In this document: one piece after another, positions 1 through 49,408 of the stretch
How positions within the stretch are numbered: position 1 is the stretch's first letter
Layout: each line of letters opens with the position of its first letter
Assembly: GCA_029212415.1 (NCBI GenBank)
Contig: JARGOF010000038.1
Location: 1 to 49,408, forward strand
DNA length: 49,408 nucleotides
Reading direction: 5' to 3'
Origin: Rhizobiaceae bacterium
Lineage (GTDB): Bacteria > Pseudomonadota > Alphaproteobacteria > Rhizobiales > Rhizobiaceae
Made by a program: the position numbers and the translations under genes
Notes under the pieces: generated by a model
Seen by the model: the letters and a program-made list of their open reading frames with translations, nothing else
Told to the model about the DNA's origin: nothing
Database searches by the model: none

Positions 1-237
1 CTCGGCCAGTTTGCGGAAAAGCGCCACTGCTTTCTGAGCGGCCTCAAGTGCCGACTCGCGCTGACCCAGATCGGACAGCCTGCTCGCAAGGTTGCTCAGG
101 GACCTTGCAAGATCTGGGGTAAAAGCATCGGCCCGCGCCTCTGCCAGTTTACGGAAAAGTGCCATTGCTTCCTGAGAGGCTTCAAGTGCTGCCTCGCGCT
201 GACCCAAATCGGACAGCCTGCCCGCAAGGTTGTTCAG
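1..237 (-). repeat. Tandem 138-bp repeat encoding TPR units
   Basis: The DNA repeats with a period of 138 bases (for example CTGACCCA at 61 and again at 199), matching the 46-residue protein repeat. The copies are still very similar at DNA level, which suggests recent duplication or gene conversion. The array continues beyond the left edge, so copy number cannot be read. Confidence 0.75.
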
Positions 238-582
238 AGAGGCTGCTTGTTGAGCCTCAGTTAGCGAGTAGCGATCCATTAGCGCGTTTCGAGTAACCAC
301 CATCGCAAATTCTCGCAAAGCTAAGCTGTGTTCGGGCAAAGACTGCTCAAGCTGTCGTGCGTGGTTCGGATTTATGGGGTGCTGCTCGAGCCATTCGGAT
401 GCGAGCCGCCCAAGAGGGTCGCCGATGGCGGGTGCCAGATCCAGAACAAGCGCCAGTCCCCTTTCGGGATCACGGTTGAGAAGTTTATGCAAAAGTTTTC
501 GACCGTGCCCTGCTGTTCTCCGCGCAATCCATGTGGTGCGCGTCAAGGCAGAATGGATCTGATCATCGCTAAGTCTGATCAT
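1..582 (-). CDS. TPR-repeat protein, C-terminus beyond the window edge
   Basis: This frame begins at an ATG that overlaps the stop of the upstream NTPase gene (ATGA) and stays open for 194 codons to base 1, so the 3' end is missing. Residues 1-115 are a helix-rich linker without a motif I know. From residue 116 there are 46-residue tetratricopeptide-like units sharing the core RLSDLGQRE and the tail ALFRKLAE; one complete and one partial unit are visible. TPR arrays bind proteins or peptides. In related bacterial proteins the P-loop NTPase module and this TPR array sit in one polypeptide (from memory of the family). This gene may therefore be a translationally coupled partner, or the downstream half of a gene split by a one-base change. 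The reading frame and TPR assignment are clear; the biological role is not. Confidence 0.75.
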   Translation of the reverse strand, partial: MIRLSDDQIHSALTRTTWIARRTAGHGRKLLHKLLNRDPERGLALVLDLAPAIGDPLGRLASEWLEQHPINPNHARQLEQSLPEHSLALREFAMVVTRNALMDRYSLTEAQQAASLNNLAGRLSDLGQREAALEASQEAMALFRKLAEARADAFTPDLARSLSNLASRLSDLGQRESALEAAQKAVALFRKLAE

Positions 583-1793
583 ATCAGATAATCGCTCATT
601 GCGATCACAAGATGATCTCCGAGCAGATCAAGGCCAACCCCTTCAATTCGGCCATCTGGATGTGGATAGAGATCAGAAATGGTTCTTACCAAAGCTTGCA
701 AAACTACGCTGGGCTGACCTGCAAGCAGGGGAATCTCAGCAATCAACTTCACTCCCGCCGACATATCTGGAATGGCACCCTGTAGGCCATAAAATGTCAG
801 GTTGGTGGCCACAATTTCATGGGCCCTTTGCCCAAGCAGGACCTCCGGAACCCCATATCGCCGCGCTGCGCCTTCCCAGTATCGCCGTTCATGATCTAGA
901 ACCTTGTCAAGGATCTGTGTTTCACTCCCTGTCACGGTCGTTTCGTCTTTTGCAGCAAGTAGCGCCGCGAGAGAAAGAAGCCCAAAGTCCGGTGCTTCGG
1001 ATTTCAGGCCCGGTGGATATACGCGGCCAGTCTCCGGAACAACCAACGCTTTACAAGCGTGTTGGAAAAATGCATCGGGATTTGCAACTGGCCCCAGCGG
1101 GATATCTCGTATTTCTGCGGAAGCACGTTCGGCCAATTTTTGATCTCGCAGAATCGTGTCGAAAACCTCAGTATGCTGACGCGCGATCAGAATGATTCTG
1201 ATCAGCCCTTGTCTGTCCTCATCTATCGCAGCAACAGCCGCCCTCAAGAGTCTGGTGACTTCGTTAGGCCGGTTTTCCGCATAATCGACGATGAGACAAA
1301 GATCCCGGTCAGCCGCAAACGGCACCTCATACGGATCGCCGCTCCCTCCATTCGCAGCCCGCTGCAAAGCCGGAAAGTCAACAAACCCGGACGCCCATAG
1401 CGATTTGGTGTAGCCCGGGCGGATAGGTCCTGCATCCCGCAACTTTCCAGCCAGTTCGACCATCATCCGGGTCTTGCCCCGCCCAGAATCGCCGGTAATC
1501 AAACGAACAGCCAAAGGCGTATCATACTGCCCGCACCAGGTGAGATAGTCATCCAGTTCATCGTTGCGGAAATCAAAGGGGATGACCTGATAAGCTGGCA
1601 GCAATCGACCAGAGGTTAGCAAATGTTTTGGCAATGGTCGCCGGGGATCGGGAACCAGTTTTTCATCGGTTAATCGATCGAAACCGAGCTGTTGTTTTGC
1701 TGGATCGCTCAATAGCCGGACTATATCACCCGCACCGAAAATTCCAGCCACTGCCGCTGCGGAGTCAATTACCCGCTCAATCCGCTTGGACAC
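579..1793 (-). CDS. STAND-like P-loop NTPase
   Basis: A 404-residue predicted cytoplasmic ATPase. A Walker A motif GDSGRGKT lies at residues 101-108 and a Walker B-like LCLIVD at 165-170. About 80 residues precede the nucleotide-binding core, including a DFRNDELDDYLTW stretch as commonly found just before the P-loop in NB-ARC/STAND-like proteins. The start is a GTG with GGGGGA six bases upstream. No effector domain is visible at the N-terminus. Its stop overlaps the start of the TPR gene by ATGA, so the two are probably translated together or were once one gene. NTPase-TPR proteins of this type act as signal-responsive switches and some serve in defence; which applies here is not shown. No defence genes are visible next to it. 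Confidence 0.7.
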   Translation of the reverse strand: MSKRIERVIDSAAAVAGIFGAGDIVRLLSDPAKQQLGFDRLTDEKLVPDPRRPLPKHLLTSGRLLPAYQVIPFDFRNDELDDYLTWCGQYDTPLAVRLITGDSGRGKTRMMVELAGKLRDAGPIRPGYTKSLWASGFVDFPALQRAANGGSGDPYEVPFAADRDLCLIVDYAENRPNEVTRLLRAAVAAIDEDRQGLIRIILIARQHTEVFDTILRDQKLAERASAEIRDIPLGPVANPDAFFQHACKALVVPETGRVYPPGLKSEAPDFGLLSLAALLAAKDETTVTGSETQILDKVLDHERRYWEGAARRYGVPEVLLGQRAHEIVATNLTFYGLQGAIPDMSAGVKLIAEIPLLAGQPSVVLQALVRTISDLYPHPDGRIEGVGLDLLGDHLVIAMSDYLI

Positions 1794-2120
1794 TTATGGT
1801 CCCCCAAAATTACCAAATTTATATGAACCACAATGGCGGCGGATGTAGAAACGGTCAAGATACGACTTAAACGGTAATTGGAGCCTCTTTTGTATTTCAA
1901 ATCTCAAGGCACTAAGATATGTCTTTTGACATAGATAAAAGCATTCTAACCGTGGCGAATGTCAGCATTCTTCAACCAAGGCATTTTATTTAGCGATCAC
2001 AGCGAATTTCCGCATAATGCGCGCACAAAGCGTTAGGTGTCAGCAGGTCGCTCTTTACAGCATCACCAGCCCTCACAAACCGGCAAATCTATCGGCTATG
2101 GAAACGCCACTCCCCATCCC
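1794..2120. other. Intergenic region upstream of the NTPase gene
   Basis: The 327 bases hold no supported gene. They are more AT-rich than the flanks and include a perfect palindrome at 1918-1933 (listed separately). An AT-rich TATAAA-like stretch just before the NTPase start could be part of its promoter, but no well-spaced -35/-10 pair was found. Confidence 0.5.
1918..1933. promoter_or_regulatory. Palindrome, possible operator of the NTPase gene
   Basis: TATGTC and GACATA form perfect six-base arms around TTTT. The site lies about 125 bases upstream of the NTPase start codon. It has the shape of a dimeric repressor site, but no cognate regulator can be named. Confidence 0.3.
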
Positions 2121-4178
2121 CTACCTGAGCGCTGCCTCAATATTCCCGCCATCTACCGTCAGTACGCCCGCCGTCGTGCGTTCCGCCATCACCAGGCTGA
2201 GGAAGGCGGCTGCGACGTGGTCTGCTGTGACTTCCTGTTTGAGCAGGTTGCCGGACATGTAGTCGGTCTCGCTGATGCCGCGGGCCTTGGAGCGGCTGGC
2301 GATCATGTCGTTGCTGAGCAGGCCGGAGCGGATGCGGTCGGCGTTGACGGCGCTGGAGCGCACGCCGATCTTGCCGTATTCCAGCGCATATTGCCGCGAC
2401 AGGAACAGGGTTGCCGCCTTCGGCAGGCCGTAGGCGCCGAAATTGGCGCCGGGGTTGATTGCCTGTTTGGAGGTGTTGAACAGCAGGACCCCGCCGGTCT
2501 GTTGCAGCTTGAACAGCCGCACGGCATTTTGCGCGACGCTCTGGTGGGCAAAGAAATTCAGCTCGAAACTCTTGCGCAAAAGCGCATCGTCCAGCGTGCC
2601 GATTTCGCCCTGCCAGGCAGCACCCGCATTGGAGATGACGATATCGACCCCGCCAAATGCCTCTGCGGCCGTGTCGAAGGCGGCGCGCACGCTGGCCGGA
2701 TCGGTGACGTCACAGGACACCCCCAGTGAACCATTGCCGATGGATTTGGCGACGGCTGCGGCTGCCGCCGCATCCAGATCAGCCACCACGACATGAGCGC
2801 CGGTTTCAGCCAGCAGCTTGGCGGTGGCCGCGCCGATGGCGCCGGCGCCGCCGGTGACCACGGCCACCTGTCCGGTCAGCGGCAGGATCTTGCGGCTTTT
2901 CAGCTTGGCCTGTTCGAGGGACCAATATTCCAGCTTGAACAATTCTTCTGCCGGCAGCGGATGGAAGCGGCCGATGCTTTCGGCCTCGGTGACGGTTTTC
3001 ATCCAGACTTCGGCGACGTCGCCGGAAATGCTGGCGGTCTTGGCCGTGCGGCCAAAGCCGAAGACGCCGAGACCGGGCACAATCGCCATGCGGGGCATGG
3101 GATCGAGCATGGTACGTTCGATAGCGTCGGCAGCGTTGCAGCGCTCGAAATAGGCCTGGTATTTTTCCATATAGGCGTGAATGGCGGCGCGCGCCGCCTC
3201 GGCCCATGCGTCAATGCCGTCGGCCGGGCAGGGCGGCAGGATCACCGGCCAGTTCTTGACGTGCAGGGTCAGGTCCGGAGTGGTGACACCGCGCAGGCCA
3301 TAATCTTCCAGGTCAACACCATTGATGAAGTTCAGGACATTGTCGGAGGTGCGGAAATCGCAAACGGTGCGGTTGAAATGGCCTTCACCCAGGGCCTCGG
3401 CGATGGCGCCGCGCAGGATGGGCGCCAGATCGCGGGCGCTGGCCGGATTGGCCGGCAGGTCCGTGCGTTGCGCGAATGTGTTGACGCCATTTGCGGCAAT
3501 GTGGTTTTCCGCTTCGGTGACAGCATTGATCATCCGCTCATAGGCTTCGCGCGCGCTGGCGCCGAAGGTGAAAATGCCGTGTTTGTCGAGGATCAAACCC
3601 TCGACGGAAGGATCGCGATCATAGACTTCGCCGGCCACTTTCGCCAGTTCAAAGCCCGGCGGGATATAGGGCACAAAGCCCATGCGGGTGCCGTAAACCT
3701 GTTTGATCAGCGCTTCGGAATTTTCCTGATCGACCAGCGCAAGGACGGCTGTCGAATGGGTGTGATCGACAAATTTATGCGGCAGGAAGGCATGCAGCAA
3801 TGTCTCGACCGACGGGTTGGGGGAGGAGGGATCCATCAGATTGGAGCGTTGCAGCGCCACCATGTCCTCGTCGCTCAGCGCTTCGAGGTTGCGCGCCTTG
3901 AGCAGGGTCTCCAGCTTGACGGCGGGCAGGCCCTGCGGTTCGATGACCGACATGTCCCAGCCGCTGCCCTTGACGCACAGAACATCCCATTCCTCGCCGA
4001 GAATATCCTTGCTGCGGGTTTTGACGGATGTATTGCCGCCGCCATGCAAAACCAGTTGCGGATCACCGCCCAGAAGCCGGGTCGTATAGACACGCAGCGC
4101 CAGATCTTCGGAAATATTGTTCTTGCCATAGCGCGCGACGGTCGCTGCGGCTTCGGTGTCATTCCAGAGATTTTTCAT
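2121..4178 (-). CDS. Class II aldolase / short-chain dehydrogenase fusion (RhaD/RhaEW-like)
   Basis: A 685-residue two-domain enzyme of the family annotated as bifunctional rhamnulose-1-phosphate aldolase/short-chain dehydrogenase. The N-terminal part carries class II (zinc) aldolase signatures: HGGGNTS, a DHTHST histidine pair near residue 137 and LDKHGIFTFG near 200. From about 433 an SDR domain shows the Rossmann motif TGGAGAIG, SNAG, and the catalytic YGLPK near 580. The aldolase would cleave a 1-phospho-ketose to DHAP plus an aldehyde, and the SDR would oxidise or reduce that aldehyde. The ATG at 4178 is chosen because GAGG lies six bases upstream; a TTG 27 codons earlier has no good ribosome site. 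It follows the FucU-like gene. With MtnA and MtnK in the same island and no rhamnose isomerase or kinase, the substrate is more likely 5-methylthioribulose- or 5-deoxyribulose-1-phosphate than rhamnulose-1-phosphate (inference). Confidence 0.88.
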   Translation of the reverse strand: MKNLWNDTEAAATVARYGKNNISEDLALRVYTTRLLGGDPQLVLHGGGNTSVKTRSKDILGEEWDVLCVKGSGWDMSVIEPQGLPAVKLETLLKARNLEALSDEDMVALQRSNLMDPSSPNPSVETLLHAFLPHKFVDHTHSTAVLALVDQENSEALIKQVYGTRMGFVPYIPPGFELAKVAGEVYDRDPSVEGLILDKHGIFTFGASAREAYERMINAVTEAENHIAANGVNTFAQRTDLPANPASARDLAPILRGAIAEALGEGHFNRTVCDFRTSDNVLNFINGVDLEDYGLRGVTTPDLTLHVKNWPVILPPCPADGIDAWAEAARAAIHAYMEKYQAYFERCNAADAIERTMLDPMPRMAIVPGLGVFGFGRTAKTASISGDVAEVWMKTVTEAESIGRFHPLPAEELFKLEYWSLEQAKLKSRKILPLTGQVAVVTGGAGAIGAATAKLLAETGAHVVVADLDAAAAAAVAKSIGNGSLGVSCDVTDPASVRAAFDTAAEAFGGVDIVISNAGAAWQGEIGTLDDALLRKSFELNFFAHQSVAQNAVRLFKLQQTGGVLLFNTSKQAINPGANFGAYGLPKAATLFLSRQYALEYGKIGVRSSAVNADRIRSGLLSNDMIASRSKARGISETDYMSGNLLKQEVTADHVAAAFLSLVMAERTTAGVLTVDGGNIEAALR

Positions 4179-4253
4179 TGCATGCCTCATAAGATGGATA
4201 GTGGCCGCCTGTCGGCCCGCGGACAGATTGTTTTTAGTGGAAGTCTTGTTTTC

Positions 4254-4285
4254 TGACAATAGTCATATTTATCTGACAAAGGTCA
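4254..4285. promoter_or_regulatory. Tandem TGAC-N4-GTCA repeats, candidate operator before the aldolase gene
   Basis: TGAC-N4-GTCA occurs at 4254-4265 and again at 4274-4285, exactly 20 bases apart. The middle of the block, 4261-4278, reads GTCA-N8-TGAC with an AT-rich centre, the same arrangement as the palindrome at 8483-8500 between mtnK and the importer. It covers the end of the FucU-like gene and the gap before the aldolase start, so it could control an internal promoter. The SorC regulator encoded nearby is the obvious candidate to bind it (inference). Confidence 0.45.
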
Positions 4286-4726
4286 AAATATCACGCCCTT
4301 GCGCAGGATGAAGCAGCCAAAGGGGCGCTTCTCGCTGGTGGCCACCACGGCGAAGGCGCGCGCAGCCTGCTGGTAGAACATCTGGCGTTCCAGCGAGCCG
4401 ACGTCGGCGCCTTCCGGCATGGCCGCCCGGATGATGTCAAAGGTCTCGTGATGCACGGTGCCCATCTCCTGCGGCGCACCATCGATTTCCATGCGCAGGG
4501 CGCAGGTCTCGGTGAAATGGTCGAGCGGCATGAGTTCGGTGATGATCTGTGCGGCCTGCGGCGATGAGAAGCCTGGCAGGCGGATCGGTTCCTGCATATT
4601 TGTTGTTTCCGCAATGGAGGCGGCCGGGAAATTGGCATCGACAATCACCAGTTCATCGCCATGGCCCATGGAAAGCAGGCAATGGATGAGATCTGGCGTG
4701 ACCAGTGGATTAATACCTTTAAGCAT
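4283..4726 (-). CDS. FucU/RbsD-family sugar mutarotase
   Basis: A 147-residue protein, normal for the FucU/RbsD family, whose members interconvert sugar anomers or pyranose forms so that a kinase or isomerase gets the right form. The N-terminus MLKGINPLVTPDLIHCL, with GHGDELVIVDANFPA following, is characteristic; the His in GHGD is a conserved active-site residue. The ATG at 4726 is preceded by AAGG with eight bases spacing; a longer frame exists but lacks a ribosome site. It is the first gene of the two-gene unit with the aldolase/SDR fusion and divergent from the SorC regulator. In this setting it probably feeds the correct anomer of an imported sugar to the MtnK-like kinase. Fucose itself is not implied. 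Confidence 0.85.
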   Translation of the reverse strand: MLKGINPLVTPDLIHCLLSMGHGDELVIVDANFPAASIAETTNMQEPIRLPGFSSPQAAQIITELMPLDHFTETCALRMEIDGAPQEMGTVHHETFDIIRAAMPEGADVGSLERQMFYQQAARAFAVVATSEKRPFGCFILRKGVIF

Positions 4727-4818
4727 GGATTTGGCCTTTGCTGTTTGTTGCCGCATTTGACACTGTGCAACATCGTGGGGTTACTTTACATCTGCACTGC
4801 AGTTTGTTCCAGATGCAA

Positions 4819-4840
4819 TGGGCCAGCTGTATTGGGCCAG
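4819..4840. promoter_or_regulatory. Direct repeats between fucU-like gene and sorC
   Basis: TGGGCCAG occurs at 4819-4826 and 4833-4840, a 14-base period, in the shared upstream region of the divergent FucU-like and SorC genes. The region also has CATCTG and CAGATG arms around 4790-4815. These could be regulator sites, but they do not match the GTCA-N8-TGAC palindromes elsewhere in the island. Confidence 0.25.
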
Positions 4841-4921
4841 TTGCAGTGGGATTACGGGGCTTTGTGAACAGCAAAGCTGCAACGGGCACGACAAAGAGCC
4901 GGGTAGCGGGAGAGGCAGACT

Positions 4922-5893
4922 TTGGGTCAGGACAAAAAGAAGGCGCGGCGTCGCTACAGGCCGGATGAACCGGTGGAAGACACGCTGCTGCGCGCCGCAT
5001 GGCTCTATTATTACGAAAACCGCAACCAGAATGAAATCGCCGAGGAATTCGGCGTGTCCCGCGCCACGGTGGTCAATTACCTGCAGCAGGCCCGTGAGCG
5101 CGGTCTTGTCGAGATCCGCCTTGATTCCGCTGCCTTCAACCGCCAGCGCATTTCCGTTGAACTGTGCCGCAAATACGGACTGCAGGAATCCGTCGTCATT
5201 CCGGGAACGGAAATTTCGCTCACCGGCGTTGCCGTCGGCGCGGCGCGGCGCTTGCCCGATCTGCTGGCGCCCGGTGACATTCTGGGTGTCGCCTGGGGCA
5301 TGACAATCTTCAAACTGTCGGAAAGCCTGACGCCGCGCATCATCGACAATATGACCGTCGTGCAGATGGTTGGCTCGATGGCCAGTCCCTACGTCTTTGC
5401 GGCGGAAAGCTGCTCGACCAATATTGCCCACAAGCTGGGCGCCCGGGTCGCCAATTTTTATGCGCCGGCGCTGCTGTCGTCGACGCAGGCCGCACATTTG
5501 TTGAAGCAGGAGCCGGTCATCCGCTCGCAATTCGACCTGCTGGGCAGGATCAACAAGGCGCTGTTTGCCGTCGGGTCCTGCGAAGACAATTCCCATGTGG
5601 TCGAAAGCGGCATCGCTTCGCTTGCCGATCTGGAGGATTACAAGGCGCGCGGCGCGGTCGGCGTCATATGCGGGCGATTTATTGATGCCCGGGGCGAGCA
5701 TATCGTCGGACCGCTGGATGACCGGATGATCGGCATCACCCCGGATGCCCTGCGGGGCCTGTCGGTCGGTATGCTGGTGTCCAACGGGTTTGACAAGGTT
5801 GCCGGCATGCATGCGGCCATGCTGGGCGGCTATGTCACCCATCTTGTCACCGATGCGCCGACGGCCCAGGCATTGCTCAATTTCGATCCCTGA
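4922..5893 (+). CDS. SorC-family sugar-responsive transcriptional regulator
   Basis: A 323-residue DNA-binding protein. The N-terminal helix-turn-helix is at about residues 37-60 (NEIAEEFGVSRATVVNYL) and the rest is the SorC-type sugar-phosphate-binding domain, with conserved GVAWGMT and VGVICGRF segments. SorC-family regulators normally sense a phosphorylated sugar or pathway intermediate and control the adjacent catabolic operon. The start is a TTG with GAGAGG six bases upstream; no in-frame ATG lies upstream. It is divergent from the FucU-like/aldolase unit and convergent with mtnA. It is the likely regulator of the whole 2121-12282 island, probably sensing a phosphopentose such as 5-deoxyribose-1-phosphate or its ketose isomer (inference). 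Confidence 0.88.
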   Translation: MGQDKKKARRRYRPDEPVEDTLLRAAWLYYYENRNQNEIAEEFGVSRATVVNYLQQARERGLVEIRLDSAAFNRQRISVELCRKYGLQESVVIPGTEISLTGVAVGAARRLPDLLAPGDILGVAWGMTIFKLSESLTPRIIDNMTVVQMVGSMASPYVFAAESCSTNIAHKLGARVANFYAPALLSSTQAAHLLKQEPVIRSQFDLLGRINKALFAVGSCEDNSHVVESGIASLADLEDYKARGAVGVICGRFIDARGEHIVGPLDDRMIGITPDALRGLSVGMLVSNGFDKVAGMHAAMLGGYVTHLVTDAPTAQALLNFDP

Positions 5894-5956
5894 AAACATG
5901 ATAAATCCGGGGCCGGCTGATCTTTGTCAGGCCACCCTCAATCAGAAGCCCCTGAA

Positions 5957-7078
5957 TCAGACCGCCCTGACTTTATTCTGGCCCTTGGCCATCTCGGGGA
6001 ACAATTTGGCCAGACCCGCCTGGCTCGCGCTGCAAACGCCGCGTTCCGTGATCAGTCCGGTCACCAGCCTGGATGGTGTGACATCAAAGGCAAAATTGGC
6101 GACCGGCGTTGTCTCGGGGCAGATGAGAACCTTTGTTTCCAAGCCGTTCGCATCTTTTCCCGCCATCCAGGACACCTCGCGGCCATCGCGTTCCTCGATC
6201 GGAATTTCACGCACGCCGTCGTTGATCGTCCAGTCGACGGTGGAGGAGGGCAGCGCCACATAAAACGGCACGCCGTTGTCGCGCGCCGCCAGGGCTTTCA
6301 GATAGGTGCCGATCTTGTTGCAGACATCGCCGCTGGCGGTGGTCCTGTCGGTGCCGACGATGCACATATCCACTTTGCCATGCTGCATCAGATGGCCGCC
6401 GGCATTGTCGACGATCAACGTGTGATTGACGCCGTGGCGTCCCAGCTCCCAGGAGGTCAGCGATGCGCCCTGGTTGCGCGGCCGTGTTTCATCCACCCAA
6501 ACATGCACCTCTATTCCCAGATCATGGGCCTGATAGATCGGTGAGGTGGCGGTGCCCCAATCGACGGTTGCCAGCCAGCCGGCGTTGCAATGGGTCAATA
6601 TATTGACCGCTTCACCCGGTTCCTTGCGCGCTGCGATGGCCTTGATGAGTTCGAGCCCGTGGCTGCCGATGGCGTGGTTGACAGCGACATCGGCGTCACA
6701 CAGCGTGGCCGCCAACGCCCAGGCCGCATCGGCCCTTTGCTCGCTCGGCAGGGGCTGCAATAGACGCACCGTTTCATCCAGCGCCCATTTCAGGTTGATG
6801 GCTGTCGGCCGTGTGGCGTGCAGAACCGCATAGGCCTTCATCAGGCTCTCGTCACTGGCATCCTGCCGCATGGCAATGGCCATGCCATAGGCGGCGGTGG
6901 CGCCGATCAGCGGTGCACCGCGCACCCACATGTCAGCAATGGCCGTTGCCGCGTCATCCAGGCTTTTCAGCTGGCGGGTGACAAAACTGTGCGGCAAGCG
7001 GGTCTGGTCGATGATGCCGACGGTGCGTCCGTCAGTCTCCGCCCAGATGGAACGATAAGGTTTGCCATCGATCTTCAT
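5957..7078 (-). CDS. mtnA: S-methyl-5-thioribose-1-phosphate isomerase family (MtnA/DrdI-like)
   Basis: A 373-residue aldose-ketose isomerase of the MtnA/eIF2B-like fold, converting 5-methylthioribose-1-phosphate or 5-deoxyribose-1-phosphate to the ribulose-1-phosphate. Family landmarks: RGAPLIG at 53-59, the catalytic cysteine C164 in THCNAGW, VDETRP at 195-200 and the catalytic aspartate D244 in VGTDR. The stretch after the cysteine (VDWGTATSP) departs from the GYGTALGV type common in canonical MtnA and may mark a subgroup. The ATG at 7078 overlaps the mtnK stop (ATGA), so the two are translationally coupled; a longer upstream frame inside mtnK is discarded. No mtnB, mtnC or mtnD is visible, so the product is not obviously heading to methionine salvage. 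Confidence 0.93.
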
Positions 7079-8364
7079 AGGGTTACTCCCCGGTTCTTGA
7101 TGGACCGGGCCAGATCGCAGAGCTGGCCGATGGATGAAAACTGGTGGCGAGAGACCAGCAATTCGCGGCCCATGGCAAGCGCATTGGCTTCGCATCTTGC
7201 GCGCCGGTCCGGATCCTCGATGGTCTCCATATCCTCGACATGGGCAAGCCCCACCAGACGACGGATCATCTTGGTTCCGGCAAAGCCCACCGTGTCGACA
7301 AACAGGCTCCGCAAGGTCCGGGTCAGGGCCTGCTCGGACCCCATGGCGTCGTCCTGATCTTCAAACAGGCTGCGCGGAAACAAGATGCCGGTGCGTTCGC
7401 CATGCCACAATTCGCGGAACCGGGCTTCAAAGGTGGCCCAGGTGTCGATGGCGGTTTGCAGCAGCCATCTCTGATAGGCGTCGCGATCACCGGCCTGCTG
7501 GGCGTGGCCGGCTTGCGAGAAATAGGCAAGGAAGTAATTGGCAAACAGCGCGCCCGTGTCAAACCCCATGGGGCCGTAGAAGGAAAACTCCGGGTCGATC
7601 ACCCGTGTTTCGGCCTGGTTGACCATCACCGAACCGCTGTGGAAATCCGCATGCAGCAGCGATTGGGTGCAGGTGATGAAGCGCTCCTTCATCACCTGGA
7701 CGGCCACTTTGACATCGCGGTCCTGGCGCAATGCGTGGACCAGACGATCCAGCTGCGGGCTCGTCCACTGGTTCAGTTCCGCATCCTGATAGGGCTCTGT
7801 AAAGACCAGACTTTCGGTGATGTCGCAAAGCGCGACATTGTCTGAATAGAGCGCAACATCGGCCTTTTTCTGCGCAGTATCCATATGCAGGTCGGAGGTG
7901 CGGAACAGCGTTTCGGCCAGGAACAGGCCCAGATCATTGGCCAATCTGGGATAGGTAATGCCCTGAATGAAGCCTTTGCGCAGGATGATATGGTCTGACA
8001 GATATTCCATTGCGATCAACGCATTGGCCTCGTCATAGGCATAAATCTCAGGCACCCGGGCGCCATCCGAACTGGCTGCGGCCTGACGCGTCAGCGTGTG
8101 ATATTCGAAATAGGATCTTTTCAGCGGCAGCGGCCAGGATTCGCCGATCAGCCGGACATAGGGCAAAGCCTGTTTGATGATCAGCGAACCGGCAGGGCCC
8201 TCGACAATGAAGACAAGGTTCAGATTGCCATCACCGACTTCCACTGTCTTGAGCTGGTCCGGCGCGCCGCCAACCCTTGCAGCAAGCAAGGCATCGCTGG
8301 CAATATAGTCCTTGATCGTTTCAACCGTAAATGCTTCGTAACCGTCCGGCGTTTCTATGGCCAT
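7075..8364 (-). CDS. mtnK: S-methyl-5-thioribose kinase family (MtnK/DrdK-like)
   Basis: A 429-residue kinase of the protein-kinase-like MTR kinase family, phosphorylating C1 of 5-methylthioribose, or of 5-deoxyribose in DrdK-type relatives. GDGNLN at 44-49 is the nucleotide loop, IIKQALP near 62 holds the ATP-contacting lysine, HADFHSGS near 238 is the catalytic loop, and [13 protein letters not shown] near 256 is the metal-binding and family signature. The ATG at 8364 sits behind a very strong GGGGGAGG with tight spacing; a TTG nine codons upstream is possible. It is somewhat longer than the roughly 400 residues usual for characterised MtnK. It is first in a two-gene unit with mtnA and divergent from the sugar importer, with a palindrome in the shared upstream region. 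Confidence 0.92.
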
Positions 8365-8482
8365 GGCCTCCCCCGATCTCTTTGTGTGCAATTTCCATCG
8401 AGCTTCTGCACAATCATAAAGGGCTTGTGCGCAGCGCGGAAATCATATTTTGTTCCATCCATAAAAACATCAATTTGAATTA

Positions 8483-8500
8483 TGTCAAGATATATTGACA
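8483..8500. promoter_or_regulatory. 18-bp palindrome between mtnK and the ABC importer
   Basis: TGTCAA and TTGACA arms surround GATATA. A further TTGACA follows at 8502-8507. The palindrome lies in the divergent promoter region, where a TTGACA arm could also act as a -35 element in either direction, so a bound repressor could shut both operons. Its GTCA-N8-TGAC layout matches 4261-4278. SorC is the likely binder (inference). Confidence 0.55.
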
Positions 8501-8541
8501 TTTGACAGATTGGCTGTAACGTCAACCTCTGGGAGTGAGAA

Positions 8542-10143
8542 ATGAGTGCATCACCATTGCATCAGACTGCCGCCCGCCCAGTGTTGCAGCCCGAAGGGGG
8601 GGTGCAGCCCCAGGGGGTGTTGAAACTCGAGGGGGTGGAGAAATCCTTCGGCGCCAACAAGGTGCTGCAGGGTGTCGACCTGTCGATATCCGCCGGCGAG
8701 ATCGTGGTGCTGATGGGGGCCAATGGTGCGGGAAAATCCACCCTGGTCAAGATCATCGCCGGTGTGCATGACGCCGATACCGGCAGCATCGCGCTTGACG
8801 GCGTCGCCTTCAATCCCTCCTCACCGGCAGAAGCAATCCGCTCCGGTGTCTGTATCGTCCATCAGTCGATCAATGATGGCGTGGCGCCCGATCTCAGTGT
8901 CGCCCAGAACCTGTTGCTCGACCGTTTGTGCAATGGCGAAACCGGATTTTTCTTCACTCCCGGCAAAGCGCGCAAAGAGGCGCAGACCATAGCGGCGACG
9001 CTTGAACTGGATCTTGATCTCGACCGGCCGGTGCGTGAACTCAATCTTGCCGACCGCCAGCTGGTATCCATATCGCGGGCCCTGGCGCAAAACCCCAAAT
9101 TGCTGATCCTCGACGAGCCGACATCCTCCCTGTCGCAGCGCGAGGCCGAACGCCTGTTCACCATCGTCGAAGGTCTGCGGGCAAGCGGCGTGGCCATTCT
9201 TTATATCTCCCACCGCATGTCGGATATCCGCCGCCTGGCAGACCGGATCATTGCCCTGCGGGACGGCAGGATAACCGGCACATTCGAAAAGCCGCTGAAC
9301 TATGAGGCTGCTGTCAACGCCATGCTGGGCCACGGCCTTCTGGCCACCCGCAATCAGGCGGGCGAACGGGGCGAGCATCTGTTCGAGGCACGCGATATTG
9401 TCCTGAAAAATGGCAGCGCACCCTTCTCCTTTGCGCTGGCGCGCGGTGAAATCGTCGCCCTGACCGGCCTGGTCGGAACAGGCAAAAGCGAACTGGCCGA
9501 ATGCATGTTCGGTGTCAGAAAACCTCTGTCCGGTGCTTTCGAACTGCTCGCCAAGACCTATGATCCGGCAAGCCCCGGCGAGGCCATCGCCAAAGGCGTG
9601 TTCATGGCCGCAAAGGACCGGGCCAATTCATCGATCATTCCCGGCTTTGACATTGCCCGCAATCTGACCTTGCCTTTCCTGACCAGTTTTTCGACCATGG
9701 GAACGCTCAACCGGCGGCGCGAGAACCAGTCGGCGCGCATCATGATCGACCAGTTGGATGTTGTCTGCCAGTCCGAGCAGGATATGCTGTCCGCCCTTTC
9801 GGGAGGCAATCAGCAAAAGGTCGTCATCGCCCGCTGGCTGTCTCAGCCCAGCCGTGTGCTGGTGCTCGACGAGCCGTTTCAGGGCGTTGATATCAGGGCG
9901 CGCGGCGACATCGGCCGCAAATTGCGCGAGACGGCGCAGGAGCGCGCCACACTCATTCTCACCGCCGAGCTTGACGAGGCTCTGGAGGTGGCAGACCGTA
10001 TTCTGGTCATGAGCAATCACACGATCGTCGGCGAACATCGCACCGCTGATCTGGACATGGATGCACTTCTGGCGCAGATATCCGGCGCATCCATCATCGC
10101 ACAACAGGCAGCATCCGTCAGTGATGCCGCACACGGGAATTGA
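8542..10143 (+). CDS. Ribose-type sugar ABC importer, double ATPase subunit (RbsA-like)
   Basis: A 533-residue cytoplasmic protein with two fused nucleotide-binding domains, the hallmark of the CUT2 (RbsA/XylG/MglA) sugar importers. Domain 1 has Walker A GANGAGKST at 59-67 and Walker B LLILDEP near 187. Domain 2 has the degenerate Walker A GLVGTGKSE near 310, signature LSGGNQQK near 418 and Walker B VLVLDEP near 440; a degenerate second site is normal for this family. The ATG has GGGAG eight bases upstream. It is first in the importer operon, three bases before the permease gene, and divergent from mtnK. Together with the permease and binding protein it should import a pentose-like sugar, probably the substrate of MtnK. 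Confidence 0.95.
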   Translation: MSASPLHQTAARPVLQPEGGVQPQGVLKLEGVEKSFGANKVLQGVDLSISAGEIVVLMGANGAGKSTLVKIIAGVHDADTGSIALDGVAFNPSSPAEAIRSGVCIVHQSINDGVAPDLSVAQNLLLDRLCNGETGFFFTPGKARKEAQTIAATLELDLDLDRPVRELNLADRQLVSISRALAQNPKLLILDEPTSSLSQREAERLFTIVEGLRASGVAILYISHRMSDIRRLADRIIALRDGRITGTFEKPLNYEAAVNAMLGHGLLATRNQAGERGEHLFEARDIVLKNGSAPFSFALARGEIVALTGLVGTGKSELAECMFGVRKPLSGAFELLAKTYDPASPGEAIAKGVFMAAKDRANSSIIPGFDIARNLTLPFLTSFSTMGTLNRRRENQSARIMIDQLDVVCQSEQDMLSALSGGNQQKVVIARWLSQPSRVLVLDEPFQGVDIRARGDIGRKLRETAQERATLILTAELDEALEVADRILVMSNHTIVGEHRTADLDMDALLAQISGASIIAQQAASVSDAAHGN

Positions 10144-10146
10144 ACA

Positions 10147-11154
10147 ATGGCAAACACTGCAAAGGCACAAACACGCTTCAGGGATCTGGCCATTCGCTAT
10201 GGCTTCCTGGTGTTGTTGCTGGTCATTGTCATCTTCTTCACGGTGATGGAACCGGCATTCATGTCGCTGCGCTCCATGGTGTTCATCTTCCAGTCCGTTT
10301 CGATCACCGCTGTGCTTGCTCTTGGCGTGACCGCAACCCTTGTGGTGGACGGGTTCGACCTTTCCATCGGTTCCGTGGCGGCATCATCGATGATGACCGC
10401 GTCCTACGCGATGGTTGTCTGGGGTCTGGGCTCGGTCGAGGCGGTGGCCCTGTGCCTGCTGCTGGGCCTGGGCGTTGGCCTGTTCAACGGCCTGCTGGTG
10501 GTCGTGGCGCGCGTTCCGGACCTGCTGGCGACGCTCGGCACCATGTTCCTGCTGCTTGGCCTGCAGCTCATTCCAACCGCCGGTCGCTCCATCGCCAAGG
10601 GCATGATGATGCCTGATGGCTCGACATCGACCGGGGAATTCGACAAGTCCTTCCTGTTTCTGGGCAGGCACCGCCTGTGGGATATCGTGCCGGTCTCCGT
10701 CATCATCATGCTGGCGCTGGCGCTGGTCATCTGGTTCTTTCTGGAATTCACCCGCTGGGGCCGCGTCATGTATGCGATCGGCAGCAATGAACTGGCCAGC
10801 CGTCTGGCCGGTGCGCCGGTCAGTCGCTACAAGATTGCCGCCTATATGATCTCCGGCGTCTCCGCATCGATCGGCGGCATCCTGCTTGCCGCACGGGTCG
10901 GCAGGGGCGATGTCAGTTCGGGCAACAACCTGCTTCTGGATGCGGTGGCCGCCGCGCTGATCGGCTTTGCCGTGCTGGGCGTTGCCAAGCCGAATGCCTT
11001 CGGTACACTGGTCGGCGCGCTGTTCGTCGGTGTTTTGTTGCAGGGACTGACCATGATGAACGCGCCCTATTATGCACAGGATTTCGTCAAGGGCAGCGTG
11101 CTGGTCTTTGCCCTCGTCTTTACTTTCAGCCTCACAAGGGCTGCTCGTCGCTGA
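10147..11154 (+). CDS. Ribose-type sugar ABC importer, permease subunit (RbsC-like)
   Basis: A 335-residue inner-membrane protein with about eight to ten hydrophobic helices, of the BPD_transp_2 (RbsC/XylH) family. Typical features are the GVTATLVVDGFDLSIGS segment early on, TRWGRVMYAIGSNELASRLAG in the cytoplasmic loop that meets the ATPase, and YMISGVSASIGGILLAARVG after it. It starts three bases after the ATPase gene and precedes the binding-protein gene by 72 bases. It forms the transmembrane channel; CUT2 permeases usually act as homodimers. Confidence 0.95.
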   Translation: MANTAKAQTRFRDLAIRYGFLVLLLVIVIFFTVMEPAFMSLRSMVFIFQSVSITAVLALGVTATLVVDGFDLSIGSVAASSMMTASYAMVVWGLGSVEAVALCLLLGLGVGLFNGLLVVVARVPDLLATLGTMFLLLGLQLIPTAGRSIAKGMMMPDGSTSTGEFDKSFLFLGRHRLWDIVPVSVIIMLALALVIWFFLEFTRWGRVMYAIGSNELASRLAGAPVSRYKIAAYMISGVSASIGGILLAARVGRGDVSSGNNLLLDAVAAALIGFAVLGVAKPNAFGTLVGALFVGVLLQGLTMMNAPYYAQDFVKGSVLVFALVFTFSLTRAARR

Positions 11155-11226
11155 CGCGGTTTTCGCGTCGGATTTTGCCTGCCGGAAGCCTCATGCTCCG
11201 GTTCACTCACAGTGGGAGGATACAAA

Positions 11227-12282
11227 ATGCTAAACAGGATAACCCGGCGCATGATCGTCAAACTGGGACTTGCCGCCATGGCGACGACCGGACTTGGTTT
11301 TGCCGCCCAGGCGGCAGACATGCCCAAACCATTCGACAAGCCCGGCGACGTCAAGATCGCGCTGGTGCGCTATCTTTCAACCGGTGACTTCTTCCAGGCC
11401 TATCTGTCCGGTGTCGAACGTCAGTCCGAAGCGCTTGGCGTTGACCTGCGCATCTTCGATTCGCGTCAGGATGCGGCCCTGCAGGCCGACATGGTCGATC
11501 AGGCCATTGCTCTGGGTGTGGACGGCATCGTGGTTCAGCATGGCCTGACGGAAGCCATGTCAGAGGCCGTGCAGCGCGCTGTCGATGCCGGCATCAAGGT
11601 GGTGGCTTTTGATGTGAACGTCGGAAACCCGGCTGTGCCGCAGATCGAGCAGAGCGACCAGCTTCTGGCGCAGCTTGCCCTCGAACAGGCGATCAAGGAC
11701 AATGGTGAAAGCTTCACCGCCGGTTACGTCTATGTGGCCGGTATCGCACCTCTGGATCGCCGCGATGAAAAATGGCGGGAATTCAAGGAAAAATATCCCG
11801 GCATCAATGAAGTGGCCCAGTTCGGAACGCTCGACAATCCGATCGCAAACTCGGTCGCCAACCAGGCCTCTGCCGTGCTGCGCGCCAATCCGACCATCAA
11901 TGTGATGTTCGCTCCCTATGACGAATTTGCCAAGGGTGTGAAGATTGCCGTTGATGAAGCGGGTCTCAACAAGGACGTCAAGATCTACAGCGCCGACGTG
12001 TCCTCGGCTGACATTCAGGCGATGCGTGAAGGCGACAGTGCATGGGTTGCGACGGCTGCCACCAATCCGGCTGTTGTCGGCGAAGTGTCCGTGCGTGCTC
12101 TGGCCATGTTGCTGGCAGGTGAAGATCCAGGCCACAATGTCATCGTGCCGCCAACCTTGATCACGCGTGACATGCTGATGGAACTCGACATCGAAAACAT
12201 GGAACAGCTTTCGGCCAAACTGCCGCAGTTCGCCCATGCCGATGTTGCCGTTGCCGACTGGATGCCATTGCCGAGCCGTTGA
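11227..12282 (+). CDS. Ribose-type sugar ABC importer, periplasmic binding protein (RbsB-like)
   Basis: A 351-residue periplasmic-binding-protein (PBP1/RbsB-like) subunit. The N-terminus has a signal peptide with a twin arginine (TRRMIVKLG) and a likely cleavage after AAQA, so Tat export is possible although the motif is not perfect. The mature protein begins near ADMPKPF and shows the fold's repeated segments, such as QADMVDQAIALGVDGIVVQ and KVVAFDVN. The ATG at 11227 is chosen for GGGAGGA seven bases upstream. A strong terminator follows at 12341-12368, closing the importer operon. Its ligand cannot be read from sequence; context suggests 5-methylthioribose, 5-deoxyribose or a related pentose. 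Confidence 0.93.
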   Translation: MLNRITRRMIVKLGLAAMATTGLGFAAQAADMPKPFDKPGDVKIALVRYLSTGDFFQAYLSGVERQSEALGVDLRIFDSRQDAALQADMVDQAIALGVDGIVVQHGLTEAMSEAVQRAVDAGIKVVAFDVNVGNPAVPQIEQSDQLLAQLALEQAIKDNGESFTAGYVYVAGIAPLDRRDEKWREFKEKYPGINEVAQFGTLDNPIANSVANQASAVLRANPTINVMFAPYDEFAKGVKIAVDEAGLNKDVKIYSADVSSADIQAMREGDSAWVATAATNPAVVGEVSVRALAMLLAGEDPGHNVIVPPTLITRDMLMELDIENMEQLSAKLPQFAHADVAVADWMPLPSR

Positions 12283-12294
12283 GCTAAAAAGACC

Positions 12295-12332
12295 GCACCG
12301 CAGTTCGATCCGAAATGGTTGATTTGCGGTGC
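12295..12332 (+). repeat. Inverted repeat after the importer operon
   Basis: GCACCGCA at 12295-12302 and TGCGGTGC at 12325-12332 are perfect arms with a 22-base loop, just before the terminator hairpin. It could protect the 3' end of the importer message. Confidence 0.4.
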
Positions 12333-12340
12333 TGCGACAA

Positions 12341-12368
12341 GGGCGGCGAGTAAGGCCGCCCTTTTTTT
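12341..12368 (+). terminator. Rho-independent terminator of the importer operon
   Basis: GGGCGGC (12341-12347) pairs with GCCGCCC (12355-12361) around a seven-base loop and is followed by seven T residues. Confidence 0.9.
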
Positions 12369-12437
12369 GTGTTCAATCCGCTGTATTCTCGCTATTGGAA
12401 CCTGTCGTCGTTCCGTTGGTATATGAGAGCCTGCCTC

Positions 12438-13328
12438 ATGAGATTGCCGTTTCGCTTTTGCCTCACACTCTGCTTGGCCCTCTGCTTGGCCCTCTGTCTT
12501 GGGCTGATCGCGAGTCTGTTCGCCGGGGCGATACCGCAGGCAATGGCCCAGCAGGCCTCTGCGGCAATTCCCAATTACTGGGATCCGCGTGAGCGCGTTG
12601 ACGTTCCGGACCTGTCGCCGCGCACCCGCATCCGTTTTTTGACCACGCATGATTTTCCGCCCTTCAACTTCATTGACCAGAACAGCCGTGTATCGGGTTT
12701 TCACGTCGATCTGGCGCGGGAAATCTGTGATGAACTGGGTGTGGAGGCAAAATGCCAGATCCAGATCCTGCCCTGGGAAGAACTGGCCGCAGCCATGCAG
12801 ACCGGGCAGGGCGAAGCCATTATTGCCGGCCTCTCGATGAGCGAAGAAAGCCGCAAGGATTATCTTTTTACCCGCCCGTTTCTGAAGTTTCCGGCGCGGT
12901 TCATCCGGGCGAAAAACAAGGCAATCGAGGGCGAGGATGCAGCCGCCCTGGCCGGCAAGAAGGTTGGTGTTCTTGCCAATTCAACCCATGCGGCGATGTT
13001 GCGCGCCTATTTCCCGGACATCCAATCGGTGACATTTGACCGGTCCGACTGGCTCTATGACGCTTTGAAGTCCGGCGATATCGATGCCATTTTCGGCGAT
13101 GGTGTGCAGCTGTCCTTCTGGCTGACAAGCAAGGGGGCAAAAGACTGCTGTTCCTATTTCGATGGCCCCTATTTCGCCCCGTCCTTCCTCGGCGAAGGTC
13201 TGTCGATCGCCGTGCGGCGCGACAGTCCTGATCTGGTCGAGGCCTTTGATCATGCGCTGCTGGAAATCAGCAAGGACGGGCGCATGCGCGAATTGTATTT
13301 CCGCTATTTTCCCAATGGATTGTACTGA
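12438..13328 (+). CDS. Periplasmic solute-binding protein family 3 (amino-acid-binding-like)
   Basis: A 296-residue exported protein. The signal peptide is leucine/cysteine-rich and contains a short internal repeat (LCLALCLALCLGL, from a repeated DNA segment at about 12470-12500), with likely cleavage after AMAQ. The mature part is an SBP_bac_3 domain: RIRFLTTHDFPPFNF, then GFHVDLAREICDELG, GEAIIAGLSMSEESR and AVRRDSPDLVEAF. Such proteins bind amino acids or related small polar molecules for an ABC importer or a sensor. No permease or ATPase adjoins it, so its partner is encoded elsewhere or it works alone. The start is uncertain: 12438 has AGAG upstream, and an ATG at 12423 is also possible. 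Confidence 0.85.
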   Translation: MRLPFRFCLTLCLALCLALCLGLIASLFAGAIPQAMAQQASAAIPNYWDPRERVDVPDLSPRTRIRFLTTHDFPPFNFIDQNSRVSGFHVDLAREICDELGVEAKCQIQILPWEELAAAMQTGQGEAIIAGLSMSEESRKDYLFTRPFLKFPARFIRAKNKAIEGEDAAALAGKKVGVLANSTHAAMLRAYFPDIQSVTFDRSDWLYDALKSGDIDAIFGDGVQLSFWLTSKGAKDCCSYFDGPYFAPSFLGEGLSIAVRRDSPDLVEAFDHALLEISKDGRMRELYFRYFPNGLY

Positions 13329-13336
13329 AGCCGGCT

Positions 13337-14146
13337 CTACTTTCGAAAGGGCAACATCAGAGCCCATGCGAGGCGTGAAGGCGCCTTGTCACGATATTCC
13401 TTCAGACCGATCTCCATGCCCTCATGGCCAAGTCTTGGCTGTGCCCAATAGGTCTTGAACAGCCGATCCCAGAAGGGGAAATTGAAGCCGTAATTGGTGT
13501 CGGTTTCCCTGTGATCGCTGGAATGGTGGACCCGGTGCATATCAGGCGTCACCAGTACCAGCCGCAGCACCCGGTCCAGCCCCAGCGGCAGGCGGGCATT
13601 GGAGTGGTTGAACATGGCGGTGCCATTGAGCACGATCTCGAAAATCAGAACTGCCACGGCCGGTGGGCCGAGGCAGACAATGATCAGGGCTTTCCACAGC
13701 ATGGAAAGGACAATTTCAAGCGGGTGAAAGCGCAGCGCTGTGGTCACGTCGAAACCCGTGTCGGAATGGTGCATGCGATGTATGCGCCACAACAGGGGTA
13801 TCTTGTGGCTGGCGACATGTTCCAGCCAGACGGAGAAATCCAGAATGACAAAGGCAATGATTCCGGCGATCCAGACCGGAACGTCAAGATAGGCAAACAA
13901 TCCATAGCCCTGATCGCTGGCCCATAGGGCCGTGCCAACGGCCGCCAGGGGAAAGATCACCCTGAGGGCAATGGATGACACCACCACCATCGACAGATTG
14001 GTAAACCACCGGCGCGCCTTCAGAGCGCCGATGACTTCGTCACGCTGCAGGCGTGGACTGAGCAGTTCGAACAGGGCCATCGACAGAAAAATGACAGCGA
14101 AGGCCAGCAGCCGCACCAGGGGTTCAGACAGGCCAAACAGCGCCAT
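13337..14146 (-). CDS. Sterol desaturase / fatty acid hydroxylase superfamily membrane protein
   Basis: A 269-residue protein with about four membrane helices and the histidine clusters that bind the di-iron centre: HVASH, HRMHHSD, NHSN and HRVHHS. Members hydroxylate or desaturate lipids using O2 at the membrane; the substrate here is unknown. The start ATG has GGAG seven bases upstream. It lies 23 bases downstream of the TerB-like gene on the same strand and is convergent with the family 3 binding-protein gene, only eight bases apart. Confidence 0.9.
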   Translation of the reverse strand: MALFGLSEPLVRLLAFAVIFLSMALFELLSPRLQRDEVIGALKARRWFTNLSMVVVSSIALRVIFPLAAVGTALWASDQGYGLFAYLDVPVWIAGIIAFVILDFSVWLEHVASHKIPLLWRIHRMHHSDTGFDVTTALRFHPLEIVLSMLWKALIIVCLGPPAVAVLIFEIVLNGTAMFNHSNARLPLGLDRVLRLVLVTPDMHRVHHSSDHRETDTNYGFNFPFWDRLFKTYWAQPRLGHEGMEIGLKEYRDKAPSRLAWALMLPFRK

Positions 14147-14169
14147 TCATGGTCTCCGGTTGATCAAGT

Positions 14170-14583
14170 CTAGTGGGTGCGATAGCGCGCCATGGCGCCA
14201 CGCTCGATGGCGGCGCATGTCAATTTGTCGAGGCCCAGCCTGTCACGCAGCAGCTGCAGCAGTCGAAGCTCTTCCTGCTCCACATGCAGATCGGCAGCGG
14301 CAATCTCCACGGCCAGCGCATAAGCCGTATCGTAGAGATTATGCGGCAATGCGTCATGCACAATCAGGAGAACAGTATCAAGACCATCCTGTTCGCTCAA
14401 AATGGCACCGCAATCCTTTGAGACGCGCAGCAGTCTTTCCTCATTGAAGTCATTGAAAATAGGCACGGTACGCGTGATGTTTCCGATCTGCCCCAATTCG
14501 GCATCGGTCATGCTTCTGTCAACGGCGGACATTGTAACCATGATATAAATGAGTGCGTCCTGAATTGTGATCGGAGATGACAT
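14170..14583 (-). CDS. TerB-family (tellurite resistance-like) protein
   Basis: A 137-residue soluble, all-helical protein of the TerB/DjlA-like family. The first helix has YIMVTMSAVDRSMTDAELGQI and a second acidic segment (AAADLHVEQEELRLL) near the C-terminus, the usual pair of metal-linked motifs. The exact role of stand-alone TerB proteins is not established; tellurite resistance should not be assumed. The ATG at 14583 has AAGGA six bases upstream. It is divergent from lysS and probably co-transcribed with the hydroxylase-like gene. Confidence 0.8.
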   Translation of the reverse strand: MSSPITIQDALIYIMVTMSAVDRSMTDAELGQIGNITRTVPIFNDFNEERLLRVSKDCGAILSEQDGLDTVLLIVHDALPHNLYDTAYALAVEIAAADLHVEQEELRLLQLLRDRLGLDKLTCAAIERGAMARYRTH

Positions 14584-14886
14584 GCAAGGTCCTTCTGCAT
14601 CTGCTTGCGAATATGATTGCATCTAAACTAGGAACCGGCAGGGGCCAGCGCAAGGCCGTTGTTTCGCATGGCTGTGACAAAACCAAGGCAGGCCGACGAT
14701 ATATGCGCTGCAACATTGACCTTCAACGGCCTTCGGCATAGGTTCCGCGCGCCGCTGAGGGTGTAATTTTCTGCGGCAAAACCGACCAACCATGTTAAAT
14801 GGCCCGATGACAATCGCCGGGTAAAAGAGTTCCAGCCAATCTGGCTGAGCAGTCCATTGCCGACTGTGCACAAGCGTGAAAGTGAA
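14584..14886. other. Divergent promoter region between terB-like gene and lysS
   Basis: About 300 bases without a supported gene. It must contain promoters for both divergent genes, but I see no clear consensus element. Confidence 0.4.
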
Positions 14887-16554
14887 ATGATGCGTACGAA
14901 CCGTCCAACCGAGCTCGATCTTGATGAAGATATGATGGCGGCAGCGGCGCAGGCGAAAGCCTGGCCGTTCGAAGAGGCACGCAAAATCATCAAACGCTAT
15001 GAAAAAAGCGGCTTTCCCGATGTTGTGCTGTTCGAAACCGGATACGGCCCCTCCGGGCTCCCGCATATCGGCACATTCGGCGAGGTTGCGCGCACTTCCA
15101 TGGTGCGCCATGCTTTCCGCGTCCTGACCGGCGACAGCGTCAAGACAAAGATCCTGTGCTTTTCCGATGATATGGACGGACTGCGCAAGGTTCCGACCAA
15201 TCTGCCGAACCAGGAAATGCTGCAGGAGCATTTGGGCAAGCCGCTCAGCCGTATTCCTGACCCTTTTTCCAATGAATATCCCTCCTTTGGCGCTGCAAAC
15301 AATGCCCGTTTGAGGGTCTTCCTTGATCGCTTCGGCTTTGATTACGAGTTCGCCTCGGCAACCGATTATTATACGCAAGGTCGCTTCGACGAAGCCCTGT
15401 TGCGCATGCTGGCTGTCTATGACGATGTGATGAAGATCATTCTTCCCACCCTTGGCGAGGAGCGTCGCCAGACCTATTCGCCCTTCCTGCCCGTGTGCAA
15501 GCGCACCGGCAAGGTTCTGCAGGTGCCGATGATTGCCCGTGATGCAGAGGCCGGCACCATCACCTACCTTGATCCGGAAACCGGTGAAGCTGTGGAAACC
15601 GGTGTGACGGGCGGCCAGGTCAAGTGCCAGTGGAAGGCCGATTGGGCGCTGCGCTGGTTTGCCCTTGGTGTCGACTACGAAATGGCCGGCAAGGACCTGA
15701 TTGACAGTGTCACCCTGTCTTCAAAAGTCTGCCGGGCGCTTGGCGGGCGTGCGCCGGAAGGTTTCAATTACGAGCTGTTTCTTGATGAAAACGGCCAGAA
15801 GATTTCAAAGTCGAAAGGCAACGGCCTGACGATCAACGATTGGCTGGCCTATGCATCGGAGGAAAGCCTCAGCCTCTACATGTTCCAGAAGCCCAAGACG
15901 GCCAAGAAGCTGTATTTCGATGTGATTCCCAAGGCTGTCGATGAATATTATACATTCCTGTCGGCCTATCAGCGCCAGGACTGGAAAAACCGCCTGGGCA
16001 ACCCGGTCTGGCACATGCATGACGGCAATCCGCCCAATATTGAAAATCCGGTGCCTTTCGCCATGCTGCTCAATCTTGTCAGCGCCTCCAATGCCGAAAA
16101 CAGCGATGTTCTGTGGGGGTATATTTCCCGCTACGCGCCCGGTGTGACGCAGCAGACGCATCCCGAGCTGGATGAACTGGTTGGCTATGCAATTCGTTAC
16201 TTCAATGATTTCGTCAAACCCAACAAGGTTTTCCGTGCGGCTGATCCGGTCGAACGTGAGGCGCTTGCAGCCTTTGACCAGAAACTCGCCGAACTGCCTG
16301 CAGATGCCGATGGTTCGATGATTCAGGACGCCCTGCTGGACGTGGCCCGGGAAATCGAGCGCTATCAGGATCTGAAAAAGACCAGCCCGCAAGGCGGTCC
16401 GGGCGTTTCGGTCGCCGTTTTCCAGATGCTTTATCAGGTGCTTTTGGGCCAGGAGCGCGGTCCGCGTTTTGGCTCCTTTGTTGCGCTCTACGGCATCAAG
16501 GAGACCCGTGCGCTCATTGCGAAGGCTCTGGCGGATCAACTGACACGGGATTGA
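14887..16554 (+). CDS. lysS: Lysyl-tRNA synthetase, class I
   Basis: A 555-residue class I lysine-tRNA ligase, the archaeal-type enzyme also found in many Alphaproteobacteria in place of the class II enzyme. The HIGH-like motif is PHIG at 59-62 and the KMSKS-like motif is KISKSKGN near 305. It charges tRNA-Lys using ATP. The first of two adjacent ATGs at 14887 is taken as the start; the preceding region has only a weak GTGAAAG ribosome site. The 3' end overlaps the convergent nuclease gene by 41 bases. Confidence 0.95.
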
Positions 16555-17287
16555 GGCTGACGGACAGTTCTGCCTGGCTGTCAGGCAGATCAGGCCTGGG
16601 ACCGCGCGGGTCGTCTCCATAAAGGCCCTTGCCGGCCTCACGCGCGGCCTGCGCGACTTCAGCATAGGCGCTGCCCTCGATGGCGCGCGCCCATCCGCTG
16701 CCGGCAAGCCAGGCAGCCGGGTCCTCTTTGCCCACCTGACAGGCGGCGGTGATCACGTCACTCCATTTTGCCGCCGGCACGGTGCAATTCATTGAGCGTC
16801 CGCGCAGGAAGTTGCGAAAGGCCGTGCGCGCGATGATGCCGCAGGGCCAGGATGACCCGGAGGGGCCGTCACAGGTCTCGCCGGTCTCGACAACGTCAAT
16901 GCCTTCCAGCTGCAACACGGCCTTTCCATAGGTCACCCGCCCGGCGGCAGTCACCACAGGGCGATGCAGCAAGGTTCTGCGCGGTCCTGTCTGTTTTGGC
17001 GGCTTCGGGGTCAAGGCCTTGCGCGGTGGCAGGCGTTCCAGCGCCGCCGTATGTTTTGTAAAGGGTTGGGCAAACAGTTTGGGGGCAATGGGGCGCGGGG
17101 CGTTTATGCCGGGTGCCGGCTCCTGTGCCGGCTGTGGTGCCAGCTCGGTTATTGGTGCCGCATTTTTTGTTTCCGCCTCTGGAGATTGAGGGCGGCTTGC
17201 AACGGGACTATTGTCGTCGGGCAAAAATTGATAAAGGATCACGGCTGCAATCACCAGCGCGAGCAGGCTCAAAAGTGATCGGCGCAT
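16514..17287 (-). CDS. Membrane-anchored thermonuclease-like (SNase fold) protein
   Basis: A 257-residue protein. Residues 5-23 form a membrane anchor or signal ([17 protein letters not shown]), followed by a proline-rich linker to about 110 and a staphylococcal-nuclease-like domain at the C-terminal end ([14 protein letters not shown], then [15 protein letters not shown] and [14 protein letters not shown]). Four cysteines occur in the domain, consistent with an oxidised periplasmic protein. The order of catalytic Arg/Glu residues is not fully evident, so nuclease activity is uncertain. The ATG at 17287 is chosen because the hydrophobic segment follows directly and GGGGA lies upstream. Its end overlaps lysS. 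Confidence 0.8.
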
Positions 17288-17405
17288 GTTCTGGTTTTCC
17301 CCGCTGTCGTGTCTGCCTTGAGCCTTGACAACCACAATACAACGGATTGTCTTTCAAATGGCGTGAAACGTCAAACAACATGCGCTTCAGGAATCCGGAC
17401 AATAA

Positions 17406-17429
17406 AAAGCCGCCAGCGAGGGCGGCTTT
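17406..17429 (-). terminator. Terminator downstream of the first DUF1127 gene
   Basis: AAAGCCGCC (17406-17414) and GGCGGCTTT (17421-17429) are perfect nine-base arms; read on the minus strand the stem ends in a run of five T. Confidence 0.8.
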
Positions 17430-17465
17430 GATGGCACGGAGACGATTTCCCGGATGGGAGCGGTC

Positions 17466-17615
17466 TCAGTTGGGGCGGCGATGGCCCAGAACAACTGCGT
17501 TGATGTCGCCACGGAAAATGCCGAGATCGGAAAGTTCGCGGTCCGACATGCGGCTCAGTTCGTCACAGGCGCGGCGCTGGGCAGCGCGGCTTTTGAATAG
17601 GTTCATAATAGACAT
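17466..17615 (-). CDS. DUF1127 small protein
   Basis: A 49-residue basic protein with the DUF1127 signature ELSRMSDRELSDLGIFRGDI. Small DUF1127 proteins are abundant in Alphaproteobacteria, and in Agrobacterium some affect RNA turnover and phosphate or carbon metabolism (established for relatives, not for this gene). The ATG at 17615 has AGAGAG five bases upstream. It stands alone with its own terminator. Confidence 0.85.
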   Translation of the reverse strand: MSIMNLFKSRAAQRRACDELSRMSDRELSDLGIFRGDINAVVLGHRRPN

Positions 17616-17793
17616 GGTAGCTCTCTTCTTTTTCTTGAATACAGCGTTCTGCGCTGTTGTTTTCTTGTGAACCGTATATGGGAGCAAACCACCCAATAGA
17701 GCAGTGATAAAAACGCAATGGTGCCCTGCATTTCCGCAATGGTCAGGGGTGCCGGAACCGCATGAGTCTATCTGTGAAAGAAAGCCGGATACT

Positions 17794-18471
17794 CTATTGA
17801 CTGGCCCAGACGATGCGGCCGATCCATTCGACCTCGTTTGTCTTGAAGCTGCGGTCGGGATGGTCGGGATTGAGCGATGACAATTCAATTGTCTTCGCAT
17901 CCATATGGCGAAGCGCCTTCGCCATGATCTCGCCCTCGCAGGTTTTGACAACCACACGGTCGCCTTTTCTGATCGGGGATTCCGGGTCGACAATCAAAGT
18001 GTCGCCATTGCGATAAAGCGGCTGCATGGATTCGCCCTGTACTTTCAGCGCATAGGCGTGCCGGGTTGTGGCCGCAGGCAATTCCACCATGTCCCAGCCA
18101 TGGCCCGTCGGATAGCCGCCATCATCAAAATAGCCGCCGCTGCCGGCCTGGGCAAAGCCCAGCAGCGGAACCTGTTGTGTGGCCCGTTGTGAGGCCCGTT
18201 GTAAGGCCTGTGTGCCTTGCGCGTTTTCAAAGCGCTCAATGGGCGATCCGGCAAGGCCGGCAAAGTCCTGGAGCGAACATTGGGTGGCGTTCAGGACCCG
18301 GGAGAGAGACTCCGTGGAGGGCCAACGCAACCGGCCGTCTGCGCTCTGGCGCTTTGATCTGTTGAAGGAGGTCGGGTCGAGGCCTGCCAGACGGGCCAAC
18401 GCGGAGGCTGAAACCCCATTGTGTTCAGCCAGCGCGTCAATGGCCGACCATATTTGCGCGTGCGATAACAA
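17794..18471 (-). CDS. HTH / S24 LexA-like repressor family protein
   Basis: A 225-residue regulator. The N-terminal half is a helix-turn-helix (ALARLAGLDPTSFNR, about residues 23-37); the C-terminal half is a peptidase S24 domain with the serine in GESMQPLYRNGD and the likely lysine in RKGDRVVVKT. The cleavage dipeptide expected of LexA/CI proteins could be the AG in FAQAGSGG. A short degenerate repeat, QRASQRATQQ, joins the two halves and is encoded by tandem GGCCCGTTGT-like DNA at about 18180-18210. It starts at a TTG with GAGGA six bases upstream. Phage CI-like repressors share this layout, but no prophage genes are nearby, so it is probably a chromosomal stress or developmental regulator. 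Confidence 0.85.
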   Translation of the reverse strand: MLSHAQIWSAIDALAEHNGVSASALARLAGLDPTSFNRSKRQSADGRLRWPSTESLSRVLNATQCSLQDFAGLAGSPIERFENAQGTQALQRASQRATQQVPLLGFAQAGSGGYFDDGGYPTGHGWDMVELPAATTRHAYALKVQGESMQPLYRNGDTLIVDPESPIRKGDRVVVKTCEGEIMAKALRHMDAKTIELSSLNPDHPDRSFKTNEVEWIGRIVWASQ

Positions 18472-18598
18472 GGGCTGTCCTCAAAGGAATGATTCCCGAC
18501 CTTCTACAGCGGATCGTCGTCAAATTGAAGTCTTGGCGCCTGTTCCCCAGTCATCTGTTCCCCAGTCACCGGTTCTCCAGGCGCCTGACAGACCCCTG

Positions 18599-19213
18599 TC
18601 AGGCCTTATAGGGTTTGCGCCCGGTTTTCAGGGCATGTTCGAGCAGCTCGAGCCTGTCCTGCCCCCAGAAGACCTCTCCGTTGAGCACATAGGCCGGCAC
18701 ACCAATCGCATCTGCGGCAATGGCCTCTTCGGAGTTTTTTTCTCTTGTGGCCACAACATCCGGAGATGCTGCACGCGCCAGAATATCGGCGGCGTCAAAG
18801 CCGCAATCCTTCAAAAGGCCGGCAATGACCTTGCTGTCGGAAAGATTCCTGTCTTCCGCCCACACGCCCGCAAACACCTTTTGCATATAGGCCGCCGGAT
18901 CCTTGCCCGTTTCGACAAGCGCGATGACCGCCTGATCGGCAAGACTGACGTCGACCGGGAAATGTTTGGGGGCAAGGTTGATCGGCAATTCACGCAGTTC
19001 TGCAAAACGCTGCAATTCCAGCAATCTGTAGCGTTGTCGCACCGGTGGACGCTTGGGTGGCGGGACAGCGCCCGATACGTCCCACAGTGCCATCAGGTTG
19101 ACGGGTTTGTAGTTCAATTCCACGTCGTGCCGCGCGGCAAGTGCCAGCAACGCCTGATGTCCGAGATAGACAAATGGCGAGCCGCCAAAGAAATAATAAT
19201 CAACGACAGCCAT
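18599..19213 (-). CDS. 2-hydroxychromene-2-carboxylate isomerase family (DsbA-fold)
   Basis: A 204-residue protein of the thioredoxin-like HCCA isomerase / DsbA family. The N-terminal DYYFFGGSPFVYLGH contains the serine that replaces the redox cysteines in this group, and the C-terminal IGVPAYVLNGEVFWGQDRL holds the cis-proline region. Characterised members use glutathione to isomerise aromatic intermediates, though most chromosomal copies have no known substrate. The ATG at 19213 has AGGG upstream. It follows the beta-oxidation operon but is separated from it by a strong terminator. Confidence 0.87.
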   Translation of the reverse strand: MAVVDYYFFGGSPFVYLGHQALLALAARHDVELNYKPVNLMALWDVSGAVPPPKRPPVRQRYRLLELQRFAELRELPINLAPKHFPVDVSLADQAVIALVETGKDPAAYMQKVFAGVWAEDRNLSDSKVIAGLLKDCGFDAADILARAASPDVVATREKNSEEAIAADAIGVPAYVLNGEVFWGQDRLELLEHALKTGRKPYKA

Positions 19214-19298
19214 GTTCAATTCCCTGTTTTCGGCCCCTGTTTCCGGCCCCTGCCTGATGCTCTGACACATTGCGGGCATCGGCAGACTTTTTTCCAGC

Positions 19299-19326
19299 AA
19301 AAAAAACGGGCCGCTCGGCCCGTTTT
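19299..19326 (-). terminator. Rho-independent terminator of the beta-oxidation operon
   Basis: Arms AAAACGGGCC and GGCCCGTTTT enclose a GCTC loop (19303-19326). On the minus strand the stem runs into eight T residues, 16 bases after the fadB stop. Confidence 0.92.
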
Positions 19327-19342
19327 ATTCTTGAGCTTTCGC

Positions 19343-21556
19343 TCAGGCGGCCTGGCCGATGTTTTCTCCGGCACCGAAGCGTCCGTAGAAAGTCTCGCCC
19401 TTCTTGGCCATGTCCCGGAGCAGCGGGGTCGGTTTGAAGTGGTCGCCGTGCTTGAGAGCCAAAGCATCGCACATGGTGACAAACTCCCTGGCACCGATAC
19501 CGTCGATATAGGACAGGGCGCCGCCGGTATAGGGTGCAAAGCCGAAGCCCAGAATAGAGCCGACATCGGCTTCCCGCGGATCGGTGACAATGCCTTCTTC
19601 CATGGTTCTGGCTGCTTCCAGAGCGATGGTGGCAAGAAAGCGTGTCTTGACCTCTTCGATGTCAATATCATCTGCATTCTGCTGCGGATAAAGATCCTTC
19701 AATCCCGGCCAGATGTGCTTTTTGGCGGGTTTTTCCGGATAGTCATAGAAGCCCTTGCCATTCTTGCGCCCAAGCCGTCCGTGGTCGTCGACCATAGTGT
19801 CGATCAATTTGACATGGCGCGGATCCACGGCGCTTTCGCCCAGATCGGCTATGGTCGCACGATTGACCTTCTGGGAAAGATCGATGGCGACCTCGTCATT
19901 GAGCGCCAGCGGTCCGACCGGCATGCCGGCCATTTTGGCAATGTTTTCGATCATCACCGGCGGGATGCCTTCGACGACCATGCTGTAGGCTTCGGTCATG
20001 TAGCGCATGACACAGCGATTGACGTAGAACCCGCGTGTGTCATTGACGACAATCGGCGTCTTCTTGATGGCCTGCACATAGTCCAGCGCAACGGCAAGCG
20101 CCTTGTCTGCGGTCTTTTCACCCATGATGATTTCAACAAGCATCATCCGATCAACCGGAGAGAAGAAATGGATGCCGACAAAATCATCCGGTCGCTTGGA
20201 GTTTTCCGCAAGACCGGTGATGGGCAGGGTTGACGTGTTGGAAGCAAAAACCGCACCCGGTTTCAACACGGCCTCTGTTGCTTCGGTGACGATTTTCTTG
20301 ATGCCGCGATCCTCAAAGACCGCTTCGATGACAAGCTCGGCGCCCTCCAGGGCGTTGTAATCAGCAGATGGCGTGATCAGCGACAAAAGCTGGTCGGCCT
20401 GTTCCTGGCTCATCCGGCCCTTTTTCACGGCTGCAGTGACGAGGCCCAGCGAATGCGCCTTGCCCTTGTCGGCTGCTTCCTGGTCCCGATCAATCAGAAC
20501 CACCGGTATGCCGGCTTTCGCGGTCGAATAGGCAATGCCGGCACCCATGAAACCGGCACCAATGACACCGACCTTGGTGAATTTGGTTTTTTCCACACCG
20601 GCCGGACGACGTGCGCCCTTGCCGAGTTCCTGCAAGGACACAAACAGCGAACGCACCATCGCATAGGCTGCAGGTGTCTGCAGAATCTCGGTGAAATACC
20701 GTTGTTCGATACGCAGACCCGTATCGAAGGGCACCTGCAGGCCTTCAAACACACATTTGAGAATGGCGAAAGCAGCCGGATAATTGCCATAGCTCTGCTT
20801 GCGCAGGGTGGCTGAAACGGCTGGCCAAAGCTGTGCGCCCTGCGGGCTCCAGACAGGGCCGCCCGGCAGTTTGAAGCCTTTGACATCCCACGGCTGAACC
20901 GGTTTCAATCCGTCGCGGATCATCTGTTTGGCTGTTTCAATCAGCTGTTCAGGTGCCGCAATCTCGTGAATGAGGCCCATGGATTTGGCCTTTTTCGGGG
21001 TGAGATTCTGACCGGTGGTCATCATCATCAGGGCTTCCTGCTGACCGGTCAGACGCGGCACGCGCTGGGTGCCGCCGGCGCCTGGAAAGATGCCGACCTT
21101 GACTTCGGGCAGGGCCATCTTGACCGACCCGCTGTCGGCTGCAACGCGGCCATGGCAGGCAAGTGACATTTCAAAGGCGCCGCCCATGCATACGCCATTG
21201 ATCGCCGAAACCCAGGGTTTGCCGCTGGTTTCAAGCTTGCGGAAAAGGCCCGACATGCGCCCCACCTGATCAAACAGGATACGGGCAGCGCCTTCGGGGT
21301 TATTGGCCTTTTCCTCATGGATGCGTGCAAACATTGCATTGAGCATGGTCAGGTCAGCGCCGCCGGAAAAGGTCGCTTTTCCGGACGTGATGACGGCGCC
21401 CTTGATGGCATCATCGGCCACCACGGCATCAATGATCGTATCCAGTTCGACCATCACCTCTTCGGTGAAGACATTCATCGACTTGTCGGGCATGTCCCAG
21501 GTGACGAGGGCGATACCGTCGGAATCGGTTTCTACGGTGAAATTTTGATAGGTCAT
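19343..21556 (-). CDS. fadB: Fatty acid oxidation multifunctional protein (enoyl-CoA hydratase / 3-hydroxyacyl-CoA dehydrogenase)
   Basis: A 737-residue fusion performing hydration of trans-2-enoyl-CoA and NAD-dependent oxidation of 3-hydroxyacyl-CoA. The N-terminal crotonase domain has [10 protein letters not shown] (oxyanion loop) and [18 protein letters not shown] with a catalytic glutamate. The central Rossmann motif is [13 protein letters not shown], and two C-terminal 3HCDH domains follow ([25 protein letters not shown]). The ATG at 21556 has GGAG six bases upstream. It is last in the operon, 16 bases after the thiolase gene, and together the two form the classical trifunctional activity. 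Confidence 0.95.
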
Positions 21557-21572
21557 GTTTTTCTCCCTGGCC

Positions 21573-22781
21573 CTAGACGCGTTCGATGATGGTTGCAGTG
21601 CCCATGCCTGCACCGATGCACAGCGTGACCAGAGCAACGTTCAGATCGCGGCGCTCGAGTTCATCCAGCACGGTGCCAAGGATCATGGCGCCGGTGGCGC
21701 CAAGCGGGTGTCCCATGGCAATGGCACCGCCATTGACGTTCATCTTGTCATGCGGAACGTCCAGCGCCTGCATGTAGCGCAGAACCACCGAAGCGAAAGC
21801 CTCATTCAGTTCGAACAGATCAATGTCATCGATGGTCATATTGGCGCGTTTGAGCAGCTTGCGCGTCACATCCACCGGACCGGTCAGCATCAGTGCGGGA
21901 TCGGAACCGATATTGGAAAACGCGCGAATTTTCGCCCGTGGCTTGAGGCCCATGACCTTGCCGCCTTCAGCCGAACCCAGAAGGATGGCCGCGGCACCAT
22001 CAACGATACCCGACGAATTGCCGGCGTGATGCACGTGATTGATTGTTTCAATTTCCGGATGGGCCTGAATGCCCACGGCATTGAAACCACCCATTTCGCC
22101 GATCATCCCGAAGGCTGCGTTCAGCGAAGCAAGGCTCTGCATATTGGTTTCGGGACGCATGTGTTCATCGCGGTCGAGAATGGTCAGGCCGTTCTGATCA
22201 TTGACGGAAATGACCGATTTCTTGAAATAGCCCTTTTCCCAGGAATTGGCTGCACGCTTCTGGCTTTCCACCGCATAGGCATCCACGTCATCGCGCGAGA
22301 AACCGTATTTCGTCGCGATCAGATCGGCGGAGACACCCTGTGGCATGAAATAGGAAGGCATGTTCACCGATGGATCCATGAACCAGGCGCCGCCTGACAT
22401 GCCAAGACCAACGCGCGACATGGATTCCACACCGCCGGCGATGACGATATCGTCAGCGCCCTGGCTGATTTTGGCGGCGGCCATGTTGACCGCATCAAGG
22501 CCTGAAGCGCAGAAGCGGTTGATCTGGATGCCGGGGGCCTGGGTCGCATAGCCGGCTTCAAATATCGACGCCCGGGCAATGTCACCACCGGCTTCCATCA
22601 CCGGGTCGACGCAGCCGAAGACCACATCATCAACGCCCGATGTGTCCAGTTCATTGCGATCGCGAAGCGCTTCGAGAACCTTCGCCCCGAGGCGTACGGA
22701 AGGAACCTCATGCAGGCTTCCGTCCTTCTTGCCGCGCCCGCGTGGGGTGCGCACATGGTCATATATAAAGGCATCAGCCAT
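21573..22781 (-). CDS. fadA: 3-ketoacyl-CoA thiolase / acetyl-CoA C-acyltransferase
   Basis: A 402-residue thiolase cleaving 3-ketoacyl-CoA with CoA. The nucleophilic cysteine lies in [13 protein letters not shown], the histidine in [15 protein letters not shown] and the second cysteine in CIGAGMGT. The ATG at 22781 has AAGGAG nine bases upstream. Operon position, between the acyl-CoA dehydrogenase and fadB, supports fatty acid degradation rather than polyhydroxyalkanoate synthesis. Confidence 0.95.
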
Positions 22782-22809
22782 CGTTGTGTCTCCTTGTAAC
22801 GTCAGGGGC

Positions 22810-23997
22810 CTAAAGGCTCCGTGCAATAACCAGTTTCATGATTTCGTTGGTGCCGCCATAGATGCGCTGGACACGCGCATCGCGGAACATGCGGGCGATC
22901 GGATATTCATTCATGTAGCCGTAGCCTCCGTGCAATTGCAGGCATTCATCCATCACCTTGCACTGCAGATCTGTCAGCATGTATTTTGCCATGGACGCGG
23001 TCACGGTCGTCAACGCACCCTTGAGGTGTTGCTCGACGCAATGATTGACAAAGATGCGGGCCATGGTGGCTTCGGATTTCAGTTCTGCCCGTTTGAACTG
23101 GGTGTTCTGGAAATCCAGAACGGTTTTTCCAAAGGCCTTGCGTTCGCGCACATAGTCGATGGTCAGGGCCAATGCGCGTTCAATCATGGCAATCGCCTGA
23201 TTGGCGATCAACAGACGTTCCTGCGGCAGTTCCGTCATCAACTGGACAAATCCAAGGCCTTCTTCGGCACCCAGCAGATTGGATGTCGGAATGCGCACAT
23301 CGTTGAAAAACAGTTCCGATGTATCATTGGCCTTCAGGCCGATCTTGTCGAGGTTGCGACCGCGCTCAAAGCCCTCGACCTGTTCGGTTTCGACAACCAT
23401 CAACGACGTGCCTTTTGCCCCGGCCGATGGGTCGGTCTTGGTCACGACAATGATCAGATTGGCATTCTGGCCATTGGTGATGAAGGTCTTTGAGCCGTTG
23501 ATGACATAGTGATTGCCATCCTTGCGGGCACTGGTCTTGACGCCCTGCAGATCGGAGCCGGCGCCCGGCTCGCTCATGGCGATGGCGCCGATCATCTCGC
23601 CGCTGGCGAGCTTCGGCAGCCATTTTAGTTTTTGCTCTTCAGAGCCATGGTTGAGGATATAGGGCGCGACAATGGCATTGTGCAAAGCGATGCCGAAACC
23701 GTCGACACCAATATGGCCGATCGCCTCGGCAATAATGGCCTCATGGGCATAGGTGCCGCCTGCGCCACCGTATTCTTCGGGAACAGACGCGCAAAGCAAC
23801 CCGGCAGCGCCGGCCTTTTCCCAGGCTTCGCGGTCGACAATTTCCTGCTTTTCGTAGCGCTCGTAGTGAGGCGCGATTTCGCTTTCCATGAAGCGGTTGG
23901 CCATGTCTTCCAGCATGGTCAGGTCATCGCTCATCCACTCCGGACGCGGCACATCGAGTACCTGTGAGGCCAGTACCTGTGAGGGAGGGGTCGCCAT
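22810..23997 (-). CDS. Acyl-CoA dehydrogenase, long-chain type
   Basis: A 395-residue FAD enzyme catalysing the first step of beta-oxidation. [13 protein letters not shown] is the FAD/substrate signature. The C-terminus [11 protein letters not shown] lacks the glutamate of the medium-chain type, while [10 protein letters not shown] carries the alternative catalytic glutamate as in long-chain and isovaleryl-type enzymes. The start ATG has GGAG eight bases upstream. It lies 28 bases before fadA and 90 bases after the larger acyl-CoA dehydrogenase gene. Confidence 0.93.
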
Positions 23998-24013
23998 TTG
24001 CTGTTCTCCGCTG

Positions 24014-24082
24014 GAGGGCCCGATGGAGGCCCTCAGTTCATCCTATGTATGTGGGAAGAGGAAGCCGGGCTGCAAGCCCGGC
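24014..24082 (-). repeat. Two intercistronic hairpins in the beta-oxidation operon
   Basis: GAGGGCC/GGCCCTC (24014-24020 with 24028-24034) and GCCGGGCT/AGCCCGGC (24064-24071 with 24075-24082) are perfect inverted repeats in the 90-base gap between the two acyl-CoA dehydrogenase genes. Neither has a proper T-run, so they more likely stabilise or process the mRNA than end it. Confidence 0.55.
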
Positions 24083-24087
24083 AGTCC

Positions 24088-25884
24088 TTAAAAAGCAGCG
24101 GCTTCGAGTGCCATTGTGGAATCGGCGCCCACTTCGATGCGCTGACGGCGCAGGGCTGTTTCAGGCATCAGACGCTCCATGAAGAAACGAGCGGTAATCA
24201 GCTTGTTGTTGTAGTAATCAGCGTCGTCGCCGGCAGCGGCATCAAGTTTGCTCTGGGCAATCTTCGCCATCTGCGCCCACATGTAACCAATGGCCACGAT
24301 CCCGAAGAGATGCATGTAGTCGGTGGAGCCGGCTCCTGCATTGTCAGGATTTTTCATGCCGTTCTGCATGAACCACATGGTGGAAGCCTGCAGATCGTTC
24401 AGGCCTTTCTTGAGCTGCTTGGTAAAGGCCGACATTTTCTCGTCGTCGCGGTTGGCCTCACAGAAATCACCGACTTCCTTGAAATAGGCCATGACAGCCC
24501 TGCCGCCATTGGCGCCGAGTTTGCGGCCAACCAGGTCAAGCGCCTGAATGCCATTGGCGCCTTCATAGAGCATGGCTATACGTGAATCGCGCACGTATTG
24601 GCTCATGCCCCATTCTTCAATATAGCCGTGTCCGCCGAACATCTGCTGTGCCGCAACAGTGTTGTCGAACCCCTTGTCTGTCAGCACGCCCTTGAGGATG
24701 GGTGTCATCAGTCCCAGCACATCATCTGCGGCCTGACGGCCTTCTTCCGAGTCTGCACGATGCTTGAGATCCGATTGCAATGCTGTCCACAGGATCAGCG
24801 CGCGGCTGCCTTCATTGAAAGCGCGGATGGTCATCAGGGTGCGGCGAACATCCGGATGCACGATGATCGGATCGGCTTTCTTCTCCGGTTCCTTGGGGCC
24901 GGTCAGCGCCCGACCCTGAATGCGTTCACGTGCATAGTCAGCGGCATTTTGAGCGGCGATTTCCGATTGGCACAGGCCCTGCAGGCCGACGCCGAGCCGG
25001 GCTTCATTCATCATGACGAACATGGCCCTGAGGCCCTTGTTTTCCTCACCGATCAGGTAACCGGTGGCTTCGTCATAATTCATCACACAGGTCGCATTGC
25101 CATGGATGCCCATTTTTTCTTCAATGGAACCGCAGGAAACGCCATTGGCCTCGCCGATTGTTCCATTGTCATCGACCATGAGCTTGGGAACAATGAAAAG
25201 CGAAATGCCCTTGACGCCTTCAGGTGCGCCTTCAATGCGGGCGAGCACAAGGTGCACGATATTGTCAGACATATCGTGTTCGCCAGCCGAGATGAAAATC
25301 TTCTGCCCGGAAATCTTGTAGCTGCCGTCGCCCTGAGGTGCAGCCTTGGTGCGCAACAACCCCAGGTCCGTACCGCAATGGGGTTCCGTCAGGTTCATGG
25401 TACCCGTCCAGGCGCCATCAATCATGTTTGGAAGCCACTTGGCCTTCTGTTCGTCGCTGCCATGCTCCGAGATCGCCGCAATGGCGCCCTGGGTCAGGCC
25501 CGGATACATCATCAACGCCATATTGGCGGCGGACAGATATTCTCCTATGGCCGTATGAAGAACCAGGGGAAGCCCCTGGCCACCATATTCCGGACTGGCG
25601 GACAGACCCATCCAGCCACCCTGACGGTATTGCTGGTAGGCTTCCTTGAAACCCTTGGGCGTCGTCACTGTGCCATCGTCATGCCTGACGCAGCCTTCCT
25701 GATCGCCGCTCAGATTGAGCGGCAACAGAATTTCCTCGGCCATTTTGGCGCCTTCATTGAGAATGGCTTCAACCACATCAGGCGTTGCATCGGCAAAACC
25801 TGGAAGGTTGTTGTAGCGTTCATAACCAAGGACATCGTTGAGGATAAACAGCGTGTCTTGAACCGGGGCCTTGTAGCTGGGCAT
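24088..25884 (-). CDS. Acyl-CoA dehydrogenase, large C-terminal-extended type
   Basis: A 598-residue flavoenzyme with an AcylCoA_DH_N segment, the [12 protein letters not shown] signature, the catalytic glutamate in [13 protein letters not shown] and an extra C-terminal helical domain of about 120 residues. This architecture is shared with DmdC-like and FadE5-like enzymes; chain-length preference cannot be read. The ATG at 25884 starts the conserved MPSYKAPV; a longer upstream frame has no support. It is the first gene of the four-gene operon, with a strong palindrome 60 bases upstream. Confidence 0.92.
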
Positions 25885-26373
25885 GGGCGTTCTCTTGTCT
25901 GATCCATTGGAATTGGTAGGTGATTGACGTTTCATACAATTAATTGACGTTTGCGTAAACGTCAAAATTTGTCGCAGTGTGTAATTTTGCTGACAAGACC
26001 CGCGTCCTGGCAGAGGCACAGGCACCGGATTTTGCTGTTCATAGCGATCAAACGCTCATTTTGTTGCTGTTCCTGATGCACACGCCAAAGGTGCATTGCC
26101 AAAAAATCTACAGGCAATAACAGCCCAAGATCGCGTCATTTTGGCTTTAATCACGTTTATTATTAAGAATTTAACAAAAAATGACAGGGGTTAACGGGTT
26201 GTTTACCACGTTTCTGGAATGTGGTGTTGCGATGGCAGACCCTGATTCTAAGGTTTTCGTTTCAGATGGATTGGTTTCGCGACCGGATAGACTACACGCC
26301 TGGCGGGTAACGTTCCGGTCAATGCCAGAGATTAGGGAAAACATGCCCATTCTTTTTTATCGATGCGGATGAA
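25885..26373. other. Divergent regulatory region between beta-oxidation operon and podJ
   Basis: A 489-base, AT-rich stretch with no supported gene. Besides the palindrome at 25944-25965 it holds several TTAA elements (around 26145-26200) and a GANTC methylation site at 26244-26248, the kind used by CcrM/GcrA cell-cycle control in Alphaproteobacteria. None of the TTAA pairs has the seven-base spacing of a full CtrA site. Confidence 0.45.
25924..25965. promoter_or_regulatory. Palindrome with extra half-site upstream of the beta-oxidation operon
   Basis: TTGACGTTT at 25944-25952 and AAACGTCAA at 25957-25965 are perfect nine-base arms around GCGT. A further TTGACGTTT copy stands at 25924-25932, exactly 20 bases away. 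The site is 60 bases upstream of the first acyl-CoA dehydrogenase gene. Its ACGT-centred form resembles sites reported for MerR-type (LiuR-like) or TetR-type fatty and branched-chain acid regulators in Proteobacteria; that assignment is from memory and unproven. Confidence 0.6.
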
Positions 26374-29300
26374 ATGATGAATAGATCGAGAACTCCGAAT
26401 AACTGGTCCGACACGCGGCAGTCCTCTTCTGTGGACGCGCTCAACCAGTCGATTGCCGAGCTTGAGGCGCGGGTCCAGGGATTGAATGCCCGAAACCGGC
26501 GTCCTGCACCGCGCACGGAATTTTCGTCAGCCGAGCCTGACCGCGCCATGCGCCAGCGTTTGCTGGATCAGGAGCGCTTCAGCCAGCATCAACCACCGCA
26601 GATGCGCCAGGAAAGCAGACCCGATCCAAGATTGGACCCGAGGCTGGACCCCAGATTGGACCCGAGATTGGACCCGAGATTGGACCCCAGAAGCGACCCC
26701 AGAGGCGGTTCAAGAGTTGATCAAAGACTGGAACAGAGATATGCGCCGCAACGGCCTGTAGAATATGCGTCGAGAGCACCCGCGCGGGAGCCCATCCCAA
26801 GCCCTGCGCCCCGCGCAGCCATGCGTGAGCCGATGCCGAATCCCTCAACGCGCGATACCAGCAACGCCATGCGGGAAATCGCTGATGCCGTTGCCTCGCT
26901 GCGCAACGATATGCGCCGGGACGTGGGTGAAATGAAAACCATGACCAGCTCGGCGGCCATGCCGTCGGATATCAAGGCGGATCTGGCAAGGATTGCCGAA
27001 CAGATAAATTCCTTTGACAACAGCCGTTCGGACATGGCGGCAAACGGCATTCAAAATGAGCTGGAAGAATTGCGCACCATGGTCAATGAACTGGCGCGCG
27101 AAGACAGCATGCGTCGGCTTGAAACCAGGTGGGATGGATTTGAAGAACGCATATCCGATCTCGATTCAGCGTCGATCCGCGACGAAATGATCACGCTGTC
27201 CTATCGACTGGACGATATCAAATCATCGATCGGGCTGCTGCCATCCGCATTGCCGCTGCATGCGCTCGAAGACAAGATCAAGATGCTGGTGACGGCCATT
27301 GACGCCATGTCCCGTCAGCCGAGCGCCGCCGATCCTGAACTGACCCGTCAATTTGCCATACTGGATGACCGGCTGGATGAAATCAGCCGGGCCATCGTGG
27401 CCAACAGCGTGGCACAGCCATCAGGCATGGACACGGCCGCTGTCGCCCGGCTGGAGAACCGGCTTGATTCTCTTGTCGATCACATCGGGCAGCTTGGCCA
27501 ATCAGATGCCGACGGTGAACTCTCGATGCGCATGGAGGCACTGGCCAGCCGTGTTGAGGATCTGGCCAACCAGGAGGCCTATGGTGCGCTGATGGAGCGG
27601 CTTGACCTGCTCTCGCATTCGCTGGCCGAACAGGCTGCAACCTCTGATCCGCGCGTGATATCCCAACTGGAAGATCTTTCCAGAAAGGTCGAGGGGCTGG
27701 ATCTCGAGATGGCCAATGGCCCACTGGGTGACCAGCTCAAGGACCTGGCGCACCGCATCGACAGTATAAACAGCGAGCTGACAGCCACGAACGGCAATCA
27801 GGATATGCTGTATGTCCGGCTTGAAGATCTTGCTGACCGGGTTCAGGAAAGCGCGTCACGGCCAAGCGTGGTGGATTTCAGTCCTCTGGAAGCGCGCCTG
27901 GCTGACATAGCTGCGCGCCTGGATGAATCCCAGGCGCCGCAATATGGCAATGATGAATCCATCCGCAGCCTGGAGGACCAGGTTGCCAGCCTTTCGCAAT
28001 TGCTGAGCAATTCAGGCGATTCATCCGCGCAATATGACAATGTCACTGCAGAGTTGGAACCGCGCCTGGCGGCGATTGAGGGCCATTTGTCCAACAGCAA
28101 GGCGGACAGTCAGGATATCGTTATTGAGGCTGCGCGGCAGGCCGCAGAAGCCGCCATCGCATCCTATCGGCAAAGTGGTGTACCAGCCGCAGATATGGCA
28201 ACCATCGAGTCGCTGGTTGGCGACTTGCGATCACTTGAAAATCTCAGCCGCAAAAGCGAAGAGCGAAGCGCCCGTACCATTGACGCCGTTCACGATACTC
28301 TGCTGAAGATTGCCAGCCGGCTTGAAACGCTGGAAGCCACGCCGCGGCATGCGGAAAGAGAAGACGTCGCGGACTATGCTCAGGAAGAAGCGCAATTCGG
28401 CAGCGCGCCCCATGCGGCCTCTGCTGTCTACACGCGGCGAGAGGAAGCCCTTGCCGGTGATCATGGGGACGGGTTTGCACCTGATGTCCACCATGATCTG
28501 CCAAAGCGCGAAAATGCCCCCTCGGGAGATTCTCTGCTGAAGGGGCTGAAAAAACGCATATCCGGCAAACGCGCCGACACGGCAGAAAGTCCGCGGCAGA
28601 ACGGCTTGCAGAATGTGAATCCGTCGCCATCAATCGATCCGGTCGCTGATATTGACCCGGAGACGGCCAATATCCCCATGGAGCCAGGATCAGGTTCACC
28701 CGATATCAAGCGCATCATGGCAAAGGTGCGTGAAGCGCAGCAATTGGCAGATCAGGATCACCCGCAGCCTGCTGAACCCGAAAAAAATGATTTCATCGCC
28801 GCAGCCCGTCGCGCAGCAAGGGCTGCAGCAACCGAAGCTGGTGAAATCGACAAACCTGTTGCCGACGAAGAGAAAGCCTCGTTGTCACTGAAGCAGACGG
28901 TGGTTCGTCGCCGCAAGCCACTTCTGATGGCTGCCGGAGCAATCTTGCTTGCAGTCCTGTCCTATCCTCTGATTGCCGGTTTCATCGCCAACGACGAGCA
29001 GCCCGTGCGATCCGCCTCGCTGGATGTGCCGGCCGTCACCGTGCCCGCAAAACAGCCGGTTACAGAACCTCTGGCCGATGCAAATGACACTCTTCCGCAG
29101 GTGCGCGTTGGAACAAGTCAGGAGGCTGACGCCTCCGCCATAGCCGGCAACTCGGATCCGGCGCCCCAGAAAATTATTCCCCTGGATGCCACGGCGCAGC
29201 AGAATCAGGGCTTTCAGCCTGCTCAATCCGAAGCGCCGACGCAAACAGCATCCCTGTCACAAGACAGTGGCTCATCGCTTCAGACCATTGAAATGCCGCC

Positions 29301-30144
29301 GGAAGCTACCGGTCCGTTTGAACTGCGTGAAGCCGCGGCCAATGGAGACGGTCTTGCCCTCTTCGAGATTGGCGCACGTTATACCGACGGTCGTGGTGTG
29401 CCCACCGATCTGTCGGAAGCAGCCAAATGGTACAGATTGTCAGCAGAGACGGGTTTCGCGCCTGCCCAGTACAGGCTTGCCAATTTCTATGAAAAAGGCA
29501 CCGGTGTTGATCGCGATATAGATCAGGCGCTGACCTGGTACCAGATGGCCGCTGAACAGGGCAATGCAAGTGCCATGCACAATCTGGCCGTGCTTTATGC
29601 GATGGGCCGTGACGGCGTTTCAGATTATGATTCAGCCGGAAACTGGTTCACCCGCGCGGCAGATCTGGGTGTCAAGGACAGTCAGTTCAATCTGGCCATT
29701 CTTCATGCACGCGGCAATGGCGTCGAACAGAATCTGGAAGATTCCTACAAATGGTTCGCGATTGCTGCGAAATCCGGAGACAAGGACGCCGCCAGAAAAC
29801 GCGATGAAGTGGCTGCCGCCCTGCGGCCGGAGCAGTTGCAGAGCGCCCGTGCAAAGGTGGAAAGCTGGAGCCCGGCGGTTCTGGTGGAATCGGCCAATTC
29901 AACACAGATACCAGCCGAATGGCGCGGTGTTGAAACCCGCACCGCTTCCGTGGACATGAAAAAGGCGATCAAGAATATTCAGGGCATCCTGACGAAAAAC
30001 GGTTTTGATACCGGCGGCACGGATGGAATCATGGGCAATCGGACAATCGCTGCGATCAAGGAGTTCCAGACCTCGGTAGGTCTTGAGCCGACCGGTGAAG
30101 TCAATGATGCTCTGGTGAAAGAACTTCTGGCGCGCAACAATTAG
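26374..30144 (+). CDS. podJ: PodJ-like polar localisation factor
   Basis: A 1256-residue inner-membrane scaffold matching rhizobial PodJ in length and layout. Residues 1-110 are charged and include DPRL repeats; about 150-680 is a long coiled-coil region rich in RLDSL/DLA heptads; a basic segment and membrane helix follow at about 845-870 (RRRKPLLMAAGAILLAV). The periplasmic part has Sel1-like repeats at about 990-1149 and a PG_binding_1 domain at about 1195-1252 (GGTDGIMGNRTIAAIKEFQ). PodJ organises the new or growing pole in Alphaproteobacteria and recruits division and development proteins. The ATG at 26374 follows GCGGATGAA. It appears monocistronic. Confidence 0.9.
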   Translation: MMNRSRTPNNWSDTRQSSSVDALNQSIAELEARVQGLNARNRRPAPRTEFSSAEPDRAMRQRLLDQERFSQHQPPQMRQESRPDPRLDPRLDPRLDPRLDPRLDPRSDPRGGSRVDQRLEQRYAPQRPVEYASRAPAREPIPSPAPRAAMREPMPNPSTRDTSNAMREIADAVASLRNDMRRDVGEMKTMTSSAAMPSDIKADLARIAEQINSFDNSRSDMAANGIQNELEELRTMVNELAREDSMRRLETRWDGFEERISDLDSASIRDEMITLSYRLDDIKSSIGLLPSALPLHALEDKIKMLVTAIDAMSRQPSAADPELTRQFAILDDRLDEISRAIVANSVAQPSGMDTAAVARLENRLDSLVDHIGQLGQSDADGELSMRMEALASRVEDLANQEAYGALMERLDLLSHSLAEQAATSDPRVISQLEDLSRKVEGLDLEMANGPLGDQLKDLAHRIDSINSELTATNGNQDMLYVRLEDLADRVQESASRPSVVDFSPLEARLADIAARLDESQAPQYGNDESIRSLEDQVASLSQLLSNSGDSSAQYDNVTAELEPRLAAIEGHLSNSKADSQDIVIEAARQAAEAAIASYRQSGVPAADMATIESLVGDLRSLENLSRKSEERSARTIDAVHDTLLKIASRLETLEATPRHAEREDVADYAQEEAQFGSAPHAASAVYTRREEALAGDHGDGFAPDVHHDLPKRENAPSGDSLLKGLKKRISGKRADTAESPRQNGLQNVNPSPSIDPVADIDPETANIPMEPGSGSPDIKRIMAKVREAQQLADQDHPQPAEPEKNDFIAAARRAARAAATEAGEIDKPVADEEKASLSLKQTVVRRRKPLLMAAGAILLAVLSYPLIAGFIANDEQPVRSASLDVPAVTVPAKQPVTEPLADANDTLPQVRVGTSQEADASAIAGNSDPAPQKIIPLDATAQQNQGFQPAQSEAPTQTASLSQDSGSSLQTIEMPPEATGPFELREAAANGDGLALFEIGARYTDGRGVPTDLSEAAKWYRLSAETGFAPAQYRLANFYEKGTGVDRDIDQALTWYQMAAEQGNASAMHNLAVLYAMGRDGVSDYDSAGNWFTRAADLGVKDSQFNLAILHARGNGVEQNLEDSYKWFAIAAKSGDKDAARKRDEVAAALRPEQLQSARAKVESWSPAVLVESANSTQIPAEWRGVETRTASVDMKKAIKNIQGILTKNGFDTGGTDGIMGNRTIAAIKEFQTSVGLEPTGEVNDALVKELLARNN
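26623..26703 (+). repeat. Tandem 12-base repeat encoding DPRL units in podJ
   Basis: Six or seven copies of a 12-base unit related to GACCCGAGATTG encode Asp-Pro-Arg-Leu at residues 84-110 of the PodJ-like protein. Copies are nearly identical, so the number is probably variable between strains. Confidence 0.8.
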
Positions 30145-30162
30145 TGTATCGGAGAGAATTTG

Positions 30163-30234
30163 ATGCGATTTTCTATCGGACAATCAATCTTTTTGTGCTC
30201 GAAGATGATCTTGTTGCATTGGTATCTTAGCTGA
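30163..30234 (+). CDS. Possible 23-residue small ORF after podJ
   Basis: ATG with GGAGAG six bases upstream opens a short hydrophobic frame ending at TGA. There is no homology argument; the ribosome site is the only support. The rest of the 30145-30379 gap shows neither a gene nor a clear terminator. Confidence 0.15.
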   Translation: MRFSIGQSIFLCSKMILLHWYLS

Positions 30235-30379
30235 CCTGCGGAACAATCAGACCGGACCCCGTGTCTTGTGATTTGCTCTGGGTTGCGATGATTGACACAG
30301 GGAAACATAAAGCGCATGACACAGGGGAATGTTGAAGACATTCAGTACGTAAAATTTCCGCAATCTTTCTCGGTCTGAC

Positions 30380-31306
30380 ATGAGCATCTATCTGCCCATA
30401 GCAGAAATTTCGGTGAATGCCTTTATCATTCTGGGCATGGGTGCCGCCGTGGGATTCCTGTCGGGCATGTTCGGCGTTGGTGGCGGTTTTCTCATCACGC
30501 CTTTGCTTATTTTCTACAACATACCGCCCGCTGTCGCTGTTGCGACCGGTGCAAATCAGGTCGTTGCTTCATCCTTTTCCGGGGCCTTGTCGCATTTTCG
30601 GCGTGGCACTGTGGATATCAAGCTGGGCCTAATCCTGTTATCCGGGGGTCTGGTCGGTGCCTCCGTCGGCATTTACCTGTTCGTGCTGTTGCGCAGCCTT
30701 GGACAGCTGGACCTGATCATCTCGCTTTTCTATGTGGTCTTTTTGAGCGTCGTCGGCGGTTTGATGTTGATTGAATCCATCAATTCTCTCAGGCGTGCTG
30801 CAGCCAACAAACCCACATCATTTCGCAAGCCCGGCCAGCACAATTGGGTGCACCGGCTGCCTTTCAAAATGCGCTTCAAGCGTTCCAAGATCTATCTCAG
30901 CGCCATTCCCGTGGTCGGTCTGGGTTTTGGCATTGGCGTGCTGACCTCGATCATGGGTGTTGGCGGCGGCTTCATCATGGTGCCGGCGATGATCTACCTG
31001 CTGCGCATCCCCACCAATGTCGTGATCGGCACGTCGCTTTTCCAGATCATCTTCGTCACCGCTTTCACCACGATCGTTCAGGCGACCACCAACCAGTCGG
31101 TGGACATCTTTCTGGGTGGCATGTTGATGGTTGCCGGCGTGGTTGGCGCGCAATACGGCGTGCGTGTCGGCCAGAAGCTGCGCGGTGACCAGCTCAGAGC
31201 ACTGCTGGCGCTGCTGGTTCTGGCCGTGGGTGTGCGGCTGGCGCTTGATCTGGCGCTGACGCCTGACGAACTTTACTCGGTCATCACGACCAAGGAGGGC
31301 TTTTGA
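30380..31306 (+). CDS. TauE/SafE family anion permease
   Basis: A 308-residue inner-membrane protein of the TauE/SafE (UPF0721) family with about eight helices. The two GxFGVGGGF-type repeats are visible, GMFGVGGGFLITP near residue 30 and IMGVGGGFIMVPAMIYL near 190. Family members export sulfite, sulfoacetate or other organosulfur anions, or act in the opposite direction; the substrate here is unknown. Its stop overlaps the start of the next gene by one base, so it is coupled to the Alph_Pro_TM protein. Confidence 0.9.
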   Translation: MSIYLPIAEISVNAFIILGMGAAVGFLSGMFGVGGGFLITPLLIFYNIPPAVAVATGANQVVASSFSGALSHFRRGTVDIKLGLILLSGGLVGASVGIYLFVLLRSLGQLDLIISLFYVVFLSVVGGLMLIESINSLRRAAANKPTSFRKPGQHNWVHRLPFKMRFKRSKIYLSAIPVVGLGFGIGVLTSIMGVGGGFIMVPAMIYLLRIPTNVVIGTSLFQIIFVTAFTTIVQATTNQSVDIFLGGMLMVAGVVGAQYGVRVGQKLRGDQLRALLALLVLAVGVRLALDLALTPDELYSVITTKEGF

Positions 31307-32094
31307 TGCGATTGTCCTCCTCAGTGCCGGTAAAATTCCTGACGGCCGTCATTGCGCTGATGTGGAGCGGCAATATCGAAGCTGCCGACGAGCAACTGGA
31401 TATCGGCATTTCCACCAATGAGATCGCCATTACCTCAGATTTCGCCGGTGCTGATCTGACCGTATTCGGTGCGCTGGACAATGCGGATCAGTTTTTGCTG
31501 CAGATCGGCCAGTATGATGTCATCGTGGCACTCGAGGGGCCGGAGAGAAAAACAATCGTGCGAAAGAAGGATCGGTTCTTCGGAATCTGGATCAACCGCT
31601 CTTCCATGGACTTCCAGCCGGCGCCCGCATCCTATTCCATATCCAGCACGGTTCCGATCGATCGTATTGCCAAACAGATTGATCTGAGTGGGCGAACCAT
31701 CGGCATCGAGCATATCCATCTTAACGCGTCTGGAAGTGTCGGGGACGGCACCAGGGTTGCGGAGTTTCGCAACGCCTTGCTGCGGCTCAGGGTCGCCAGT
31801 GGCCTATACCAGAGCGAACCGGTCGGCGTTGAATTCGTCAGCTCGAGCCTGTTTCGCGCCACACTGCGATTGCCTGCCAATATCCCGGTGGGACGACACA
31901 AGTTGCGCGCCTTCCTTTTCAAGAACAATGAATATGTGATGGAGCGTCAATTGGCGCTGCGGGTCGTCAAGACGGGTGCCGAGCAATTCATTTTTGAACT
32001 CGCCCACAAACACGCTTTTCTTTATGGCGTCATTGCCGTGGCCCTGGCCATGTTCACCGGCTGGCTGGCCAGTGTCATGTTCCGTCGAGATTAG
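31306..32094 (+). CDS. Alph_Pro_TM (TIGR02186) family membrane protein
   Basis: A 262-residue protein with an N-terminal signal (VKFLTAVIALMWSGNIEA), a periplasmic domain rich in beta strands, and one C-terminal membrane helix (LYGVIAVALAMFTGWLASVMF). It matches the alphaproteobacterial Alph_Pro_TM family, which has no known function and typically accompanies TauE/SafE permeases. The ATG at 31306 overlaps the permease stop and has GGAGG seven bases upstream. A periplasmic accessory to the permease is the simplest idea (inference). Confidence 0.85.
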   Translation: MRLSSSVPVKFLTAVIALMWSGNIEAADEQLDIGISTNEIAITSDFAGADLTVFGALDNADQFLLQIGQYDVIVALEGPERKTIVRKKDRFFGIWINRSSMDFQPAPASYSISSTVPIDRIAKQIDLSGRTIGIEHIHLNASGSVGDGTRVAEFRNALLRLRVASGLYQSEPVGVEFVSSSLFRATLRLPANIPVGRHKLRAFLFKNNEYVMERQLALRVVKTGAEQFIFELAHKHAFLYGVIAVALAMFTGWLASVMFRRD

Positions 32095-32161
32095 AGCAGA
32101 TCATCCGCAAGCAATGTGTATTTGAAGTTCGTTCAACGTCAGTTGCACGGAGCTGACAGGT

Positions 32162-32893
32162 TCAGGCCGTTAGCCGGTTGAAGGCAACAGAATAGATTCT
32201 GTCCCGCCCGAGAAGATGCGCAACCAGCTGCTGCTGGTCGAACAGGCCTTTGAAAGCCGGGTGTCGAAGATTGAGGCCACCGGTGGTGACGCCGAAGGCA
32301 GGCATGATCAGACGTGTGCCATCCGTTGCGAAACAGGGGCGGCGGACACCCTTGCCGCGACGCACGACACGCGCGGAGGGGTGCAGGTGTCCTGCAACCT
32401 CTCCCGGTTCGTGCGAACCATTGCCCAGCGGCTCGTGACGGAAACAAAGCCCGTCCAGATAGAGTTCCCTGACACAGTCGCCCTCCAGGCCATGGGGGCG
32501 GTCGGGATCATGGTTGCCAGTGATCCAGAACCAGTTGCGGTTGGCAACCAGGGTGCGCAATTGATCCCGGCACTCCCGCGTTAAACCGGCAGCGCCGTCG
32601 CGATCATGAAAACTGTCGCCCAGGCTGATGACATTGACGGGTTGGTAGCGCTGCATGACCGCATTGAGCAGCTTCAGCGTCTGGCTTGTGTCATAGGGAG
32701 GAAGCAGCAGACCGCGCCGGGCAAAGGCTGCGCCCTTTTCCAGGTGCAGATCCGATACGATCAGGGTCTGCGACGAAGGCAGATAAAGCGCGCCAAGCGG
32801 ATCGCAGACAGCCTGCGTGCCACACAGTTCAAATTCGGCCGTGCGGATCAACGCATCGGCAATCAACGCCTGACTGGCGCTTGCCCTGTTCAT
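32162..32893 (-). CDS. pdeM: Ligase-associated DNA damage response endonuclease PdeM
   Basis: A 243-residue calcineurin-like metallophosphoesterase. Metal-binding motifs are SDLHLEKG, GDSFHD, GNHD and GHLHPS in order. It is the PdeM partner of the DNA-repair Lhr-type helicase encoded 45 bases upstream, and the pair is often linked to an ATP-dependent DNA ligase and exonuclease, neither of which is seen here. The start is ambiguous: 32893 has AGGG eleven bases upstream and an ATG at 32914 adds seven residues. Confidence 0.88.
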   Translation of the reverse strand: MNRASASQALIADALIRTAEFELCGTQAVCDPLGALYLPSSQTLIVSDLHLEKGAAFARRGLLLPPYDTSQTLKLLNAVMQRYQPVNVISLGDSFHDRDGAAGLTRECRDQLRTLVANRNWFWITGNHDPDRPHGLEGDCVRELYLDGLCFRHEPLGNGSHEPGEVAGHLHPSARVVRRGKGVRRPCFATDGTRLIMPAFGVTTGGLNLRHPAFKGLFDQQQLVAHLLGRDRIYSVAFNRLTA

Positions 32894-32938
32894 TGCAGGA
32901 TCATTCCCTTGCATCTCATCGTTTGCCCCGATCCATCG

Positions 32939-35485
32939 CTATCCCATCGCCTGACTGACGATTTCATCGGCCGCTTCGGCCAGAATATCGTCCTGCGCCT
33001 CGCCGGAGACCGGCTCCCGGCCGATTTCAAGCATGACGGGCACGGCAAGCGGCGATATCTGGTCCAGGCGCTTCAAAATCATTCGGCCTTTGATTCGTGA
33101 CAGCATATCGGCAAGTCTTCGAATATCCAGCAAACCATTGGCCGCATCGTCGCGTGTGGCCTGCAGCAGAATATGGTCGGGCTCATGGCTGCGCAGCACG
33201 TCATAGATGAGATCGGCCGAAACGGTCACCTGCCGTCCGGTTTTTTCCTTGCCCGGATGCCGCCGCTCTATCAAACCGGCAATGATGGCGCAATTGCGGA
33301 AAGTCCGCTTGAGCATCCAGGATTCCGCCAGCCAGGCTTCCAGGTCATCACCCAGCATGTCTTCATCGAAAAGCGCGGCCAGTGAGAGTTCATCGCGCTG
33401 GATCATCAGCCCCATGTCGCGCAAACCCCATACCGCCAGGGCGTAATCCGTGGCGACAAAGCCCAGTGGGCGGGCCCGCGACCGCTCCAGCCTGCGGGTC
33501 AGCAACATGCCGAGCGTCTGATGGGCCAGCCGCCCTTCAAACGGATACATGATCATGTAAAACCGGTCTTCGTGGGGGAAGGTTTCTATCAATAGATCGC
33601 CATGCGACGGCAGGACGGATTTCAGCTTCTGTATTTCCAGCCATTCGCGAACCTGGGCCGGCAAGACGTGCCAGGTCTGCGGGTCCGCGAGCATGCTGCG
33701 CACCTGTTCGGCCAGATAGGTCGAGAGCGGAAATTTACCCCCCGCATAGGCGGGAATTTTCGGACTGGCGCTTGCCGCCTTGGACACGATGCATTCATTC
33801 TCGCGAATGCCTTCGAACCGCAGCACCTTTCCGGCAAACAGAAAGCTGTCTCCCGGTGCCAGCATTTCAACAAAGGATTCCTCGACCTTGCCCAAGACGG
33901 GGCCGCCGCGCACATTGCTGCCTTTGCCGCTGTGGCGTGTCAGGCGGACCCGCAATTCCGGCGCTTCGACAATGGTTCCGATATTGAGGCGATACTGCTG
34001 GGCAATCTGTGGGTTGCTGACCCGCCACAAATTGTCTTTGGTCAGCCGGATACGTGCGTAACGATCATAGGTTCGCAACGCATATCCACCCGTTGCAACG
34101 AAGGCCAGAACACGGTCGAACGTCTCGCGTTGCATCGCCGCATAGGGCGCCGCAGAACGTATTTCGGCATAAAGATCGTCGGCCTGGAAAGATGCTGCGC
34201 AGGCCATGCCCAGAATATGTTGTGCCAGCACATCCAGGGTTCCCTCGCCAATCGGTGGTGTATCCTGGGCCCCGACGTAATTGGCATCCAGTGCGGCCTG
34301 GCATTCCAGAACTTCAAACCGGTTTGCAGGCACGAGGATGGCGCGGCTCGGCTCATCCATCCGGTGATTGGAACGACCAATGCGCTGTGCCAGACGGCTT
34401 GCACCCTTGGGAGCCCCCACATGCACCACCAGATCGATATCACCCCAGTCGATACCCAGATCCAGAGTTGACGTCGCGACCACGGCGCGCAGACGATTGT
34501 CAGCCATGGCCGCTTCCACCTTGCGGCGCTGACTGGCGTCCAGAGAACCATGATGCAGGGCGATCGGCAGATTGTCGTCATTGATCCGCCACAACGCCTG
34601 AAACAGCATCTCGGCCTGGCTTCGTGTGTTGACGAAAAGCAGCGTGGTCCGATGTTGCTGGATGGCTTCATAGATATCCGCCATGGCATAGCGCGCAGAA
34701 TGGCCCGACCAGGGCACCCGTTCTTGCGTTTCCAGAATGCTGATATGCGGTTTGGCTCCGCCCTCAATCACGATCCGCTCCGACAGCACCGGGCGGGCAA
34801 CATCATGCTGCGGCATCAGCCATGCCTGCAAGGCCTCTGGGTCGGCAACCGTTGCAGAAAGCCCGATGGTCTGCAACGTCGGACGGTGCTTGCGCAGCCG
34901 CGCCAGACCAAGTGAAAGCAGGTGCCCGCGCTTGGAGGTGACCAGAGAGTGGAGTTCATCGAGGATGACATATTTCAGGCCATCAAAAAGCAGGTCTGCC
35001 TCCCGGCTGGCGATCAGCAGAGCGATCTGTTCTGGCGTGGTCAGCAGAATATCCGGCGGATTGAGCTTCTGGCGCTGCCGCTTGGACTGCGGTGTGTCGC
35101 CGGTTCGCGTTTCAATGCGTACCGCCAGATCCATCTCGGCAACCGGGGTCGCCAGATTGCGCTCGATATCGACGGCAAGCGCCTTCAATGGCGAAATGTA
35201 AAGCGTGTGTATGCCACGCCGTGCCGATGAAAGCGCCGCACCCGGGCGTCGTTTTACCTCGTTCAACGATATGTCGATCAGCGAAGGCAGGAAACCCGCC
35301 AGCGTCTTGCCAGCACCGGTCGGAGCAATCAGCAATGATGATCGACCGGACTGCGCCAGCCCCAGCAATTCAAGCTGATGCGGCCGGGGTTGCCATCCAC
35401 GCTGCCTGAACCAGCTGGCAAACGGCTCTGGCAGGTGTGGTCCACGCTGGTTTGGTTCCGGTATTTTTTGAGAATCATCGCTCAC
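32939..35485 (-). CDS. Ligase-associated DNA damage response DEXH-box helicase (Lhr-core)
   Basis: An 848-residue superfamily 2 helicase. Walker A is APTGAGKT (about residues 53-60), motif II is DELH, motif VI is IGRSNHR and the C-terminal Lhr winged-helix and DEAD_assoc regions follow. Lhr-type helicases unwind DNA/RNA hybrids and branched DNA in repair. It starts at GTG with a weak ribosome site. It is followed by pdeM in the same direction. The proteins act in the cytoplasm. Confidence 0.92.
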   Translation of the reverse strand: MSDDSQKIPEPNQRGPHLPEPFASWFRQRGWQPRPHQLELLGLAQSGRSSLLIAPTGAGKTLAGFLPSLIDISLNEVKRRPGAALSSARRGIHTLYISPLKALAVDIERNLATPVAEMDLAVRIETRTGDTPQSKRQRQKLNPPDILLTTPEQIALLIASREADLLFDGLKYVILDELHSLVTSKRGHLLSLGLARLRKHRPTLQTIGLSATVADPEALQAWLMPQHDVARPVLSERIVIEGGAKPHISILETQERVPWSGHSARYAMADIYEAIQQHRTTLLFVNTRSQAEMLFQALWRINDDNLPIALHHGSLDASQRRKVEAAMADNRLRAVVATSTLDLGIDWGDIDLVVHVGAPKGASRLAQRIGRSNHRMDEPSRAILVPANRFEVLECQAALDANYVGAQDTPPIGEGTLDVLAQHILGMACAASFQADDLYAEIRSAAPYAAMQRETFDRVLAFVATGGYALRTYDRYARIRLTKDNLWRVSNPQIAQQYRLNIGTIVEAPELRVRLTRHSGKGSNVRGGPVLGKVEESFVEMLAPGDSFLFAGKVLRFEGIRENECIVSKAASASPKIPAYAGGKFPLSTYLAEQVRSMLADPQTWHVLPAQVREWLEIQKLKSVLPSHGDLLIETFPHEDRFYMIMYPFEGRLAHQTLGMLLTRRLERSRARPLGFVATDYALAVWGLRDMGLMIQRDELSLAALFDEDMLGDDLEAWLAESWMLKRTFRNCAIIAGLIERRHPGKEKTGRQVTVSADLIYDVLRSHEPDHILLQATRDDAANGLLDIRRLADMLSRIKGRMILKRLDQISPLAVPVMLEIGREPVSGEAQDDILAEAADEIVSQAMG

Positions 35486-35648
35486 ACCGCAAGGTTAAAC
35501 GAAGTGCGGTGCCGCACAAATGACTTTGTTGAAACACCGGGTTGAAATACAGGCAGGCAAGGCCTTTTGAAAGACCATCACGCATCCGGTTGAACCTGAA
35601 GGCATTAGCGACTACCTATTGCGCAAGCACAATATGGAGTACGGCCGC

Positions 35649-35915
35649 ATGTCCGGCAAACTGACCCGATTTCTGGGTGACACACCTGGTCGCACCATCG
35701 TCAAACTGATCGTGATTTCCTTCATTGTTGGCGCGGTGATGAACGCCTTCAACTGGTATCCGGTTGACGTTATTTTTGCGGTTCGCGACTTTCTGGTCAA
35801 TGTCTGGAATCTTGGCTTTGCAGCGCTGGGGCGTTTTGGCGACTACCTGCTCTTGGGCGCAGCCATTGTGATTCCGGCATTCATTATCATGCGTATCCTG
35901 AGCTATCGCAACTGA
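35649..35915 (+). CDS. DUF6460 small membrane protein
   Basis: An 88-residue protein with two predicted membrane helices (VKLIVISFIVGAVMNAF and YLLLGAAIVIPAFIIM). It matches the short rhizobial DUF6460 family, which has no known function. The ATG at 35649 has GGAG nine bases upstream; an upstream ATG at 35634 lacks one. It precedes the MATE gene by 40 bases and may share its transcript. Confidence 0.8.
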   Translation: MSGKLTRFLGDTPGRTIVKLIVISFIVGAVMNAFNWYPVDVIFAVRDFLVNVWNLGFAALGRFGDYLLLGAAIVIPAFIIMRILSYRN

Positions 35916-35955
35916 AACAGATGGGCTGCCCGATGAAGCCGATGCGGCCTGCACC

Positions 35956-37329
35956 ATGACATCGACCGGCCTTGAACGAAGGCCGTTCACCGTCACGCAC
36001 CGGATGGTTCTTTCGATCGCCGTGCCGATGACCTTTGCCTATCTCACGACACCGCTCTTGGGCTTTGTGGATATGGCCGTCATCGGCCAATTGGGCGTTC
36101 CAGCCCTGATTGGCGGTCTGGCCGTGGGCGCCATTATTCTGGATCTGGTTTTTACGACCTTCAATTTTTTGCGCGCCGCAACAACAGGGCTGGTGGCTCA
36201 GGCCTTCGGTCGGGGCGATGAAACAGAAGAGCAGGCGGTGTTCTGGCGCTCACTGATGATTGGCCTTGCCAGTGGCCTCGCCATTATCGTTCTTTCACCG
36301 CTTGTCTTGCGCCTTGGCCTGTGGGTGATGGCACCGGGAGAGAGTGTCCTGGAAGCAACGCAAATCTATTTCACCATCCGGATTTTGTCGGCTCCTGCCA
36401 GTCTTGCCAATTATGCTGTGCTTGGTTTTGTCCTGGGACGTGGTCAAGGTGTTGCAGGGCTTTTATTACAGACATTGATCAATGGCATCAATATCGGTCT
36501 GTCCATCTGGCTGGGGCTCGTTCTCGGCTGGGGCATTGCGGGTGTCGCCTGGGCCACGGTGACGGGTGAACTTGTCGGGATGATCGTCGGTCTGTCCTAT
36601 GTCTACAGCCGCTTCGACAGAGCGCGCCAGCCAAGCTGGAAGCGGGTGTTTGAAAAGTCTGCGGTCATGAAGCTGATGTCGCTCAATCGCGATATCATGA
36701 TCCGGTCCTTCGCACTGCTGATCGCCTTCGCGCTGTTTGTGCGCCAGGGTGCGCAATTCGGGCCGGTGACGCTTGCCGCCAATGCTGTTTTGATGAATTT
36801 TTTCATGGTTGCAGGCTATTATCTCGACGGATTTGCCAATGCTGCAGAGCAATTGGCCGGCCGTGCGATTGGTGCAAACCATCGACCGGCCTTTGAGCGG
36901 GCAGTGCGCCTGAGTCTGTTCTGGGGCATAGGCCTTGCTGGGCTGACGACGCTGTTCTTTCTTATCTTTGGCAGTGCCGTCGTGGATTTTATTACAACGT
37001 CTGAAGACGTGCGCATGGCATCACGGCACTATCTTGTCTGGGCCGCGTTTACAGCCTTGGCTGGTGTTTTGGCCTTCGAAATGGACGGTGTTTTCATTGG
37101 CGCCACCTGGTCGCGCGACATGCGCAACATGATGCTGTTGTCGCTGGTGATTTATGTGCTGCTGATTGTATTGCTTGTTCCCCTTTGGGGGAACCATGGC
37201 CTTTGGGTTGCATTGCTGGCCTTCCTGGGCCTGCGGGGCTTTACCCTCTTTGCCATTTTGCCAAGGCGCACCGGCCAATATTTTGGCCCGGTCGGGCAGC
37301 CCTCGAGAAAATCATCAGACAGGCTCTAA
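35956..37329 (+). CDS. MATE-family efflux transporter, DinF-like
   Basis: A 457-residue, about twelve-helix inner-membrane antiporter of the MatE family, DinF subgroup. The N-terminal IAVPMTFAYLTTPLLGFVDMAVIG and NFLRAATTGLVAQAFGRGD segments are typical. It should export small molecules in exchange for H+ or Na+; the substrate is unknown. It is convergent with pyrD, six bases apart. Confidence 0.92.
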   Translation: MTSTGLERRPFTVTHRMVLSIAVPMTFAYLTTPLLGFVDMAVIGQLGVPALIGGLAVGAIILDLVFTTFNFLRAATTGLVAQAFGRGDETEEQAVFWRSLMIGLASGLAIIVLSPLVLRLGLWVMAPGESVLEATQIYFTIRILSAPASLANYAVLGFVLGRGQGVAGLLLQTLINGINIGLSIWLGLVLGWGIAGVAWATVTGELVGMIVGLSYVYSRFDRARQPSWKRVFEKSAVMKLMSLNRDIMIRSFALLIAFALFVRQGAQFGPVTLAANAVLMNFFMVAGYYLDGFANAAEQLAGRAIGANHRPAFERAVRLSLFWGIGLAGLTTLFFLIFGSAVVDFITTSEDVRMASRHYLVWAAFTALAGVLAFEMDGVFIGATWSRDMRNMMLLSLVIYVLLIVLLVPLWGNHGLWVALLAFLGLRGFTLFAILPRRTGQYFGPVGQPSRKSSDRL

Positions 37330-37335
37330 ATCAGC

Positions 37336-38433
37336 CTACGCCGGAATCGGCTTTGCTGCCCACTCATCCATCTTCCTGTCTCGCAATTGGCTGATGCTGC
37401 TTGCGCCCTGGCGCGCCACCAGGGTGGAAAGCTCTTTCAAAATGCTTCGAACCAGACCGGGGCCTTGATAGATGAATCCCGTATAAAGCTGAAGAATATC
37501 TGCTCCTGCGCATATTTTTTCGAGCGCAGTTTCGGCGCAATCGATGCCGCCGACACCCACCAATGTCATGTCGGGTCCCACCAGCTTGCGCATTTTTGCC
37601 AGAACAATTGTCGAACGCTCGAACAATGGCTTGCCGGAAAGGCCACCGGCCTCGTTGCTGCCAGGTTCATGGCGCAATGAACTGCGCGCCATCGTCGTGT
37701 TGGAAATGATCAGTCCATCCATTGCGTGCCGATCGAGTTCCTCGGCGATTTCTTCAAGTTCGCCTATTGTCAGATCCGGCGCTATCTTGAGGAATATCGG
37801 TTTGTGTTTCTTGCCTGCTTCGCGCTGCATATTGCGCGCTGCCATGACGGCATCCAGCAAAGGTCCAAGGCTGTCGCGCGATTGAAGGCCGCGCAGGCCA
37901 GGCGTGTTTGGAGAGGATATATTGATCGTCAGATAATCGGCGTGGTCGTAAAAAACATTCAGGCCCAACGTGTAATCGGCAATGCGATCGGCTGAATCCT
38001 TGTTGGCCCCGATGTTGATTCCAATCGGGCCGGGGTGCGGGTTTTCAAATTTTTCCAACCGCTTGAGCACGGCCTGATGGCCCTGATTGTTGAAGCCAAG
38101 GCGGTTTATGACGCCCTGATTGGCCGGAAGCCTGAAAATACGCGGTTTGGGATTGCCTGCCTGTGGTTTTGGCGTGACCGACCCTATCTCGGTAAAGCCG
38201 AATCCCAGACGCAGGATTTCACCTGGCACTTCGCCATTCTTGTCGTAGCCGGCAGCCAGTCCGATCGGATTTGGAAATGAAAGGCCTGCCGTGTGCACGG
38301 ACAGGTTCTTGTCATAGGCGGCGCGGCAGGAAGGCAACAGTCCTGATTTGAGCGCCAGAATGGACAGATGGTGCGCAGACTCGGGGTCCAGAGTGAAAAG
38401 TGCGCGTCTGCCAAGCGTGTTGAGAATGGTCAT
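37336..38433 (-). CDS. pyrD: Dihydroorotate dehydrogenase (quinone), class 2
   Basis: A 365-residue membrane-associated FMN enzyme that oxidises dihydroorotate to orotate in pyrimidine synthesis, passing electrons to quinone. Family signatures are GLAAGYDKNGE, GFGFTEIGSVTPKPQAGNPKPR, NISSPNTPGLR with the catalytic serine, and GVGGIDCAETALEKICAGAD. The ATG at 38433 begins two bases after the DUF952 stop, so the genes form an operon; this DUF952-pyrD order is common in Rhizobiales. Confidence 0.96.
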   Translation of the reverse strand: MTILNTLGRRALFTLDPESAHHLSILALKSGLLPSCRAAYDKNLSVHTAGLSFPNPIGLAAGYDKNGEVPGEILRLGFGFTEIGSVTPKPQAGNPKPRIFRLPANQGVINRLGFNNQGHQAVLKRLEKFENPHPGPIGINIGANKDSADRIADYTLGLNVFYDHADYLTINISSPNTPGLRGLQSRDSLGPLLDAVMAARNMQREAGKKHKPIFLKIAPDLTIGELEEIAEELDRHAMDGLIISNTTMARSSLRHEPGSNEAGGLSGKPLFERSTIVLAKMRKLVGPDMTLVGVGGIDCAETALEKICAGADILQLYTGFIYQGPGLVRSILKELSTLVARQGASSISQLRDRKMDEWAAKPIPA

Positions 38434-38435
38434 AT

Positions 38436-38780
38436 TCAAACCAGATCAGGCAGAATATGCTTGTTGTTATCGTCGAGCATCAAGGGTTTGGACCAGACAA
38501 CGGCGCTGAGTGGCAGAGGACCGTAAAGATGCGGGAACAAGGCGCCACCGCGAGATTCCTCATAGAGCAGCGCGTTGCCAAGGCGTGCGCCATCCACCGC
38601 AACCAGCACAAGGTCGCTCTGCCCGGCGAAATGCAACGCTGCTGTCTGCGCCACCTGATCGCCTGTGGAAAAATGGATGTATCCATCCTTGACGTCGATG
38701 GGCGCGCCCTTGAAGACGCCGGATTTTTCTGCCTGTTGCCAAAGAGGCTCTTCCGCGATTTTGTAGATGATGTGTGGCAT
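38436..38780 (-). CDS. DUF952 family protein
   Basis: A 114-residue soluble protein matching DUF952: IYKIAEEPLWQQAEKSG, YIHFSTGDQVAQTA, and FPHLYGPLPLSAV. The fold resembles ADP-ribosyltransferase-like proteins, but no activity is established. The ATG at 38780 has GGAAG upstream. It is directly followed by pyrD. Confidence 0.87.
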   Translation of the reverse strand: MPHIIYKIAEEPLWQQAEKSGVFKGAPIDVKDGYIHFSTGDQVAQTAALHFAGQSDLVLVAVDGARLGNALLYEESRGGALFPHLYGPLPLSAVVWSKPLMLDDNNKHILPDLV

Positions 38781-38926
38781 GATACTTCCAGTGCTAGATG
38801 TTCGGGCCTTTTCCATACACGATGGAATCAAAATGGCCGCAATGGAATCTGGCGGCAATCGCATTTTCGGCGTGATCGCCTGATATGAGATCATTTCGAT
38901 TGTGCAAATCATCGGACAGGGTGCGT

Positions 38927-39346
38927 ATGAACCAGTTTATACAAATATTCGTGGGCGGAACAATCGGCCTTCTTATCCTGTGTGGCGCAAGCCAGGCAGA
39001 GGCTCTGGAAAATCGCTTTGTGATGGAGTCTGTTGGCGAGGCAGCGGGAAGCGGATTTGTCCGCCTTGATACCCACACCGGCGAAATGTCGATTTGCAAA
39101 CTCTCGGACGGCCAGCTCATTTGCCGCATGGCGGCGGATGAACGGCGCGCGCTTGAAGATCAGATCGATTTGCTTGAAGAAAAGCTTGCCAGGCTTGAAG
39201 GCCCTTTGATTGAGCGGCCAGATACACGCTACAAGAATTTGCCTTCCGACGATGAAATCGACCAATCATTCGGCGTCATGGAAAAGCTGATGCGGCGTTT
39301 TTTTGATCTCGTCGAGGATCTGGAAAACGAGACCGATAAAAATTAA
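38927..39346 (+). CDS. Secreted coiled-coil hypothetical protein
   Basis: A 139-residue protein with a signal peptide (FVGGTIGLLILCGASQAEA), a short central domain with a two-cysteine pair (SICKLSDGQLICRM) and an acidic coiled coil (ALEDQIDLLEEKLARLE). The two cysteines could form a periplasmic disulfide. I do not recognise a named family. The ATG at 38927 has AGGG upstream. It is divergent from the DUF952/pyrD operon. Confidence 0.75.
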   Translation: MNQFIQIFVGGTIGLLILCGASQAEALENRFVMESVGEAAGSGFVRLDTHTGEMSICKLSDGQLICRMAADERRALEDQIDLLEEKLARLEGPLIERPDTRYKNLPSDDEIDQSFGVMEKLMRRFFDLVEDLENETDKN

Positions 39347-39710
39347 GCGCGACATTTTCTATACGCTGAAGCTTGATCACCCTGGTCTGATCGTTGTTGC
39401 AGTGCATCCCGGTTGGAGTGATCGGGCTGCCCGCAATTTCTGATAACAAAGACCTTTCGAGAAGCCTGTAGAGGATTCAATGCGTGCAGATAGTGGCCAA
39501 ATACCATTCAACCGGGTAATACCGTTGTCATCAGTGGCAAATCAGGTTTAGTTTGCAGGTGGGGCCGACCGATCTTTTCGCAACGGAAAGGTCAGTTGCA
39601 TGAATGAATGCGTTGGGACTTTCTTTGGATCATTCGGAGCCACCAGATGTTCCGATGGGCAAGGGGATGTTTTTCAGGCCTTTTGGGGCTCTGGGAAGGG
39701 GGCGAGCAAA

Positions 39711-40376
39711 TTGTCAAAAACAATCATTATTGCAGATGACCATCCGCTGTTTCGTGGTGCCATGCGACAGGCTTTGGCAGGCATTGAAGATGGACTGAAG
39801 ATCGTCGAGGCTGGTGATTTTGGTGCGGCTCGCAATGCTGCCGGTGATAATCCGGAGGCGGATTTGATGCTGCTGGACCTGACCATGCCCGGTGTCAGCG
39901 GTCTTTCGGGGCTGATCTCCTTGCGTGCCGAATATGTCAGCCTGCCCGTTGTCATTGTTTCGGCATCCGATGATCAGACAACGATCAGGCGTGCCATCGA
40001 CCTTGGTGCCTCCGGGTTTTTGTCTAAATCTGCCAGCATCGATGAAATTCGCGATGGTATCAAAGCTGTCCTGGCTGGAGAGGTCTGGACGCCCCGCGGG
40101 TTTGAATTCGGGCCCGAACAGGATGCCGAGATTGCTGAGTTGATAAGGCGTCTGCAAACATTGACGCCGCAACAAAGCCGGGTTCTCGGCATGCTTGCCG
40201 AGGGACTTCTCAACAAGCAGATCGCCTATGAACTCAGTGTTTCCGAGGCCACCATCAAGGCGCATGTCTCCGCAGTCCTGCAGAAACTGGCCGTTGACAG
40301 CCGCACCCAGGCTGTCATTCAACTGGCAAAAATCGGCGCAGAGATGCTTGATAGGGAAAACAGTTCACTCAACTGA
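39711..40376 (+). CDS. LuxR-family response regulator, CrbR/ErdR-like
   Basis: A 221-residue two-component regulator. The receiver has ADDHP at 8-12 and the phospho-acceptor D56 in LLDLTMPG; the output is a LuxR-type helix-turn-helix with LTPQQSRVLGMLAEGLLNKQIA. It is convergent with the SSS-type hybrid kinase gene, 13 bases apart, matching CrbS/CrbR (MxtR/ErdR) pairs that govern acetate use through acs in gamma-proteobacteria. The TTG start at 39711 gives the usual N-terminus; an ATG at 39600 with AAGG upstream would add 37 unrelated residues. Confidence 0.88.
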   Translation: MSKTIIIADDHPLFRGAMRQALAGIEDGLKIVEAGDFGAARNAAGDNPEADLMLLDLTMPGVSGLSGLISLRAEYVSLPVVIVSASDDQTTIRRAIDLGASGFLSKSASIDEIRDGIKAVLAGEVWTPRGFEFGPEQDAEIAELIRRLQTLTPQQSRVLGMLAEGLLNKQIAYELSVSEATIKAHVSAVLQKLAVDSRTQAVIQLAKIGAEMLDRENSSLN

Positions 40377-40389
40377 CTGTTTGGCCGAA

Positions 40390-43300
40390 TTATTCGGCGG
40401 CGGATTTTCGCGCAATGGCGATCTGGTTGAGAAATGCCCTGAGGGCTGCCGGTTTCAATGGTTTGTTGAAGATCGATATTGAATGCTCTTCTGCATTGTT
40501 GCGCACATCAAGGCTCCGGTCCGCAGTGACCAGAACAGCTGGAATATTGTCGCGCCAGTGCTGTCGAATTTTCAAAATGGCCTCAATGCCGTTGCCATCG
40601 TCCAGATGATAATCGGCGATGATGGCGTCTGGCGGGTGGGAGCTATTGGCAAAAAACGTCTCAAGTCCATCAACCGATCCGGCGCAGGATACCGCACAGC
40701 TCCACCCGCCCAGTAATATCTGCAGTCCGTCCAGGATTGCTGGTTCATTGTCGATGCACAGGACAGACAGGCCATCCAGTGTCATCGAGGCAGGAACAAT
40801 CGGCTGGTTGCCGCTCGTCAGTTGAACACGTTTGATATTGGTCTCGACGGGGATCTCGACCCTGAAATCGGTGCCTTTTCCCATCTTGGACGTGAGTATG
40901 ACCGGATGATCGAGAACGCGGGCGATCCGATCAACAATAGACAGACCCAGACCCAGACCTGAGGCATTTCGGGCGCCATCATCAAGTCGGATAAATTCTC
41001 CGAATACTTTTTCAAAACTGCTGTCGGGAATTCCGATTCCCGTATCGACCACCTGAACCATGACCGTATCGCCCCTGTGGCGTACACCCACAAGAACGCG
41101 GCCTCGGGGGGTGTATTTGATAGCATTCGAGACCAGATTCTGTATCAGCCGCCGCAGCAGATTTGGATCGCTGCGAACATGCGCCGATGTTGGCATGACC
41201 CGCATTTGCAACTTGTTTTCAGCTGCAATGGGTGCGAAATCCGTTTCGATACGGCGCAGCACATCGTTGAGCGGGAAGCTGGAGATCTGCGGTTTCATGG
41301 TGCCCGTATCCAGCCGCGAGATGTCGAGCACGGCACCCAATATGGATTCCACCGATTCCAGTGAGGAATCGATATTGCGCACCAGGTCGCGATTATCGGA
41401 TTCACCCAGCCGTTCAACCAGCGACGACGAGTAGAGACGCGCAGCATTGAGCGGTTGAATGATGTCATGGCCGGCAGCGGCGAGAAAACGTGTCTTGCCG
41501 ATATTGGCTTCTTCCGCCCGCGATTGCGCCTCGGCCAGTTCACCATTCACCCGAACCAGTTCAGCCGTACGGGTGGCAACGCGTTGTTCAAGCGTCTCAT
41601 TGGCTTGGGTCAGCGCTTCGGCTGAAGAAACCCGCTCGGTGATGTCCGCATAGGTGGTGACGACACCGCTGTCAGGCATGGGGTTCGATCGAATTTCAAT
41701 AATCCGACCTGACTCTGCAAGCATCAGCGTCCATGATGTGTCCATGGTCAGGAAATTGTCGATTGTGGATTTTACCTGATCTTGTCTTATATCGCCGCGG
41801 CCGGCAAGAATCTTGACAATATCTTCAAGCGCCACGCCAACCTGTCCGACGGATTCGGGCAAATCAAGCAGGGATCGAAAGCGGCGATTCCACACGCTCA
41901 ACCGGTTTGTCCTGTCGAACACGGTGATCCCCTGATCCATCTGACCAAGGGCCGTTTGCAGCAGGTCACGATTATACTGCAGCGCTTCTGATGCCTCATC
42001 AAGCAATCGCGCCGTATCGGATGACGTATCATCTTTTTGGAACAGCAATGAGAGCACCAGCCGAGCCGATGCCGATCCGATGGCGCTTCCCAGCAATTGT
42101 TCGGAGTAGCGCACCAGATCCATATCAGCCTGGGAACTGGGTTCGAGCCAGCGTCCGCGTGTGGTCTCATAGGTGTGGAAAGAACGTTCTGTGCGTTCCG
42201 CACCCAGGTATTTGGTGATTGTCTGTTTGAGCTGCTTGATGGTTATTCCGGTTTGCCAATCATTGCTGGCTGGCCGGATGATCGAACGTTGCGGGATGAA
42301 GACGCCAGCCTGCATGCGCTCCAGAGGTTTTGCCGGTCGGCTGAGAGACCCGGCAACAAACATCGCCAGATTGGCGCTGAGGCTGAGGATGACGCTGTTG
42401 ACGAATGGGTCAGCATTGCTGCCTGAAAAGGCGTCCGTAAAGGGCAGCAGGAATCCCAGGACGTTGGCGGCAATGGCCGAGTTGTCGGGGCCGCCGAAAC
42501 TCGGCACAAAAAGCAGATAGGTCCAGACGAACATGCCGCTGGACAATCCCGCGATCGCGCCGCGTGCGTTGGCCTGTTTCCATATGAGGCCTCCCAGCAG
42601 CGCAGGGGCAAATTGTGCAATGGCGGCAAAGGATAAAAGGCCGATGGATGCAAGGCCTGCATTGATATTGGCCGATCGATAATAGGCATACCCCAGAAGC
42701 ATGACGCAGAAAATAGACGTCCGCCGGATGATCAGGATCGTGCCGGTAAAGTCGCCCAGATCGCCGCCACGCCGGATGATGTTCTGACGCAGCAAAACCG
42801 GCATGACAATATCATTGGATATCATGATGGCGACGGCAACCGACGCAACGATAACCATGGCGGTCGCGGCTGAAAAACCGCCGATGAATGTCGCCAGTGA
42901 CAACCAGGGAATATCGTGTGCCAAGGGCAGGAGAAGTACGAATTGATCGCCGATTCCGGTTCCCTGAAAAGTCAGAAGACCCGCAACAGCAATGGGAATC
43001 ACAAAAAGATTGATGGCGATCAGATAGAGCGGAAACAGAAACCTGGCGGTGCGCAATTCGCTCTCGGTACGGTTTTCCACAACTGTTACGTGAAACTGTC
43101 TTGGCAGCACAATAATGGCAAAAGCCGACAAAAGGATCAGCACAAACCAGCGGGCAGGGGCCGTTTCATAGCTCATGGCCGCGACAACTGTTTCGTTCTG
43201 GCTTGCCTTTGCAAACAGATCGGCCGGGCCGTCAAAAAGAAAGAAAGTGGCGAACAGGCCAACTGCTGTAAAGGCAAGCAGCTTGACGAGTGATTCCGTT

Positions 43301-43896
43301 GCCACGGCCAGGATTAGTCCGTTCTGGTGCTCCGTCGCATCCGCATGGCGTGTTCCAAATATCACGGCAAAGCCAGCAAGAAGAAGCGCCACGATCAGTG
43401 AAATATCGGTCAGAAAGAACGAGCCGAACCGGGAGTCGAACGGTGTATCGGCCATGACGATGGTGACCGACGAGGAAACGGCTTTCAACTGCAGGGCGAT
43501 ATAGGGAATTGTACCGATAACCGCAATAAGGGCGACAATCCCCGCAACCGTGGGGTTTTTGCCGTATCGTGCGGCAATGAAATCGGCGATGGAGGTCAGC
43601 TTCTCCTCTTTCGCCAGAGTGACGATGCGGCGAATGACCGGCATGCCGATGGTGAAGACGAGGATTGGCCCGATGTAGATGGCAAGAAACTCGAAGCCAC
43701 GTTGCGCCGCCAGTCCCACCCCGCCAAAATATGTCCAGGAGGTACAATAGACAGCCAGGCTCAATGCATAGATCAAGGGCCGGCCCTTGCCGGCATCACG
43801 CTTGTTTGCAGACCGGCGGTCCCCAAAACTTGCGATTGCAAACAGCAACAGCAGATAGAGCAATGCCGAAGTGACGATAACCCAACCTACCAACAT
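40390..43896 (-). CDS. SSS transporter-like hybrid sensor kinase, CrbS/MxtR-like
   Basis: An 1168-residue inner-membrane protein. Residues 1 to about 500 are a sodium:solute symporter-like (SLC5) domain with about 13 helices, followed by a PAS domain (about 640-770), a HisKA/HATPase core with the phosphorylated H810 in AAGHDIIQPLNAARLYSSS, the ATP-binding GLGLGLSIVDR, and a C-terminal receiver with D1095 in IIADYH. This is the CrbS/MxtR layout: a transporter-like sensor that regulates acetate or short-chain carbon use with a LuxR-type partner. The ATG has AAGGAGGA ten bases upstream. It is convergent with the response regulator gene. Confidence 0.92.
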   Translation of the reverse strand: MLVGWVIVTSALLYLLLLFAIASFGDRRSANKRDAGKGRPLIYALSLAVYCTSWTYFGGVGLAAQRGFEFLAIYIGPILVFTIGMPVIRRIVTLAKEEKLTSIADFIAARYGKNPTVAGIVALIAVIGTIPYIALQLKAVSSSVTIVMADTPFDSRFGSFFLTDISLIVALLLAGFAVIFGTRHADATEHQNGLILAVATESLVKLLAFTAVGLFATFFLFDGPADLFAKASQNETVVAAMSYETAPARWFVLILLSAFAIIVLPRQFHVTVVENRTESELRTARFLFPLYLIAINLFVIPIAVAGLLTFQGTGIGDQFVLLLPLAHDIPWLSLATFIGGFSAATAMVIVASVAVAIMISNDIVMPVLLRQNIIRRGGDLGDFTGTILIIRRTSIFCVMLLGYAYYRSANINAGLASIGLLSFAAIAQFAPALLGGLIWKQANARGAIAGLSSGMFVWTYLLFVPSFGGPDNSAIAANVLGFLLPFTDAFSGSNADPFVNSVILSLSANLAMFVAGSLSRPAKPLERMQAGVFIPQRSIIRPASNDWQTGITIKQLKQTITKYLGAERTERSFHTYETTRGRWLEPSSQADMDLVRYSEQLLGSAIGSASARLVLSLLFQKDDTSSDTARLLDEASEALQYNRDLLQTALGQMDQGITVFDRTNRLSVWNRRFRSLLDLPESVGQVGVALEDIVKILAGRGDIRQDQVKSTIDNFLTMDTSWTLMLAESGRIIEIRSNPMPDSGVVTTYADITERVSSAEALTQANETLEQRVATRTAELVRVNGELAEAQSRAEEANIGKTRFLAAAGHDIIQPLNAARLYSSSLVERLGESDNRDLVRNIDSSLESVESILGAVLDISRLDTGTMKPQISSFPLNDVLRRIETDFAPIAAENKLQMRVMPTSAHVRSDPNLLRRLIQNLVSNAIKYTPRGRVLVGVRHRGDTVMVQVVDTGIGIPDSSFEKVFGEFIRLDDGARNASGLGLGLSIVDRIARVLDHPVILTSKMGKGTDFRVEIPVETNIKRVQLTSGNQPIVPASMTLDGLSVLCIDNEPAILDGLQILLGGWSCAVSCAGSVDGLETFFANSSHPPDAIIADYHLDDGNGIEAILKIRQHWRDNIPAVLVTADRSLDVRNNAEEHSISIFNKPLKPAALRAFLNQIAIARKSAAE

Positions 43897-44119
43897 GAAG
43901 CGAAAATCCTCCTTTTACGGTTTCATGCGCCTGCGACCATAGCTGCAAAGAGCATTCAGGCAAATGGGGCCAAAGTTGCATCACGCAGAAAGAACAGTTC
44001 ATGCCAAACCCCTGCGAAAGGCTTGTTTCCGCTATAATGGCGCTTTTATTTGAAAACGATTAGTATAGGGTCCGCGCCACTTGAAATAAACGTTCAATAT
44101 GAAAACAAAGGGAACGAAA

Positions 44120-44533
44120 ATGCTAAACGAATTTAAGGAATTCATTGCCAAGGGCAATGTCATGGATCTGGCTGTCGGTGTTATCATCGGCGGTGCATTT
44201 GGTCTGATCGTCAAGTCTCTGACCGATGACCTCATCATGCCGATTGTCGGCGCCATTTTCGGTGGCTTTGATTTTTCCGACTACTTCATTGGCCTGAGCA
44301 GTGCGGTCACTGCCGATACACTGGAAGCTGCCCGCGAACAGGGTGCGGTTCTGGCCTATGGTAGTTTTCTGACTGTCGCCATCAATTTCATCATTCTGGC
44401 CTGGATCATTTTCCTGATGGTCAAAGGTGTCAACAACCTGCGCCGCAAGGAAGAAGCAGCGCCAGCAGCGCCTGCTGCACCGCCAGCCGATGTTCAGTTG
44501 CTGACAGAAATTCGTGATCTCCTGAAGAAATAG
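44120..44533 (+). CDS. mscL: Large-conductance mechanosensitive channel MscL
   Basis: A 137-residue inner-membrane channel that opens under osmotic downshock. The first helix has [21 protein letters not shown], the second is [21 protein letters not shown], and the C-terminus is an acidic, alanine/proline linker with a short helix ([11 protein letters not shown]). The ATG at 44120 has AAGGGA six bases upstream; an in-frame ATG at 44099 is less likely. Confidence 0.96.
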
Positions 44534-44606
44534 GTCCAAAAGGGCTTTGCTGGTGGTCACCAATCATCAGCATCGTCGATGGAATCATATGCGAATTTGA
44601 CGTGAT

Positions 44607-44648
44607 TTCTCCAGCCAGCAGGGCTATGTAATTCCTCTGGCTGGAGAA
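44607..44648 (+). promoter_or_regulatory. Perfect 12-bp inverted repeat covering the aminotransferase ribosome site
   Basis: TTCTCCAGCCAG (44607-44618) and CTGGCTGGAGAA (44637-44648) are perfect complements around an 18-base loop. The GGAG ribosome-binding site of the aminotransferase gene lies within the second arm, seven bases before its ATG at 44654. As RNA the hairpin would hide the ribosome site; as DNA it could be a repressor operator. Confidence 0.65.
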
Positions 44649-44653
44649 TATGA

Positions 44654-45820
44654 ATGACACGACTCGATGATCTAAGTCCGCGCGCACGCAACGTACCGGA
44701 GAGCGGCATCATTGCCCTGATCAACCATGGCAGGTTGAAACAGGGGCTCATCCCGCTTTGGGTCGGTGAGGGTGATCTCCCGACGCCCGATTTCATTTCT
44801 GAAGCCACGGTTCAGTCTTTGCACAGAGGCGAAACCTTCTATACTTGGCAACGCGGAATTCCAGACCTGCGTCAGGCCCTGGCTGACTATTACGCTCGCC
44901 ATTTTGGTGGTCGCCATGAGTCCGACAGCATGTTTGTAACCGGTTCCGGCATGCAGGCCATCAGGCTTGCCATCGAGGCAATCTGCAGTCCCGGCGATGA
45001 AGTGGCTTTCCTTTCGCCTGCCTGGCCGAATATCTCGGCTGCGCTCGAGATTTCCGGTTCGCACCCGGTGCCCGTAACGCTAGATTTTGGGCAGCATGGC
45101 TGGATGCTTGACATGGATCGGCTCGCCAAGGCCATTGGTCCAAAAACCCGGGCATTGTTCATCAATACGCCCTCAAATCCGACCGGCTGGGCGGCAAGTC
45201 TGGATGAATTGCGCGCCATTCTGGATCTTGCACGAAAAGCCGATATCTGGATCATCGCCGACGAGATCTATGCGCGCTACTACTATGAGGGCCATCGCGC
45301 GCCGTCGTTTCTCGACGTCATGGAAGACGGTGACAGGATCATGTTCGTCAATTCGTTTTCCAAGAACTGGTCCATGACCGGTTGGCGGGTCGGCTGGATC
45401 AAGGCGCCGGCAGAACTGGGCCAGGTCATTGAAAACCTGATACAATATTCGACATCCGGCGTGCCGCAATTTATGCAAGAGGGTGCTGTTGCCGCGCTGC
45501 AACAGGGCGATTTTTATGTGGAGGAGCAAAAGGAGCGCGCCCGCGCAGCCCGTGATGTTCTGTGTGACGCCCTGAGCGCAACCGGCCGGGTCCGTTTGGC
45601 AAAGCCAGACGGGGCATTCTATGCCTTCTTTTCAATCGATGGTCTGGAGGATTCCCATGCCGCCGCCTTGCGGGTCGTCGATGAAGCCAATGTCGGCCTT
45701 TCACCGGGGTCCGGGTTTTGCACCGGAGGCGACGCATTCCTGCGCGCCTGTTTCCTCAGACGGATCGATCATGTCGAAGAGGCAGCAGATCGCCTGGTAC
45801 GGTTCATTTCAGCACTGTAA
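44654..45820 (+). CDS. Class I/II PLP-dependent aminotransferase
   Basis: A 388-residue fold-type I pyridoxal-phosphate enzyme. The cofactor lysine is K237 in NSFSKNWSMTGWR; NTPSNPTG, DEIYARYYY and FLRACFL (substrate-carboxylate arginine) are in the expected order. It resembles aspartate or aromatic aminotransferases, but the amino donor and pathway are unknown. The ribosome site GGAG lies inside a 12-bp inverted repeat, which may regulate it. Confidence 0.92.
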   Translation: MTRLDDLSPRARNVPESGIIALINHGRLKQGLIPLWVGEGDLPTPDFISEATVQSLHRGETFYTWQRGIPDLRQALADYYARHFGGRHESDSMFVTGSGMQAIRLAIEAICSPGDEVAFLSPAWPNISAALEISGSHPVPVTLDFGQHGWMLDMDRLAKAIGPKTRALFINTPSNPTGWAASLDELRAILDLARKADIWIIADEIYARYYYEGHRAPSFLDVMEDGDRIMFVNSFSKNWSMTGWRVGWIKAPAELGQVIENLIQYSTSGVPQFMQEGAVAALQQGDFYVEEQKERARAARDVLCDALSATGRVRLAKPDGAFYAFFSIDGLEDSHAAALRVVDEANVGLSPGSGFCTGGDAFLRACFLRRIDHVEEAADRLVRFISAL

Positions 45821-45898
45821 GTGACGATCCACCGGCTTCGTCAGAGTGATTGCGATCCGAGCGTTGCGGCTTGTCAGCTACCCATTTACGCCCTGGCT

Positions 45899-46501
45899 TC
45901 AGTCACCTTCACCCGTGACTGTAAGGCCGAGAACACGCCAACTCTGCATGCCGCCGCGATAGTAGAAAATGCGTTCGGCCGGATAGCCGGCGGCGATCAT
46001 TGCGCGAATGGCGGTTGGTGACTGGCCGCACCACAAACCGTTGCAGAACAGGGCGACGCGCTTGGCGTCGGCGCAGTCCCAGCCGTCGAAATCCGGCTCG
46101 CAGCCAAGTTCGGTCAGCCGGTCGCCCACCTGCGTAAACGGCAGACTGATGGCACCGGGAATTGATCCACCCTGAAACCAGTCGACCGTGCGGCTGTCGA
46201 CGACCAACGCGTCCGGCTCCTGGAGCATTTCGATCAATTCAACTTCTCCGATTGTCGTCACGCCTTCCGCCGGGGAAATCGGTTGGATGCAGAATGGCGG
46301 GCAGGCGCGTGAAGTCCGTGCGAATTCGCCCGTAATTTCGTGGTTCTGATCCTGAATGCGTCGAATTTCCATTCGTCCGTCAGGCGACTCCACCGTCACG
46401 CTCTTCATCTCTTTGGTGATTCCGACCTTCAACTCATCGGCCGCGCCCGTTCCACCGAGCGCCACCAGCGCAATGCCAACAGCGATAAAATATCTGATCA
46501 T
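45899..46501 (-). CDS. Periplasmic rhodanese-like protein
   Basis: A 200-residue exported protein. The signal peptide is MIRYFIAVGIALVALGGTGAA. The C-terminal rhodanese domain has VDSRTVDWFQGGSIPGAISLPF and the active-site loop FCNGLWCGQSP, with the catalytic cysteine near residue 153. A second pair of cysteines in SRACPPFCIQ precedes it. It may transfer or trap sulfane sulfur in the periplasm. It follows mscS on the same strand after a 110-base gap. Confidence 0.87.
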   Translation of the reverse strand: MIRYFIAVGIALVALGGTGAADELKVGITKEMKSVTVESPDGRMEIRRIQDQNHEITGEFARTSRACPPFCIQPISPAEGVTTIGEVELIEMLQEPDALVVDSRTVDWFQGGSIPGAISLPFTQVGDRLTELGCEPDFDGWDCADAKRVALFCNGLWCGQSPTAIRAMIAAGYPAERIFYYRGGMQSWRVLGLTVTGEGD

Positions 46502-46611
46502 GGTATTCTCCTGCGTGTGGGCCTGCTATAGCAGGTTCCGGTTATGCTGTAGAGTAGGTTCGCGGCAATTGTTTCGACCGTTCCCTTTCCACGAAATTTC
46601 AACCTGAAAAA

Positions 46612-47568
46612 TCATGGCTTTGGAAGGGGAGCGCCGAGAAACGGGTGCAAGGCGTCTGGCGGCTGAACAACGGTCCGTTTGGCAAGGCCAGTCTCTGTAT
46701 GGACGAGCTCTATCCTGCGGTGCGGAGCGATCGTGCCGGCCCGGCGCAAGGCATCGTCGACCAGGCTGTAAACTTCATCACGGCAATCGATATCTCTGTC
46801 AAAACGGGACAACCAATACCGTATGGCATAGGTGATTCCGCCCTCCTCATAAGCAAGAACGCGCACGTCCGGTACCGGGTCGTGAAGGATTAATTTCGCC
46901 TCTTTCACGGCGCTGAGCATAACCGCGCGGGCCTGTCCAATCGGCATGGTGTGGTCGAGCGTGATTGAGATTTGCGCCCGATACTGAGGTTTGGGAGCGG
47001 AGTAATTCGTGATGCTTTGACGGGCGATCTGGCTGTTGGGCAGAATGAGATACATGGAATCTCGGGTAAGCACACGTGTCGTGCGCCAACCGATTTCCAT
47101 CACCTTGCCCCGTGCCAGACCGCCGATGTCGACCCAGTCACCGATGCGGAAGGGACCTTCGATACCCAGGGCCACTCCGGACAGGGTGTCGGCCACAACG
47201 TTGCGGATGGCGAAGCCAAGCATCGCAAGGATAAGGCCGGAACCGGCCAAAGCGCCGAAGGCACCCTGACCCATGAACAAAGATGTGGTTCCGACAAATG
47301 CCACCAGAAACAGAACGGCGGCGATGATGTCGTTCAACAAACGCGGATAGGGTCGCGTTCGCTTTCCCGCCCGATCCAACGCCACCGCCACAACGCGGCT
47401 GACAAGCCAGGCGGATGCAAAATATGCAAGCGCCTTCAGGCCGAGCGAAACCGTATCGCCGAACTCATGATATTCTGCGAGATCGGTTTGAAACCTGACA
47501 AGTACAAAGCTGAGAACCAGGCAGAAGGTTGGCCAGGTCAGACGTTTGATATGCTGTTTTGCAGTCAT
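46612..47568 (-). CDS. Small-conductance mechanosensitive channel (MscS family)
   Basis: A 318-residue channel with three to four N-terminal helices, a pore helix (GSGLILAMLGFAIRNVVADTL) and the MscS beta-domain start FRIGDWVDIGG, followed by a mixed C-terminal domain. The ATG has GGAGG nine bases upstream and overlaps the stop of a small zinc-ribbon gene (ATGA). It may be co-transcribed with the rhodanese gene downstream. Confidence 0.92.
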   Translation of the reverse strand: MTAKQHIKRLTWPTFCLVLSFVLVRFQTDLAEYHEFGDTVSLGLKALAYFASAWLVSRVVAVALDRAGKRTRPYPRLLNDIIAAVLFLVAFVGTTSLFMGQGAFGALAGSGLILAMLGFAIRNVVADTLSGVALGIEGPFRIGDWVDIGGLARGKVMEIGWRTTRVLTRDSMYLILPNSQIARQSITNYSAPKPQYRAQISITLDHTMPIGQARAVMLSAVKEAKLILHDPVPDVRVLAYEEGGITYAIRYWLSRFDRDIDCRDEVYSLVDDALRRAGTIAPHRRIELVHTETGLAKRTVVQPPDALHPFLGAPLPKP

Positions 47569-47810
47569 GATCGTCGGCCTCCGAAAAAGCCGGCCTTACT
47601 TCTGGCAAGGCTGGGAAGTGCGCAGAACGGGCATTGCCCTGTATGAGGCCGTGGTACGACAGCATCGTCGCGCCGGTAGGTGGTATTGGCGCCGAAACCC
47701 GTTTGAGACACCACCATGCGGCAGTGCGGGCACCTGTGGAAATTGGCGCTGGATAGGGGTTCATGGCAGTTGGCGCGCGGGCGTTTGGCGCGCGAAAGGG
47801 GATATGTCAT
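47565..47810 (-). CDS. Possible small zinc-ribbon protein upstream of mscS
   Basis: An 81-residue frame with CPHC at 27-30 and CPFC near 60-63, the spacing expected of a zinc ribbon, and an arginine-rich C-terminus. The stop overlaps the mscS start by ATGA, and the ATG at 47810 has GGAA eight bases upstream. The overlap plus the paired CxxC motifs argue that the frame is real; I recognise no family. A regulator or chaperone of the channel operon is possible (inference). Confidence 0.5.
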   Translation of the reverse strand: MTYPLSRAKRPRANCHEPLSSANFHRCPHCRMVVSQTGFGANTTYRRDDAVVPRPHTGQCPFCALPSLARSKAGFFGGRRS

Positions 47811-47853
47811 CTGACTTGTTCCGATAAAGCTGTTCTAGGGACCGATTGAATTG

Positions 47854-47903
47854 CCCGAAGAAAGCCGCACGACCTGGTCAGGTCATAAAAGGCTCCCTTC
47901 GGG
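47854..47903 (-). promoter_or_regulatory. Nested inverted repeat upstream of the zinc-ribbon/mscS operon
   Basis: CCCGAAG (47854-47860) pairs with CTTCGGG (47897-47903); inside it GCC pairs with GGC and GACCT with AGGTC around a GGTC loop. The result is a 50-base, three-tier stem 44 bases upstream of the 47810 start codon. It could be a structured leader or a small RNA; no T-run follows. Confidence 0.35.
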
Positions 47904-48557
47904 TTCGGCATGTTTGACTGCAGCCGCCTTGGTCCGTGCGCACGAGGTCATTTGGTGCTCCTTCGGCAACCCTTGGCGCCTGCGACAAACGGCAGGGCAT
48001 TTGGAAACAGGTTGATTGATTCCGGGCAAGGCGTCCGCATAGGTTGTTCGTTCATCGTGAATTTATGTTGAGACAGCATCTTCAAACGCCTCGTAAAAAT
48101 GGTTGTGTGCAAACTGAAGCAATGTGGCAATGAACCCGATTGGTTTCCGGGTGGAATGAAATTCTGTTTCACGACGATCGACGGCGAGGCAAGATTTCGA
48201 GTCTCGAAAACGATGATGAAGGGTGTCGGTTACAATTTCCCCTCGCACAACACGGTCGTCACGTACTCAATTCACGACGAAAGGCAGACCCGGACAATAC
48301 GGCAGGCGCAAAAGCGCCTAATCCGCCCCGGGAAGGGAGGGGATCAGCAGAAGAAACCGAAAATGATCCATATTTACCAACATGCTCACAAGCTAGGCAT
48401 GAGCCGTGTATTAGTCAATCGCTATCAGCGTCTCGGAAGCAGTCTGGAGGCCCGGATTGGCTGGAATGTCTTGTCCGCAGGGCTCTCAATGTGACCTAAG
48501 GCCGCATCGCGCCTTGGAGCGATTGAAAGACTGCGTTGCCAGGGCCATATTGGAGAC

Positions 48558-48623
48558 ATGACAATGTTCAGCTTTCACAAAAAGTTCTTGCTTTATGCAG
48601 GGCAACTCCTGAACCGCCCCTGA
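48558..48623 (+). CDS. Possible 21-residue small ORF
   Basis: ATG with GGAG eight bases upstream opens a 21-codon frame (MTMFSFHKKFLLYAGQLLNRP without one residue in doubt). Short peptides of this kind precede some DUF1127 genes, but nothing else supports it. Confidence 0.2.
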   Translation: MTMFSFHKKFLLYAGQLLNRP

Positions 48624-48808
48624 CCCCGGGCGGGACGGCGCATTGCGTCCGTCTGCAGCACGGGGTTACGCCTGATCTCATACGATCAAAACAAAATCAT
48701 AGAGGCGATGATGCGCTCTTTGACAGTGATGATGGGTCAACCGTTGCTGCTGTCGGCGCATTGCCTAGGCACGTCTCAGCTTCAGCAATCTCAGGACTGG
48801 AGGTTAAC

Positions 48809-49108
48809 ATGTCCATTTACATTTCACGCCAAATGCTCAATTCCGATTCGCACCAGCAGAAGGTCGCCGAACGGCCCGGTATCATTTATCGATTGTCGCG
48901 TTCTGTTCTGCGCAAATGGCGACGCCGCAGGTTGATTGCGGCATTGGAAGCCTTGGATGAACGGCTACTGCGGGACATTGGTATTGAAAGGGGAGACATC
49001 AAGCGAGTTGTCGACCGGTTCGATGACAAGGAACTGCGAATGGTTCCTCTCGCTCCGGCACCGGAGACCTCGAAGATTGAGGGCGAGGCTTACAGGCAAG
49101 CGGCTTGA
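48809..49108 (+). CDS. DUF1127 protein with N-terminal extension
   Basis: A 99-residue basic protein. The DUF1127 core (ALEALDERLLRDIGIERGDI) is at about residues 43-65, preceded by a 40-residue extension with a RKWRRRR cluster and followed by an acidic tail. The ATG at 48809 has TGGAGG five bases upstream. It is longer than the typical 45-50-residue DUF1127 proteins such as the one at 17466-17615. Longer rhizobial members influence RNA turnover and stress responses; that has not been shown for this protein. Confidence 0.85.
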   Translation: MSIYISRQMLNSDSHQQKVAERPGIIYRLSRSVLRKWRRRRLIAALEALDERLLRDIGIERGDIKRVVDRFDDKELRMVPLAPAPETSKIEGEAYRQAA

Positions 49109-49199
49109 CGCCTGTTGCCCGTTGGTCGCGTTGTCGAAATTCGCCGCCGCGACCAACCCCGACAGGGAATTGGTCAATGCAGATACGGAGTCTTAAACA

Positions 49200-49406
49200 A
49201 TGATGCATTGTAAAACGGATTTGGAACAACTGTTTGCTGGTTCATCCACCAGGGAACGAAAGATTGAAACCGTAACCTTCGATCCCGGGCCAAGCGCGGC
49301 TTGCATTGCGCGGTGGGAGGATGATGGAGGCCGTACTCTGGACGCATTTGCCACTGACGCGCCATTTGCCCGTGTCGCCGCGACAATTGTCGAGACGACG
49401 CCATAG
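49200..49406 (+). CDS. Small hypothetical protein
   Basis: A complete 68-residue frame ending two bases before the right edge. The ATG has GGAG nine bases upstream. It contains no clear domain; a central FDPGPSAACIARWEDDGGRTL segment is the most structured-looking part. It follows the DUF1127 gene by 91 bases. I do not recognise a family. Confidence 0.55.
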   Translation: MMHCKTDLEQLFAGSSTRERKIETVTFDPGPSAACIARWEDDGGRTLDAFATDAPFARVAATIVETTP

Positions 49407-49408
49407 AG

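Follow-up and report, generated by a model that had tools for sequence, protein, structure and literature searches.

A candidate 5-methylthioribose/5-deoxyribose import and degradation island with an aldolase/dehydrogenase fusion in a Rhizobiaceae bacterium

Introduction

The DHAP shunt encoded by mtnK-mtnA-ald2 has been described in Escherichia coli ATCC 25922, and its Ald2 step also in Rhodospirillum rubrum (passages of PMC12632272, PMC10986504 and PMC6302742). Clusters of the drdAIK type, for 5-deoxyribose salvage, have been described in Bacillus thuringiensis and others, and the presence of sugar transporters in some kinase-isomerase-aldolase clusters, as well as of a fucose-mutarotase homologue in one, was noted in 2018 (text passages of PMC6079011). 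The orthologues of RhaEW, a bifunctional L-rhamnulose-1-phosphate aldolase/L-lactaldehyde dehydrogenase, have been reported always within rha loci (passages of PMC3870299).

The window (the whole stretch of DNA analysed, 49,408 nucleotides, positions 1-49,408 of contig JARGOF010000038.1) comes from a Rhizobiaceae bacterium (GCA_029212415.1) and contains an island, at 2121-12282, in which mtnK- and mtnA-type genes accompany an aldolase/short-chain dehydrogenase (SDR) fusion. Here it is proposed that the genes of this island probably form one regulon, which would take up 5-methylthioribose and/or 5-deoxyribose and break them down through an oxidative version of the DHAP shunt.

Results and Discussion

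Gene content of the island

The original prediction placed MtnK, MtnA, an RbsD/FucU protein, the fusion, a regulator and a CUT2 importer within 10 kb, and profile models recovered all of them. The genes and candidate operators are as follows:

2121..4259, minus strand, bifunctional class II aldolase/short-chain dehydrogenase fusion (Aldolase_II and adh_short; NF006192, 1058.4 bits)
4254..4265, no strand, TGAC-N4-GTCA site upstream of the fusion, candidate operator
4274..4285, no strand, another TGAC-N4-GTCA site, which overlaps the RbsD/FucU gene end, candidate operator
4283..4756, minus strand, RbsD/FucU-family protein, proposed sugar mutarotase (PF05025, RbsD_FucU, 108.5 bits)
4922..5893, plus strand, SorC/DeoR-type sugar-binding transcriptional regulator (PF04198, Sugar-bind, 183.2 bits)
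5957..7078, minus strand, MtnA-type aldose-1-phosphate isomerase (TIGR00512, 406.1 bits, cut-off 279)
7075..8391, minus strand, MtnK-type 5-methylthioribose kinase (TIGR01767, 489.5 bits, cut-off 275)
8484..8499, no strand, GTCAA-N6-TTGAC site in the gap that separates mtnK from the divergent importer genes, candidate operator
8542..10143, plus strand, CUT2 sugar ABC transporter ATPase (ABC_tran, two stretches)
10147..11154, plus strand, CUT2 sugar ABC transporter permease (BPD_transp_2, 132.5 bits)
11212..12282, plus strand, sugar-binding protein, predicted 5-methylthioribose-binding type (4ry8, 229.1 bits)

The predicted ATGA overlap of mtnK and mtnA was read from the window sequence at 7078-7075. 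The true start of the fusion is probably the ATG at 4178, where the NF006192 match begins. The six core genes occur together in 67 of 80 loci, and because these loci were fetched solely by fusion similarity, the grouping goes beyond chance.

MtnK is the genome's one match at E ≤ 1e-50, and among solved structures it matches 2pyw (389.4 bits) and the methylthioribose kinase 2olc (249.6 bits). MtnA is the sole match in the whole genome, and its nearest solved relatives carry the label of methylthioribose-1-phosphate isomerases. For the protein predicted to be a FucU/RbsD-type mutarotase, the RbsD_FucU family assignment stands, but the L-fucose mutarotase equivalog NF011949 failed (76.8 bits, cut-off 141). 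This gene is rare (3/80 fusion-fetched loci and two other stretches) and therefore not essential, a point against the main reading.

The aldolase/SDR fusion

On the window contig, nothing but the fusion matched as a class II aldolase, and the island has no stand-alone aldolase of the Ald2/DrdA type. It passed the NF006192 model (cut-off 639) and failed the rhamnose equivalog TIGR02632 (RhaD_aldol-ADH; 467.1 bits, cut-off 567.75), which a rhaI-linked control fusion, L129, passed with 1077.9 bits. In the alignment, the window fusion has the conserved His columns and a Glu at the aligned catalytic position, which is Asp in 9/9 rhaI-linked fusions of the tree set, and in the tree the window-type and rhamnose-type fusions fall in separate clades. 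Model score, context and tree all set the window fusion apart from the rhamnose type.

In the structure comparison, the aldolase-half model matched an uncharacterised Thermoplasma domain (3m4r) much more strongly than enzymes whose substrate is known. Among the latter, FucA entries lead, and DrdA (6btd) at rank 46 is level in score with the E. coli rhamnulose-1-phosphate aldolase (ranks 43, 44 and 47); therefore, the fold cannot choose among substrates. Between rhamnulose-1-phosphate and ribulose-1-phosphate there is a difference at C4, and the fusion must therefore differ stereochemically from its characterised homologue RhaEW. Both points count against the main reading. In the SDR half, a glycine-motif pattern matched 17 of 109 sequences, the window protein having Ala at the sixth position of the motif; the pattern is too strict and is therefore no evidence against an SDR domain.

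Linkage in family genomes and relatives

The neighbourhood of the fusion, suggested as a check along with the original prediction, was surveyed in 101 family genomes, taking as linkage a distance within 15 kb, with counts uncorrected for kinship. Class A comprises fusions at least 58% identical to the window fusion, and class C the rhamnose-type fusions (31-37%). Class A fusions have mtnK nearby in 16 of 22 places and rhaI in none (0/22), whereas class C fusions show the reverse (0/48 near mtnK, 46/48 near rhaI). Counted by genome, 19 have both a class A fusion and mtnK, three the fusion only, 19 mtnK only and 60 neither (Fisher p 1.6e-7, no kinship correction). A rhaI gene is present elsewhere in 10 of the 22 genomes with a class A fusion, and 71 of the 80 loci fetched by fusion similarity contain mtnK. 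Counting against the main reading, 15 of the 38 mtnK-bearing genomes have no fusion within 15 kb.

In three class A genomes, where mtnK had no match at E ≤ 1e-50, the fusion is accompanied by mtnA, a nucleoside phosphorylase, a deaminase-like amidohydrolase and an importer of the Bmp type. In another, a deaminase-like gene and a cupin adjoin the fusion and mtnK-mtnA lies elsewhere; in one, mtnK is found about 34 kb from the fusion, and in one it sits at the extreme tip of a different contig, which masks any linkage. From gene sets such as that of the three genomes, some relatives seem to feed MtnA from nucleosides. In one further cluster (L146), a 218-aa FucA/DrdA-like stand-alone aldolase (6btd, 142.4 bits) takes the place of the fusion, with no fusion in the fetched stretch.

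An acyl-CoA synthetase gene is conserved upstream of the cluster in 27 of 84 loci compared (the copy in L025 scored 924.4 against PRK08162, cut-off 677). As a next pathway step it was set aside: 9/9 listed members share at least one further neighbour family, and shared synteny would be the simpler reading, the RND-type and TetR-type neighbours having been judged by eye from their first residues only.

Importer and other genes of the genome

By sequence and by fold alike, the solved protein nearest to the binding protein is the 5-methylthioribose transporter binding protein 4RY8, which takes Foldseek ranks 1-3 at 38% identity, whereas Foldseek entries named ribose-binding have 20-25% identity. 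The best model for the CUT2 ATPase was AraG, under its cut-off. The binding-protein matches support a predicted importer of the 5-methylthioribose-binding type. The importer part of the claim that a free sugar is imported is supported on this basis; import need not be the only source, because the genome encodes an MTA/SAH nucleosidase (TIGR01705, 332.8 bits against 152.2), and the sugar can therefore also arise intracellularly. The predicted lack of MTA phosphorylase was borne out, with nothing over cut-off in the genome.

Canonical methionine salvage was also considered for the island and rejected, MtnD (ARD) being absent: PF03079 had no match in the whole genome. This bears out the MtnD part of the predicted absence of mtnB/C/D; for MtnB, the three stand-alone stretches of class II aldolase type all stayed under the cut-off when the matched stretches, rather than whole proteins, were scanned. 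The presence of the nucleosidase and the absence of ARD both speak for the main reading. Similarly, of the predicted absence of rhamnose/fucose isomerase or kinase, the part on rhizobial-type RhaI stands, with no TIGR02629 match genome-wide.

Regulator and candidate operators

The regulator matched the NCBIfam DeoR and LsrR models below cut-off. A first operator pattern, TGTCAA-N6-TTGACA allowing up to two mismatches, occurs in 9 of 84 mtnK/importer regions and was then reworked; it has a perfect match at 8483 and a second, with one mismatch, at 5778 inside the regulator gene (0.13 expected). The shorter GTCAA-N6-TTGAC occurs in 7/12 mtnK/importer regions of the group with a window-like regulator (6/11 with the window and L020 counted once). 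In the other regulator group, GTCAA-N5-TTGAC occurs in 72/72 regions (71/71 distinct) and nowhere else in 1,785,285 bp; the spacing scan tried 64 arrangements and is uncorrected. Upstream of the fusion, TGAC-N4-GTCA is present in 8/12 regions of the window-like group, or 6/10 once near-copies are collapsed, with six matches in 284,382 bp elsewhere. Near-copies among the regions are L118 (repeating L021), L120 (repeating L053) and L062, whose region is identical to that of L063. The conserved candidate operators are consistent with the SorC/DeoR-type protein as controller of both divergent units, and the site at 8484-8499 may also be back-to-back -35 boxes.

Proposed pathway and alternative readings

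In the proposed pathway, the CUT2 transporter would import the sugar and the RbsD/FucU protein would accelerate its anomer exchange. MtnK would then phosphorylate it at C1, MtnA would convert the aldose-1-phosphate to the ketose-1-phosphate, and the aldolase half of the fusion would cleave this to DHAP and methylthioacetaldehyde or acetaldehyde, which the SDR half would oxidise with NAD+ to the acid, all under the putative control of the SorC/DeoR-type protein. The originally predicted kinase-isomerase-aldolase route, with the fusion replacing the stand-alone aldolase, is supported at the genomic level by the linkage, the replacement in L146 and the importer type, and the original interpretation as a whole is largely, though not fully, supported. 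From sequence alone, methylthioribose, deoxyribose and ribose are indistinguishable.

The SDR half could instead reduce the aldehyde to the alcohol, like the separate alcohol dehydrogenase of the known DHAP shunt, within an otherwise identical pathway. SDR enzymes are often reductases; however, in the window fusion the second Rossmann strand of the SDR half has Asp at its end, which by general rules favours NAD. R. rubrum reduces methylthioacetaldehyde to methylthioethanol (passages of PMC6302742), and aerobic E. coli converts acetaldehyde to ethanol, anaerobically also to acetate (passages of PMC10986504), but RhaEW oxidises with NAD+ and had no detected activity with NADH (passages of PMC3870299). 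Because this characterised homologue is oxidative, the oxidative variant is probably the right one, and reduction is unlikely.

It is more doubtful still that the substrate is plain D-ribose or nucleoside-derived ribose-1-phosphate, which MtnK/MtnA would convert to ribulose-1-phosphate and the fusion to DHAP and glycolaldehyde, then glycolate. Haloarchaea have such a ribulose-1-phosphate route to DHAP and glycolaldehyde, and the NCBIfam collection includes a model called ribulose-1-phosphate aldolase. The purine nucleoside phosphorylase and Bmp-type importer that three relatives combine with mtnA and the fusion could supply ribose-1-phosphate, and the CUT2 parts are similar, at low identity, to ribose transporters. 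Against this, MtnK scores over the cut-off of the methylthioribose kinase model, the genome has a ribokinase over cut-off (303.7 bits, cut-off 299.65), and the island's binding protein has the 5-methylthioribose-binding protein as its closest relative.

There is little to commend the idea that MtnK and MtnA send the ketose-1-phosphate elsewhere, for instance into a RuBisCO-like-protein route, and that the fusion acts on an unrelated substrate. The cluster includes a split DXS-like transketolase in 8/80 loci and a RuBisCO-like protein in 7/80, but no copy of either turned up in the island, the three distant RuBisCO-like stretches of the genome match OiaX best over MtnW (matched stretches only scanned), and in the three genomes where mtnK had no match the fusion still accompanies mtnA. 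A role in L-rhamnose or L-fucose catabolism, in which the fusion would be a genuine RhaD/RhaEW and the adjoining RbsD/FucU protein its mutarotase, was rejected as highly improbable: the fusion lies within the RhaEW superfamily, but it failed TIGR02632 where control L129 passed, its class is never near rhaI and forms a separate clade, the fucose mutarotase model failed and no rhizobial-type RhaI was found genome-wide.

If the 5-methylthioribose/5-deoxyribose reading is true, Rhizobiaceae and relatives gain a route for by-products of S-adenosylmethionine use, an oxidised sulfur product is predicted, and a non-rhamnose role in many genomes falls to a protein whose sole annotation is "bifunctional aldolase/short-chain dehydrogenase". 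More tentatively, with the balance somewhat against it, class A fusions may have been recruited family-wide as the shared last enzyme of a 5-deoxypentose/5'-deoxynucleoside network, fed either by a sugar importer and kinase or by a nucleoside importer, deaminase and phosphorylase. The aldehyde would be oxidised on the same protein, the methylthioribose sulfur leaving as methylthioacetate and not methylthioethanol, and some members would add a branch with the RuBisCO-like protein and split transketolase, of which no description was found.

Comparison with known systems

No published description of the fusion with mtnK/mtnA was found among the matches listed (titles and abstract starts, in a coverage outside most subscription journals). 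The part combination had been predicted to be novel; this holds for the fusion, but not for the importers and the mutarotase homologue, already in print (passages of PMC6079011). TLET_1677 (PDB 4RY8), although nearest to the island binding protein, remains distant from it in identity.

Like the island, the DHAP shunt runs through a kinase, an isomerase and then a class II aldolase giving DHAP and an aldehyde, and its E. coli operon has a putative transporter gene; according to the same passages, it differs in its stand-alone Ald2, an aldehyde converted mostly to the alcohol, and MtnR and CRP as regulators, whereas the island has the aldolase/SDR fusion and a SorC/DeoR-type regulator, and its importer is of the CUT2 type. 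The drdAIK clusters share the kinase-isomerase-aldolase logic, but their aldolase is the FucA-like DrdA (6btd), and the text passages of PMC6079011 mention no dehydrogenase fusion. RhaEW resembles the island fusion in domain architecture and superfamily; unlike it, the island fusion fails TIGR02632, adjoins mtnK/mtnA and has Glu in place of the Asp of rhaI-linked fusions. Among the parts listed, the fusion is what is new to kinase-isomerase-aldolase clusters.

Gene content and conservation of the island

The gene set that the original prediction placed at 2121-12282 was borne out by the window sequence and profile models, its parts being found as described. The features, with the candidate operators, are:

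2121-4259, minus strand: aldolase/SDR fusion, probable start ATG 4178
4254 and 4274: candidate operators, TGAC-N4-GTCA
4283-4756, minus strand: RbsD/FucU-family gene
4922-5893, plus strand: SorC/DeoR-type regulator
5957-7078, minus strand: mtnA, ATGA overlap with mtnK read in the sequence
7075-8391, minus strand: mtnK
8484: candidate operator, GTCAA-N6-TTGAC
8542-12282, plus strand: CUT2 importer

The identical gene set and order, with 96-99% identity to the island, is present in a metagenome-assembled Rhizobiaceae genome (locus L020). A family 3 extracellular solute-binding protein 3' of the importer (12369-13328), similar to amino-acid-binding proteins, was left out of the island; positions 13337-14622 contain a fatty-acid-hydroxylase-family protein, with similarity to OlsE (ornithine lipid hydroxylase) below the cut-off, and a TerB-like protein slightly under its Pfam cut-off.

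Among the best 80 of 577 candidate loci, chosen by fusion similarity alone and mostly close relatives of the window fusion, the fetched DNA contains mtnK in 71/80, mtnA in 72/80 and the regulator in 78/80, and all six core genes (fusion, mtnK, mtnA and the three importer genes) in 67/80. The 9/80 loci without mtnK include five short contigs or stretches (3.6-12.4 kb), one 15-kb locus with mtnA, and the long loci L021, L061 and L070. Four annotated plasmid records keep the core gene set in a changed order, having the regulator immediately 5' of the fusion.

A split DXS-like transketolase is also found in the cluster in a minority of relatives, 8/80 among the best 80 of 577, mostly together with a RuBisCO-like protein (examples are L009:18856-21919, L010, L012, L049, L057, L066, L080, L085, L096, L097, L099, L112, L114 and L115). 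The nearest solved relative of the RuBisCO-like protein is 3qfw, followed by an entry labelled ribulose-bisphosphate carboxylase and by diketo-methylthiopentyl-phosphate enolases; these genes could be a second branch off the same ketose phosphate.

In an exploratory search of kin loci, TGAC-N4-GTCA was found 5' of the fusion in 8/12 regions of the group with a window-like regulator (6/10 with the near-copies window/L020 and L021/L118 merged), with 6 matches in 284,382 bp elsewhere, and 5' of the regulator in 66/88 loci of the other regulator group (65/86 distinct), where it totals 126 matches in 1,785,285 bp. The gap between mtnK and the importer contains GTCAA-N6-TTGAC in 7/12 regions of the window-like group (6/11 with window and L020 merged), with zero matches outside this gap in that group's DNA; the other group has GTCAA-N5-TTGAC in the same gap in 72/72 (71/71 distinct), with zero further matches. 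The GTCAA/TTGAC-type candidate operator could be back-to-back -35 boxes.

Kinds of fusion in the family

Fusions from an evenly drawn sample of 101 family genomes were classed by identity to the window fusion over the aldolase part, genes within 15 kb being counted as near. Class A (58-100% identity, 22 places) has mtnK near in 16/22, the kind of co-occurrence by which the original prediction was to be checked, and the rhamnose isomerase gene rhaI in 0/22; the corresponding counts are 7/19 and 0/19 for class B (41-50%, 19 places) and 0/48 and 46/48 for class C (31-37%, 48 places). A tree was built from 54 aldolase parts chosen from fetched loci, 29 of them class A rows with the window fusion among these (L061 excluded for missing columns). 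In it, class A is a single clade (SH-aLRT 99), as are the nine rhaI-linked rows (100), on a long branch. Six of the seven mtnK-linked class B rows form their own clade (100), the seventh, L115, grouping with glycerol-type rows, and L138 (class C, no rhaI) sits by itself, its branch very long. The rhamnose-type fusion model TIGR02632 (cut-off 567.75) is passed by a rhaI-linked control at 1077.9 and is not passed by the window fusion, at 467.1. The alignment column that we take, from FucA chemistry, to hold the catalytic acid has Glu in every class A and B row and in L138, and Asp in 9/9 rhaI-linked rows.

Two fusions at 49% on named plasmid records (L100, L101) are accompanied by glycerol-phosphate-type genes, namely those for sn-glycerol-1-phosphate dehydrogenase, GlpD and a HAD hydrolase, which makes a further substrate for the fusion family likely. 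In L141, L142 and L143, class B aldolase frames of 416-438 aa, with no room for the SDR half, adjoin CUT2-type importers (two permeases) and a SorC-type regulator; these are possibly an unfused relative acting on another substrate.

Related functions in the genome and in solved structures

The assembly (5.84 Mb, 85 contigs, 99.04% complete, 3.52% contaminated) encodes one fusion above cut-off, one MtnA and one MtnK (at E <= 1e-50), as well as a ribokinase above its cut-off, and the whole-genome search found neither acireductone dioxygenase nor a rhizobial-type rhamnose isomerase. Besides the fusion there are three class II aldolase matches, and the MtnB cut-off is reached by 0/3 of them (matched stretches scanned). 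Six genes belong to the nucleoside-phosphorylase family; none reaches the cut-off of an MTA phosphorylase model and one exceeds that of the MTA/SAH nucleosidase model (332.8 vs 152.2), so that 5-methylthioribose and 5-deoxyribose can also form intracellularly. The original prediction, of an imported free sugar, did not take this second source into account; import need not be the only one.

The nearest solved relative of the binding protein by sequence is 4ry8 (229.1 bits), titled 5-methylthioribose transporter solute binding protein, which also takes ranks 1-3 (38% identity) in a search with the structure model (31 sequences, pLDDT 86.8); rank 4 is the Yersinia sugar-binding protein 5ulb (30%, title without ligand), with ribose-binding entries below it at 20-25%. 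Identity to E. coli RbsB is 26%, and at the positions presumed to be the RbsB ligand contacts (two Asp, Arg90, Asn190) both Asp are retained, with Val for Arg90 and Tyr for Asn190; 4ry8 aligns Leu and Trp at these last two. MtnK is nearest to 2pyw (389.4 bits), labelled uncharacterised and presumably a plant methylthioribose-type kinase, and then to the methylthioribose kinase 2olc (249.6 bits), and the solved entries nearest to MtnA are labelled methylthioribose-1-phosphate isomerase. For the aldolase part (model pLDDT 80.9), the top match is an uncharacterised Thermoplasma domain, with FucA-type entries next, the B. thuringiensis DrdA structure 6btd at rank 46 and E. coli rhamnulose-1-phosphate aldolase at ranks 43, 44 and 47; the modelled fold does not decide the substrate.

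Fusions and mtnK genes found apart

Among the six sampled class A places that have no mtnK nearby, G049, G055 and G062 have zero mtnK matches at E <= 1e-50, and their fusions neighbour mtnA, a Bmp-type (PnrA-like) importer, an amidohydrolase, a purine nucleoside phosphorylase and a small cupin. In G062, mtnA lies ~1.7 kb outside the fetched stretch, and in G055 contig ends truncate both mtnA and the fusion. The phosphorylase of G049 passes PRK08202 (334.9 vs 218), and the copies of G055 and G062 were detected by tblastn. The top matches of the G062 amidohydrolase are TRZ/ATZ-type hydrolases and 5'-deoxyadenosine deaminase, all below cut-off, and the remaining amidohydrolases of these loci are 68-84% identical to it. 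G068 has the cupin and amidohydrolase with the fusion and mtnK-mtnA elsewhere, G019 (contig shared with Flavimaribacter, L021) has mtnK ~34 kb from the fusion, and G086 has it at the extreme end of a different contig. Because the fusion accompanies mtnA with either a kinase or a phosphorylase as the presumptive source of the sugar phosphate, gene context points to the MtnA product as its substrate.

This nucleoside-type module of Bmp importer, deaminase-like gene, phosphorylase and cupin is fusion-linked, whole or in part, in four genomes, of which three are without an mtnK match, and pieces of it occur near complete mtnK clusters in Nitratireductor (loci L124, L152, L153, L154 and L126; also L030 and L069).

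Conversely, 15/38 mtnK genomes have no fusion within 15 kb. One of these (L146) has a cluster of regulator, 218-aa class II aldolase, mtnA, mtnK and importer, its aldolase scoring 209.6 bits to FucA and 142.4 bits to 6btd; a similar aldolase (51%) is present in L145, which has distant mtnK and mtnA.

Comparison with known pathways

The DHAP shunt (mtnK-mtnA-ald2) and the drd clusters (drdAIK) are already known (PMC10986504, PMC12632272, PMC6302742, PMC5893883 and PMC6079011), and kinase-isomerase-aldolase clusters with sugar transporters and a fucose-mutarotase homologue appear in PMC6079011. The papers searched, most of them by title and start of abstract, do not describe the fusion together with mtnK/mtnA; hence, of the combination of parts originally considered distinct, the fusion in place of the aldolase stands as such, and the importer and mutarotase do not. 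In PMC3870299, the rhamnulose-1-phosphate aldolase/lactaldehyde dehydrogenase RhaEW is reported to be always encoded inside rha loci and to oxidise lactaldehyde with NAD+, neither DHAP nor lactate being detected without NAD+. In the DNA surveyed here, rhaI is not near the fusions of class A or the mtnK-linked ones of class B. Judged from sequence, the island pathway, which probably yields an oxidised product, is a variant of the known kinase-isomerase-aldolase pathway, predicted family-wide, in which a RhaEW-like, non-rhamnose fusion takes the place of the stand-alone aldolase Ald2/DrdA.
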